Part shown: positions 1 through 64,000 of the stretch, in pieces
Layout of the letters: the number at the start of each line of letters is the position of its first letter
How positions within the stretch are numbered: the stretch's first letter is position 1
Assembly (NCBI RefSeq): GCF_000439455.1
Contig: NC_021833.1
Span: 868,001-932,000, forward strand
From: Spiroplasma diminutum CUAS-1
Lineage (GTDB): Bacteria > Bacillota_I > Bacilli_A > Mycoplasmatales > Mycoplasmataceae
Direction: 5' to 3'
Length of the DNA stretch: 64,000 bases
Translations under genes and position numbers: made by a program
Notes under the pieces: generated by a model
Databases searched by the model: none
What the model saw: the letters and a program-made list of their open reading frames with translations, nothing else
What the model was told of the DNA's origin: nothing

Positions 1-443
1 GCAATTTGCTTAAATCCTTGTGGTAATTGTGTTAAGTGATCTGCATGACTCATTCATACTTGTGTTCCATCACTAATATTTTTAAATAATAAGCTAGAAG
101 TATCATCTAAAAATAGACTTGCTTTACCAAATTCTTGTGAATCTGCTAATTCAACTTTTCCACCAAACATTTCAGTTATCAATTGCATTCCATAACATAC
201 TCCAAGTATTGGAACATTTAAATTGAATAATTCTTTATCAATTGTGTATGCTTCACTTAGATAAACACTATTTGGTCCTCCAGATAATATAATTGCTTTT
301 AAATTTATATATTTTTCTAAATCAGCTTTTGTTTTATCAAAAGGTATAACTTCAGCATAAACATTTAAGTTTCTAACTCTTCTTGCTAATAATTGAGTAT
401 ATTGACTTCCAAAATCTAAAATAAGTATTTGTGTATTTGACAT
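1..443 (-). CDS. guaA: GMP synthase, N-terminal part (runs off window)
   Basis: Glutamine-hydrolysing GMP synthase converts XMP to GMP with glutamine and ATP. Only about the first 147 residues lie here, covering the class I glutaminase domain. It starts MSNTQILILDFGSQYTQL and carries SGGPNSVY and the nucleophile elbow GVCYGMQL. One in-frame TGA at 54-56 is read as Trp (W-MSHADHLTQLP follows), matching the conserved W-M-S-H context of the family. The ATG at 443 has a weak upstream AAAGG. The gene is separated from lpdA by a strong terminator, so it has its own transcript; the leader contains inverted repeats. Identity is very secure. Confidence 0.97.
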
Positions 444-462
444 ATATTTAACCTTTCACATA

Positions 463-551
463 ATCCTGTGGGATTCAATTTTCCTTTTATTATACATTAA
501 ATTGTAATGTATAAGGTGTATGGACTTATACAATTATTATATTCCCAGGAT
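463..551 (-). promoter_or_regulatory. guaA leader with inverted repeats
   Basis: Three pairings are visible in the guaA upstream region: an 8-bp stem TGTATAAG/CTTATACA, a 5-bp hairpin AATCC-CACA-GGATT just before the start, and an outer pairing of ATCCTGGGA (543-551) with TCCCACAGGAT (463-473) that needs a two-base bulge. A TATAAT lies at 489-494 and, if it is the promoter, would exclude most of this structure from the RNA. I could not match it to a known riboswitch class. Confidence 0.3.
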
Positions 552-570
552 AATTATCTATATTAGATAA

Positions 571-605
571 AAATAAAAATATCTTATTAAAAGATATTTT
601 TATTT
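571..605 (-). terminator. terminator after lpdA
   Basis: A perfect inverted repeat with 15-bp arms (571-585 and 591-605) and a 5-base loop, followed by T-rich sequence on the minus strand. It abuts the lpdA stop codon and ends the pyruvate dehydrogenase operon before guaA. Confidence 0.8.
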
Positions 606-2498
606 TTAAAAGTTAATTGGTTTTCCAGATTCTAATGCTTCTGCAGCTTCACCAATAGCTTCACTTAATGAAGGGTGCGGGTGAATTGCTCTGGCAATCT
701 CTGAAATTGTAGCTTCTGATTCCATAACTGTTGTTATTTCTGAAATCATATCAGTTGCAGTATTTGAAATAATATGACAACCTAATACCTGTTTGTATTT
801 TGGTTCACAAATTAATTTTACAAATCCTCCAGTATTCCCATCAGCTAATGCTTTACCAATTGCAGCAAATGGGAATTTATATACTTTATATTCAGTTCCA
901 GCTTTTTTAAGTTCATCTTCTGTTTTACCAACAGCTGCAACTTCTGGATATGTATATATACAACTTGGAACTCTATCAAAGTTCATAGTCATATCTTCAG
1001 CATGATCATTTCCCAATCTTTTTGCTATTCTATTTGCAGCAATAATTCCTTGATGGGAAGCAACATGGGCTAACATCATTTTTCCTGTAACATCACCAAT
1101 TGAGTAAACTCCATCAATATTAGTTTCACAGTATTCGTTAACGTTAATATGTCCACGTTCGTTCATTTCTAAATTAATGTTTTCAAATCCTTCTGTTACA
1201 ACTTTACGTCCAACAGATTGTAAACAATAATCTGCTTTAATTTTGTATTCTTTACCATCTTTTTCATATATAACTTCATTTTTACCAAATGATTTTGTAC
1301 TTACACCATAAATTATTTCTAAGTTTCCTCTAGAAATTAATTCTTTTGTCATTTCTTTTGAAACATCACTATCTAGCATTTCTAAAATAGTTGGTAAGAA
1401 TTGTAATACTGTTACTTTTGTACCAAGTCTCTTATAAACACAAGCAAATTCAATACCAATAACTCCTCCACCAATAATTACTAATTCCTTAGGTATTTTT
1501 GGTAATGATAAGGCACCTGTTGAATCGATTAATCATCCAGATTCAATAGCTTCCTTAGCTCCTGGTAAATTGAAATGATTTGGAACACTTCCTGTTGCAA
1601 TAATTAAATTGTCACATGTATATTGTTTTCCATTAACTTCAACTGTGTTCTTATCAATTGCTTTAGCAAAACCTTCAACTGAAGTAACTTTGTTTTTTTT
1701 CAATAATCCTTTAACTCCAGTTGTTAATTTTCCAACAACATCATCTTTTCTGGCTTGAATTGCTTTTCAATCAGCTTTAACTCCAGTTACATCAACTTGA
1801 ATACCATATTTATCAGCACGCTTTGTAATTTGCTCATATAGATAAGCTGATTTAAGTAAAGTTTTTGTAGGAATACATCCGATATTTAGACAAACTCCTC
1901 CATAATTACCTTTTTCTGCTATCATAGTTTTTAATCCTAATTGCGCACATTTAATAGCAGATACATATCCCCCAACTCCGGCTCCAATTACAATTACTTC
2001 AAAATGATTTTCTGGATCTTTTGCTATAAATTTAGGTGCTGGTTTTAAATCTCCGCCTTTACCTGGAACAAGTCCTGGCATATTTACATTATTTACAGCA
2101 TTCATTATTGTTTCAGCTGCTGATTTTTTAGGTGGAACTTCTCTAGTTCTACCTCTTGAAAGTAAAGCATTTGAAACTGGTGTTGCTCCAACAACTGAGG
2201 CATTTTCCTCAGCAGGTTCTTCAGCTTTAATCTCAGTTTTTTCTTCCTGAGGTGCATCACCTTTTCCATCATCAATTTCTATAACAACATCACCAACATT
2301 AATTTCTTGATTTGCTGAGATTAAAATTTTTGCAATTTTTCCATCAACTGGTGCATAAATATCTGAAGTAACTTTATCAGTTTCAACATTAAAAAGAGCA
2401 TCACCCATTTTAACTTCATCACCGATTTTAACTAAAACTTCAGTAACTGTACCTTCTGTTAAACCTTCTCCAATATCTGCGAATTTTACTTTAAACAT
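606..2498 (-). CDS. lpdA: dihydrolipoyl dehydrogenase (E3) with N-terminal lipoyl domain
   Basis: E3 of the pyruvate dehydrogenase complex: an FAD flavoprotein that reoxidises dihydrolipoamide with NAD+. The 630-residue protein is longer than the usual ~460 because it starts with a lipoyl domain (residues 1-78, lipoyl lysine K42 in ETDKVTSD). A linker follows, then the oxidoreductase: FAD motif VIGAGVGGY near 170, redox cysteines C203 and C208 ([13 protein letters not shown]), and the C-terminal active-site His in [10 protein letters not shown]. Several TGA codons are read as Trp. It is last in lplA-pdhA-pdhB-aceF-lpdA and starts 13 bases after aceF. The first 81 residues match AceF at all but one position, and the linker keeps a remnant (VVGATPVSN) of the AceF sequence, so the domain probably came from aceF by duplication or conversion. 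Confidence 0.97.
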
Positions 2499-2514
2499 AT
2501 TTCTAATTCTCCTA
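2256..2514 (-). repeat. lipoyl-domain direct repeat, copy in lpdA
   Basis: About 259 bases covering the ribosome binding site, start codon and lipoyl domain of lpdA. They match 3607-3865 (aceF) at a constant offset of 1351 bases with about three mismatches by eye. Identity extends upstream of the start codon, so it is not protein selection alone. Confidence 0.9.
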
Positions 2515-3849
2515 AACTAATAGAGTTGCAGGATTTTGTAAATAGTAAGCTATTCTTGTTAAAAATCTTCCTGCATCTGCTCCATCAATTACTTTATGAT
2601 CTGCAGTTATTGAGAATGGCATATAATCTCTAACTTCAATTTCATCATTAATAACCCCAGGAGCTCTTGTAATTGTTCCAACTCCTAAGATTGCTGATTC
2701 AGGAAAGTTTACAATTGGTGTTGCATAATCTAAACCAACTGCTCCAAAGTTAGTAACTGTGAAAGTAGCTCCACTCATTTCTGAGGATGCTAATTTTTTA
2801 CTTCTTGCTTTTATTGCAAGGTCATTTATTTTTACAGCAATTTGTAAAACACTTAATTTATCTGCACCTTTTATTACAGGTACCATTAAACCATCTGGTG
2901 TATCACATGCCATACCAATATTAATTTGTTGTGCAAATTTTGTTGCTTTATTTTCTTCATCAATTCTTACATTTAAATTTGGCATATCTCTCAAAGCATT
3001 TGCACTAGCTTTAATAATAAATGCTAAGTAAGTTAATTTAACTCTTAATGAATCTGCATGACCTTTAAGTTGTTTTCTAATATTTACTAATTCAGTAATA
3101 TCTAAATTTCTTAATCCAGTAAATCCAGCAACTTTTTCATGAGCGGTTGCCATAGCTTTAACAGTTGCTTTTCTAATTGGATTTCATGGTTTTGATTCAA
3201 ATGTTAAAGGTTCATTAATTTCAGGAACTGAAATTAATGGATTTGAGTAATCAATTGCTGGTCCCTTTTGAGCAACCATTTGAGGTGCAGTTGGTGTTGA
3301 AGCAACTTGTGGATTTGCTGAGAATGACTCAACGTCTGCTACTAAAATTCTTCCATTTGGTCCTGATGGACTAACTTTTGAAAGATCAACTCCCATTACT
3401 GCAGCAACTTTTCTTGCTAAAGGTGATGCTTTTACATCAACATTGCTATTATCAATAATGCTTGGTTGATTTGATAGTGATTGGTTTGGTGCAACTTCTC
3501 TTGCTATTCTTGATATAACTTCATTTGAAACTGGTGTTGCTCCAACAACTGAAGCATTTTCCTCAACAGGTTCAACTTTAGTTTCAGCTTTTGGCTCTTC
3601 AACAGAATCACCTTTTCCATCATCAATTTCTATAACAACATCACCAACATTAATTTCTTGATTTGCTGAGATTAAAATCTTTGCAATCTTTCCATCAACT
3701 GGTGCATAAATATCTGAAGTAACTTTATCAGTTTCAACATTAAAAAGAGCATCACCCATTTTAACTTCATCACCCATTTTAACTAAAACTTCAGTAACTG
3801 TACCTTCTGTTAAACCTTCTCCAATATCTGCGAATTTTACTTTAAACAT
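2512..3849 (-). CDS. aceF: dihydrolipoamide acetyltransferase (E2)
   Basis: E2 core of the pyruvate dehydrogenase complex; it transfers the acetyl group from lipoyl-lysine to CoA. The 445 residues comprise one lipoyl domain (1-78, K42), an acidic linker, a peripheral subunit-binding domain around 135-172 ([26 protein letters not shown]) and the catalytic acyltransferase domain ending with the active-site motif [16 protein letters not shown] within PW-N around 3181 is Trp. The ATG at 3849 has AGGAG upstream. It lies between pdhB (23-base gap) and lpdA. The length is typical of a single-lipoyl Gram-positive E2. Confidence 0.97.
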
Positions 3850-3865
3850 ATTTCTAATTCTCCTA
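3607..3865 (-). repeat. lipoyl-domain direct repeat, copy in aceF
   Basis: Partner of 2256-2514. It includes the shared ribosome binding site stretch and the whole lipoyl domain. The two direct copies 1.35 kb apart could recombine and delete aceF. Confidence 0.9.
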
Positions 3866-3872
3866 TTACTAT

Positions 3873-4862
3873 TTAAAATTTGTAATTTAAAATTTCTTCC
3901 ATTTTAACAAGTATTTTTTTTGGATGAGGTTGGTGATAAGCTTCACCAGAATCAAATGGTATAACAATGTCATAACCTGTACATCTCATTGAAGGTGCTT
4001 TTAGATATTCAAAACATTCTTCATTTACTGATGCAATAATTTCTGATGAAACTGAAAATGATCTAATAGCTTCATGAACTACTAATAATCTTCCAGTTTT
4101 TTTAACAGATTCAAAAATCATATCTCTATCTCATGGTTGAATTGAACGTAAGTCAATTAATTCAATTGTAACATCTGGATTATTTGCTTCAAATTCATCG
4201 ATAGCTTTTTGACAATCAACTGTTTGTGCACCATAAGTAACAACTGTTAAGTCATTTCCTTCTTGAATTTTGAAAGCCTTTCCAATTTCTACAGTATAGA
4301 ATCCTTCTGGAACTTCTTGTTTGAAAGCTCTATATAATTTTGTTGGTTCAAAAACAATAACTGGATCTGGTGATTCAATTGCTGCTAATATTAAACCTTT
4401 TGTATCATAAGGAGTTGAAGGACAAACTACTTTTATTCCTGGAGTATGTGCATACATTGCTTCCATTGCCTCAGAGTGCAATTCAAGAGCTCTAATTCCT
4501 CCACCCATAGGCATTCTAATAACAACAGGAGTTGGATATTTCCCTCTTGTTCTATTTCTCATTCTACCCATATGTCCTAAAATATTTTGTAATGATGGTC
4601 ATCCCAGACCTTCAAATTGTAATTCAACAACTGGTTTCATTTTATTTATAGCCATACCTAAAGCTACCCCGGCAAATACAGCTTCTGAAATTGGAGCATC
4701 AAAACATCTTCTTTCTCCAAATTTTGCTTGTAACCCTTCAGTTGCTCTAAATACTCCACCTTCGTAACCAGCATCTTCTCCATAAACTACTACGTCATCT
4801 CATTTTTCCATTGCAACTTCAAGTGCTTCTGAAACTGCTTTAACATTATTTAATACTTTCAT
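3873..4862 (-). CDS. pdhB: pyruvate dehydrogenase E1 beta subunit
   Basis: Beta chain of the thiamine-diphosphate E1 that decarboxylates pyruvate and reductively acetylates lipoyl-E2. 329 residues, normal for the family. It shows VVVYGEDAGYEGGVFRATEG near the N-terminus, the PISEAVFAG and MGRMRNRTRG regions, and a C-terminal transketolase domain ending HPKKILVKMEEIL. It was rebuilt across several TGA(Trp) codons. The ATG at 4862 overlaps the pdhA stop by one base (TAATG), behind a perfect AAAGGAGG, so the E1 subunits are translationally coupled. Confidence 0.97.
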
Positions 4863-5974
4863 TAATGGTGTCCTCCTTTAGCTACTTCTGGATATTTTGT
4901 AAAGAATTCTTTAGCTTCCTTATACTGTCTTTCTAATTCTGGAGTTTTTTCAGCAAATTGGAAGTTAAATACATCTTCTAATTCATAAGATTTATTTGCT
5001 TCTGCTCAATCAAACTCTGCTCTAATAAATTCATCTTGTTCTTTATCTAAAGCTTCTTGTTTTTTGTCATCTCATAATTTTTTATCAACTAAGTATTTTT
5101 TCATTCTAATTAATGGATCTTTTGTAAGTGCTTCTTCAAATTCTGGTTTAGGTCTATAAATATCTGGATTATCTGATGAAGAGTGAGCTCCTAATCTATA
5201 AGTATCACATTCAATAAATACTGGTCCATTTCCTGCTCTTGCATATTCAACTGCTTCTTGAGCAACTGCATAAACTGCTAAAAGATCATTTCCATCAACT
5301 TTAATTGAAGGCATACCAGTTGCAAGACCTTTAACTGCTATATTTAATGATTTTGTAGATTTTTTATATGGTGTTGAAATAGCTCATTTATTATTTTCAC
5401 AAACAAAAATAACTGGTAACTCATGTAATTTTGCAAAGTTCATTGCTTCATAAGTTTCTCCTTCACTCATTCCACCATCTCCTGTAGTAGTAACTGCAAC
5501 ACCATCTGTTCCTCTATATTTCTCTGCAAAAGCTATACCTGTTGCTTGAGAAAATTGAGAACCAATAATAATATTTGGTGGCAATGAATTTACACCTTCA
5601 GGTGATTGTCCTCCATATTCATTTCCCATTCAATAAAGCATAATATTTTTCATTGGCATTCCAACATTTAATCATGCAGCATTGTTTCTATAACCTGAAG
5701 CAAATCAATCTTTACCTTTAATTAATGGTAAAGTATAACCAATTTCTGATGCTTCTTGTCCTGTTGAAGAAAGGAATGATAACAATCTCCCTTGTCTTTG
5801 AGCTTTATTTTGAAAGTCATCTTGTCTTCTTGAAAGATTCATCATTTTATATGCTTCAACCATTTCTTTTTCAGTCATTTTAGGCATTAATTTTTCATCA
5901 ATAATTTTTCCGTCTTTATCCATTACACGAACAATTTCGTCCTTTAATGGATCAAATTTTCCTATAAATTTCAT
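4862..5974 (-). CDS. pdhA: pyruvate dehydrogenase E1 alpha subunit
   Basis: Alpha chain of E1, which binds thiamine diphosphate. 370 residues. The cofactor motif runs from GDGGMSEGETYEAMNFA to CENNK, and the phosphorylation-loop-like stretch YRLGAHSSSDNPDIYR is present. The ATG at 5974 is preceded by AGGAGGT, which overlaps the end of lplA. TGA codons are Trp. It pairs with pdhB downstream. Confidence 0.97.
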
Positions 5975-5983
5975 TTTTACCTC

Positions 5984-6979
5984 CTATTGTATTAATAAAT
6001 CCAAGATATCTTGGGTTGTAAAGTTTTCTCCAAATATTGCCTTAATATTTGAATTTTCCAACGCCTTTTGCAAGGCAAATGTTTCATATTTAACTTCTAT
6101 TAAATTTTGTTCAACTTCTTCTGTTCCTTCAAACCCTAAGAAGTCTCCATAAAATTTGGCTCCTTTGATAACTCCTTGTTCTATTCTTAACAGAACCTCA
6201 ACAGAACCTTTACCTTCAAGCCTTTGTTTATTTCTATAATCAAAATCTGCATTTTTTGCATAATTTCAATCAGAATTTTTGAATTTTGATTCACTAAGAG
6301 ATTTAATTTCATCAATCTCTTCTTGACTTAATTCAATAGTATTAATTTCGTTTAATCCTTTATATGTTTCAATTAATTGATCCATAAAAGATTGAATATC
6401 AATTTTTTCTTCAACCTCAGAATTAACATTTGTAACTCTTGCTGCAATAGACTTTATATTCTTTGAAAGAATTTTTGCTCTATCAACAGTTAAATAATTT
6501 GTCAATTTATCTAAATTTGAATTAAATAATATTGTTCCATGTTGTAAAAATCTATCTTCATATTTTCACATTGCATTTCCAGATATTTTTTTTCCATTTA
6601 ATTCAATATCATTTCTTCCAGAAAACTTAGCTGGAACACCTAATTTGTTTAATGTGCTAATTACAGGTTCTAACATTGTAGAGAATAATGAAACTGCAGT
6701 ATTATTTATATCAGTGTATATAATACTAAAGTTCATATTTCCTAAATCATGAAATACAGTTCCTCCACCGCTATTTCTTCTAACAATATTCACAGAATCC
6801 TTTTGTGCGTTTTGTAAGTTTATTTCTCAAGCTGCATTTTGGTTTCTACCAACAACAATTGTGTTGTCATTTTGTCATAAAAATAGAATAGGCTCATCGT
6901 ATTTTCTTGTTTTTACAAAATATTCTTCTGTAGCTAAATTAAAAGCTGGATCAACACAAGAAGTCTTATATATAAACAT
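5984..6979 (-). CDS. lplA: lipoate-protein ligase A
   Basis: Activates lipoate with ATP and attaches it to the lipoyl lysines of E2 (and here E3). 331 residues: catalytic domain with RRNSGGGTVFHDLGNMNFS and FSGRNDIELNGKKISGNAM, followed by the C-terminal accessory domain. It is rebuilt from two fragments across TGA(Trp) and extended to a TAG at 5984-5986. The ATG at 6979 follows AAGGGAAG. It is first in the PDH operon, a logical place because both lipoylated proteins are encoded downstream, and is divergent from the HAD gene. Confidence 0.95.
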
Positions 6980-7033
6980 TCGTATACTTCCCTTCTATAC
7001 TCTTATATTTTAAAACTTTTTTCTTTAATTTGG

Positions 7034-7075
7034 GGAAAATTTTTAATATATGAAATTTTTTTTCAAAAATTTTCC
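7034..7075. promoter_or_regulatory. inverted repeat between divergent lplA and HAD genes
   Basis: Perfect 11-bp arms (GGAAAATTTTT at 7034-7044 and AAAAATTTTCC at 7065-7075) with a 20-base spacer, in the 179-base divergent intergenic region. It could be an operator, or a by-product of base composition. I see no clear -35/-10 pair for either gene. Confidence 0.35.
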
Positions 7076-7158
7076 AAAATTAATTAAAAAAATGATTTTT
7101 TGTTATTAATTATGTACCATTATTAAGTAATCAAATAAAAAGTAAGGAATTGGTATAA

Positions 7159-8031
7159 ATGCAACTACAACACTTATCAAAAAAAAGATTAATTTTAATA
7201 GACTTAGATGGTACTGCTTTAATGTCAAACGGTGAAGAAATTCATTCAATCACGAGAAATGCATTAATTAAAGCAAGGGAAGAAGGTCATGAAGTTTGTA
7301 TAATAACTGGAAGACCTCATAGAGCAAGTATTAGATTCTACAATGAGCTTGGATTAAATACACTTTTAACAAATTTTGATGGTGCTCATATACACGATCC
7401 AATTTCAAAAAAATTTAAAAGAATTGTTTTTCCAATAAGTGAAGAAATTGTTATAGAAATAATGAATCACCCAAAAATTAAAGCTAGTATTTCAAATATA
7501 CTAGTTGAGTCTTATAATAAGGCAATGGTTAAAGAAAGAGATGAATTCGTTGAAAATTTCTTTCATTTAGATGATGTAGCTGATGATGAATATAAAGTAA
7601 TAAACCCATATGAAAATTGACAAGGAGCTGCAACAAACGTTGTTTTATTTATTGATACAGAAGATAATAAAGATGAGGTTTTAAGAGTTCTTGAAAAATT
7701 TAAAAATACAATAAAAATACAATCAGGAAATGTTTATGGAAATTTAAGCAATGCCTCAAAATTGATGGTTACTTTGACAAATAAAATTGTTAATAAAGGT
7801 TTTGTAACTGATATTTTAGCTCAATATTATAACAAAGATATACGAGATGTTATTGCATTTGGTGATCAAATGAATGATTATGAAATGATACAAAAAGTAG
7901 GATATGGTGTTGCTATGAAAAATGGAAACACTGAGCTTAAAAATATAGCTGCAGGTATTACAAATTTAACCAATGACGAAGGTGGAGTTGGAGAATATTT
8001 AGAAAAACTTCTTAGAGGACTAGAAGTATAA
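7159..8031 (+). CDS. Cof-type HAD family phosphatase
   Basis: Haloacid dehalogenase-superfamily hydrolase of the Cof/YidA type, probably a cytosolic sugar-phosphate or flavin-nucleotide phosphatase. 290 residues. Motif I is LIDLDGTALM (nucleophile Asp), motif II IITGRPHRAS, and motif IV FGDQMNDYEMI followed by GYGVAMKNG. A C2-type cap lies between. A TGA at 7618-7620 is Trp; reading it as stop would remove motifs III-IV. AAGGAATTGGT precedes the ATG. It is a single gene, ended by a bidirectional terminator shared with pepF. The substrate cannot be told from sequence. Confidence 0.9.
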
Positions 8032-8064
8032 AATAAAAAAACTGGAATTTCAGTTTTTTTATTT
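8031..8064. terminator. bidirectional terminator between HAD gene and pepF
   Basis: Perfect 14-bp inverted repeat (8031-8044 with 8051-8064) with A-tract and T-tract flanks, lying between convergent genes. It includes the pepF stop codon region. Confidence 0.85.
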
Positions 8065-9837
8065 TATCATTTTTTCTAATTCTAGAACTAATCTGTCAAT
8101 CTCTTCTACTAATGGTAAATAAGTTTCCTTATTGGTAAAATCAATACCAACTTCTTTTAAAATATCCAAAGGTTTTTTTGAACCTCCCTTTTTTAAAAAA
8201 TCAATTATACTGTTTTTATTCCCATTTTTAAAATCATTATATATTTTAAAACTTGCTACTAAATCAAGTGCATATTTATAAACATAAAATGGTGATTGAA
8301 AGAAATGAGAAATATATGGTCATGAATATTTTGAATCATCTTTATCATCAAAATCATCATATCCAAATTCATTTTCCTTTTGTATATATAAATTATTTAA
8401 TACTTCAGTTGTAATTGGCTTTTCTTCTTCAATAAGCTTATGTGCACAATATTCAAAATCTGCAAATTGAATTTGTCTGTAAAAAGTTGAAATTAAATCA
8501 AACAATCTTTGTTGAACTAAATATTTTTTCTCTTCAAGATCATTTGTAGTTGAAAATAAATGGTCAAACAACAAGTGTTCATTAAAAGTTGAGGCAACCT
8601 CAGCCAAAATAATGGGGTAATTATTCAAAGGATATTTTTGAGATTCGTCTGCAAATAAAGTATGTATTGAGTGTCCAATTTCATGAGCTAAAATATTTAC
8701 AGAACCAAGTTTATAATCTCAATTCATTAAAATTATTGGTTCAACTCCATTTCCTCCAGATGAATATGCACCATCTGATTTATTTTCATCTTCAAAATAA
8801 TCAATTAAATTATCTTTAAAAGCGATATTCAATTTTGATACGTATTCTTCTCCTAGTACATTGAGTGATTCCTTTACAATATTAATTCCATCTTCAATTT
8901 CAAATGTTCTATTATAATTTTTTGTTATTTTTAATAATCTATCTGTTGAATAAAATTTATCAAATTTATAAGCAGTTTTTATTAAATTATTATATTTTTT
9001 AAAAGAACCTATAGTCTCTTTACCAAAATCTATTAATTTAAGATAAATTTCTTCACTTACTTGATCATCGAATAAATTCATTTCTAGAATTGATTTATAT
9101 CCTCTTACATTTTTATTTTCGTTTTGTTCTTGAATTATTGCCTCATATATTTTTGCAAAACTATGCTTTCTTAAACTAAAGTTATTAAAGTATAGTTCTT
9201 GGGCTTCTTTTCTCTTTTCTTGATCTTCTAATGGTTTTGAATCCTCCATTATTTCTCTATAAATAGTTGAATTAAGTTCAATTTCTTTTTCATTTCAAAT
9301 GATTTTATTATTTTGTCTATCGGCATATGCAAGTGAATCATATAGATTACCAACAGCACTTCTACTTCTAGAAAGTTTACTCATTAACTCTTCTTCAGTT
9401 TTTGAAAGAATAAATTTTGAAGATTTAAAAAAGGTTTCAAAACGATAAATGAAACTTTCATTTTTAGTTTCTTTTAATCAATTAATTATTTTTTCCTTAC
9501 CTATTTCTTTAAATTCATTTAATAAAAAGGAAGTTTTTATACTTGATAATTGATAAAAATCCTCCAAAATAGAATTTAACTCCTGATTTTCATTATTCGT
9601 TTGGTCAATATCAATTAAGTGAGCATATTGATTTAATTTTGCTAAAATTAAATCTTTTTCTTTTTCTAAACTTAAGTAATTGATGAAATTTTCCTTTTTA
9701 TTTAAATTATCTTTTAACTTTATAATTTCATCATCAATTTTATTTATTTTGTCTAAATCCTTTTTTCAATCATTAAAACTTTCATATAAATGTGAGAAAT
9801 TTCATTTGTATTTTTCTTGTGCTTCTTTTCTTTTCAT
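8059..9837 (-). CDS. pepF: oligoendopeptidase F
   Basis: M3-family zinc metallopeptidase that cleaves short peptides in the cytosol. 592 residues, close to the ~600 of the family. The zinc site HEIGHS is seen after NWDYKLGSVNILA, with the second Glu helix in YPIILAEVASTFNE. C-terminal PYISHFFQSPFYVYKYALD is typical of PepF. It is rebuilt from several fragments across TGA(Trp). It starts at the ATG at 9837 (MKRKEAQEKYKW) and is probably transcribed with, or just downstream of, pepA, which has its own terminator. Confidence 0.93.
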
Positions 9838-9857
9838 AAATCTATTATATAAAATAA

Positions 9858-9878
9858 AAAATCTCTAAACGAGATTTT
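9858..9878 (-). terminator. terminator after pepA
   Basis: Hairpin with 8-bp arms (AAAATCTC/GAGATTTT) and a T-rich tail on the minus strand, directly after the pepA stop. Confidence 0.7.
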
Positions 9879-9883
9879 CTTTA

Positions 9884-11221
9884 CTATTTGTTTAATAATT
9901 CAAACATTGTTTTCAACATTGGTGCTCTACCACGTTTATTTGCATCAGCTGTTGCTGCAATGTCTAAGTGTATATATTCTTTTTCTTCTGCAAATGAATC
10001 CAAGAATGCAGCTGCAGTTGATGAACCAGCTTCTCTACCTGGTTCTGAATTTGTTAAGTCTGCAATTTTTGAAACTTGCATTGCTTTTAAATGTTCTCCA
10101 ATTAAAGGTTGTCTTCAAATTGATTCTTGACCTTTTACTGCTGCTTTTTCAAATTCAGAATAGAATTCATCATTTTTTGAAAATGTTCCTGTAAATCATC
10201 TTCCTAAAGCTATAACAATAGCCCCTGTTAATGTTGCAACTGTAATTGCTCTGTCAGCTTTTGCTTCTCTTACTGCATAAGTAATTCCATCAGCCAATAC
10301 TAATCTTCCTTCAGCATCTGTATTATTAATTTCTACAGTTTTACCATTCATTGATTTAATTACTGATTCTGTTAATGTTGCTTTTCCACCAATTCTATTG
10401 TCTGTTAAAAGTGCAACTGAAACAACATTTGCTTTTGCTTTTGATTTAGCAAGCGCCATAACTGTTGAAGAAACAATTGCAGCTCCTGACATATCAAATT
10501 TCATATTATCTAAAAAGTTTGAAGGTTTTAAATTATATCCCCCTGAATCGAATGTGATTCCTTTTCCAACTAAAGCTGTTCTTTTTTGTGATGGATCTGA
10601 ATTATATTCCATTACAACAACTCTTGGTTCAACATTACTTCCAGCATTAACTGCAAGTAATAATCCCATCCCCATAGACTCTATTTGTTTTTTATCATAA
10701 ACAGTAACTTTAATATCACTAATTTCTTTAGCTTTTTCTGCTAATCTATTTGCAATTTCAACTGATGTTCCAATGTTTGGTGGTAGATCTTGTAAATCTC
10801 TTGCAAAATTTAAGTATTCCATTTTAATTGCTGATGCTTCATAAATTGAATTAAATTTAGCATCATATACAAAATTAAATGATTTTGGATTTGAATCTTT
10901 TTCTTTCATTTCAAATTCTTTGTGTGCTCCAAACATTACTGTTTCAACAACTTTTTGAAATGCGTCATTTGCGTTTTCAAATTTTGAAGCAAATGATTCA
11001 ACATCAATGTTTAAATCATATTTACTTGATTTAATAATTGTTTCTAATGAATTACCTAAATCAATAAGACAAGGTTTATCACTTAAAAAGTAATATAGTG
11101 TATTTTCTTCACTAATTAATGTTGTAGCTCCATTTTCTTTTACAATTAAATCATTCAAATTATCTTTTGAATTAACTGCTTTTAATGTTAATGTAAATTG
11201 TTTTGCGTTATTTGTTATCAT
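9884..11221 (-). CDS. pepA: leucyl aminopeptidase (M17)
   Basis: Cytosolic metallo-aminopeptidase releasing N-terminal residues from peptides. 445 residues. The signature NTDAEGRLVLADGITYA and the metal/active-site Lys region LVGKGITFDSGGYNLKP are intact. A longer reading frame exists, but the ATG at 11221 (MITNNAKQF) follows AAAGGAGAATTAAAA and is preferred. TGA codons near 10083-10195 are Trp. Its neighbour pepF suggests a peptide-catabolism pair. Confidence 0.94.
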
Positions 11222-11268
11222 TTTTAATTCTCCTTTTAATTTACAAGTTAATAATATCACTTTTTTAA

Positions 11269-11856
11269 TTACTTTATTAGAAAGGTGGTTTTACATTCCT
11301 TATTCTTACAATTTCCATAAATTAGTAATTTTAATTTTTCAGAATTCTTATCATATGCTAATCGACTCTTTACACATCCATGATTATTTGGACATCTCAT
11401 TCTTCGACTAACTAATTTTGAATTTAAAGAAAAGAATTTAGATTTTGTTGCATATATATAATACGTTTCTTTCATTAATCTTTTATTTTGATCTTCAATT
11501 TCATTTAAAACAAGAAAAGTAATATCTTCTAAATTTTTAACTCTCTTTCTTATTTTTGAATATAGCTTATCTTTACCGTTCAAATAACCATTAATATGTT
11601 GTTTAAATCTTAAATAAACATTTTTAGATTCTCCAATATAACAAAACTTTGGTTTATCATTTATTATTGAATAAAGTAGATAAGTACCTGAAATAATGTC
11701 ATTTCTATTTTTAATATCTAAATAGGTTAATTTAGTTCTATTATATTCAAATTTATTTATTAATTTTATTAAATAGTTTTCAGAAAATTTCTTAATTCTT
11801 ATGTCTCATGAGTACTTAGTTTTATATATAAATTTATATTGTCTATCTATATCCAT
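11269..11856 (-). CDS. GIY-YIG domain protein with C-terminal Cys-rich segment
   Basis: 195 residues. The middle carries a GIY-YIG nuclease-like core: GTYLLYS, then CYIGESKNVYLRFKQHI about 15 residues later, which fits the Y...YIG...S.N...R...H pattern of UvrC/homing-type nuclease domains. The C-terminal third has paired cysteines (CPNNHGC and CKNKEC), suggesting a zinc-binding module. The ATG at 11856 follows AGGGAG; one early TGA (YSWDI) is Trp. It sits alone between pepA and tuf. Function unknown; a small stand-alone DNA-processing or mobile-type nuclease is possible, but no flanking element is seen. Confidence 0.7.
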
Positions 11857-11898
11857 AATAACTCCCTCTTGATTAATATTATTATAGAATAAAATCAA

Positions 11899-11922
11899 AA
11901 AAATTCCCTAACAGGAATTTTT
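11899..11922 (-). terminator. terminator after tuf
   Basis: 9-bp inverted repeat AAAAATTCC/GGAATTTTT with a 6-base loop and T-tract, downstream of the tuf stop. Confidence 0.8.
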
Positions 11923-11937
11923 CATTATTTATTTAAA

Positions 11938-13125
11938 TTATTCAACAATTGAAACTACTGTTCCAGCACCAATAGTTCTTCCACCTTCACGGATTGAGAA
12001 TTTTGTACCTTGTTCAACAGCAATTGGTTTGATTAATTCAATAACTAATTCAACATTATCTCCAGGCATAACCATGTCTGTTCCACTTGGTAAGTGAACT
12101 TCTCCAGTAACGTCTGTAGTTCTAAAGTAGAATTGAGGACGGTATTTGTTAAAGAATGGTTTGTGTCTTCCACCTTCTTCTTGTGTTAAAGCATAAACTG
12201 ATGCATTTAATTTTGTATGAGGTTTAATTGTTCCTGATTTTGCAAGAACTTGTCCACGTTCGATGTCGTTTCTGTCAACCCCTCTTAATAATGCTCCAAC
12301 GTTATCTCCAGCTTCAGCAAAGTCTAGTAATTTTCTAAACATTTCTAATCCTGTAACAATAACTTTTTTACTTTCTTCAACTAACCCAACGATTTCAACT
12401 TCGTCGTTTACTCTAACTACTCCTCTTTCAACTCTTCCAGTTGCAACAGTTCCACGTCCTGTAATTGTAAATACATCTTCAACAGGCATTAGGAAAGTTT
12501 TTTCTGTATCACGAGCTGGTGTAGGAATGTATGCATCAACTGCAGCCATTAATTCTTCTACTCTTTCAACTCATTTTGCGTCTCCGTTTAATGCTCCTAA
12601 AGCTGATCCACGAATAACTGGTGCTCCATCTCCATCGAAATCATATGCAGATAATAAATCTCTAACTTCCATTTCAACTAAGTCAATTAATTCTTCGTCA
12701 TCTACCATATCACATTTGTTTAAGAAAACAACGATAGCTGGTACTCCAACTTGTCTTGATAATAAAATGTGCTCTCTTGTTTGAGGCATTGGTCCATCAG
12801 TTGCAGCAACAACAAGGATTCCACCATCCATTTGTGCAGCTCCTGTAATCATGTTTTTAACATAATCGGCATGACCAGGACAGTCTACGTGTGCGTAGTG
12901 TCTGTTTTCTGTTTTATATTCAACGTGAGAAGTATTAATTGTAATACCTCTTTCTCTTTCTTCTGGTGCATTATCAATGTTTGCGTAATCTTTGAATTCT
13001 GCTCCACCTTTTTCTGCTAATACTTTTGTAATTGCAGCTGTTAAAGTAGTTTTACCGTGGTCAACGTGTCCGATTGTTCCAATGTTAACGTGAGGTAAAC
13101 TACGGTCAAATGCTTCTTTTGCCAT
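11938..13125 (-). CDS. tuf: elongation factor Tu
   Basis: GTPase delivering aminoacyl-tRNA to the ribosome. 395 residues, full length. G1 [10 protein letters not shown]3 DCPGHADY, G4 NKCDM, then domains 2 and 3 ending [15 protein letters not shown] single TGA near 12568 (AKWVE) is Trp. It starts [16 protein letters not shown] behind GGAAGGAATG. It is separated from fusA by its own strong promoter and a leader hairpin, so it can be expressed apart from the str operon. Confidence 0.99.
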
Positions 13126-13184
13126 GTTTTTTCATTCCTTCCATTTGGTTCTATTTATATTTATTGCGACCAAGTGTCCTAATA

Positions 13185-13213
13185 ATTATAAATACATTTT
13201 CTTTAAAGTACAA
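13185..13213 (-). promoter_or_regulatory. tuf promoter
   Basis: Sigma-A-type promoter in the fusA-tuf gap: -35 TTGTAC (13208-13213), a 17-base spacer, and -10 TATAAT (13185-13190). The predicted transcript has a ~50-base leader with a TTGGT/ACCAA stem before the ribosome binding site. Confidence 0.8.
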
Positions 13214-13239
13214 TATTTTTTTTATTTGATGAACAAGGA

Positions 13240-15309
13240 TTATTTACCTTGTTTTTTAATAATTTCTTCAGCAATGTTTTTTGGAGCTTCATTATAATGA
13301 CTGAAAATCATTGTATAATTTCCACGCCCTTGTGTAAATGAACGCAATTCTGTTGCATATCCAAACATTTCTGATAGAGGTACTTTAGACTTAATTGTCT
13401 GTGCATTACCTCTTTGTTCTGATCCTTCAATTAGACCACGTTTTGATGATATGTTACCCATAACATCTCCGTAATATTCATCAGGAACAGTCACTTCAAC
13501 TGACATAATTGGTTCTAAAAGAACTGGTCCAACTTTTTTAGCAGCTTCTTTTAATGCCATTGATGCAGCAATTTTATATGCCATTTCGTTTGAGTCGACA
13601 TCATGATATGATCCATCAACAATTGTTGCTTTAACGTCTATCATTGGGAAACCAGCAATTACCCCGTTTTGTAAGGCATTTTCAAGTCCTACTCTAGCAG
13701 CATTGATGTATTCTTTTGAGATTTTACCCCCAACAATTTTATCAACTCATTCAAACCCTTTATCATGGTTTGGTTCAAATTCAATCACAACGTGACCGTA
13801 TTGTCCACGTCCTCCTGATTGTTTAACATATTTACCTTCAACTTTTGCAGAACCTTTAATTGTTTCACGGTATGAAACCTGAGGCGCTCCAACGTTTGTT
13901 TCAACTTTGAATTCTCTTTTTAAACGGTCAACAATAATGTCTAAGTGTAATTCACCCATTCCGGCAATGATTGTTTGTCCTGTTTCTTCATCAGTATAAG
14001 TTCTGAAAGTTGGATCTTCTTCTGATAATTTATTCAATGATAATCCTAATTTTTCTTGATCAGCTTTAGTTTTTGGTTCTAATGCTAAATGAATAACTGG
14101 TTCTGGGAACACCATTGATTCTAAGATAATTTCATTTTTTTCATCTGTTAAAGTATCTCCTGTTGTTGTATCTTTTAATCCAACAGCAGCTGCGATATCT
14201 CCAGCATAAACTTCTTCAATTTCTTCACGATTATTGGCATGCATTTTTAATAAACGTCCAACACGTTCTTTTTTATCTTTAGTTGCGTTTAATACATAAC
14301 TTCCTTTTGTTAATATTCCTGAGTAAACTCTGAAGAATGTTAATTTACCAACAAATGGGTCAGTCATAATTTTGAAAGCAAGTGCTGCAAACGGTTGATC
14401 ATCTGCTGCTTTTCTTTCTGCTTCTTCACCATTTGGTAAAATTCCTTTAATTGCAGGAACATCTAATGGTGATGGTAAATAATCAACAACTGCGTCTAAT
14501 AATAATTTAACACCTTTGTTTTTGAAAGCTGACCCAGCTAGTACTGGGAAAAATTCAGCTGATATAACACCTTTACGAATTGCTGATTTTAATTCTGGAA
14601 TAGTGATTTCTTCACCATCTAAGAATTTCATCATTAATTCTTCATCATATTCAACAGCTTTTTCAACTAATTCAGCTCTCAATTGTTCAGCAGTTTCTTT
14701 TAAATCTGCTGGGATTTCGATTGCTTGTGCAACTTCTTCAGCTCCACCATCAAATCCTCATGCTTTCATTTCAACTAAATCAATAATTCCGCTGAATTGG
14801 TCTTCTGCTCCAATTGGTAATTGAATTGGAGCAGCTTTTGCTCCCAATCTATCTCCGATTGTTTTAACAGAATATAAAAAGTCAGCTCCTGTTTTATCCA
14901 TTTTATTTACGAAAACAACTCTCGGAACTCTGTATGTTGTTGCTTGTCTTCAAACAGTTTCAGTTTGAGGCTCAACCCCACTTTGACCGTCTAATACAGC
15001 TACAGCTCCATCAAGAACTCTTAATGATCTTTCAACTTCAACTGTGAAGTCAACGTGACCAGGAGTATCAATGATGTTAAATCTGTGATCTGCTCAGAAT
15101 GCTGTTGTTGCAGCAGAAGTAATAGTAATACCACGTTCTTGTTCTTGAGCCATTCAGTCCATTTGTGATTCACCTTCGTGAGTTTCACCAATTTTATGAA
15201 TTCTACCTGTGTGGAATAAAATACGTTCTGTTGTTGTAGTTTTACCAGCATCAATGTGAGCCATAATACCAAAGTTACGAGTCATATCTAAACTATATTC
15301 TCTAGGCAT
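13240..15309 (-). CDS. fusA: elongation factor G
   Basis: Translocase GTPase of protein synthesis. 689 residues, full length. P-loop [15 protein letters not shown], switch [15 protein letters not shown], and the domain IV stretch [14 protein letters not shown]. It was rebuilt across several TGA(Trp) codons. The ATG at 15309 follows AAGGAGAAAAG, 23 bases after rpsG, giving the usual str operon rpsL-rpsG-fusA. Confidence 0.99.
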
Positions 15310-15332
15310 ATTCTTTTCTCCTTATTTTTCTA

Positions 15333-15800
<468 letters not shown>

Positions 15801-15852
15801 AGTTAGTATCTCCTTTCTTATTGAATATTGTTATAATGTGAATTACACTCTA

Positions 15853-16272
15853 TTATTTTTTCTCTTTAGGTCTTTTTGTTCCGTATAGAGAACGAGATTG
15901 CATTCTTCCGTTAACTCCAGTTGTATCTAAAGTACCACGAATTATATGATAACGAACCCCAGGTAAGTCTTTTACCCTTCCCCCACGAATAAGCACAACA
16001 CTATGTTCTTGTAAATTGTGTCCTTCTCCTGGAATATAAGCTGTTACCTCCATACCGTTAGTTAATCTAACCCTTGCATACTTACGTAAAGCAGAGTTAG
16101 GTTTTTTAGGAGTCATAGTTGCAACCCTTGTACAAACACCTCTTTTTTGTGGTGCTGAAACTCTAGTTACTTTTTTTAATAAAGTATTAACTCCTCTATT
16201 CAAAGCAGGAGCTTTAGTTTTTCATGTTTTTGCTTTTCTTGGTTTTCTAACTAATTGATTTATTGTTGCCAT
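15853..16272 (-). CDS. rpsL: 30S ribosomal protein S12
   Basis: Decoding-centre protein. 139 residues. It starts [18 protein letters not shown], with the accuracy-loop motif [15 protein letters not shown] and [10 protein letters not shown]. The ATG at 16272 follows AAAGGAGGAAC. TGA near 16222 is Trp. First gene of the str operon; a 7-bp stem-loop sits directly upstream of its ribosome binding site. Confidence 0.98.
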
Positions 16273-16291
16273 TTTAAGGTTCCTCCTTTCC

Positions 16292-16331
16292 ACAATACCG
16301 AGTGTATTGTAATCACACAAAATATATTATA
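16292..16331 (-). promoter_or_regulatory. str operon -10 and leader stem-loop
   Basis: TATAAT at 16326-16331 is a likely -10 (no convincing -35). It is followed by a perfect 7-bp hairpin ACAATAC/GTATTGT (16292-16298 and 16304-16310) immediately before the rpsL ribosome binding site. The hairpin is a candidate regulatory site. Confidence 0.5.
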
Positions 16332-16337
16332 TATCAA

Positions 16338-16371
16338 AAAATGAGTTAAAAATTAATTTTTAACTCATTTT
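16338..16371. terminator. bidirectional-looking terminator upstream of str operon
   Basis: A 34-base perfect palindrome (17-bp arms) with T-tracts, directly after the stop of the hypothetical gene at 16382. It insulates the str operon. Confidence 0.75.
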
Positions 16372-16381
16372 AATTAGTTTT

Positions 16382-17140
16382 TTAATTATATAAAACTATA
16401 TTGGGCATAATATTATCAAATACTTGTTGATTCATCATACCTTCTTGTAAAGGATAAATTAATATTAATTCTAAAAGGAAAACCATTAAATAATATGTAT
16501 TCATGTATTCCATAAATATTTCTATTCTTTTTGATGATAATTCATCTTCATTAATATTTGAAGCTCTTTTATAAGAATTATTATAGTTCTGATTAAATTC
16601 AAGAATATTATCCATAAGTTTGGCAAAAGCTGCTTGTGCATCTTGTTTTGAAACAACCTTTAAAAATTCATTAATTGATTTAAATACTTGATGAGTATCT
16701 TGATCCAAATCTAATTCCTTATACTTTTCAAGTAATTCGTTTGTCTTAACACCAAATGCTTGTACTGCTGTTGCAACAATAATATCTATACCTTTTGAAT
16801 TATTTATAACTTCTTTTTCTACATTCTCTTTTTCAAGATTTACATCAATTGATATAAGAACAATAATAGAATTTTGGAGAATTGACATCAAGTGATTCAA
16901 TATTATTAATTTGTCTTGATTTCCATCAAGTACGATTCAATCTCCAAAAGTTTTGTCAAATTCTTGACCAAATAATTCAATTTCTTCTCTTGTTGAAAGT
17001 TGACTATTTTTATTTATAAATTCCTCTATATTTTTTGGAATTTTAAATTCCTTTCCAATATTTACTTTCAGGTTTTCATAAACTGTATTTACTCTTTTAA
17101 CAATTATTTTTTCGTAATTTATTTGTTTAATAGTTTTCAT
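16382..17140 (-). CDS. hypothetical protein, 252 aa
   Basis: I do not recognise this protein. The ATG at 17140 (MKTIKQINYEKIIVKRV) is chosen because AAAAAGGA precedes it; the frame extends further upstream without a binding site. One TGA (FGDWIVLDGN) is Trp. It looks mainly alpha-helical, with a hydrophobic segment near the C-terminus (YYLMVFLLELILIYPL) that may be a membrane helix or buried core. No catalytic motif seen. It is a lone gene, divergent from the plus-strand gene at 17222. Confidence 0.6.
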
Positions 17141-17221
17141 AAAAAAATCCTTTTCTATTTTTATATATAAGATAATCATACTACATTTGATATTATTATT
17201 AATAATAAGGGGGATATAAAT

Positions 17222-18346
17222 ATGGTATGAGGAGAATCAAATTCAAGAGATTTTCTTGATTGAGCTGATTTTTGCAGAAATAATGCAGTTAAATCAAGAG
17301 GGATTAATACAACAGGTGGACCTAATTTTGCATCTGATAAAAAATCTTCTCAATATAATTTTGTAAAAAATGTAATAATAAATACAATTCAAAATTATAA
17401 GAGCATAAGTGTTCAGCAATTATTTAATGTTTTACCAAATGACATAGTTGCAAACCCTACTTCAAAACATGTAATACTTCAATTATACTTTGAGGACAAT
17501 TTAAAAATACAAGGTCAAGCTAAAAATAATAATGATAGAGAATCAAATTTTATATTGGTCTTTGTAAAAAAACCTCAACCACCTAAACCCGCTCCAGTTA
17601 GTTCAATTCAAAAAAAACAATCAAATATTGAAGAATTAATGGATAATAATTGACAAGCAACTGGAAGAAAGCTCGAATTTGATAAAATGGAAAGAGAAAA
17701 TAGAAGTGATCTTAACATTAGTCTAAAAAGAGTTAACCCAACTTTAACAAATAAAGCTGCAGAAAAGCCAAATATTGACGTTAGAGATGTAAAAAAACCT
17801 GAACCAATTCCTGTTGAAATTCCAAGAGCAGATCCAAAAAGAGAAATACCTGAGATTATCAACTCTAATATAACATATATTCAAATACCAAAACCTAGTC
17901 CCGAAATTATAAAAGAGGAAGTTATTGCTCCGGTTAAAATGAATCTTGAATATAGACCTGAACCAATTAAGAAAGAAGTTATTATTGAAGAAAAAGTATT
18001 TTATGGACTTTCTGCATTTGATCTATACTATCTTGAAGCCTTTTTAACAGATGCTGCAATTAAAGAGAAATCAAATCAAAAAGAAATAAAAATAACAAGA
18101 GATATTTTAAAAGTTAGAGGAGATATAAAATACTCAGATGAAAAAAATTATTCTAATATTGGTAAAAAAATATTAGGTTTTATTGGTTGCATAATAATAG
18201 TTGGTATTCCAATAGTTATTGCTGCAAGTGGAAATAAGATAAGAAAAAAAGCAATTAAGACTTATAAAGAGCAATTTAAATCAAGAGGATATGACTCACT
18301 TAAAAAAGAATTAAAAGCTATTCATCCAAGAATAATTGAATTTTAA
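17222..18346 (+). CDS. hypothetical membrane-anchored protein, 374 aa
   Basis: No family recognised. The ATG at 17222 has a strong AAGGGGG site. Trp is encoded by TGA at three places (MVWGESN, FLDWADF, DNNWQAT). The N-terminal ~115 residues look like a compact alpha/beta domain. Residues ~120-250 are Pro/Lys/Glu-rich and probably disordered (PQPPKPAPV, PKPSPEIIKEEV). One strong membrane helix near the C-terminus (FIGCIIIVGIPIVIAASG) is followed by a basic 35-residue tail. There is no signal peptide, so it is probably a single-pass protein with a cytoplasmic N-terminal domain. It is a plus-strand singleton inside minus-strand genes and ends at a strong terminator. Confidence 0.65.
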
Positions 18347-18372
18347 AAAAAGAACCTTACGGTTCTTTTTTT
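18345..18372 (+). terminator. terminator after 17222 gene
   Basis: 12-bp perfect arms (AAAAAAAGAACC/GGTTCTTTTTTT) with a TTAC loop. Bidirectional in form; its end overlaps the stop of the convergent small gene. Confidence 0.9.
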
Positions 18373-18565
18373 ACATAGATTGTTTTTTGTAACTACTTTT
18401 TAGAATTTTAACTTCACTTGTAATATTTTTTAATTCATTTTTTTTGATTTTAATTTCTAATTTTGCTTGTTTCATTGCTTCTTTGCATTTTTCAATTTCA
18501 GTTTCTTTGTTGTCCTTTTGCTCTTTAAACTTAGCTAACTTTTCCTTTAAATCGTCTTTTGTCAT
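18371..18565 (-). CDS. small coiled-coil protein, 64 aa
   Basis: Lys/Glu-rich, predicted to be one long coiled coil (LKEKLAKFKEQKDNKETEIE...). The ATG has a good ATAAGGAG upstream at proper spacing, which supports a real gene. It is the last in the minus-strand block of the nuclease-like and repeat proteins, about 75 bases after the former. No known family. Confidence 0.55.
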   Translation of the reverse strand: MTKDDLKEKLAKFKEQKDNKETEIEKCKEAMKQAKLEIKIKKNELKNITSEVKILKSSYKKQSM

Positions 18566-18641
18566 TTTTATATTCTCCTTATATAAAACTCTATTTATAT
18601 AGATATAAGTTTAATTTAAAAGTATATTAATGTCAAATTAA

Positions 18642-19322
18642 CTATATTTCTTTTGCTGTAAGCAATATTCTTCCTTGCTCTTTTTTATTAATTGGCTCAT
18701 ATTCCATAAAGATTCTTTCTTCTCTTGGATTTAATATAAAGCAATTTTCAACTAGATTTCCTGTAGCATTTTCAAAAAGTTTTTTATATAAAAATAATTG
18801 TGCATTATATTTTTCAATATAATTTACTCTACTTGTCTTTATATCCATTATGTAATATTTTTCTTTTGATTTTAAAATTATATCTATGGTTCCGATATAA
18901 TTGCAGTCAAATCCCAAATATAAGAATGTTCTTTCAGAATATATTTGATCTATCTCATATTTATAAATAAACGAATTTAATTCAGTAATAATTCGCTTAG
19001 CAATATTTATATGATTTGAATTTTTACAATCACTCGTACTCAAATTTAACTTAAAATCTTTTCTATTGTTAATTGAATCTGATATCATTTGATGAACACA
19101 TTGTCCTTGTTTTATAGAATTTTCAATAATTTCTTTTTTTACAAATTTATTATGTAAAAAAGGAAAACATTTTTCTAAAATGATACTAACAAATGGCAAT
19201 TCTATTTTATCTGTCTCACCTATGAAACCTTTTAAAAAGAAAGGAACTTCTTTTATATCTTCTTTTAAAATATAATTGAAATTTTCATCTCTTTTAATTA
19301 TTTGTGTTAATTCGTATTGCAT
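18642..19322 (-). CDS. PD-(D/E)XK nuclease-like protein (RecB/Cas4-type fold)
   Basis: 226 residues. The motifs fit the RecB-like PD-(D/E)XK fold: G73-x3-H77 (GQCVHQMI), E130 (SERTF), D147 (YIGTIDIIL), D160-x-K162 (MDIKTSR) and QLFLYKK about 15 residues later (Q175, Y179). This matches the H...D...D-x-K...Q-x3-Y order of the PDDEXK_1 family, implying metal-dependent DNA cleavage. I see no four-Cys iron-sulphur cluster signature, unlike Cas4/AddB. The neighbours are two very large scaffold-like proteins rather than helicase or Cas genes. It lies 40 bases downstream of the repeat protein, probably in the same operon. The fold call is by eye. Confidence 0.65.
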   Translation of the reverse strand: MQYELTQIIKRDENFNYILKEDIKEVPFFLKGFIGETDKIELPFVSIILEKCFPFLHNKFVKKEIIENSIKQGQCVHQMISDSINNRKDFKLNLSTSDCKNSNHINIAKRIITELNSFIYKYEIDQIYSERTFLYLGFDCNYIGTIDIILKSKEKYYIMDIKTSRVNYIEKYNAQLFLYKKLFENATGNLVENCFILNPREERIFMEYEPINKKEQGRILLTAKEI

Positions 19323-19362
19323 AAATTACTCTCCTAAATATACATTAACAAAAAAATAATGG

Positions 19363-21894
19363 CTAACCATTATTTTTATTATAATTATGTCTTGTTGATA
19401 AAGAATCTATGATTGCTCTTGGAGTATTATTCTCTAAATCATTTACCATTTTTGAAATACTATCTAATTGTTGTGAGATTTTTGAAAAATCTTCAGATAA
19501 TCTATCTCCGTTAAGTTTGTTACCTAAATTTTCAATTAAGTTTTCTAATTTAGACATTCTTTTTTCAATTGAATTAAGTTTTTCTAAATCTACAGAATTA
19601 GCACTAGAATCTACTTTATTCGATGAACTTTCTTTGATTTCAACTTGTGGTTTTTCATAAACATCATTATGATTCTCAATTGATTCAATATTTGAAGTTT
19701 GTGAAATAACTGTAGTATTTGAAACATTTTCATTTAAATTTAATAATGATATTGCAGGAGAATTGGCTCCTGATAAACCATATTCTTCTTCATAATTCAT
19801 TTCTGGTTCAAATGATACTGGATTTATAACATCTGAAATATTTTCTAAAACACTTTCATTAAAAATTGGTGGTGTAGATATAGTTGTATCTGAATTTATA
19901 TTTACAACTTCCTCTTTTTGGTGACCAGTTTCCTTCATTTCTTTCATGATAACTTGAGCTGCAAGGTCTGGTTGATCAAAATTGAAATCTGAATAAACCA
20001 TATCCTTATCTGAATCAGAAATATCTGACTGGTCAAGTTGGCTTAAATCCATATTAACAGCTCTTGCCATTTTTTCTCTTACAAACTCTTCTTCAAGCCC
20101 ATTTGTTTTTAGTGTTTCATCATGACTTAAAGTTTGGGGAGCTATAAACTCCTCTACTTTATCTTCATTTGAAATTTCAAGTTCCTTTTGATCAGAACCA
20201 AGAATCATATTTGTCTCAAAAACTGGTAAAGTCGAAACAGTTGTTCCTGGCGCACCATTTGCAATTTCTTCTTTTTGTTCTTGAGCCTTTTTCATGTCTT
20301 TCATGATAACTTGAGCTGCAAGGTCTGGTTGATCAAAATTAAAATCTGAATAAACCATATCCTTATTTGAATTAGCTGGATCGCTTGACTCAGGTAGTTG
20401 TTCAATTGTCATATTAACAGCTTTTGCCATTTTTTCTTTAATAAACTCAGCTTCCAATCCTTGAGCTTTTATTGAAGTACCATGAACTATAGTTTGAGGA
20501 GCTACAAATGTTCCTAAAACTTCATTGACTTCACCTTTTTTAATTTCTTTCTCAACTTCAATTTCAAATGAAGGTGGAGCAGAAATTGTTGTTCCTGGAG
20601 TTGCATTTACAATAGATTGTTTTTGGTCTTGAACCTTTTTCATGTCTTTCATGATAACCTGAGCTGCAAGGTCTGGTTGATCAAAATTAAAATCTGAATA
20701 AACCATATCCTTATTTGAATTAGCTGGATCACTTGATTCAGGAAGTTGTTCAATTGTCATATTAACAGCTTTTGCCATTTTTTCTTTAATAAACTCAGCT
20801 TCCAATCCTTGAGCCTTTATTGAAGTGCCATGAACTATAGTTTGAGGAGCTACAAATGTCTGAGGTACACCTGGTTTATTTCCACCAGAATATCTCTCAT
20901 GTAATTTTTCAATTTCCTCATCTACTGAAGTTGATTCTTCTCCACCAAAAGCAGTAGTTGCTTCAGATATTGAAGTTGATTTAAAGTTTGCATCAATGGT
21001 ATTATCATCAATTGTCATATACTCAATACTATAATTTTGTGATATTCTAAGTTTTGCTCCTAGACGATTAACTTTCATAACATTGAAATTAAATTTACTA
21101 ATCACTTTGGTTAATTCTTTTTCATTTAGATTTTGCATATTTGCTTCAATCTGTTTTCTTTGAATTTCCAATTTTGCTTTATAATCTTTTCATTTTAGAT
21201 AATACTTTTTAGCTTTACCCTCTTTATAAAAATTTTCTAGCTGTTCTTCAGCTGATTTTGGCAACGCAGAATTATCATTTACTTTTGTTTGATCGTTTTC
21301 TTCTTGAAAATCCTCTATTTGGTTTTTCAAATCTACGTTGCCAGTTAACTTTCCCTCTTTTGATACCTCTTTTTCAAATTTTCTTTCTTCTTTGTAAATT
21401 GAAATTAGGTTTCTTTCTTCGGCATAATTATTTAATGCCTCTGAATCAAATAAAACAACTTCTAACATAATAAATGCTATTAAAATTAAACTTGCTACAA
21501 TAACAAATATTAATTGACCTGTTAATAACAATAAAACACCTGTAATAACTAATGTTACTTTAACAAATGGTTTTGAAACTTTTTGATGTTTTCTTAATCT
21601 TACTAATTCAATAATTGATAGTGTAATTAAAACGATTGCAACAACTATTGCAATTACTAATCAAGTAATCACTGTTACTTTATTAGCTGGCTCTGCTGAC
21701 GGATAAAATACAGCATTGTTTCCATAAACTGGTGCAAATAATGGTTTTGTTAATACAGACAACATTTTAATAATAAACGGTATTGGTTTTGCTGATGTTA
21801 ACATTAAAACTAATGTTGAAGTACCAAACAGTAATAATCCTGTTGATGCTGCTAATGTTAATGATCAAGCACATATAATAAATATAGCAAACAT
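19363..21894 (-). CDS. large membrane protein with three ~118-residue repeats, 843 aa
   Basis: Not recognised. The frame runs from the ATG at 21894 (ribosome binding site AGGAGGAAAG) through TGA(Trp) codons; without them it would appear as two genes. N-terminal ~165 residues: about four membrane helices (e.g. VTVITWLVIAIVVAIVLITL and VIVASLILIAFIMLEVVLF). Then a charged cytoplasmic region. From about residue 346 come three tandem repeats of ~116-120 residues. Each has APQT(I/L), an EFI/VKEKMAKAVNM-like helix, and the invariant block DMVYSDFNFDQPDLAAQVIM. Repeats 1 and 2 are nearly identical. The C-terminus is coiled coil (LEKLNSIEKRMSKLENLIE). The family has no catalytic motif; it looks like a membrane anchor with a repeated binding platform. 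Confidence 0.75.
19790..20859 (-). repeat. three in-gene tandem repeats
   Basis: Units start at about 20859, 20511 and 20148 (spacing 348 and 360 bases). Units 1 and 2 are almost identical at DNA level, e.g. both encode MVYSDFNFDQPDLAAQVIMK; unit 3 is diverged except around that block. Confidence 0.85.
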
Positions 21895-21906
21895 ATTTCT
21901 TTCCTC

Positions 21907-24117
21907 CTAATTTTTCAGTTTTTCCCAGTTGCCTGGAACTGAAATTAATTTTGTATCTCTATTCTTGTTTATCTCATTTGCTGAAGACTCTTCAATATTT
22001 ATTGGTCCATTTTTTGATAAACTTACATTTAAATTATTTAACTTTCCTTCGATTTCGCTTCTTGGTCTCGGGTCAGTATTTCTATTTGTTCTTGTAGCTA
22101 ATGATGATTTGTATCTATCCATATTTTCGAATGGATTTGCATAAGGATTTAATTTCATTTCTTTTTTAGAAAGTATTGATGGGTCAAATCCTGATTCACC
22201 CTTTCTTTGAAGCCTAGCTAATTCTTCACGCTTTTCTTGTTCTAAAATTTCATTTTTTTGTTTTTCAAGTACTTGATCAACATGAATTCTTAGATTTGAA
22301 TCAATTCCTGGATCGTATTCTTCTTCTTGTTCTTCAAATTCATATTCATTATGAATTTCTGAAAACCTAGGAAGCTGAGTCGAATTATATTCCTCAGTGA
22401 AATTGTTATTAGATATTCCTGGTATATTTCCAGTAAACTTGCTATCAGTTTTATCGTAAGTTAACTTGATTTCACCTTCATCTTGAGTTTCAAACATATC
22501 TATGGAAACATCTTTTAATTCTTTATGAAAGAATTGATCTAAATTTCCTTGATTTTCATTGTTTTGTATTTCTAGATTTTGTAAAGTTGCTTTCTCATAG
22601 TTAAAGGGCTCTTCATGATAATTATTAAATTGTTGAAAATTTTGATAATTATCATTTTGATAGTGATTTTTTATTTGATTTGAGTTCTGATAATTTTCAT
22701 ATTGCAATTGTTCGTTCAATTGATTAATATGCTGATACTCTTCAATCAAATTATTTTCATATTGTTTTTCATTAATTATTTTTTTAGTTACACTTGAAAT
22801 TAAAGCAATATCTGAAACAATGTAGTCATAATTGTCAATTATTTCTTCAATTCTATTTATGTCCAATAAAGAGTAATCAATATTTGTTATACAAGATACA
22901 TTCGGTATTTCCATAATTAGATTTTGAATAAATTCATTAATTAATAATATTTTATCTAGACTAATATTTTGCAAATTATTTAAAATAACATTAATTGGTT
23001 CATTAAAATTATAAGAATCAAATAAATTATTAAATTCTTCTATAAATAATTTAATAGGATCTGCAGATAGATTTAACAATTCAAGAATATAATCTATTTC
23101 AGAATTAGTTTTACCTCAATCTGTTGCTGCTAGAAGTAGAGAAGTCTTTTCTCATAATGACCTTTTATCTTCTATATTTATTTTGTCTGGTAAATTATTA
23201 ATAATTCTTTTTAATATAAATAAACAAGGAGAAGAATACTGAATTGTTTTTTCTAAATCAAGTTCTATTAGATTCTCTAACGTATTTTTATCAATTAGCG
23301 ATTCATTGTTTATTATTAATATGTTTTTAAATTTATCTGAATTTTGGCTCTTTAATTCAATATATTCGTTTGAATTAATTATCTTATCATTAATAATTTC
23401 AATTTCTTCTGTTTGAAAGAAATCATCATATTTTTCATCAAATTCAGTTTGTGATAATAAATCATCTTCTTGTCTATTTTGACCTTGTTCTTCAATTTTA
23501 TTATTAAATGAATCAATTTGTTTTTCAAAATTTATAGTAGGTTGTGAAATATCTTTCCCCATTATTGTTTCCCTATTAAAAGGAGGAATATTTGATTCAA
23601 AACTCATGTTATGATTTGGTTTAACTTGTTCTGAAATTAATTCTCTATTAAAAGGAGGAATATTTGATTCAAAGTTCATATTAGATTGAGGTAGAGAGTG
23701 ATGATCAAATGAATTTACCTGCTGATTAGCAGAATTATTTTGATTAAAATTTGTCTGATTATTAGAAAATATTGGAAATTCCATTGGGGTATAATCCTTA
23801 TTTGAAGCTAATCCGATTTCCTTTTCAAAGTCTTCCATAGTTCTATTTGAAGAAGCTGTTGGAATTTGATAATTATTATTCGATTCGGGTAAATTATCAA
23901 AACTATTATCAATTGCCATACCAAAAGGGGGCACTTTGTTTTGATTTGATTCTCCAATCAAAGTTTTAATAAAAGAAGGTACTACAGCCTTATCATCTGT
24001 AAATCCCATTTGTGCACCTAATCTTGCGTACTTTTCTCTTTCTTTTTCAACTTCAAGACGCTTTTTCTCTTCATCTTCTCTTTTCTTTCTCATTCTTTCG
24101 AACGGATTTACATACAT
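21907..24117 (-). CDS. large scaffold-like protein with possible cryptic MinD/CpaE-like domain, 736 aa
   Basis: Not recognised as a whole. The ATG at 24117 follows AGGAGGTTTCC. N-terminal coil (MYVNPFERMRKKRED...), then a disordered Asn/Gln-rich arm with the repeated phrase FESNIPPFNRE (two copies around 23550-23700). Residues ~255-450 look globular: AATDWGKTN (330-338) resembles a deviant P-loop (G335-K-T), and later VSCITNIDYSLL then NYDYIVSDIALISS (D436) follows the pattern seen before the Walker B-like Asp of CpaE/TadZ/MinD proteins. This is a weak, by-eye resemblance. A second low-complexity arm and a C-terminal NPFENM echoing the N-terminal NPFERM complete it. TGA codons at 322 and 334 are Trp. 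Twelve bases separate it from the repeat membrane protein, so the two are co-expressed. Confidence 0.7.
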
Positions 24118-24142
24118 ATGGAAACCTCCTAATCTCAATGTT

Positions 24143-24148
24143 ATTATA
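24143..24148 (-). promoter_or_regulatory. extended -10 promoter of the scaffold operon
   Basis: TGGTATAAT, an extended -10 (TG-N-TATAAT), about 30 bases before the start at 24117. No clear -35, as is common for extended -10 promoters. In the 315-base gap 24118-24431 I otherwise see only a palindrome and a terminator. Confidence 0.6.
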
Positions 24149-24348
24149 CCATATTTTTTTAATTTTTTTACCCTAATTCATTGCAATATACTATCTTGTT
24201 TGATATGATATATACCTTTTTTTAGTGAAAATTTAAATAAATTAAAAAGAAGAAGTAGATAAATTAGCAATTTTTACTGTTTAAAAACCCCGTCTTTTTT
24301 GATATTAACTTTTTACAAAATAATTATAACATAAAAAAATAATATATA

Positions 24349-24362
24349 TTACACTAGTGTAA
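24349..24362. promoter_or_regulatory. 14-bp perfect palindrome
   Basis: TTACACTAGTGTAA, a perfect palindrome of higher GC than its flanks, in the gap between the membrane-protein terminator and the scaffold promoter. It has the form of a dimeric repressor site. Confidence 0.35.
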
Positions 24363-24399
24363 ATATAAAATCAAATTTTTTTTAAAAAAAATATAATAA

Positions 24400-24423
24400 A
24401 AAAACCCTTAAAATAAGGGTTTT
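24400..24423 (-). terminator. terminator after 24432 gene
   Basis: AAAACCCTT/AAGGGTTTT arms with a 5-base loop and a long T-tract on the minus strand. Ends the operon that begins at 31081. Confidence 0.85.
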
Positions 24424-24431
24424 AAAACTTT

Positions 24432-25730
24432 TTATAAATTATTACTTACCTTTTTGAATTTTACGCCAAGAATTATATATATAGTTGCTAAAAAACTAAT
24501 ACTTATAATTGTTTGTGAAATATATTTTAACCCAGATAATCATGGATCAGGCATTTCATTGTTTATAAAAGGAAAACCATATACTTCCTTTAAATATTTA
24601 GATTCCAAAGCTATTTTTGGAATTGTAATTGTTCCCTGATTTCAATAATTAGTTATCTTTTGTGCTTCATGAGATGAATACGCAATTACGATAAGAACAA
24701 ATATTATTTCTACTAATAAAAGAATATATTGCATTGCAAAACTATATTTTGATCTGTTTCAATTTTGCACATAAGCAACAATTGAAATAAGTATATTAGA
24801 TATTAAAAATCCTGATACTATTATTGGTAAGAATTTTATTACAAAATAAGAACTTTTAATTGTTTCACTTGATAATGTATCAATATTTTTATAAAGATCA
24901 GTTACTATAAATGTTCAATTAAGCATTGATCCCATTTTTGAATTAAAAACAGACATATTAATAATATAAATTAATGGAGTTATAAAAACTAAAGTTGTTC
25001 CAATTATTAATCAAAATAATATATTTTTTGTATCATTTAATGAAAATTTGGAAATTAGTTCTTTGATACCAGACCTATTAATACTTTTTGAAACTGTAAG
25101 AATCTGATTATTATTCTTATTATTTCTTAATCAAATACTGAAAAATAATATTACAAATATAATTTTCAGAATAGCTAGTCATCAAGTTAAACTATCATTT
25201 GACCATTTAAATTTTGTAATACCTTTACCATATATTTCTATAAATCCTAAGCGTAACTTTTCAATTGCATCATCATTTTCCAATTTTAATCCTTCATCAT
25301 TATTAATTAAAAAATCATATAAATAATAAAATCTAGAATAAGAAAATTCAGAGACCGCTATTAATACAATTGAAAGTATTGCCAAGAAACCTATTATAAC
25401 TATATATGATATTTTTTTGAAGTCAGATATTTTTGCTTTTAAAATTAAACCTAAAAAGGCTATCATTATTAAAGCACTAATTATTAAAGAAAGAGACACT
25501 CAAGAGTTAATCATTATACTTGAATAACTTACAATAACATTTCTACCAAAGTTTTCTTTGATAATATCAATGTTATCAAAGTAATAGTCTAAGGCTTTAT
25601 TAATATTAATGATTACGATATATGTCACTGTTGGAATTAATAAAAGTAAAAAAACTATAGTAAATCTTCTAATAAGTTTTGCACTATTCTTGAATTTTTC
25701 AATTACAAAGTTATCTAAACTCTTATTCAT
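24432..25730 (-). CDS. hypothetical multi-pass membrane protein, 432 aa
   Basis: No family recognised. About eight membrane helices are visible, e.g. TIVFLLLLIPTVTYIVII, LSLIISALIMIAFLGLIL, YIVIIGFLAILSIVLIAV, and others after each TGA(Trp). Between helices 3 and 4 is a ~50-residue hydrophilic loop. The ATG at 25730 follows AAGGAG and overlaps the 3' end of prmC by 8 bases, so translation is coupled. It is the last gene of the tdk-prfA-prmC operon; its position tells little about function. Transport or a membrane-structural role are both open. Confidence 0.7.
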
Positions 25731-26559
25731 AATTCTCCTTAGATGTAATAGTAAACACTCTTCAATTATTTGAATAGTCCTTTTTAAAATCTATTCTATA
25801 TTTTACTATTAATGGAGAAAAAAGATATTTAATTTCTTTCTTTTGTTGAAATCCAAATTCACATATAATAATTAATTTTTTATTTAATTTGAAAAGATCA
25901 TCTAAGGAATTAAATAAAATCTTATAAAACTCTAAGCCATTATTTTTTGCAAATAAAGCTATATTTGGTTCATATTTTTTTACGTTTTCTGAAATATTTT
26001 GATCACTTATATCAATATAAGGAGGATTAATTGCAATAATATCTGGAATTATATTTGTCTTTTTAAAGACATCCAAAAAATCCGCTTGTAAAACAGTAGC
26101 CTTCTGATTAAATTTTTTCAAGTTTATTTTAGCAACCTCTAATGCCTTTTCTGAAATATCACTTAGTACTAAATTAAATTTTGAATTTATATTTTTCACT
26201 GTTATACCAATACAACCACTTCCACAGCAAATATCAAATATATTTTTTTCGTTTATATCATATTTTAAAATCTCATCAACAATTAATTCAGTTTCTGGTC
26301 TTGGAATTAAAACATTTTCGTTTACAAAAAAATCAAACTTATAAAAATATTTATTTCCAGTTAGATAAGCAATTGGCTTTTTTGAAGATTTGAAATTATT
26401 TACTAATGTCAAAAATAAATCTGATTCTTCCTTTGATAATTGATTATCCATTACAAAGTTTAAATCAGATTTATTTGTTATATAAATAATTATTTCTTTA
26501 AATTCAGCTAATGTAAAAAAAGTTGGAACATATTGAGTTTTTAATTCATTTACAGTCAT
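25723..26559 (-). CDS. prmC: release factor glutamine methyltransferase
   Basis: SAM-dependent enzyme that methylates the GGQ glutamine of the release factor. 278 residues. The SAM-binding motif DICCGSGCIGI and catalytic NPPYID are present. A TGA near the C-terminus (NNWRVF) is Trp, and the gene really ends at 25723. It directly follows prfA, its substrate, with a two-base gap. Confidence 0.95.
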
Positions 26560-26561
26560 AA

Positions 26562-27647
26562 TTATTCCTCTATTTGTTGAGTAATTAATTGTCTTTGTTC
26601 ATCGTTAACTAATTCAACAATGATTTCATCTAAATTACCTTCCATAACTTGATCTAATTTATTTAAAGTTAAATTAACTCTATGATCTGTTACTCTATTT
26701 TGTGCATAGTTATAAGTTCTTATTTTTTCACTTCTTGCCCCAGTACCAACGGCGTTTTTTCTTAAACTTGCAGCTTCTGTTTGTTGTTTTTCTAATTCTG
26801 CTTCATATACTCTTGCTCTTAATAAAGTCATTGCTTTATCTTTATTATCATGTTGGCTTCGTCCATCTTGTGATGCTGCAACAATTCCAGTAGGAATGTG
26901 TGTAATTCTAACAGCTGAATCAGTTGTATTAATATGTTGACCACCTGCTCCTGATGCTCTATAAGTATCTATTCTTAAATCTGCATTTTTAATTTCCACC
27001 TCAACATCACTTACTTCTGGAAGTACTGCTACTGTAGCAGTTGATGTTTGAATTCTCCCTTTTGATTCGGTTTTTGGAACTCTCTGTACTCTATGACTAC
27101 CAGATTCAAATTTCATTTTTGAATAAACTTTATCACCTTTAAGCATAAATGATATTTGACTAAAACCCCCTGCTGCAGATTCATTTACATCCATAACTTC
27201 AATTTTTCAGTTATTTTTCTCTGCATATTTTGTGTATAGTCTAAATAAGTCACCTGCAAATATATTTGCTTCATCTCCACCTGCTGCACCCCTAATTTCA
27301 AAAATAACATTTTTATCATCGTTTGGGTCCTTAGGTAGTAAAAGTAAATCAAGTTGTTCTTCGATTATAATAATAGCTTCTTGTGCCTCTTCTAATTGAA
27401 GTTTAGCAAGACTTCTCATTTCATCATCTTTCTCAGTTTCCAAAATTTCTTTTGATTCTTCAATATCTTGATTAACTTTTTTAAACTCTTGATATTTAGC
27501 AACGATTTCTTCTAAGTTTGATCTTTCCTTATTTAATTCTGTAAGAAGTTTAATGTCCTTTAAAGTCTCTTCTTTCTGAATTGTTTCATCAATAGAATTC
27601 GCTCTTGCTTCCATTACTTCTAAGGCTTCTAAAGTTCTCTTATTCAT
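26562..27647 (-). CDS. prfA: peptide chain release factor 1
   Basis: Reads UAA and UAG. 361 residues with [18 protein letters not shown] (GGQ loop) and the domain 2 anticodon region. One TGA near 27205 is Trp. In organisms that read UGA as Trp, RF2 is absent by established knowledge, so this should be the only class I release factor. Between tdk and prmC. Confidence 0.97.
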
Positions 27648-27656
27648 AATATTCTC

Positions 27657-28259
27657 CTATTCTGGTTTTATATAACAATGTCTACATCTAGCTTCATATT
27701 TTTCATTTGCTGAAATAACTATAATTGGTTCATCAGCTTTAGCTGGCTTGCCATCAATAATTCTCTGTGTTCTGTTTGCATTTCCACCACATTTATGACA
27801 TATTGAAGTTAATTTATCAACATATTCTGCTTCAACTAATAATTTATCAACATTTTGAAATGGGTTATTTTTAAAGTCTTTGTCAAGACCATTTACAATT
27901 ACTATAACTCCTTCATCTGCAATTTTTGAAATTACCTCTACAATTTTTATATCTAAAAATTGAACCTCATCAATACCAATTATATCAATTTTTTTCTTTA
28001 CCTGTTCAGCTTTAAATATTTCATATAGTTCAGTACTATCTTTTACCGGAAGTGACTCTATGCTCATTCCTGAATGAGAAAATATATCTTGCTTAGAATA
28101 TCTATCATCAATTAATGGTTTAAAAACTAGTACATTTTGTTGTGCATATTTGTATCTTTTAAGTCTTCTAATAAACTCTTCTGTTTTACCAGCAAACATA
28201 CAGCCAGTTATTAATTCTATTCAACCTCTTTTACTATTTGGATTCATTCTGTAACTCAT
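27657..28259 (-). CDS. tdk: thymidine kinase
   Basis: Phosphorylates thymidine for salvage. 200 residues. P-loop TGCMFAGKTEEFIRR, Walker B-like IDEVQFLD, and zinc cysteines in CHKCGG and CRHC. The ATG at 28259 is upstream of the Met used by the shorter frame because TGA at residue 13 is Trp. AAGGAG precedes it. In the operon with prfA. Confidence 0.96.
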
Positions 28260-28273
28260 ATTTTATTTTCTCC

Positions 28274-29221
28274 TTATTTTTTATTTACAAGGATTTCCAA
28301 ATCCTTAACTAGAGAGTTTAACTCATCTCAATTATTAATTTTAGCACCAGAAGCTAATTTATGTCCGCCTCCATTGTAATTTATTGCAACTGAATTAATA
28401 TCAAAGTCTCTGCTTCTAATTGAAACCTTTATTTTTTCATTAAATGGAGTTTTATAAGCCATTAATCAAATTTTAATTTCTTTTATACCAGAAAGAACTG
28501 ATAAAGCACTTTTTATTTCTTCTTCGCCTAAGTCAATATTTTTAAATACATCTTCATCTACTTTAATTATAGCAATACTATTATTATTCTTAAATTCAGC
28601 AATTGAAAATGCTTTGTTATATCAGATTGCAAGTTCAAGGTTTTTTAAAAATAAAGAAGAATATATCTCTGTAATATTAACTCCTGACTCAATTAACAAT
28701 TTTGCTGCTAAAAAAGTCTGACCATTAGTTTTTTCAAAAAGAAATCTTCCTGAATCAGTAATTAGACCAAAATATAAAAAGGTTGCAGCTTCTTTTGATA
28801 TTATTAAATTTAATTCCGAAGCTCAAAGCGTTACAACCTGTGTACACGCAATTGCACTATCATCTACAATTTTATTCTCAGCAAAATTATCAACTTCTAA
28901 ATGATGATCAATTTTAAAGATTTCTTTTACCTCATCTTTAAATTCAAAATCAACTCTTTCAAAATTAGCTACATCAACTGTAATTAAAATTGCGTTATTT
29001 ATAATTTCTTTTGTTAATTTAGTTTCATCTATTTCTCTTAGGCCCTTATTCAGAACTTCTCCAACAACGAAAACATTTTTATCTTCAAAATTGTCTAAAA
29101 TAATTTCTCTTAAACCATAAGCACTACCTTGAGTATCTCAATCTGGAGAAACATGTTTTGAAATTATTATATTTTTGTACTCTTTAATTTTTTTTAACAA
29201 TATTTGTGAATTATTAAACAT
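28274..29221 (-). CDS. DHH/DHHA1 phosphoesterase (NrnA-like)
   Basis: Bifunctional oligoribonuclease/pAp phosphatase family that degrades nanoRNAs or dinucleotides. 315 residues. The motifs HVSPDWDTQGSA, VDVANFER, IDHH and TDSGRF, plus C-terminal GGGHKLASGA of DHHA1, are all present. It is broken by several TGA(Trp) codons, so short-frame searches miss it. The stop overlaps the tdk ribosome binding site. MgpA-type proteins of mycoplasmas belong here. The substrate cannot be told apart among nanoRNA, pAp and c-di-AMP-derived pApA. Confidence 0.9.
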
Positions 29222-29230
29222 ATATACCTC

Positions 29231-31081
29231 TTATAAAACTTTTAAAATAGATTCCTCTGTTATAAATAGTTTTACTTTTTCATTTGCCTCATATTTTTTA
29301 GTTGAATAAAAGTAAACTCTTAAATCATTTGTTTTAGTAATTACCTCATACATATTTGGATCAACAAAATCACTATTTGAATTAATTCTTCCACTTAGTT
29401 CTAATATAGTTGAACCATTTTCTTTTTTCTTTGTTGAAACTTTCATTGGATTAATTATAATCTGACCATTTTCTTTGAAAATAGTGCTTTGAATTTTTGT
29501 TGTTTCATTCATAGTTTCTAATTTTTTACCATCATATTTATAATTAAATCTATTGTTTTTAGCAAAGAATTCTCCCCCATATGTTGATCAATTTTTTTCT
29601 AATAATTTTTCTAAACTAGTTTGAGTAAGTTCTTGATCATTAATTATATAAACATCTTTATTCATTTCGGGAACTTCATATACACTTTCTTCAATGAATA
29701 CAGAAGAAAACTTATCATCTAATTCTGATAATCTATTAATAACATTTAGAACTTCTTCCTTTTCATTTTGATTTAATTTTGAAAACACATCATAAAAAAC
29801 TAAATTATATTGTTTCAAATATATAGCACTTAATAATTGAAATCAAATACCTTCTATTGTACTTATTTTGAATGAAAGAAGATTAAATTCAAATCCCAAT
29901 TGCTCTGCAGTTTCATCAATAAATTTAATTGACTGTTTATAGATTGTTATAATTTCAGATTTTAATTTATTCTTTTGTTCTTTAAAATCATCAAGATTTC
30001 CTTTTTCACAATCATCATCTAAAACTCGTTTATGATATTTGTGCATAACTTCAACAATTTTTCCTCTTAATGTTGCAGCTTCATCAGATAAACCTTCAAA
30101 AAACATTTTTTCTTGTTTTCTTTTAAATTCAAATCTTTGATCAATTGATGTTTTTCTTCAAACAAACATTTCATCTAAATTTTTAATTTTCTTTTCAATT
30201 TTTTCTGATTTTCCTAACTCAAAAATAATTTGTTTTCTTAAATTTTTAATAATAAAATTATTCTTTGCAATTTTTCTTTTTACATCACTTACTTTAAGAT
30301 CGATAATTTTTAATTGCTTTCTTGTAACAAAATTTGTTTGATGAAAATTTAATTCCTTTGAAAGTTTTCTTTTTTGTCTGTCTTTTAATTTTTTTGTATT
30401 ATATTCACAACTACAAAGTGATGAAAGTTCCATAAATGAGTAAACTTTATCTCAAAGAGTTTGTAAAAAAGTTTGTAGAAGCTCAAGATTTTTTGTTTTT
30501 TCGACCAAGTAATAATAATCTCTAATGATAATTCTAATGTGCTCTTCTAAATTGCCATAATTCTTTAATAAATTTTTATCATTAAAGTCTACAATTTGTT
30601 CCAAAAACTCAGAAAGTCATTGTTCTTCAATTTCAACTGAGTTATTAATAAATTTGGATATCATTAACTGAACTTTATCTCTCATTTCTAAATCAGTTTT
30701 ATTATTTTTAGATGTTGAAAAAGATAAATATGAATATTTAGTATTTATATAATTAATTTTAGCTTCACTATAAAAATTTTTATTTAATAGTAATGATGTA
30801 TAAAGTCAAAATTTTTCAGGTCATTTTCTTAAAAGCTTATTTCCACCAATAACTGCAACTTTTCTTTTTGTTCATTGCTTATTAACTTTATCATAACCAT
30901 CAATCTTAAATACTCCCGATTTTACAAGATACTTACCTTGCAAAATATTTTTAAAATTTCTTCTTAAATTTTTATCTTGGGAAATAACTGCTATTTTTTC
31001 AGAGTCCTTATTTTTAAAAGTAACTGTTTTAGGTAAAACTTTTCTATTAACAAACTTTGAATTTTGTATTGTAAAACTCAT
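29231..31081 (-). CDS. ABC-ATPase-like protein lacking Walker A, with a large insertion, 616 aa
   Basis: The N-terminal 62 residues align with the start of an ABC ATP-binding domain (KIAVISQDKNLRRNFKNIL then SGVFKIDG), but the GxxGxGK(S/T) loop is replaced by SQDKNLRR. Residues ~425-470 resemble Walker B and D-loop to H-loop: NLVFYDVFSKLNQ, then a helix, then SSVFIEES where a strand-His would be. The ~350 residues between are Lys/Asn-rich helices and replace the Q-loop/signature region. No signature LSGGQ is seen. It is therefore probably an inactive ABC-like protein with a structural or regulatory role. First gene of the operon ending at 24432; rebuilt across many TGA(Trp). Confidence 0.6.
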
Positions 31082-31134
31082 ATAAAGACCTCCATAACCT
31101 TATTATTGTATAACATTTTAAATAAAAATAATAA

Positions 31135-31157
31135 AACTAGACTAATATAGTCTAGTT
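31135..31157 (-). terminator. terminator after rpmE
   Basis: 9-bp arms AACTAGACT/AGTCTAGTT with a 5-base loop and T-rich tail. Confidence 0.8.
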
Positions 31158-31169
31158 GTTTGTATTAAA

Positions 31170-31460
31170 TTATTTTTTAGCTTCTTTTGCTTTTTTTTCG
31201 TTTTCTGCTTTTTGAGCTGCTGATGCTTTTTCTGCTTCAGCTAATTTTGCATCTTTTTTAACAAATTTCTCTTTGAATTTTTCAACACGTCCCTCTGCAT
31301 TTGCAAAGTTTTGTTTACCAGTGTAGAAAGGATGACAATTTGAACAAGTATCTATTCTTACTTCTTCTCCTTTTGTTGATCCTGACATGAATTCATTGCT
31401 ACAAGTTGTACAAACAAATTTAGCTTCAAAATATTGTGGATGTATGTTTGCTTTTGGCAT
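31170..31460 (-). CDS. rpmE: 50S ribosomal protein L31 with charged C-terminal tail
   Basis: Zinc-binding L31: C17, C20, C39 and C42 (CTTC, CSNC) with HPFYTGKQ. 96 residues; the core is ~66, and the rest is an Ala/Lys/Glu tail (KASAAQKAENEKKAKEAKK), a common mollicute extension. Monocistronic, with an extended -10-like TGGTATTAT upstream and a terminator at each side. Confidence 0.95.
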   Translation of the reverse strand: MPKANIHPQYFEAKFVCTTCSNEFMSGSTKGEEVRIDTCSNCHPFYTGKQNFANAEGRVEKFKEKFVKKDAKLAEAEKASAAQKAENEKKAKEAKK

Positions 31461-31568
31461 GTTTTCACCGTCCTTTATTTAAAGTCTTTCTAATACAAAT
31501 TAAATAATACCATATTTTTTTAAAAACTTAATTATTTTAGGTTTTTTTATAACATTTATTTTAGTAAT

Positions 31569-31599
31569 AAAAAATGAACAACAAAAGCGTTCATTTTTT
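31569..31599 (-). terminator. terminator after hpt
   Basis: 11-bp arms AAAAAATGAAC/GTTCATTTTTT with a 9-base loop; ends the permease-hpt transcript. Confidence 0.85.
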
Positions 31600-31622
31600 A
31601 ATTTTACTTTAAACCTATATTA

Positions 31623-32150
31623 TTAATCTTCAACACTATAAATTTGATCTAATTGTCTATACAAATCATCTATTTCAAAACCATAACCAACAACAAATTT
31701 ATTAGGTACCTGGAAAATTGATTTGTACTCATATTTAAAATCATTATGACATCCTACTTTATCAGCTAAAGTTACTATTTCCAATGATTTTGGATTTAAT
31801 GACTGAAGATATTCATAAACAGCAGTTAATGTTTGTCCTGTATCTATAATATCTTCAATAATTATTACATTTTGATTTGTTACAATTGGCTTTGTAATTT
31901 CTTTATGAAATTTAATTTCCCTTGTTGATTCTGTGCCAGAATAACTGGAAACCACAATTGTATCCATTTTTATAGGCATATTTAATTTTCTTGCTAAATC
32001 CGCAAAGAAAAAGACAGAACCATTCATTATTGCAATTAAACTAACTTGTTCATCTTTATACTTTTGATTAATTTGATCAGCTAAACTAACTATTCCCTTT
32101 TCAATATCTTCTTTTGAAATTAATACTTTTAAATTATGTTTAAAGTTCAT
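31623..32150 (-). CDS. hpt: hypoxanthine phosphoribosyltransferase
   Basis: Salvages hypoxanthine/guanine to IMP/GMP with PRPP. 175 residues, with the intact PRPP loop VIIIEDIIDTGQTL (95-108), MNGSVFFFADL, SSYSGTES and the C-terminal VVGYGFEIDDLYRQL. It follows the purine permease by 23 bases behind AGGAG, so uptake and conversion of bases are co-expressed under the upstream guanine-type riboswitch. Confidence 0.95.
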   Translation of the reverse strand: MNFKHNLKVLISKEDIEKGIVSLADQINQKYKDEQVSLIAIMNGSVFFFADLARKLNMPIKMDTIVVSSYSGTESTREIKFHKEITKPIVTNQNVIIIEDIIDTGQTLTAVYEYLQSLNPKSLEIVTLADKVGCHNDFKYEYKSIFQVPNKFVVGYGFEIDDLYRQLDQIYSVED

Positions 32151-32173
32151 TTTCTATTCTCCTGTTAATTTTT

Positions 32174-33652
32174 TTAAATAAATGCATTGGCTACAAAATA
32201 GAGTATAAATATTAAATCTAATATTCAAATTATAGGATTTAATGTTTTTGCTTTTCCTGTAGCAAGTGCTCCAACAGTATATGCAATGATTCCTAATGCT
32301 ATACCATTTGCAATATTGTAAGTGACCACCATAAACATTATTGAGAAGAATGCTGCAAGACCCATTTCTGGTTTATCTCATTCAATTCCTGTAATTGATT
32401 TTATCATTATTGTTCCAATAAATACTGTTGCTGCCCCAGTTATACATGAAGGCATCATTTTAAAAATTGGAAATAAAACAATACTTATTAAAAATCCTAA
32501 TGAAGTAATAATTGCTGCAAAACCTGTTCTAGCTCCTTGTGAGATACCAACACAACTTTCTGCATAACATGCCATATGTGAAACTCCAGCAACTGACCCA
32601 ACAATTGTTGCACCTGCATCAATTATTAAAGCTTTATGTGGGATTTCATTATTAGTTCCTGCTTCTCTATTTAATTCAATATTAATTGTTGTAATTGTTC
32701 CTGTTGCATCAAAGAAATTTAAAATTATAAATACAAATATTGATATATACATTGTTGGATTAATTCAAATTTTAGGATTTACAAATTGTTTTGTTGTTCC
32801 CTCTAAATTTGATCAAAATCCTGTAAATAAGCTTTTATAATTTCAATCTATTTCACTAAATTTAGCATTTTTAAATGATTCTTGAATTGCATCATTTTCA
32901 ACTGTATTTACTAAGATCATGGCAATAATAAATCCGATAATCATAACACAAGCCACTGGTGCAAAGAATTTTTTAAAATTTAAAAATATTGCAGCAAATA
33001 AAGCAACAGTACCTAAAATGATTGCTGGATAAGTCATTTTAAAATCACTTAAACTAGCAATTGGAATACCACCATCATTTGCTACTCATCCAATATTTGA
33101 AATTCCAACGTAAGCAATGAAAAATCCAATACCAACACCAATTGATAAATGCACTGATTTTGGTAAACTTTTAATCATTATTGTTCTTAATTTTGTAACT
33201 GATACAACACAAAATAAAATACTTGATATTAAAGTAGCAATTAGTGCACCTTCAAATCCAATATTACCTGCTACATTAAATGCAAACATAGCATTTAATC
33301 CCATACTTGGTGCTAGACCAATTGGTACATTTGCTGATATACCCATTACAAAAGTTGCTAAGAAAGCAACTAATGCTGTTGCTAAAAATACACCATTTAA
33401 ATCCATATAAACTGAATTTGATTCACCAATTGTAGTTATACTCTCTGCTCTACGTAAAATATCTGGTTCAACAGATAGTATATACATCATTGCTAAAAGT
33501 GTTGAAATACCTCCAATAATTTCCTTTTTAAAAGTTGTCTTCATATCATTAAATTTAAAATATCTAGCGATTCTATTATTTGAAATAGCAGTAGCGTTTT
33601 TACTTTTATCTGCTTTTAGAATCGAGTCTTTACTCTTGTTATTTTTTTCCAT
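32174..33652 (-). CDS. purine base permease (AzgA/PbuG-type NCS2)
   Basis: Membrane transporter for guanine/hypoxanthine/adenine. 492 residues rebuilt from three fragments. The family start (RYFKFNDMKTTFKKEIIGGI, STLLAMMYILSVEPDIL) and the substrate-site motif GLAPSMGLNAMFAF are clear. About 12-14 membrane helices. A second half with YAESCVGISQGARTGFAA is also typical. Co-transcribed with hpt; a guanine-type purine riboswitch lies in its leader, which supports guanine/hypoxanthine as substrate. Confidence 0.92.
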
Positions 33653-33774
33653 AGTTCTCCTTTTTAAAAATAAATCGACGACTATAAAATAAGCTATTTT
33701 TTATTTAAATAACTTATAAAAATTTAGTTGTAATTAACAGGTTCTTGTTTTTCTTTAATTAAATCAGAATTATA

Positions 33775-33850
33775 AATAGAAATTATAGAGATTGAATAGG
33801 TTCAATCGTAGAGACACCAACCCAATATGTTGGCTTATACAAGTTCTATT
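33775..33850 (-). ncRNA. guanine-type purine riboswitch
   Basis: A three-way junction typical of purine aptamers can be drawn. P1 is 13 bp with one mismatch (33838-33850 with 33775-33787). J1/2 is UAAG. P2 is CCAAC/GUUGG with loop AUAUUGG. J2/3 is UGUCUCUACG, close to the conserved GUUUCUAC. P3 is AUUGAA/UUCAAU with loop CCUA, whose CC can pair with the GG of loop 2. J3/1 is CUC. The last C before P1 (33788) corresponds to the C that selects guanine over adenine. Gene context (purine permease, hpt) agrees. The expression platform between 33660 and 33770 is not clear. Confidence 0.85.
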
Positions 33851-33893
33851 AATTACATTTATATTTTATATTTTTTATTTAAAAATGCAAAGT

Positions 33894-33920
33894 AAAAAAA
33901 CCTATTATTAAGGTTTTTTT
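33894..33920 (-). terminator. terminator after YczE-like gene
   Basis: 10-bp arms AAAAAAACCT/AGGTTTTTTT with a 7-base loop; overlaps the stop of the 33920 gene. It also separates it from the riboswitch transcript. Confidence 0.85.
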
Positions 33921-34747
33921 TATTTTTTATTACTTAATTTTTCATAATCTATAAATTTGTTTAAAATATTTAATTGAGTATTTACAATAGGTCCTACAAG
34001 GAAGGTAAAGCAAATTGTTCCTAACCCAAAATTTGTAAGTAAGAAATTAGTTTTATTAGACCCCTCTTCACCAATAATAAATGGAAATAAAATAAAACCT
34101 AAAATTAAGATACTTATATCTATTAATAATCTCCCCATTGCATAGTTCATTTTAGTTAAACGTATAAACTGAGTACATATATTATTAAATGGTCCCAATA
34201 GCAATCCTGATTTTACCCATAAAGCTATTCCAATTACAAATGCTAGAAATCCCCCAATTAAAGCTAAATTTCTAATTGCAAGATTATTTGGATCAGTATT
34301 TTTTATATTTAATTCTGATAAACTTCTTAAAAATAATCCAACTATTTGAGGAACAATAAATGTTATTGCAATATCTGCAATAACAACGAATAGAAAACTA
34401 AATCAAATTATTTTAGATTTTAATTTTTTATATTCCTCCATTGTTGGTTTAATTGAAAATCCTATAGCAAAAATAATTAATATTATATATACCAGTGTTA
34501 AACTTGTTGGATAAAATTTATTTAAAACTTCACCTCTCACAGATCCGTCCTTTGAAAATGGCTCAACTAATGATAAAGCATTATAGATAAATCAGTCTAT
34601 TTGACTACCCCCAACTGCTGGTTGTTGATATAGTGCTAAACCAAAAGAACTGACTATTACTCCTAATATTAATAAGATCACTTTTATTAATATACCTTTT
34701 CAGTTATTTTTAATAAGCTTTTTTTGATTTTTTAATCAATATTTCAT
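33920..34747 (-). CDS. YczE/YitT-like integral membrane protein, 275 aa
   Basis: About five or six membrane helices, with the features of the YczE-type family found across mollicutes: an N-terminal FGLALYQQPAVGGSQIDWFIYN region and C-terminal GPFNNICTQFIRLTKMNYAMGR then a helix. The role is unknown; this family has been linked only loosely to transport. It starts at the ATG at 34747 after AAGGAG. It contains one of only two TGG Trp codons I saw (ALWVKSG), beside several TGA. Downstream of the small HTH gene. Confidence 0.7.
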
Positions 34748-34796
34748 ATTATTCTCCTTGCAATGAAACTTTTCAAAAAAAATAGGCCAAAAATGC

Positions 34797-34970
34797 CTAC
34801 TTTTCGTATTTTGTTTTCAAAGCTTCTTCTCCGCCTTGTTCGTATTTTTTAACTCAATTTCTAAGAGAAACAACACTTACATTTCTTGTTGGTGCAAATT
34901 GAGTAGCTTTGACACCACTATTTTTGAAATCTTTAATAATTTTAACTTTTTCTTCAACTGTTAAATGCAT
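34797..34970 (-). CDS. small helix-turn-helix protein, 57 aa
   Basis: MHLTVEEKVKIIKDFKNSG..., with an HTH of the IS3/IS150 OrfA or Psq type (SVVSLRNWVKKYEQGGEEAL). TGA in RNW is Trp. The ATG at 34970 has AGGGAG upstream. It lies 34 bases after fba and 49 before the YczE-like gene, so it is probably co-transcribed. No transposase catalytic region or terminal repeats follow, so it may be a domesticated regulator or a remnant. Too short for the ORF cut-off used in many annotations. Confidence 0.6.
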
Positions 34971-35004
34971 ATATTTATCTCCCTAATAAACGTTTATTAA
35001 ATTC

Positions 35005-35895
35005 TTAAGCTTTTCCTTGACAACCAAAAACTTTTGTTAAGTCCATGAATGTTTGTTTTAAAGCTTTATATCCTGGTGCTAATAATTTACGTGGATCAAA
35101 TCCTTTAGCTTCATCATCTAAATCTTTTTTAGCTTCAATGTATTCTCTTGTTGCATCTCTGAAAGCTAATTGTAATTCTGTGTTAACATTAATTTTTGAA
35201 ATTCCTAATTTAATAGCTTTTTCAACTTGATCTTGAGGAATTCCTGAACCCCCATGTAAAACCATTGGTAATTTACATGCTGCTTGTAATTCTTCTAATG
35301 TATCAAATGATAATGATTTTCATCATTCTGGATATTTTCCATGAATATTTCCAATTCCAGCAGCTAACATTGTAATTCCTGTAGTTGCCATTTCTGCTGC
35401 TTGATTAGGATCTCCTAATTCACCTTCACCAACAACTCCGTCTTCTTCTCCACCAATTGAGCCAATTTCAGCTTCAACTGAAACTTCATGTTCATTTGCA
35501 AAGTCCATTAATTCTTTAACTTTTGAAATGTTTTCTTCGTATGGTAAGTGTGATCCATCAAACATAACTGATGAATATCCTGCTTCTATACATTTTTTAG
35601 CCATTTCAACTGATTGACCATGATCTAAGTGTAAAGCAACTGGTACAGTAATGTTTAATGTTTCTAATAAACCATTAACCATCCCAACTACCACTGGTGC
35701 TCCACCCATATATTTTAATGCTCCTTCTGAAGTAGCAATAATAACTGGTGTATTTGATTCTTGAGCTGCTTCTAAAATAGATTTAGTTCATTCTAAGTTA
35801 TTAATGTTAAAGTGACCAATTGCGTATTTATTTGCATGAGCATCTTTTACCATTTTTGTAGAATTAACTAATTTTGAATGATAAATTCTTGACAT
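35005..35895 (-). CDS. fba: fructose-bisphosphate aldolase, class II
   Basis: Zinc-dependent glycolytic aldolase. 296 residues. HLDHG (zinc ligands), SVMFDGSHLPYEEN, SVEAEIGSIGGEEDG and the NVNTELQLAF phosphate region are present. TGA codons are Trp (NNLEWTKS, PEWWKSL). It starts at the ATG at 35895 after AGGAGG. Confidence 0.97.
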
Positions 35896-35928
35896 ATTTT
35901 TTCCTCCTAAAGTTTTTTATACTTAAAG

Positions 35929-35955
35929 ATTATACAACTTTATTCCTATATACAA
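35929..35955 (-). promoter_or_regulatory. fba promoter
   Basis: -10 TATAAT (35929-35934) with TTGTAT (35950-35955) as a possible -35, but only a 15-base spacer. The -10 is convincing; the -35 less so. Confidence 0.55.
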
Positions 35956-36000
35956 TAGAGTTTTTTAACTATATTATTTTGAAAGACTATATTTTCTAAT

Positions 36001-36507
36001 CTATAAGTTATATTTATCAATAATTTTCTCTTTAAAATTAATCTTTCTTAACGTAAAGAGAATTATTATGGAAATAAAAATATTTGCAAAATATTGAATA
36101 GCATCTGTTGTGGCTTCAATGATAGCAAATGAGCTATCAAATAGTATATATACATATAAAACATATATAAAAATTCATAAATAACTTAAGAAAATATTTA
36201 TATATGTATTTATATATCTTTTTAAAAAAATAAATGTAAAAGTAATTAATACTTTAACCATAATTGTAATAGGTATGTAAATTGCACTTGCTGCAAATAA
36301 ATCAATACCTATTCCTGCTAAAATAGCTGAAATTACTAAAGTAAAAGGATTTAGAAAATTTAAAAGAGCAAGAAAAATAACATCTGATATTTGAAATATA
36401 CTTTTACCAGTACCAATTGAAATTAAATTAGTTATTATTCCCATTACAAACATAAGTGTTGTTAAGATTGCACATAATGTTACTTGTTTGGTATTTATTT
36501 TTTTCAT
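36001..36507 (-). CDS. ECF transporter S component
   Basis: Small membrane protein of 168 residues with five to six helices. It begins MKKINTKQVTLCAILTTLMF and has GKSIFQISDVIFLALLNFLNP then ILAGIGIDLFAASAIYIP, the usual pattern of substrate-binding S components (folate/pantothenate/thiamine type) of energy-coupling factor transporters. TGA at 36175-36177 is Trp, and the true end is TAG at 36001. No EcfA/T genes are in the window, so it likely shares a module encoded elsewhere. Vitamin substrate unknown. Confidence 0.75.
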
Positions 36508-36539
36508 TTATATTCACCTACTTAAATTTTAGATAAAAA

Positions 36540-36569
36540 AAACAAAAAATAAATACTTATTTTTTGTTT
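36540..36569 (-). terminator. terminator after pyrG
   Basis: 13-bp perfect arms with an ATAC loop and T-tract; overlaps the pyrG stop codon. Confidence 0.8.
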
Positions 36570-38149
36570 ATATGATTTATAAAGCCCATAAATAATGGAT
36601 TTGGCTTATTTGGTCTTGAAGTAAATTCAGGATGATATTGAGCTGCAATGAAGAAATCATTTTTTGAATATTCAATTATTTCAACAAGATCTTTTTCTAA
36701 ATACAGTCCTGAAAAAATGATTCCATTTTCTTCAAATTGTTTTCTAAAATCATTATTAAATTCATATCTATGTCTATGTCTTTCAATTGCTTCCTTACCT
36801 TTATATAATTCAGAGGCCAAAGTATTTTCTTTAATTGAAGTTATATATCTTCCCAATCTTAATGTTCCTCCAATATTTTCTCTATTTTTACCATGAAGAA
36901 TATCAATAATTGGATTTTTAGTATTTGGATCTAATTCAGTTGTATTTGCATCTTCTAAGTTTAAAACATTTCTTGCAAATTCAATGCAAGCAACTTGCAT
37001 TCCTAAGCATATTCCTAAATATGCAATATTATTTTCTCTAGCATACTGTGCAGCAAGTATTTTACCTTCTACTCCCTCTTCACCAAATCCACCAGGAACT
37101 AAAATTCCTTTTGCATTTGCTAATTGCTCTTTAACATTATTTTTATTAAGTTTTCTAGCATTAATTCAATTAATTTTTATTTTTTTATTAATTTCATACC
37201 CTGCAAATTTTAAAGATTCCATAACCGATAAATAAGCATCACTTAATTCTACATATTTTCCAACTATATGTACTTCTAAAATTTCTTTTGAGTTTTCAAT
37301 ATTATTAACAAGTTTTTTTCAATCATTTAGATTTGTTTCTTGTAGGTCCAATTTTAATTGTCTTGCTGTAATTTTATGTAAATTTCCGCTTTCCAAAACT
37401 AATGGTACTTTGTAAATAGAATCACTATCGGGACAAGAAATCACGTTTTCTTCTGGAATACTACATAGCAATGAAATTTTATCCTTTAGTCTTTTCTCAA
37501 ATTCTGTTTCACTTCTCGCAACAATAACATCTGGCTGTATTCCTAAACTTAATAATTCTTTCACAGAATGTTGGATAGGTTTAGTTTTAAACTCTGCTGA
37601 AACTTTAAGATATGGTAATAGAGCAACATGAATAAACATTACATTATCTTTTCCTTGCTCCATTCTTACCTGTCTTAACGCTTCTAAAAATGGTTGAGAT
37701 TCAATATCTCCAACAGTCCCACCAATTTCTGTAATTACAACATCAGCTTTACTTTCAAGTTCAGCTTTATAAATTCTTTGTTTAATTTCATTTGTAATAT
37801 GTGGAATTACTTGAACAGTTTTACCACCAAATTTACCATTTCTTTCTTTTTCAAGTGCTTCATAATAAATTTTTCCAGCAGATGTAGAAGAGATTTTTGA
37901 TAAGTTTACATCAATAAATCTTTCATAATGACCCAAATCTAAATCTGTTTCGCCACCATCATCTGTAACATAGACTTCTCCATGTTCTATTGGATTAATA
38001 GTTCCTGGATCAATATTTAAATATGGATCAAATTTTTGCATAAATATTTTTAATCCACTATTTTTTAAAAGAACCCCTAAAGAACTTCCTGTAATACCTT
38101 TTCCTAAACCAGATACTACTCCTCCTGTAATAAATATATGTTTTGCCAT
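36557..38149 (-). CDS. pyrG: CTP synthase
   Basis: Makes CTP from UTP with glutamine and ATP. 530 residues, full length. The N-terminal synthetase starts [18 protein letters not shown], with [11 protein letters not shown]; the C-terminal glutaminase has [18 protein letters not shown] (nucleophile Cys) and the His-Glu pair in YHPEF. Rebuilt across TGA(Trp). An intrinsic terminator lies in the gap after rpoE, so pyrG may be read through or have its own promoter. Confidence 0.98.
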
Positions 38150-38175
38150 TGTACAATTCTCCTTTTAAAAATAAA

Positions 38176-38197
38176 AAGTAGTTGTTAAAAACTACTT
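38176..38197 (-). terminator. terminator between rpoE and pyrG
   Basis: 8-bp arms AAGTAGTT/AACTACTT, 6-base loop, long T-tract on the minus strand, between the rpoE stop and the pyrG start. In Bacillus the same position holds the CTP-sensing pyrG attenuator, but I see no GGGC start motif here. Confidence 0.7.
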
Positions 38198-38213
38198 ATG
38201 ATTAAGTTATTTT

Positions 38214-38681
38214 TTAATATTCATCTTCATCAATATCATCATCTTCATCAATATCATCCTCATCATCATCTTCATCAATATCATCTAAGGTTTCGTCTAA
38301 TGAATCATTATTATTATGGTCTAATAATTTTTTTATTTTACCAACATGCTCACCTGTATCATCGTTATAAAGATCTGAGTCCATTATTGAATCAATGTCT
38401 TCAAATTCTTCTGTTGTTTCAAACTTATCAACATACTCATATTGTTTTTTAACATCATCAAATTTAAGATAATCTCTTAAACCTCATTTACCATCAGATG
38501 TTAATGCAAATCTATTATCAAGAACCAAATCGCTATAAAGTTCAGCTATAATTTCATTTTTGAAATCATTGTCTCCGTTTATTTCTTTAGATATTGTATT
38601 TCAAATATCTTCAAAAGACACATTATCTTTACAATCATTTAAATAATTGTAAGCTAAATTAATCGGTGATAATTTACTCAT
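38214..38681 (-). CDS. rpoE: RNA polymerase delta subunit
   Basis: Firmicute-type delta factor that weakens nucleic-acid binding and speeds recycling of RNA polymerase. 155 residues: an N-terminal winged-helix region (VSFEDIWNTISKEI, DNRFALTSDGKWGLRDYLK) and an acidic disordered tail (DDIDEDDDEDDIDEDDDI). Three-base Asp/Glu codons make the tail DNA repetitive. TGA codons are Trp. Between the HD gene and pyrG, the same rpoE-pyrG order as in Bacillus. Confidence 0.93.
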
Positions 38682-38701
38682 AACAATTTCCTCCATATTT
38701 T

Positions 38702-39892
38702 CTATTCTACATTATACTTTGGAAAAATATAAATTTTTTTTATATTATTCTTCCAATCTGTATTAATTATTTCTGAAAGATCTTTTAAATTACTTAAGTT
38801 ATTATCCTTTAAAATATATATATTTTCGTCTTTCTTTTCAGAACTGTCTTTGTAAATGAATATATCTTTGACAGTTATAATATCAAAATAATAATTTACA
38901 TCTCCTTTAAAATTAGATTTCATATTATTAAATTCTTCTTCAGTTATATCTGATGAAGCTTTTAAAAATTTTCTATTTTGAAGTCTATTCGACAAATCAC
39001 TTAATATTTCATCATTTTCCTCTTTTAAAAGCTTGAATAATTCAAACATTGTATAATCATCTAAATATACATATTTTTCCAAAGGCATTGGTTTTTCATG
39101 AAATATTTCTTCAAATAAATTTACTGGTTTAGAATGTTTAAATCTATAGTTATTTAAGTATAAATATTTAAATCTTTTGAATCACATTTTAAATGTATTA
39201 TCAAAAGCAGTAGAAATTTTATGTTCATAAACTTGTTTAAACATATGATATCTTCCTAACAAAAAATTTTCTATTGCATTTAATGTTTTATTTGAGAATA
39301 CAAGCTTATTATCATGAATTTTTGCATTTCTTATAATTCAATCAATATCTGGTTTTGAATAATTTACACCAGCTCCTTTTGAATCTCTTTGTAAGTAGTC
39401 TAATCTATCTGCATCTAATTGACTTGAAACAAGTGAATTAACAACTTTATTTTGATGCTTACCTTCAATAACAGAAACAACCTCATCAGGATCAACTCCA
39501 TTATTAATAAGAACCTTATTAATTTGTGAATTACCTTTTATTATATCAACTGTATATTCTTCATGAGATCTTGTTGAAATTAATTCAAACGTATGTGAAA
39601 AAGCCCCATGACCTATATCATGTAATAAACCTGCTACTTTTAATACTTTTTTATCTTTTTCATTAATATGCTCATTTATAGCATCATTTTCTAAAAATTT
39701 GCATATCACGTGATATACACCAATACAGTGTGAGAATCTTGTATGATTTGCACTTGGAAATACAAATTGTCCTCCACCTAATTGAATTATTCTTCTAAGT
39801 CTTTGAAATTCATTTGTATCAATTAATTCTGTAAAAAGTTTATCTTCAAAATAAATCTCTCCATGAACATTATCTCTTATAAATTTTTCCAT
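38702..39892 (-). CDS. HD-domain phosphohydrolase (YwfO/dGTPase-like)
   Basis: 396 residues. It starts MEKFIRDNVHGEIYFEDKL, the usual start of the YwfO/SAMHD1-related family. HD motifs: RFSHCIGVYHV, LLHDIGHGAFSH and SQLDADRLDYLQRDS. Probably a triphosphohydrolase or phosphatase on (d)NTPs. TGA(Trp) codons around 39090-39337. The ATG at 39892 follows AGAGGC, overlapping the end of gltX. A 14-bp palindrome in its 5' part contains the ParB-site core. Confidence 0.9.
39703..39716. other. ParB-site-like palindrome inside HD gene
   Basis: ATATCACGTGATAT, a perfect 14-bp palindrome with the parS core TCACGTGA; it matches 11 of 16 positions of the Bacillus consensus when flanks are included. About 3.5 kb from parB. 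It lies in codons for VYHVIC, so it could be chance. Confidence 0.25.
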
Positions 39893-39904
39893 ATTTTTTG
39901 CCTC

Positions 39905-41807
<1,903 letters not shown>

Positions 41808-41840
41808 ATTGACTCCTTTTAACAAATTGATTATAAAATA

Positions 41841-41879
41841 AAAATTGATTTATACCTAATTAAGTTATAAATCAATTTT
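41841..41879 (-). terminator. terminator after ychF
   Basis: 14-bp perfect arms AAAATTGATTTATA/TATAAATCAATTTT, overlapping the ychF stop. Confidence 0.8.
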
Positions 41880-42975
41880 ATTTATTAAATTTAAAGAAGC
41901 AAACATCTCCATCTTGAACAATATAGTTTTTTCCTTCAAGTTTAATTTTTCCACTATTTTTTAAAGATTGTTCATCACCAAGCTCAAATATATCTTCACA
42001 TTTATAAACATCTGCTTTTATAAAACCTTTTTCAAAATCTGTATGAATAATTCCTGCACATTGTGGAGCAGTTGAACCTTCTTTAAATTGTCAACCTCTT
42101 GCTTCCTGAGGACCACAAGTAAAATATGTTTTCAATCCTAATGTAGAATAGGCAGCTTTTATTAATTGCTCTAAACCAGAAGTTTCAATTCCTGCGTCTT
42201 GAAGGAACACATCCTTTTCTTCTTTTTCAAGTTCACTTAATTCTTCTTCAATTTTTGCAGAAATTTTTACAACTTGTGAATTACAAGATGCTGCATAGTC
42301 TTTTACAAGTTTTACGTATTTATTATCTTCTCTAACTTCATCTTCACCAACGTTTGCAACATAAATAAATTGTTTAGTTGTTAATAGTTGAAAAGATTTA
42401 ATTGCTAATTTCTCTTCTTCATTAAATTCTAATTTATTTAAAAGTTTTCCTTCACTAAGTTGAGTTTCTAATTTTTTTAATAATGTGTATTCAAAAATAA
42501 TATCTTTATCCTTTGTTGATTTAAATTTAGGTTCAACTTTTGCAAGTCTTTTTTTAATGCTTGATTCATCAGAAAGTATTAATTCCAATTCAATTATTTC
42601 AATATCTCTTATTGGATCAACACTACCTTCTACATGAGTTATTTCTTTCGAATCAAAACATCTTATAACTTCACAAATAGCATCAGTTTCTCTAATATTT
42701 GCAAGAAATGCATTACCTAAACCTTCACCCTTACTTGCTCCTGCAATTAAACCAGCTATGTCAACAAACTCTATTGTTGTATAAATAGTTTTTTTTGAAT
42801 TAAATATCTTTGCAAGATTATCTAACCTCTGATCTGGAACCTCTACAACTCCAACATTTGGTTCAATAGTTGCGAAAGGATAGTTAGCTGCCTCAACTTT
42901 TGAGTTAGTAATTGCATTAAATAAAGTTGATTTACCAACATTTGGTAAACCCACTATTCCAACTTGTAATCCCAT
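41878..42975 (-). CDS. ychF: redox-regulated ribosome-binding ATPase YchF
   Basis: Obg-family P-loop ATPase. 365 residues. GLPNVGKSTLFNAIT, DIAGLIAGASKGEGLGN, NVGEDE, and the C-terminal TGS-like domain FTCGPQEARGW. TGA in GWQF at 42091 is Trp and the real end is 41878. It follows the DUF951 gene by one base, as in Bacillus yyzM-yyaF. Confidence 0.96.
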
Positions 42976-42976
42976 A

Positions 42977-43162
42977 TTATTTTCTACTTTCTATTTTTTT
43001 TATTATTTTAATAAGTTTATCTTTTGTGAACTCCAAAATTAAATTTTCATCCAAATTGGATCTCAATTTAAATATTGTTCCTGTTCTAACAACTATTCAA
43101 TAAGCAGTTTTGCTTGGGTGATTCTTCTTTAAATAAATTTTATCATCGATATTAATCGTCAT
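42977..43162 (-). CDS. DUF951 (YyzM-like) protein, Cys-less
   Basis: 61 residues: MTINIDDKIYLKKNHPSKTAYWIVVRTG..., which fits the DUF951 start (KxHPxxxxxWxVxRxG). The usual KCxxC zinc-like motif is absent (TIFKLRSNLDENLIL instead). The start overlaps the 3' end of parB by 11 bases and it ends one base before ychF. The position between parB and ychF is the same as yyzM in Bacillus, supporting the assignment. Confidence 0.75.
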
Positions 43163-44027
43163 CAGTTAATCCTAATAATTCTAAAACTCTATTTAAATCA
43201 TCATCATCAGAATATCTAATTGTTAATTTACCATTATCAATTGAAACTTTTGTTCCAAGTCTTCTCATCATTTTATTTTCCATATAAACTACTGCTGGTT
43301 TTTTTACAAAACTCTCTTGTCCAGTAGTTTTTGAAGAATTACTATTTTTTATTAATTGTTCAACTTCTCTTGCTGTAAGATCTTTTTCAAGAATTTGTTT
43401 GAATATTGAATTTAGAAGATCTTCATTATTTGTAATTGATAATAACGGTTTTGCTTGACCCATTGTAATTTTTCTTTGTAACATTGCGTCTTGCACTATT
43501 TGAGGTAAATTCAAAAGTCTCATTATATTTGCAATATGAGATCTAGATTTACCAACTCTTGATGCAATTTCTTCTTGTTTTAATTTTAAGTTTGCTGAAA
43601 GCTTTTTATAAGCAACAGCTTCTTCTATATCTAACAAATCTACTCTTTGAATATTTTCAATAATAGCAAATTCTTCCATTTGATTTGAATCTAATTTCAA
43701 AACAATTGCTGGTATTTCTTTTAAACCTGCTAATTTCGCAGCCCTAGTTCTTCTTTCACCTGCAACAATTTCATTTTTAGTATTAATAATTACTGGCTGA
43801 ATTATTCCATGAATTTTGATTGATTCAGCAAGTTCTTTTAATTCATCATCTTCAAAAGTTTTTCTTGGTTGATATGGATTGGCAATTAATGAGTTAACAT
43901 CAACCATAGTTTTATTACTATCTGCTTTTTCTTTATCATTTTCAATAACACCAATTATATCAGATACGGATTCTCCAAAAATATCATCTAATCCTTTAAA
44001 ATTATATTTTCCTTTAGTTTTGGCCAT
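43152..44027 (-). CDS. parB: chromosome partitioning protein ParB
   Basis: CTP-dependent DNA clamp that loads at parS. 291 residues: N-terminal VNSLIANPYQPRKTFEDDEL, CTP-binding box AGERRTRAAKLAGL, ENIQRVDLLDIEEAVAY, HTH VGKSRSHIANIMRLLNLP, and a C-terminal dimerisation domain. The start overlaps parA by 14 bases. Confidence 0.95.
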   Translation of the reverse strand: MAKTKGKYNFKGLDDIFGESVSDIIGVIENDKEKADSNKTMVDVNSLIANPYQPRKTFEDDELKELAESIKIHGIIQPVIINTKNEIVAGERRTRAAKLAGLKEIPAIVLKLDSNQMEEFAIIENIQRVDLLDIEEAVAYKKLSANLKLKQEEIASRVGKSRSHIANIMRLLNLPQIVQDAMLQRKITMGQAKPLLSITNNEDLLNSIFKQILEKDLTAREVEQLIKNSNSSKTTGQESFVKKPAVVYMENKMMRRLGTKVSIDNGKLTIRYSDDDDLNRVLELLGLTDDD

Positions 44028-44787
44028 TTTCTTTTAATACCTCTTTTACAAATTCAATGTAAGCAATTGAACCTGCTCCATTTTTATCATATTCATAAAT
44101 TGATTTACCTTCTATTGAAGATTCAGAAATTTTTATATTTCTTGGAATAACAGATTTATAAACTTTTGGACCAAATGTCTTCATGATTTCTTCTAAAACA
44201 TCATGTGCTAATCTTGTACGTGAATCAAACATTGTTACAAGTACTCCTTCAATTGTTAAATCTGGATTCAACGTTTCTTTGACTTTTTTTATTGTTCTTA
44301 AAAGTTGAGCAACCCCGTGCATAGCATAATGTTCTGCTTGAATTGGTATTAAAACAGTATCAGATATTGCTAAACCATTTCTATTAATTAACCCTAAACT
44401 TGGTGGACAATCAATTATAACAAAATCATATTGATCACCAAGTCCTTTAATTTCATCTCTTAAAACATTTTGATTGTTTGTTTTTTGTTCTAATAAAATT
44501 AAATCAACTGCAGCTACATCTATTGAACTTGGTGCCAAATCAATATTAGGTTTAATATCTTTTATTATTATTTCTGATAAAGTTTTTTCTCCTACAAAGA
44601 CATGGTACATACTTAAAGTATTACTATCTATTTCAAAACCAACACCTGTAGTTGCATTAAATTGTGGGTCCATATCTATAAGTAGAACCCTCTTATTTGC
44701 AAGAGCAAGACCACATGCTAAGTTTACTGAAGTAGTTGTTTTACCTACTCCGCCTTTTTGATTTGAAACTGAAATTATTTTTGCCAT
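44014..44787 (-). CDS. parA: chromosome partitioning ATPase ParA (Soj)
   Basis: MinD/ParA ATPase acting with ParB. 257 residues. Deviant Walker A NQKGGVGKTTTSVNLA, LIDMDPQFNATTG, and VIIDCPPSLG. No in-frame TGA is needed. Start ATG 44787. Its -10 TATAAT (44809-44814) sits inside an AT-rich inverted repeat. Confidence 0.97.
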   Translation of the reverse strand: MAKIISVSNQKGGVGKTTTSVNLACGLALANKRVLLIDMDPQFNATTGVGFEIDSNTLSMYHVFVGEKTLSEIIIKDIKPNIDLAPSSIDVAAVDLILLEQKTNNQNVLRDEIKGLGDQYDFVIIDCPPSLGLINRNGLAISDTVLIPIQAEHYAMHGVAQLLRTIKKVKETLNPDLTIEGVLVTMFDSRTRLAHDVLEEIMKTFGPKVYKSVIPRNIKISESSIEGKSIYEYDKNGAGSIAYIEFVKEVLKENGQN

Positions 44788-44800
44788 AAATTACCCCTCA

Positions 44801-44830
44801 TAATAAATATTATATAATAAATATTTATTA
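44801..44830 (-). promoter_or_regulatory. parA -10 within inverted repeat
   Basis: TAATAAATATT and AATATTTATTA (11-bp arms) flank the TATAAT at 44809-44814 and overlap the rsmG stop. May be an operator or a weak attenuator; AT-rich palindromes are common here. Confidence 0.35.
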
Positions 44831-45523
44831 TTTTCCTAATGGTCTTTTTCTTATTTGACTATACTGCCTTGGAAATTCCAAGGGAGTTTGTTTAACTTTT
44901 TTGTAAAATAAATTATTTCTTTCTCCTAGAACTTCATCATTTAATTCTTGTTTAAAATCAAACATTAGTCCTATTTTAGTTTCTTGACCATTAAGATCGT
45001 TCATTTCATTAATTACATTTTTTGATTTTAAACAAATAAATGAACCATTTATTTTTAAACCTTGAGCTCCTACTTCTAAAAGAATATTTAATGGAGCCAT
45101 TGCTCTCGAAATTACTACATCGAATTTTTCTCTATTCTCTAAAGTATATTCCTCTGCTCTAACATTTAAAGTATATATATCTTCCAATTCTAATTCCCTA
45201 ATTACTTTATTTAAAAAATTTATTTTCTTTCCATTTGACTCAACTAAATAAATTTTTGAAGTTGGATAAATAATTTTTATAACAACACCTGGAAATCCAG
45301 CTCCTGTTCCAATATCTAAAATTTTTAAATTACTTGGATCAAAATGATTTGAAAAAATTAGTGAATCATAAAAATGCTTATCTAAAATATCTTGATCTGT
45401 TATTATAGTTGTTAAGTTATGTATTTTATTTTCCTTCTGAAGAATATTTTTATACATAATTAATTTTTCTTTTTGAGCTTCTGTAATCTTAATATCTAGC
45501 TCATCAAATCTATTTCATAACAT
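44828..45523 (-). CDS. rsmG: 16S rRNA (guanine-N7)-methyltransferase G
   Basis: GidB family; methylates G527 of 16S rRNA with SAM. 231 residues. SAM motif LKILDIGTGAGFPGVVIKI and VISRAMAPLNILLE. ATG 45523 after AAGGAG; the second-to-third codon is TTA-TGA (MLWNRF), TGA = Trp. Upstream of parA, matching gidB-soj order. Confidence 0.95.
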
Positions 45524-45540
45524 AATAATCTCCTTAAAAA

Positions 45541-45569
45541 AAATAAAAAAGCTTGCGCCTTTTTTATTT
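45541..45569 (-). terminator. terminator after permease 1
   Basis: 11-bp arms AAATAAAAAAG/CTTTTTTATTT; ends the nine-gene run that begins at prs. Confidence 0.8.
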
Positions 45570-45573
45570 TACA

Positions 45574-47148
45574 TTAGTTTCTGCTTTTAAATTTTTCTAT
45601 TTCTAATTCTTTATTATATTTAAATCAATTTCTTGGTAATATTCGTAATGCAAAATCATTATTTTCAATGTCTTGTTTAGAAATAAGTACTTCATTAATA
45701 ATTCAAGCAATTAATAAAACAATTGCAAAAAAGATTAGTATTATTGGATCAATCATATTTTCTATTTTACCTGATTTAAATTTATTAATTAAAAAATCAA
45801 AATAAGCATAAACCAAAATTATTGATAATATAGACGTGCTTATTATTCCAATTGCAAAACCACCTTTTGCTTTTCTAACCTCGACTTTTTTTGTTCTTCT
45901 GTTATGTAAAACATATATCATGATAATTAAATAAGCTAAGAAACCAAACATAACTGTAGTATTTGAGGAATAATTAGCAACAATAAAGTAATTTATTTCT
46001 CCTGAACTATCATTTCAACCTAATGGGATTGAAATAATCAAAAATAAAACATAAATTGTTAATGTTATTATCATTCCAATAAAACCTGATTTAATGTAAC
46101 CAATTTCAGTAGTATGATTCTTTTTATAAATAAAATTTTCTTCAACAGCTGAATGAACTGTTTTTGGAATTAATGTTGTATAACCATTTACAGTTGTTAA
46201 TATAGTACATGCAATAATTAATTTGAACAATAATGCAATTCAAGGTTCTTTTTGAAATAGATTATCAAAAAGTTTAAACACATTCCCATCTGACGCACCA
46301 AAGAATATTGAGACTGTTATTATTATATAAAATGCTGTAACTGCAATTATTGCACTCATCATTGCTGGTGCAACAACTTGCTTGTGTTCACAATCTTTTT
46401 GTAATGTTGCAGCATAGATAAAACCATCAAATGCAAATAATATTGGTATCATTGTTGCAAAAAAACTATTCATAGATCAATTATCATATGGTTCCTCAGG
46501 ATTAAATGAATTATTAGAATTTGAATTTGTCAAAAATAATGTGAACCCTCCAATAACAATTGTAATTAAAGGTAGAAATTTAATAATAGTAAATATACTT
46601 TGAATTAATTTACTTGGCTTATGTGTATAAATATTCATAAGTGAAAATCCAACTAAAACAAGTGTTGAAATGAATAATTCCAAAGACATTCATTCCACTT
46701 TTCCAATTTTATTAACTAGATTTACACCATTAGTAATAATGTAAAATTCGTTTATACCATCAAATATAGTTTTAACTGTAAATAAAGCACCAAGTCCTGC
46801 AAGAATTGGAAGGTACATACAAATATACATAATTGAAAATAAAGAAGCTGTTCTCCTATTTATAAATTTGTTTGCTCAACTTTGAGCAGTTGAGTGTCCA
46901 TCTTTTTCTGTTGCTGAAGCAGCTTCAATAAAAGTTAACATAATCATTGAACAAAGAACTCCAATAAACATTCAGACTGTTAATGCCAATCAAGGATTTT
47001 GTCCTGCTTCATGTAAAACACCACCAGGTTCAGTTCTATTTTTTAAATAAATTCCACTACCAACAACAATTCCAAATACCATTGAAAAAATTGTTAAAAA
47101 TTCAAATGTTTTGTTTTTAGCTTTGTTAATTTTATTAACTTTTATCAT
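45574..47148 (-). CDS. APC-family amino acid permease, paralogue 1
   Basis: About 12 membrane helices, 524 residues. The N-terminus FLTIFSMVFGIVVGSGIYLKN fits the helix-1 GSGIF-type motif of the APC superfamily. It retains IPILFAFDGFIYAATLQKDCEHKQVVAPAMM. Substrate unknown. It was fragmented into five frames by TGA(Trp). It overlaps paralogue 2 by 14 bases; the preferred start is 47148 (ribosome binding site AAAGGAAG). Confidence 0.88.
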
Positions 47149-48679
47149 TTTTAACAACTTCCTTTTCTTTAAATTGAGCGATACTTTTTTCCTTATCATA
47201 ATGGAATCAATTTTTTGGATTAATTCTCAAATAGAAATCATTTGAGTCTATATTATTTTTTGAAATAATTGCTTCATTTATTGCTCAAGATATTGCCAAT
47301 ATAATTACAAAAATAAATCATAGTATTGGAGATACTAATTCCCCAATTATTAGAGATTCAATAATATTTAAATAATAAATATATGCCATTATAAAAATAA
47401 GCATTGATGAAGAAAATATACCAGCAAAATATGCTCCCTTAACTTTTCTAACTTCAACCTTCTTAGTTTTTCTATTAATTAACATTTGAATTAATAATGG
47501 TAAATTTAATAAATAAACAATAATAATTGTTGCATCAGAAGATAAATATGCAGTTTCCAAATAACTATCTTTGTTAGTTATTAATAAACTTGATGTTACA
47601 AAACCTATGAAAAAAATAAAAACTATAATCAAAGCTATTCAACTTGCCTTTATTTTTGAAAGCTCTTGTCCATTATTTTTTGAGTATATAAATTTTTCTT
47701 CAATAGATGCTCTAATTACTAAAGGATAAATTACACTATAAGCATTAACCATTGTTAATAAAGTAATAGTAATAATTAAATTAAATGCAAAGTGAGCTCT
47801 TGGGTCAACGTTTTCAAAAATATTTAAAATATTTCCATCTGTTGCCCCCATAAATATAGCAATGCTTATTACAATATAAAATATTGATACTGCAACAATC
47901 CCTGTCATCATTGCAGGAGCAACAACTTCTTTGTGTTCACAGTCTTTTTGTATTGCTGCAGAATCAAGAAAGCCATCAAATGCAAACATAATAGGTACCA
48001 TTGTTATAAATATATTATTAAATTTAAAACCACCTACATTTTCAGGAGTAAATGAACTTTCTTTTCCTAACGAAAAGAAAGTTATTCCTGCTATTAAAAC
48101 TGTAAGTAAAGGAACAAACTTTAAGAAAGATAAAGATGTTTGTAATATTTTTCCTGGTTTTGAAGTATATGTATTAAGTATTTGAAACAAAAATAAAATT
48201 AATGCTGCTGTAAATATCTCTATAACTAGTTTAGTATCACCATTTAAAAGATGATCATTTCCTGTATTGAATTTATGAATGATGTCTAAGGCTTGAAAGA
48301 AACTGCTTGTTGTAAATAGAGCTCCAATAATTATTAACACTGGTAAGTAAATTACTGCATAAAGAATAGTAACTAATGACCCATATCTTCTTCCAAGAAA
48401 TCTACCAGCTCATGCTGTTAAAGTATTGTGATCACCCTTTTTTGTTGAAGTTGATATTTCAATAAATGCTAACATCATCATACAACAAAATACTGCTATT
48501 AAAGTTCACACCGCTATTGCTAAATAAGGATTATTACCAGCTTTCGCAAGCACTCCATTATCACCAGCATTCTTTAAATAAATTCCACTACCAACAACAA
48601 TCCCAAATGTCATTGAAAAAACTGATAAAAATTCATAAATTTTATTTTTAGTTTTATTTTTTTTATTTACTTTAATCAT
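47135..48679 (-). CDS. APC-family amino acid permease, paralogue 2
   Basis: 514 residues with the same architecture as paralogue 1: start MIKVNKKNKTKNKIYEFLSV, helix 1 GIVVGSGIYLKNAG, and IMFAFDGFLDSAAIQKDCEHKEV. Conserved C-terminal NPKNWFHYDKEKSIAQF. TGA codons are Trp. It starts two bases after mnmG, so it is co-translated with it. Substrate unknown; an unusual insertion between mnmG and rsmG. Confidence 0.88.
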
Positions 48680-48680
48680 T

Positions 48681-50552
48681 TTATACCTCGTTATATTTCT
48701 TTTTTAAATGAAAAAGTAGCATTTGAATATCTGCAGGATTAACACCTGTTATTCTTGAAGCTTGTCCAATTGAAGATGGTTTAATTTTTTCAAATTTTTG
48801 TCTAGCTTCAACTGCTATATTTTCTACTTTTGAATAATCAATATCTTTTGGTATCTTTTTACTCTCCAGTTTTATAAATTTTTCTATTGTTTCATTTTCC
48901 TTTTTAATGTAACCTTCAAATCTAATTAAAATTAATAAAGTTTGAAGTTGCTGCTTTGATAATATACTTAATTCAGGAATATATTTTTTAAATATATTAA
49001 TATCAACTTTTGGTTGTTTTAAAATTTCAAAAGCACTAAACCCTTGATTTAAAACTGCTTGTTCTTTTTCTTTTAATTCAATTGCAAGTTCAGTTTTTGG
49101 ACTAAATCTAATTTCTTTAAGTAATTCAATACTTTCAAAAATTTCTTTTTCAAATTTCAAATGTTCATCTCATTCTTTTTTAGAAACTAACCCAATTTCA
49201 TAACCGTATTTTTTAAGTCTCATTTCTGAGTTATCATTTCTTAAAGTTAATCGATTTTCAGCCCTACTTGTTAAAAGTCTATAAGGTTCAATAACACCCT
49301 TATTAATTAAATCATCAATCATAACTCCAATATATGATTCATTTCTTTTTAAAATTAAAGGATCTTTATTATCAATTTTTCTAACTGCGTTTATTCCTGC
49401 AATTAATCCTTGACCAGCAGCTTCTTCATAGCCACTTGTTCCATTTATTTGTCCAGCCAAAAATAAATTTTCTATAATTTTTAATTCTAAAGAAAGTTTC
49501 AATTGTTGCGGATCTACGCAATCATATTCTATTGCATAGGCTCATTTATCAACAACTACATTTTCAAATCCAGGTAAACTTCTTAACATTTTATCTTGAA
49601 TATCAATTGGCATTGATGTTGAAAAACCTTGAACATAAAAAGTATCAAGTGATTTTGATTCTGGTTCTAAAAATATTTGATGAGTTTCTTTTGATTGAAA
49701 TCTAACAATCTTATCTTCAAAACTTGGACAATATCTTGGTCCAATTGATTCAATTTGACCTGAATACATTGCAGATTTATGTAAATTATCTTCAATGATT
49801 TTTTTAGTTTCAGATGTAGAATGAATCAAATAACAAACCTCTTGATTTTCAAAAGGTAAAAATTTCTTTGTAGAAAAAGAAAAAGCCAGATCTTCATTTG
49901 TTCCTGGTTCAATTATTGCTTTTGTTAAATCAATTGAATCCATTTTAACTCTTGGAGGTGTTCCGGTTTTAAATCTGAAAGTTTTTAAACCAAGTTTAAG
50001 TAGTGTTTGACTTAATGACTTAGTTGTCATTTCATCATTTGGTCCAGATTCATATTTTTCTTCTCCTCTATATATTAAAGAAGATAAATACGTACCTGTG
50101 GTTAATACTACAGCTTCACAAAATATTTCAGTCCCATCTTCAAGTAAAACAGATTTAACTTTATTTGTTGAGTCTAATGAGATATCTCTAACAACCCCAA
50201 TTACTAATTCTAAATTAGTTTGATTCTCAACAACTGATTGCATATATTTTGAATATTCAATTTTATCAGATTGAGCTCTTAATGCTCATATTCCTGGACC
50301 CCTTGATGAATTCAATAATTTCATTTGTAAAGCAGTTGCATCTGCTGCTTTACCCATTTCACCACCAAGTGAATCAATTTCTCTTACAACGATTCCTTTT
50401 GCAGGTCCACCCACTGATGGATTACAAGGCATTGTTGCAATTTTATCTTTATATAAGTTTACAAGAATAGTTTTTTTTCCTAATCTTGCAGAAGCAAGTG
50501 CAGCTTCAACCCCGGCATGACCAGCGCCAACTACAACTATATCAGCTTGCAT
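48681..50552 (-). CDS. mnmG: tRNA uridine-5-carboxymethylaminomethyl modification enzyme
   Basis: FAD enzyme (GidA) that with MnmE modifies U34 of certain tRNAs. 623 residues. [20 protein letters not shown], the [12 protein letters not shown] motif and the Cys-rich end are present. Two ATGs fit (50558, 50552); the second has better spacing to a GGGGG. TGA codons are Trp. Confidence 0.96.
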
Positions 50553-50572
50553 GTGCATGCCCCCATTCTAAT

Positions 50573-52087
50573 TTATTTTATTCTTTCGAATAAAACCAGT
50601 TTTTCAGTAATTTTTTCATGATCAAAATCACCTTCAATATTTTCAAAAGTTATTAAATTTGGATTTAAACCCATTTGTTTAATCATACTTGGATAACTTT
50701 TTACTAATATAGGTTTCAATAAATATGAAATAATAATGATATTTTTTTGAAGTACAGTTAAGACTTCAAGTAATTGATCAATTTTTTGTTCTTTTTCCAA
50801 AACTCATGGTTTAGAGTCTTCAATAAATTTATTGCATTCCTGTCCTAGTCGTAATACAACTTGTGTTGCTTCAGACATATTATAAGAATCCATTAATTTT
50901 TTGTATTCTTTTATTGTTTCAAAACCTTTTTTTACAAGTCAATGACTAGAAACATCAATTTTATTTAATTTACCATCAAAGTATTTAATAATCATATTTG
51001 AAACTCTTGAAATTAAATTTCCAATGTTATTTGCTAAATTATTATTGAATGATTCTATAAATAATTCATTTGTAAAATTACCATCTTTATCGGTTGGTAA
51101 ATTATTAATAATATAGAATCTTAATGCATCACTTGAATAGTTATTAATAATTTCAACTGGGTCTAAAACATTTCCAATTGATTTTGACATTTTTTTATCT
51201 CCACTAAGTATTCAACCATGTGATAATAATTTATCAGGTGTTTTTAGTCCAAGTGAATTTAACATAACTGTTCAATAAATTGAGTGAAACCTAGTGATTT
51301 CTTTTCCTATAATTTGTAGTACTTCTGAATCTTTACTTCAAAATTTTTTAAGTAAAGATTCATCTTTTGTTTTATAACCAAGTGCTGTAATATAATTTGA
51401 TAACGCATCTAATCATACATATATTACATGTTTAGGATTTTCTTTTATTTGAATTCCTCAATTAAAACTTACCCTTGTAACTGATAGATCTTCTAAATCA
51501 TTATTAATAAAATTATTTAACATTTCTTTTTTTCTTGCTTCAGGTTCTAAAAAATCTGTTTTAAATAATTCCTGAAGATATTTTTGAAAATTTGAAACTC
51601 TAAGCATATATGTTTCTTCTTCAAAATCAATTGCCTTATTACCACAAACTAAATGTTGAAGGTTTTCATCCATTTGCTCTGATGTTAAAAATTCTTCACA
51701 ACTTATGCAATATTTTCCCTTATAACTTGAAGGATAAATTAAATCCTTTTGTAAAAGATCACTAAAGATTTCTCTTACTGCAAAAATATGATCTTCATCA
51801 GTAGTTCTAATAAATCGATCATAATCAATGTCTAAAATTTTTCAAAGGTTAATAAAACCTTTAACAATTTGGTCTACATATTGTTTTGGTTCTAAATTAT
51901 TTTCTTTTGCTTTTTGTTCAATTTTTTGTCCATGTTCATCAGATCCAGTTAAAAAGAAAACATCGTATCCATTTTCTTTTTTATATCTAGAAATAGTATC
52001 TGCCAATGTTGTTGTATAAGCATGTCCAATATGTAAATTACCACTTGGATAATATATTGGAGTAGTTACAAAAAAATTTTTTTTCAT
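50573..52087 (-). CDS. metG: methionyl-tRNA synthetase
   Basis: Charges tRNA-Met. 504 residues. HIGH motif [30 protein letters not shown] as KMSKS. The short C-terminus has no EMAP tRNA-binding domain, so this is the short form. Many TGA(Trp) codons; two bases after hpt-like. Between hpt-like and mnmG. Confidence 0.95.
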
Positions 52088-52088
52088 A

Positions 52089-52601
52089 CTATTCTTCGAA
52101 TGAAAGACTATAAATTCCTTTTAGTCCTCTATAACTTTCTTTATATGTTAAACCATATCCAACTAAGAAAAGATCTTCTATTTTAAAAAGTGAAGTGCTT
52201 TCTAATTCTATATTTCTTTCTTTTGTATTTTTTTCAATAAGATTTAAAATTTGAACATTTGCAGGACCTTCGTTTTTTACAAGATTATATAATCTTTCTA
52301 ATCTATTTCCTTTATTTAAAACGTCATTAACAATAAGAACATTCTTATCTTTTAAAGTATTTTTTAATTCTAAATCAATTAAAACTTCTTCATCTTCTCT
52401 GGGATTTGTTACAAATTGAATTGTCACGTCAATTGGTAATTCTCTAATTAAATCAGCTATAAATATAAATGAGCTTGATAAATCAGCTACGATTGTAAGT
52501 TGTTGATCTTCATAAGTTTTTCCTAAATCACTTCCAACTTTTGCAATTGCTGCTTTAATTTCTTCTTCAGTGATTAAAGTCACTAATTTTTGATTATCCA
52601 T
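52089..52601 (-). CDS. degenerate hypoxanthine phosphoribosyltransferase-like protein
   Basis: 170 residues aligning with HPRT, including the C-terminal [21 protein letters not shown], but the PRPP loop reads [14 protein letters not shown] (88-101) where Hpt has VIIIEDIIDTGQTL: the acidic pair and the DTG are changed. The SSYSGTES-like loop is replaced by VTNPREDEE. So PRPP binding is probably lost. It overlaps the purB 3' end by 8 bases, between purB and metG, and is distinct from the intact hpt at 31.6 kb. A regulatory or structural partner is possible. Confidence 0.8.
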
Positions 52602-53898
52602 AATTCTCCATCACCCTTCTAAACATTTTTTCTACATTTCTTAAGAAAAAATTAATATCAAAAAGATTGTCTATTTCTTCTTGTTCTGCTATAAAATTTT
52701 TAATACCATTTTCTATTAAAACTTCTTTAAAATCTCTTTTTGAACTTTGTGCTTCTAATGTACATTTCTGTACAAAATCATAAACTTGTTCTCTTGAAAA
52801 ATCATAGTTCATTAATATATAAGTCAGTATCCTTTGACTAAAGAATAAGCCCTTTTGCTCATTAATATGTAAATCAATTTTATCTTTATTAATTACCAAA
52901 TCATTTATGGTAGTGTTCATTCTTTTTGATACATATATAATTATATTATAAATATCTGGAAAAATTAATCTTTCGTTTGAACTATGAGATATATCTCTTT
53001 CATGTCATAATACATTGTTTTCAAATGCTGCATTCACAAAAGATCTAGCGTATCTAGAAAGACCACAAATATTTTCTGAACTAATTGGGTTTTTTTTATG
53101 AGGCATTGAACTTGATCCTTTTTGACCAATTCCAAATCCTTCACAAATTTCTTGAACCTCACTTCTCTGAAAGTGTCTAATCTCTGTTGAAATTTTTTCC
53201 AATGTTGATGCAATATTTGCAATTACAGATATTAAAAAGGCATGTCTATCTCTTTGTGTAACCTGAGTAGATATATTATCAATATTCAAGTTCATTTTAT
53301 TTGCAACAAATTCTTCAACCTCTATTTCAAGATTGGCATAATTCCCCATTGATCCTGATATTTTAGCTACTTCAATTTGCTTTCTTGCTAATTTTAATCT
53401 TTCCAATTGTCTCTTTATTTCATCAAATCACAATAAAAATTTTAATCCAAGTGACGTTGGTTCTCCATACATTCCATGAGTTCTTCCCATTATAATTATA
53501 TCTTTTGTTTCAATTGCCTTTTGTTTAAGAACTTCTGTCATTTTATTTAATACTTCTTCTAATAAGATATTTGATTGCTGAATCATTTTATTTTGAGCAG
53601 TATCAACAATATCTGTTGATGTCAGTCCTAAGTGAATTCATTTCTTTTCTGAACTTAAAGTTTCAGAAATCATCCTTGTAAATGCTACAACGTCATGTTT
53701 TGTTTCTTCTTCTATTTCAAGCATTCTTTGTCTGTTAACTTTCGCTTTTGAACAAATTTCTTTAGCATCTTTTTCAGGAATAATTCCTAACTTTACTCAT
53801 GCATTGACAACTTGAATTTCAACATCTAATCAAATATTCAATTTATTATCTTCTGACCAGATATTTTCAATTTCTTTAATTCCATAACGTTCTATCAT
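52594..53898 (-). CDS. purB: adenylosuccinate lyase
   Basis: Cleaves adenylosuccinate to AMP (and SAICAR). 434 residues. Fumarase-family signature [11 protein letters not shown], and [13 protein letters not shown]. It has one TGG (NIWSED) beside several TGA Trp codons. 14 bases after purA, making IMP-to-AMP conversion a unit. Confidence 0.97.
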
Positions 53899-53912
53899 TT
53901 AATTCACCTCCA

Positions 53913-55202
53913 TTAAAATATATTTTCTAAAATTACTGTTTGCTCTCTATCAGGACCTACAGAAAATCCTGCGATTTTAACTTCACAAATTTTTTCAATC
54001 ATTTTTAAATAATTTTTTGCTTCATCTGGTAACTGATCAAATGAAGTAACACCAGTTATATCCTCTGATCATCCTGGATTTTCTAAATATACAGGTTTAC
54101 ACATTTCATACATTTGATTTGTACTTGGTACATTGTTAATTTCTTTACCATTTAATTCATACTTAACACATATATTTATTTGATCTATACCTGATAAAAC
54201 ATCAAGTAGAGTTATAAATAATGAATCGATACCCGATGTTCTAATTGCGTGTTTCAAAGCAACTGCATCAAGTCATCCAATTCTTCTTGGACGTTTAGTG
54301 TTTGATCCATATTCATGACCACGTTCTCTAATTCCATCACCAATTTCATTTAATAATTCTGTAGGAAAGGCACCTGCCCCAACTCTTGTTGAATAAGCTT
54401 TAACAACTCCCATTGTTGAATCAATTAATTTATGACTAATTCCACTTCCTGTTGAAGCATTATTTGCAGATGTATTTGAACTTGTTACATAAGGATAAGT
54501 CCCATGGTCAATATCAAGAAGGGCCCCTTGTGCTCCTTCAAATAAAACTTTTTTTCCTTCTTTAATTGCTGTTTCAATAAAAATATCTGTATCAATTATT
54601 TTATCTTTAATTTTTTGATAAGCATCCATTAAGTCGTTATATGTTTGATCAAAATCTAATGCTTCAACATTAAACATATTTTTTAAAAATTTCATTTGAT
54701 AATCAAAAACAATTTTAAATCTCTCTTTAAAATTTTCTTCTCTCAATTCTCCAAGTCTAATTCCTAATCTTGAAACCTTATCTTGATATGCTGGACCAAT
54801 TCCTCTTTTAGTTGTTCCAATTTTATTTTCACCACGTGCCTCTTCCTGAGCCTCGTCAATTTTAATATGATAAGGTAAAATTAATTGAACTCTATCAGAA
54901 ATTAATAAATTTCCATAACTAACTCCACTATTTTTAATTACTTCAAATTCCTTTACAAGATTTAATAAATTAACTACACATCCGTTTGCAATAACGCTTG
55001 TAACTTTTTTATTAAAAATACCTGAAGGTATTATTGTGACTTTATGTTTTTGACCATTAAAATTAATTACATGACCAGCATTGTCTCCTCCTGCAAATCT
55101 AACTACTAAGTCAGCTTTTTGAGCAAAATAGTCAGTCATTTTACCTTTACCTTCGTCTCCTCATTGAGAACCAACAACAACTAATGAATTGTACTTTTGC
55201 AT
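53913..55202 (-). CDS. purA: adenylosuccinate synthetase
   Basis: First step from IMP to AMP with Asp and GTP. 429 residues. [23 protein letters not shown] and [17 protein letters not shown] in GSQW is Trp, so the true start is 55202, not the later Met. AAAGGAG upstream. With purB downstream. Confidence 0.98.
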
Positions 55203-55212
55203 TTTTTCTCCT

Positions 55213-55773
55213 TTAATTATATTTATTCATAATTTTTTTAAGCTCTTTGTCTAAAACAAATTCTTCAACAAAATTTGATATATCAGAAATTTTACTTTTA
55301 ATTAAATTTAGTTCTTCATTATTCATTTTAGATAATACTCAATCAACTATTTTATATTGGCCTGGTGCTCCAATGCCAATTTTTAATCTATTAAAATTTT
55401 CTGTTTTTAAGTGACTTATTATATTTTTAATTCCGTTATGTCCGCCAGAACTGCCGTTTGTTTTAAATCTAATAGTTGATAAATCTAAATCTTTATCGTC
55501 ATAAATAACTATAAATTCTTCAGTTTTAATTTTGTAATAGCTCATAATACCTGAAATTGCTTCTCCTGAAAGATTCATAAATGTTTGCGGTTTGACAAAT
55601 AATACTTTCTCTCCTTTTATATTAGAAAAGTAAATCTCAGACTTAAAATCTTCAATACTTTTTTGAAATCCATATTTTTCCAATAAAACATCAATAGCTA
55701 TGAATCCCGCATTGTGTCTTGTACTTTTATAATTGCTTCCAGGATTACCTAATCCCACAATTAATTTAGGCAT
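55213..55773 (-). CDS. pth: peptidyl-tRNA hydrolase
   Basis: Recycles peptidyl-tRNA that drops off ribosomes. 186 residues. LGNPGSNYKSTRHNAGF, KPQTFMNLSG, and NGSSGGHNGI are intact. TGA (VDWVLS) is Trp, so it ends at 55213. Directly after prs, 1-base gap. Confidence 0.96.
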
Positions 55774-55774
55774 A

Positions 55775-56812
55775 TTATTTATTAAATTCCTTTAAATACT
55801 GTTCTACTCTTTTAACAATTTCATTTTGTTCATCATTATATACACCTGTTAATGAAGATTTTTCATATGAATTTTGAATCATTCTCGCTAAAAGTTTAGC
55901 TACAGAAATGATTTTTAATCCTTTAAATTTTCTTTCTTCAGGAATTTCAATTGTGTCTGTAACAACAACTTGTTTAACAGTTTTATCATTTATAACTGCT
56001 TCCATTTTTGAAACTGCTTCTCCATTGAATAATCCGTGACATGCAATTATATAAATGTCTTTTGCACCTTGTTCTTTAAGGGCTTGTGCACCTTTAATGA
56101 TTGTTCCACCTGTGTCAATCATGTCGTCAATAATAAAACAAGTCTTATCTTTAACATCTCCTAAAATAAATTCTACTTCTGCCTTATTAGGTTCAGGTCT
56201 TCTTTTTGCAATTACAGCAATACCATTTGTAATATTTCCTGTATATTTTGCAACCCCATGTACCCTTGTTAAACCACCATGATCTGGTGATACCAATATA
56301 CATTGTGTAGGATCTAATTTTTTAGTAGATATTGTATCAATAATTTCTGATGCTACAATTTGAGCTGTTGAAAAATTATCTGTAGGAACATTAAAGAATC
56401 CCATAATTTGTGCAGAGTGTAAATCAACAGTTATAACTCTATGCACCCCAGCAGTTTCTATTAAATTTGCAACTAATTTAGAAGTAATAGGTTGTCTTCC
56501 CTTTGCTTTTCTATCTTGTCTTGCATAACCAAAATAAGGAATAACCACATTTATTTTTGCGGCACTTGCTCTTTTAAATGCATCAACTGCAATTAATAAT
56601 TCCATTAAATTATCATTTACTGGTTGATTTGTTGATTGAATGATATATATTTCTTGACCTCTTACTGAATCAAGTGATTGTACAATCATTTCTCCATCTA
56701 AGAATTTTGAAGTTTTTGCTTGTGATTCTTCAACACCAAGTATTTCACATATTTTTTTTGTTAAGTTTTTGTTTGATGATAAACCGAAAATCATAATGTC
56801 TTTTTTGTTCAT
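55775..56812 (-). CDS. prs: ribose-phosphate pyrophosphokinase
   Basis: Makes PRPP from ribose-5-phosphate and ATP, feeding salvage by Hpt. 345 residues. VDLHSAQIMGFF, PYFGYARQDRK, and the PRPP loop IIDDMIDTGGTI. The frame extends upstream, but the ATG at 56812 (MNKKDIMIFGLSS) follows TAAGGAG. It heads the nine-gene run. Confidence 0.97.
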   Translation of the reverse strand: MNKKDIMIFGLSSNKNLTKKICEILGVEESQAKTSKFLDGEMIVQSLDSVRGQEIYIIQSTNQPVNDNLMELLIAVDAFKRASAAKINVVIPYFGYARQDRKAKGRQPITSKLVANLIETAGVHRVITVDLHSAQIMGFFNVPTDNFSTAQIVASEIIDTISTKKLDPTQCILVSPDHGGLTRVHGVAKYTGNITNGIAVIAKRRPEPNKAEVEFILGDVKDKTCFIIDDMIDTGGTIIKGAQALKEQGAKDIYIIACHGLFNGEAVSKMEAVINDKTVKQVVVTDTIEIPEERKFKGLKIISVAKLLARMIQNSYEKSSLTGVYNDEQNEIVKRVEQYLKEFNK

Positions 56813-57019
56813 AAATATAAGTCTCCTTAAATATAATAACAAATTTTTAGACTGCTTTTGATATTTGCTAGATTTTAAAAACATTAAATATGAGAGGTAT
56901 TTCTTTATAACATACAAGTTAAAATAAAAAGTTTGGGCCTTCTAGACAACGTTTTTTTAATTAGAAGACATTAAAATATTAATATTTAGTCAAAATTAGT
57001 GAATTAATTTAATTTAATA

Positions 57020-57097
57020 TATAATAAATAATGAGTTTAAGGGAGTTTTTCAATTAATTACTGCCTTAATTATTCTTTTTTTAAGTCTAATAGACTT
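57020..57097 (+). promoter_or_regulatory. ABC-F gene promoter and leader with attenuator-like hairpin
   Basis: -10 TATAAT at 57020-57025. A tiny frame ATG..MSLREFFN (57031-57057) starts at the predicted RNA 5' end and is followed by a 6-bp hairpin AAGTCT/AGACTT (57083-57097) with a T-tract before the true start at 57129. This arrangement recalls ribosome-mediated attenuators of antibiotic-resistance ABC-F genes. The divergent gap 56813-57128 otherwise holds the prs leader. Confidence 0.4.
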
Positions 57098-57128
57098 TTT
57101 TTATTGTAAAAATTATGGAGGAACATAT

Positions 57129-58661
57129 ATGGGATTAGTATTTTTAGAAAATTTAACACATGCAAATGGCGGAAAGAAACTATATGATGGAACCAATTTC
57201 AGATTAAATAGAGGAGAACATATTGCTTTAATTGGTCCAAATGGAGCTGGAAAAACAACATTATTAAATATAATTGCTGGAAAAATGTTGTCTGATAAAG
57301 GAGAATTAAAAATTCATCCTAAAACTAAAATTGGTTACTTAGATCAACATCAAGAAGTTAATTTAGAAGAAACAGTTGATCTATATTTAAAAGGAGCTTT
57401 CTCTGAGCTTTTTGAATTAGAAGCAAGGATGAATAAGATTTATGAAGATATGGCAATTGAATATAATGAAGATGATTTGGTTAAAGCATTAAGTTATCAA
57501 GATACGCTTAATTTAAATGAGTTTGATTCAATTGATAAGAGAATTGGAAACTTAGTTACTGGTTTAGGTATTGGATTAGATAAACTTGATAAAAAAATGG
57601 GTGAATTAAGTGGTGGACAAAGAGGAAAGGTTATTCTTGCTAAACTATTATTAAGTGGAGATGACTTTTTATTACTTGATGAGCCTACAAACTTTTTAGA
57701 CTTAGAACAAGTAAAATGACTTGCTAAATTTTTACAATCATTTGAAAAAGCATTCATAATGGTTTCACATGATAATGATTTTATAAATAAAACTTGTGGG
57801 ATTATCTATGCACTTGATAATTTAAAACTAACTAGATATGTTGGAAATTATGATAAATATTTAGAAGAAGCAGAAATACAAAAAGAGCAATATGATAAAG
57901 CATTTGCTTCACAACAAAAAGAAATTAAAAAATTAGAAACTTATGTTGCTAAAAATAAAGCAAGGGCCTCAACTGCAAAATCTGCACAATCAAGACAGAA
58001 ACAACTTGAAAAAATTGATGTTATGCAAGAAAGAAGAGATTTAACTAAACCAAAGTTTAGTTTTTCTTACAAAAGACCAAGCACTAATGTAATTGTTAAA
58101 GCTCAAAATTTAATTATTGGATATGATTCAGCACTTTTACATGAACTTAATTTTGAATTAAGAGAAGGTGAAAAATGTATTATCAGTGGAAGAAATGGTA
58201 TTGGTAAAACAACTTTTTTAAAAACTATGTCTACAGAAATACCTGCTTTCAAAGGTGAGGTTCAACTTGGTAATGCTGTTGAATATGCATACTTTAAACA
58301 AATTGAAGATATTAGAGGAATCACTCCAATTAAATACATTATGGACAGATTTGAGGGTATAACTGAATCTGAAGCAAGAGCTAAAATCGCACAATTTGGA
58401 GTTAAGAGTGGATTAATGATGCAACCAATGGAAAAACTTTCAGGGGGAGAACAAACTAGAATTAGATTAGCAGCACTAAGTATGATACCGTGTAGTTTAT
58501 TAGTACTTGATGAACCAACAAACCATATTGATGTTCTTGCAAAAGAAGCATTATTAGAAGCAATAGAAAGTTTTAAAGGTACTGTTATTTTAACAACTCA
58601 CGATATTAATTTTTCTACAAATTGAGCGAATAGAACTTTAGACTTTTCTGATTTAGTGTAA
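57129..58661 (+). CDS. ABC-F family ribosomal ATPase
   Basis: Twin ABC-domain protein without membrane part, acting on ribosomes. 510 residues. Domain 1: GPNGAGKTTLLN, LSGGQRGKVILAKLL, LDEPTNFLDLEQ. Linker with KNKARASTAKSAQSRQKQLEK. Domain 2: GRNGIGKTTFLK, LSGGEQTRIRLAAL, LDEPTNHID. It resembles the housekeeping YbiT/YkpA group more than acquired resistance Msr/Lsa types, by eye. TGA codons are Trp. Confidence 0.92.
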
Positions 58662-58697
58662 ATTATAAATAATATATTTTCATATAAAATATACTTT

Positions 58698-58732
58698 AAA
58701 AAAACTAGTTACATACGTAAACTAGTTTTTTT
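58698..58732. terminator. terminator between ABC-F and ispE (convergent)
   Basis: 13-bp arms AAAAAAACTAGTT/AACTAGTTTTTTT with a short loop. The minus-strand ispE stop lies inside it. Confidence 0.8.
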
Positions 58733-59389
58733 AATAAAAGTTGAGCCAGATCCAGTCATTTGGCCATATTCTCTATAATCAGCTAAATTTGGATATAATT
58801 TTATTGCTGGTATTTCTAACATGTTATTTTCATATTTGTTTTTTCAAGCTTTTATATCATCAAACTTTTTATAAACTTCAGATGTATTACAATTTATATT
58901 TGTAAATATTAAATCACTTTTATAAATCTTTTTGTTGCTTGATATTTCTTTGATCTTATCTCCATAACCTTTTACTTTTGCTGTATGATAACCACTTATA
59001 AAATAATAGCAATCACTGCCTATTTCTTTTGCAACTCTTTTTAAAATTCTTTTAGAGTTACTAAAATATTTTATTACAGTTACTGCATTACTACTTCCTC
59101 CACCCATTCCAGAACCTAATGGAATATTTTTTTTAATATCAATTTTATAATATTTTGTAATTACATGCTCTTCTCTCAAAATATTTAAAACTTGAAAAAT
59201 AAAATTATTTTTTTCAAGTTCTTTTATATTACAAGTAATAGTATCAAAACTTTTATTACTTTCCACTATTGTGATCTCATCATATAAATCTTCAACAATA
59301 GTAAAGACTGAATTTATTTTGTGTAATATCCCTTTTTTCTTTTTCACTTTTAAATATAAATTAACTTTTGCAAAGCTTTTTAATTTCAT
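58709..59389 (-). CDS. ispE: 4-diphosphocytidyl-2-C-methyl-D-erythritol kinase
   Basis: GHMP kinase of the MEP pathway. 226 residues, short for IspE (~280). SFAKVNLYLKV, PLGSGMGGGSSNAV (GHMP motif 2) and MTGSGST (motif 3) are present, so the core is complete and the shortening is in loops. It ends inside the terminator hairpin. The start shares a base with the rsmA stop. With ispF it supports the MEP pathway. Confidence 0.88.
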
Positions 59390-60180
59390 TAGTTTACCTC
59401 ATTATACATTTCTATAAACTGCTCAACATTTATATTCTCGGGTCTTAGATTTTCATTAATATTTATTTTATTTAAAATATCCAAAGCTTTTTCTTTATTG
59501 TTTGTTATGTTTGTTAAATTATTAAGAATAGTTTTTCTTTTATTATTAAATAATTTTCTTACAAAGCTTACAAATTTAATATCATCTTTAACTTTTGATA
59601 AATTATTCTCATTAAAAGTTAAAGAAATAATAGCTGAATCAACTTTTGGAATTGGTTTAAACATATTTTTGTTAACTGTAAATTCGTATTCAACATTAGA
59701 ATAAAGTTGAGCTGCTACAGATAGGTTATTGTAATTTTTTTCATTTGCTTTGGCACAAATTCTCTGTGCAACTTCCTTTTGAACCATAAATATAGCTTTA
59801 TTCAAATTTTTAGAAATACTTAATGTTCTAAAAATAATTTCACTCGTTATATAATAAGGAGTATTTGAAATTAAAGATACTTTTTTAAATTTTTCATTTT
59901 GTAATAATTCTTTAAAATTAACTTCTAGACAATCTTTCATAATTAGTTCAAATTTATTTGAACTAATTTCTGAATTTAATATTTGCTCCATATCTCTATC
60001 AATTTCAATTGCTATCACTTTTGCAAATCTATTTACAAGTTCTTTAGTTAAAGCACCTCTTCCAGGCCCAATTTCAATTATTAAATGATCTTCATCTTGA
60101 TCTAATATATCAATAATTTTTTTTATTAAATTTTTATCTGATATAAAATTTTGACCAAATTTCTTTTTTGCAAATTCCAT
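59389..60180 (-). CDS. rsmA: 16S rRNA dimethyltransferase (RsmA/KsgA)
   Basis: Dimethylates two adjacent adenosines near the 3' end of 16S rRNA. 263 residues. FGQNFISDKNLI, SAM motif IIEIGPGRGALT, SNTPYYITSEI (the NxPY motif). ATG 60180; 1 base after the rnmV stop. rnmV-rsmA order is standard in Firmicutes. Confidence 0.96.
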   Translation of the reverse strand: MEFAKKKFGQNFISDKNLIKKIIDILDQDEDHLIIEIGPGRGALTKELVNRFAKVIAIEIDRDMEQILNSEISSNKFELIMKDCLEVNFKELLQNEKFKKVSLISNTPYYITSEIIFRTLSISKNLNKAIFMVQKEVAQRICAKANEKNYNNLSVAAQLYSNVEYEFTVNKNMFKPIPKVDSAIISLTFNENNLSKVKDDIKFVSFVRKLFNNKRKTILNNLTNITNNKEKALDILNKININENLRPENINVEQFIEMYNEVN

Positions 60181-60181
60181 C

Positions 60182-60712
60182 TTATTCTCCTATTATTTTT
60201 TTAATATCTTCTACATTCAAATTCATTAAATTTAATCATTTAAATAATCTTTTTGAATTAATTTTTTCACTTCAATTATATTTTTTAGCAATTTTTTTTC
60301 TTGCATCTGATTCAAAAAAATCATTATACAAGAATTCTTTTCAAGTTATACTTTCATTTTCAGTTTCGAATGTAATTAAATTATTTAAAGCATCTTTTAT
60401 ATCTTCTTCTTGAGCTTCTGCAATTCCAATTTTTTTTGAATTAATTATTCTTCTTTTATTGATAAATGCATTAAAACATTTAAAATTAAGATAGGTATTA
60501 ATAGTGTCACGAATTTTTAAACCAGGTCCATCTGGATCTGTTAGTATTATTACACCACGTACATTATTAACATCCGAAATAAAATTTAATGTATTTTTAG
60601 ATAAAGCAAGTCCATTGGTTTCAATCGTGTCCACATTATCATTTCCAAATATTTTTTTAAGTTTGATAGTGTCTGTTACACCTTCTACAACTACAACTTG
60701 TTTTATTTTCAT
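60182..60712 (-). CDS. rnmV: ribonuclease M5
   Basis: Toprim nuclease that matures 5S rRNA. 176 residues. VVVVEGVTDTIKLKK and ILTDPDGPGLKIRDTI are the Toprim Glu and DxD motifs; C-terminal M5 domain. Two ATGs fit; 60712 has better spacing to GGGAAGG. TGA in TWKEF is Trp. First of rnmV-rsmA-ispE. Confidence 0.95.
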
Positions 60713-60759
60713 AAACATACCTTCCCGTGTACAATGCTAGTATTTTAAATACATATATA

Positions 60760-60771
60760 GTATAATTATAC
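60760..60771. promoter_or_regulatory. palindromic -10 between rnmV and mreB
   Basis: GTATAATTATAC is a perfect 12-bp palindrome containing TATAAT on both strands, 36 bases before mreB. It may serve mreB and possibly rnmV. No clear -35 on either side. Confidence 0.5.
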
Positions 60772-60806
60772 ACGAAGGGTTTTTTCTTATAGAGGAGGAA
60801 ATAAAT

Positions 60807-61850
60807 ATGGCATCATGAGATCGTAAAAGAGAATTTGTTGCTTTAGACTTAGGAACAGCTAACGTAGTTGCTTACCTAGGTGGACAAGGTATCATTTATA
60901 ATGAACCTTCAACTATGGCATACGATATTCACACAAACACAGTTGTGGCATCAGGTGAACAAGCATACGAAATGATCGGAAAAACAAATGAAGACATTAG
61001 AATGGTTGTACCATTAGTTGATGGGGTTATAGCAGACCTTGACGCAGCAAAAGATTTAATTAAAATAATCTTTTCACGTATTAAATTATCAGATATCTTA
61101 AAAAATGCATTAGTAGTTCTTGCCTGCCCTTCAGGAGTTACTGAATTAGAAAGAAGTGCATTGAAACAAGTTGTTGCAGATATGGGAGCAAGAAATGTTC
61201 TTGTTGAAGAAGAAGTTAAATTATCAGCAATCGGAGCTGGAATTAACATTAATATCGCAAGTGGACACTTAGTTGTTGACATTGGTGGAGGAACAACAGA
61301 TATAGCTATTATTTCAGCTGGAGATATTGTTATTTCAAGATCAATTAAAGTTGCTGGAAATCACTTAGATGAAGAAATAAGAAAATATATTCGTGCTGAA
61401 TACAACGTATTAATCGGAATTAAAACTGCAGAAAAAATCAAAATTGAAATTGGTGCATTAACAAAAATAGATAATGGACGTACATTCCGTGCATTCGGAC
61501 GTGATGTTATCTCTGGTTTACCAAGAGAAGTAGTTATCTCACCTGATGAAGTGAAAAACGCTTTATTAGCACCATTCTCAAAAATTACAGACCTAATTGT
61601 TGAAGTTATGGAAAACACACCAGCTGAATTAGCTGGAGATATCATTAGAAATGGTATTACAATTTGTGGAGGAGGAGCTTTAATTAGAGGAGTTGATACT
61701 TACTTTGAATCAATTTTCCAATTAAAAGTAACTAGAGCTCAAGATCCATTACTAACAGTTATTGAAGGTACAAAAGAATACGAAAAACAAGCAGAAAAAT
61801 GATTAGAAGTTGTTGCATTACGTGATTCAAGAGAATACAACATTAAATAA
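60807..61850 (+). CDS. mreB: MreB, canonical paralogue
   Basis: Actin-like cytoskeletal ATPase shaping the cell. 347 residues. Phosphate 1 ALDLGTANVVAYL, phosphate 2 VVDIGGGTTDIAII, GNHLDEEI, and adenosine site ICGGGALIRGV are intact. In wall-less Spiroplasma MreB underlies the helical shape and motility. The ATG at 60807 has GAGGAGG; TGA at codon 4 (MASWDRK) is Trp. Codon use (CGT, more C-ending codons) suggests high expression. Confidence 0.97.
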
Positions 61851-61851
61851 T

Positions 61852-61881
61852 AAAAAAGGAAGTAGATAAACTTCCTTTTTT
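61852..61881 (+). terminator. terminator between the two mreB genes
   Basis: 12-bp arms AAAAAAGGAAGT/ACTTCCTTTTTT with a 6-base loop; 1 base after the mreB stop. Confidence 0.9.
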
Positions 61882-61961
61882 ATTTTGTTTTTTGGATTTT
61901 TTTGTAGATTATTTCAAAAAAGCGTTTAAACTATTGATATATAGTAAAGTGAGGTAGTCTA

Positions 61962-62972
61962 GTGGCAAGAGTAAGTTTAAGATCAAGAAAACATATTGCA
62001 ATTGATATAGGTACAAGCAAAACAAGAATTTTTATTGAGCAATTAGGAATGGTTTTTAATGAAGCTAGCTTGATTGCACAAGATTACAATACTAGGAAAG
62101 TAATTGCTATTGGAGATCAGGCAAAGAAATTTGTTGGTAAATTGAGTGGCGCAATGCAAATCAAAAGTTTACTAAAAAGGGGCGTTCTAACTGATATAAA
62201 TTTATTAAAACAATTTCTTTCAACTGTTTTAAGTAAATATGAGGATGAAGTTAAAAACTCAGTTGTAACTTTAGCATGTCCAATAAGCATGCCATTGTTA
62301 GAAAGAAAGGCATTAATTGAAGCGGTAAAATCAATTGGAGCTTCAAATGTCATAGTAGAAGATGATATTAAATTAGCTTTACTAGGAGCTGGTTTTGATA
62401 TATTTACTTCAAATTCTCTTATGTGTTTAGATTTAGGAGCCGGAAAAACAACAGTTGGTGTTGTTAATAATGGAGAAACAATAAATTTCAAATGATCAAA
62501 GGCTTCTGGTGAAGTTATAGATCAAGAAATTATTAAACATTTAAAATCTAAAGAAGGAATTCTTTTGGGAGATATAAGTGCAGAAGCTGTAAAAATAGCT
62601 GTTGGTACCATAATTAAAACAAAAGAACCTCTTAAAACAAAAGCATATGGATATGATTTAAACTCTTCAAGACCTAAGGAGATTGAAGTACAAGATAAAG
62701 ATATATCAAAAATTATATTGTCTGTGTTTGGCAATATAACAACTACAATCACTTCTTTACTTGAAGAAACTCAAAGTGAAGTAGCTGGAGATATCATTAA
62801 AAATGGTCTAATTATAACTGGGGGTTTAGCTAAAATTCCTGGAGTGAAATTATTTTTTGAAAACTTTTTTGAAATTCCAGTAACGGTTGCAAAAAACTGT
62901 TCCACTTCAACTATCGAAGGTGCAATAATGCATAAAGATAAAACCTTCGATATAATTGAAGAAATGGAATAA
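61962..62972 (+). CDS. mreB: MreB, divergent paralogue
   Basis: 336 residues, clearly MreB family but divergent. Phosphate 1 AIDIGTSKTRIFI; phosphate 2 CLDLGAGKTTVGVV in place of DIGGGTTDIA; IITGGLAKIPGV as adenosine site. GTG start at 61962 with GAGGT upstream; no ATG fits. TGA in NFKWSKA is Trp. AT-rich codon use typical of the window, unlike the first mreB. Own terminator follows. Spiroplasma carry several MreB paralogues, which are not interchangeable. Confidence 0.93.
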
Positions 62973-62973
62973 T

Positions 62974-63010
62974 TAATAAAAAAATAGGACTTAGTCTTAT
63001 TTTTTTATTA
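62974..63010 (+). terminator. terminator after second mreB
   Basis: 18-bp arms with one G-U pair around AGTCTTA and flanking A/T runs; ends the second mreB before argS. Confidence 0.85.
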
Positions 63011-63040
63011 AAATATAAATGTAGAATTTAGAGGCTAAAT

Positions 63041-64000
63041 ATGAATATACTTGTAAATAAAATTAAAATTATTCTTGAAGATGCTGTCAAAAAATTAAAA
63101 TTAAAAGGTACCATAAGTGTTGAAAGACCAAAATTAATTCAGGATGCTGATTTTGCAACAAACTTTGCCTTAATTAACTCAAAATTAAATGATTCAAATC
63201 CAATTCAAATAGCAGAACTTATTGTTAATGAAGTAAAAAGCAATGATCTATTTGAAAATGTAGAATTTGTCAAACCAGGATTTATAAATTTTAGAATTAA
63301 TAAATCAAATTTATTTGAGGTATTAAATGAAGTATTAAATAAAAAAGAGAATTATGGAAAATCAACTAATAAAAATTTAAAGTATAATCTTGAACTAGTC
63401 TCTGCAAATCCAACAGGTTATTTACATGTAGGACATGCAAGAAATGGAGCAATTGGAGATTCTGTTGCAAGAATTTTAAAATTTGCTGGTTATGAGGTTG
63501 AAACTGAATATTATACAAATGATGCAGGAAATCAAATAAATATTTCAGCTGCTACTCTTTTCTACCATTACAAAAAAATGCAAGGATTAGACGTTACTAA
63601 ACCAGACGAAACTTATGGTGGAGATATGTATGAAGAAATTGCACAAATGTTTATTGATGAATACAAAAATAAATTTGAACATATTCAAATAGTTAATAAT
63701 AAAATAGATGACTTTGAAGTAAATAATCTATTTAGAAGTAAATCAATAGAATTTTTTATGAAAGAAATAAAAAAACAATTAAGTGATTTTGATGTTAATA
63801 TTGATTTTTATTCAAGTGAAGCGAAAATGTATGAAAATAATTCTATTAATAAAATTATTGATAAATATAAAGAGCTAAATGCAACTTATGAAAAAGAAGA
63901 TGCATTGTGATTAAAGACAACTCAATTTGGTGATGATAAAGATAGAGTTTTGAAAAAAACTGATGGTACTTTTACTTATATAACCCCAGATATTGCATCA
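63041..64000 (+). CDS. argS: arginyl-tRNA synthetase, N-terminal part (runs off window)
   Basis: Charges tRNA-Arg. 320 residues present. N-terminal additional domain ([11 protein letters not shown]), then class I signature [21 protein letters not shown] and [14 protein letters not shown] at 63908-63910 is Trp and the frame runs to the window end ([16 protein letters not shown]). ATG 63041 after AGAGG. Confidence 0.97.

Follow-up and report, generated by a model that had tools for sequence, protein, structure and literature searches.

A two-gene unit that follows fib in spiroplasmas, a candidate membrane scaffold of the helical cytoskeleton

Only in helical spiroplasmas has a bacterial actin system been reported to power the swimming of cells (PMC13310574). 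The described components of the internal ribbon of these cells are the fibril protein, MreB1-5, and the "7th protein", a lipoprotein named SPE_1229 (PMC10074174). As reported in the reconstitution studies, MreBs together with fibril conferred helicity and kinking on mycoplasma and minimal cells, with swimming that was not efficient or continuous (PMC9663586, PMC9710875). In the minimal cell, two MreBs were enough for helicity and its switching (PMC9710875). The authors invoked further components (PMC9663586) and a missing tapered tip or missing tip proteins (PMC9710875) in this context. It has also been reported that helicity was lost in the Mycoides-Entomoplasmataceae clade, presumably along with genes of the cytoskeleton (PMC5091035).

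Here, we describe two adjacent genes of Spiroplasma diminutum, referred to as A and B, that form a unit belonging to no known family, present in nearly all fib-bearing spiroplasmas and absent where helicity was lost. The pair is a specific and testable candidate for the components missing from the reconstitution of swimming. If confirmed in this role, A-B would give a name to the membrane scaffold of the actin system that drives swimming.

Gene content of the Spiroplasma diminutum locus

The window, i.e., the whole stretch of DNA that was analyzed, comprises 64,000 bp of the S. diminutum chromosome. The chromosome is one contig of 945,296 bp, in agreement with its published size (PMC5091035), and reads with genetic code 4. 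ORF calling with this code recovered, at the same coordinates, all five ORFs of a block that had been delineated by the initial annotation. We traced the genes in 60 relatives and, by profile searches, followed A, B and Fib across 60 family genomes; for A and B, the single fused frame (genome G016, described below) was split into its A and B parts. The features are listed below in window coordinates.

21907..24117, minus strand: gene A, soluble scaffold-like protein of 736 aa (code-4 ORF; orthologues in 40 of 60 family genomes)
24088..24117, minus strand: N-terminal motif MYVNPFERMR of A, kept in nearly all orthologues
22828..23355, minus strand: conserved core of A, ~ residues 255-430, predicted P-loop-NTPase-like fold without Walker A (AlphaFold2, Foldseek, motif check)
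23107..23130, minus strand: string AATDWGKT of A, residues 330-337, a false Walker A match (follows a helix in the model; no conservation among orthologues)
19363..21894, minus strand: gene B, predicted four-TM membrane protein of 843 aa with a long acidic repeat tail (code-4 ORF; the same 40 genomes as A)
21337..21894, minus strand: membrane domain and long conserved helix of B, residues 1-186 (hydropathy, AlphaFold2, alignment)
21052..21216, minus strand: conserved helical hairpin of B, residues 227-281 (AlphaFold2; module comparison among relatives)
19900..20859, minus strand: three direct repeats in the putatively cytoplasmic tail of B (offset comparison)
19420..19587, minus strand: C-terminal coiled-coil-like region of B, ~ residues 770-825 (moderate conservation in the family alignment; coiled coil judged from sequence)
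18642..19322, minus strand: RecB/Cas4-like PD-(D/E)XK nuclease of 226 aa, a neighbour outside the A-B unit (motifs, PHROG 298, independent distribution)
18371..18565, minus strand: coiled-coil-like protein of 64 aa, a neighbour (ORF, genetic code 4)
17222..18346, plus strand: single-pass protein of 374 aa, a neighbour in divergent orientation (ORF, hydropathy)
24401..24423, no strand assigned: terminator-like inverted repeat upstream of A, between the multi-TM gene and A (sequence)

Successive genes of the minus-strand run were separated by 12, 40 and 76 bp, a spacing that makes their co-transcription plausible. The genes are more than chance ORFs, because orthologues with long open frames were found in dozens of genomes, at identities down to 21-25%. 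The usual order in relatives was prfA - prmC - multi-TM gene - tsaC - A - B - nuclease, where the ~ 170-aa proteins beside A were recognized from their sequence and are taken by us to be tsaC products (Sua5/YrdC-like). Many relatives have tsaC in the interval that separates the multi-TM gene from A; S. diminutum (24118-24431) and roughly half the genomes of its genus lack it there. The multi-TM gene (24432-25730), directly after prmC, was conserved in helical and non-helical genera. We considered its product as Scm1, the motility protein of S. citri, which has 409 aa. The Citri-clade copies of the multi-TM protein were 469-484 aa long, a poor fit, and the occurrence of the gene in non-helical genera also made this assignment less likely. 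An MreB gene was found within the window at 60807-61850, and more mreB copies were located just past the window end (chromosome positions 936746-940475).

The nuclease downstream of B has its RecB/Cas4-type catalytic motifs intact, as read in the sequence (H, GTID, DIKT and QxxxY, in the form H..GTID..DIKT..QLFLY). It matched PHROG 298 (exonuclease) with E=3.9e-15, scored 18 bits against Pfam PDDEXK_1 (under the cut-off of 22) and 22.2 bits against NCBIfam cas4 (far under the 65-bit cut-off), and yielded only weak nuclease-fold hits in PADLOC (Cas4/DruK). The nuclease gene also occurred in non-helical genera that have no A-B, and in other genomes it was unlinked. Searches with the nuclease found no copy in two Citri-clade genomes, and likewise none was seen in three A-B carriers of the genus of S. 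diminutum. This independent distribution ruled out the nuclease as a part of an A-B system.

The plus-strand 374-aa protein contained one hydrophobic segment (residues 311-329), which bears out its earlier description as single-pass, and was restricted to the Apis-clade genus and three other genera. Within the Apis-clade genus it was conserved at full length, often with 50-78% identity, and had no family match. Another protein without a family match, ~ 250 aa long and encoded beside rpsL (16382-17158), was, at this locus, confined to the Apis-clade genus. We excluded the 64-aa coiled coil and the plus-strand protein from the A-B unit, as their distribution departs from that of A-B. In consequence, the idea of a four-gene system, as put forward in the initial annotation, was narrowed to a tight A-B pair that excludes the nuclease and the coiled coil. 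Likewise, the suggested recurrence of the three larger genes held for A and B, which were found together in 40 of the 40 genomes with either, and failed for the nuclease.

Distribution of A and B

A and B occurred in the identical 40 of the 60 family genomes. In each of the 29 separate pairs measured, both genes were on the same strand and either overlapped or were at most 48 bp apart. Full-length fib was present in 42 of the 60 genomes, counting two whose fib gene contains a stop. A-B was found in 40 of these 42 genomes and in none of the 18 fib-less ones, so every A-B genome carried fib. A-B thus shows the co-distribution with fib and multiple MreBs by which a helical-ribbon component may be recognized. 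No linkage of A-B to mreB or fib loci was observed. The pair was conserved from the Apis clade to the Citri clade, with 21-26% identity, and also in reduced genomes of 0.9 Mb. In S. helicoides (G014) and S. sabaudiense (G078), fib was interrupted and both A and B were kept; these two species have been reported as helical swimmers without intact fib (PMC9582952). The pairing and distribution of A and B are solid.

The two fib carriers without detectable A or B belong to one genus, designated g11. Members of this genus (Spiroplasma sp. TIUS-1 and G029; loci L118, L119, L129 and L130) encode a divergent Fib, with 35-45% identity, and MreBs. Profile searches did not detect A in g11. The A-B slot was occupied by a multi-TM protein with an acidic tail (proline-rich in TIUS-1), whose match to B was only suggestive.

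The 18 fib-less genomes represent five genera, which formed one clade in a prfA tree built with representatives of all five and covering all but a few species. This clade corresponds to the Mycoides-Entomoplasmataceae clade. The co-loss of A-B and fib is therefore one event, so the Fisher values for the co-distribution overstate the evidence. We must also note that the loss of A-B is one event among many losses in that clade. A link of A-B to helicity is nevertheless probable, on the grounds of the distribution with its one shared loss.

A single loss would also be expected if A-B were a lineage-specific membrane pair unrelated to cell shape (acting, e.g., in transport regulation, envelope stress or host interaction) that disappeared by chance during genome reduction in the Mycoides-Entomoplasmataceae ancestor. 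Genus g11, which is of helical type (Fib, MreBs) and lacks a recognizable A-B, fits this explanation as well. However, A and B were kept together in all other fib-bearing genera, even at 21-25% identity, and persisted in the 0.9-Mb genomes and in both species with a broken fib. Moreover, the non-helical clade kept the genes neighbouring A-B: the eight fib-less loci that were fetched read prfA - prmC - multi-TM gene - tsaC - nuclease, with A-B alone absent. We therefore regard a pair unrelated to shape as doubtful.

Predicted architecture and putative role of A and B

Searches of A and B against Pfam, NCBIfam, PADLOC, PHROGs and PDB sequences gave nothing usable. In the alignment of A, conservation was concentrated in the N-terminal M(Y/F)xNPFERM motif and the central domain; beyond the ends and the core, A was of low complexity and poorly conserved. 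The AlphaFold2 model of the central domain had a mean pLDDT of 81.6, with the core above 90. In a Foldseek comparison with the PDB, the core was best matched by the RdrA ATPases of RADAR (probability 1.00, E 7.7e-4), with TM-scores of only 0.39-0.46; further matches were ORC/Cdc6 and other AAA+ proteins, all weak (E 0.05 and above). At the P-loop position, Walker A was missing from each of the 31 orthologues checked, and just two of them kept the acidic Walker B pair. The string AATDWGKT follows a helix, off the P-loop position, and was not conserved among orthologues; it may be the origin of the "ATPase-like" label in the initial annotation. Pfam PF07693 (KAP_NTPase) gave no hit above its curated cut-off: one of 31 orthologues matched at E 0.016, and the window protein was unmatched. 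Since the modelled fold resembles P-loop ATPases and has no Walker A motif, A is probably a scaffold, i.e., a pseudo-ATPase.

B was predicted to have four TM helices, the last of which runs on into the long conserved helix, followed by the hairpin and then the acidic tail (residues 301-760, pI about 4.4). As whole proteins, A and B have pI values of 4.6 and 4.8, respectively. Three direct repeats with a spacing of 116-120 aa were found in the tail by offset comparison (self-BLAST gave none), and two of the three were 97% identical over 78 aa; together with the TM segments, they agree with the earlier description of B as a repeat membrane protein. Tandem repeats in the tail were seen in many Apis-clade and few Citri-clade species. 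No fold or family was assigned to B at a meaningful score, and Foldseek with its AlphaFold2 model gave no match.

The hairpin module was present as a single copy in most relatives. In the genera designated g9 and g12, two genes take the place of B, one for the membrane part (200-209 aa) and one for the tail. The tail gene that follows the membrane gene in g12, the genus of S. sabaudiense, is giant (2305-3280 aa), with long repeats and three hairpin copies; such genes were located at L126:7376-16711, L194:8036-17878 and L195:7319-14236. The protein at the B position in genome G024 had the hairpin and no membrane part. In genome G016 (L141:3636-8762), the stop codon of A was lost, which left A and B in one open frame of 1708 aa. 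This frame is weak evidence of fusion, since sister species have a stop there and the ribosome-binding site and ATG of B are retained; it could be a sequencing error.

We propose that helical spiroplasmas possess a membrane-associated scaffold to which both A and B belong and which serves the MreB/fibril ribbon or the cell tip, a reading to which we assign an even chance of being correct. It is based on the multi-TM protein with a long variable tail, the adjacent soluble scaffold, and the distribution that follows helicity. For A and B, but not for the other genes of the block, this retains the membrane-anchored cytoskeletal apparatus suggested in the initial annotation, as their shared recurrence is in line with a scaffold linked to the helical cytoskeleton. 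The following mechanism is proposed. B would be anchored in the membrane via its four helices, and its long, acidic and often repetitive tail would reach into the cytoplasm. A would be the soluble partner of B, with a core that has a P-loop ATPase fold and no nucleotide site and may act as a binding platform, not a motor. Together, they would attach or organize the MreB/fibril ribbon at the membrane or the tapered pole, and this organization may turn helicity switching into continuous swimming. As two MreBs suffice in the minimal cell, A-B is not required for helicity itself. A more specific and more tentative version, possible but not one we would lean on, has A-B supply the part of the helicity-switching motor that is still missing on the membrane side: the four-TM anchor, the tandem-repeat tail and the pseudo-ATPase adaptor would jointly link fibril and the bacterial actins to the membrane and in this way let kinks move processively. 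Neither A nor B was among the proteins reported for the S. eriocheiris ribbon and internal structure (PMC5289999 Table 1, PMC9582952 Table 2), where only gel bands were identified, which makes this absence weak.

Instead of serving the ribbon along its length, A-B might build or position the cell tip, where the dumbbell core occupies the tapered pole, and would then determine polarity and the direction of swimming. It has been stated that the proteins making up this pole are not known, and the pole is lacking in minimal cells that have MreB and fibril (PMC9710875). A low-complexity scaffold and a repeat-tailed membrane protein would suit a polar organizer. Nevertheless, 16 proteins were reported for the Triton-insoluble internal structure, which includes the dumbbell, and neither A nor B is one of them (PMC5289999); we consider an exclusive role at the tip rather unlikely.

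The initial annotation had also offered tethering of the nucleoid, for which we found no specific evidence. A function of A-B in anchoring the nucleoid to the membrane or in chromosome segregation could be supposed from the ORC/Cdc6 proteins among the fold neighbours of A, but these are the weaker matches, both proteins are acidic, and no DNA-binding family was found for either at a meaningful score, which makes such a function highly improbable. Least credible is an anti-phage defence module, another earlier suggestion, with the nuclease as effector and A, owing to its RADAR-like fold, as ATPase sensor: the RdrA match, the intact nuclease motifs and the faint Cas4/DruK hits are set against a sensor without Walker A, a block without an RdrB-like gene, a nuclease distributed independently of A-B, and an A-B pair that occurs throughout its lineage at a single chromosomal site, not patchy or mobile.

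Comparison with known systems

The modelled core of A may share its fold with RdrA of RADAR and with KAP-type/AAA+ P-loop ATPases, to judge by the Foldseek probability and E value, albeit at low TM-scores; it differs from them in the lack of Walker A in all 31 orthologues and, nearly always, of Walker B. RADAR combines an active RdrA ATPase with the adenosine deaminase RdrB; besides the missing Walker A motif of A, no deaminase family was identified among the block proteins in Pfam, NCBIfam, PADLOC or PHROGs. The neighbouring nuclease shares its four motifs and the PHROG 298 match with stand-alone RecB/Cas4-type nucleases, whereas its score is far beneath the cut-off for Cas4 proper (22 vs 65 bits).

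Among the proteins associated with the ribbon, SPE-1201 (two TM segments; PMC5289999, PMC9582952) resembles B as a large membrane protein found only in Spiroplasma. In S. eriocheiris (G062), however, SPE-1201 has 769 aa and is encoded by gene 1201, whereas B has 985 aa and is encoded by approximately gene 70. Gene order and length thus ruled out SPE-1201 as the B orthologue. Our gene count in S. eriocheiris was checked with FtsH: an ORF of its published length (692 aa) was located at gene 13, as in the published numbering.

Like fibril, MreB1-5 and SPE_1229, A-B is confined to helical spiroplasmas, and its distribution follows that of the helical cytoskeleton. In contrast, A and B are not homologous to any of these components, and their genes lie elsewhere on the chromosome, flanked on one side by tsaC or the multi-TM gene and on the other by the nuclease. 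A-B resembles SPE_1229 in being an uncharacterized, membrane-associated companion of that cytoskeleton, but SPE_1229 has been reported from the Citri clade only, whereas A-B is present in both the Apis and Citri clades.
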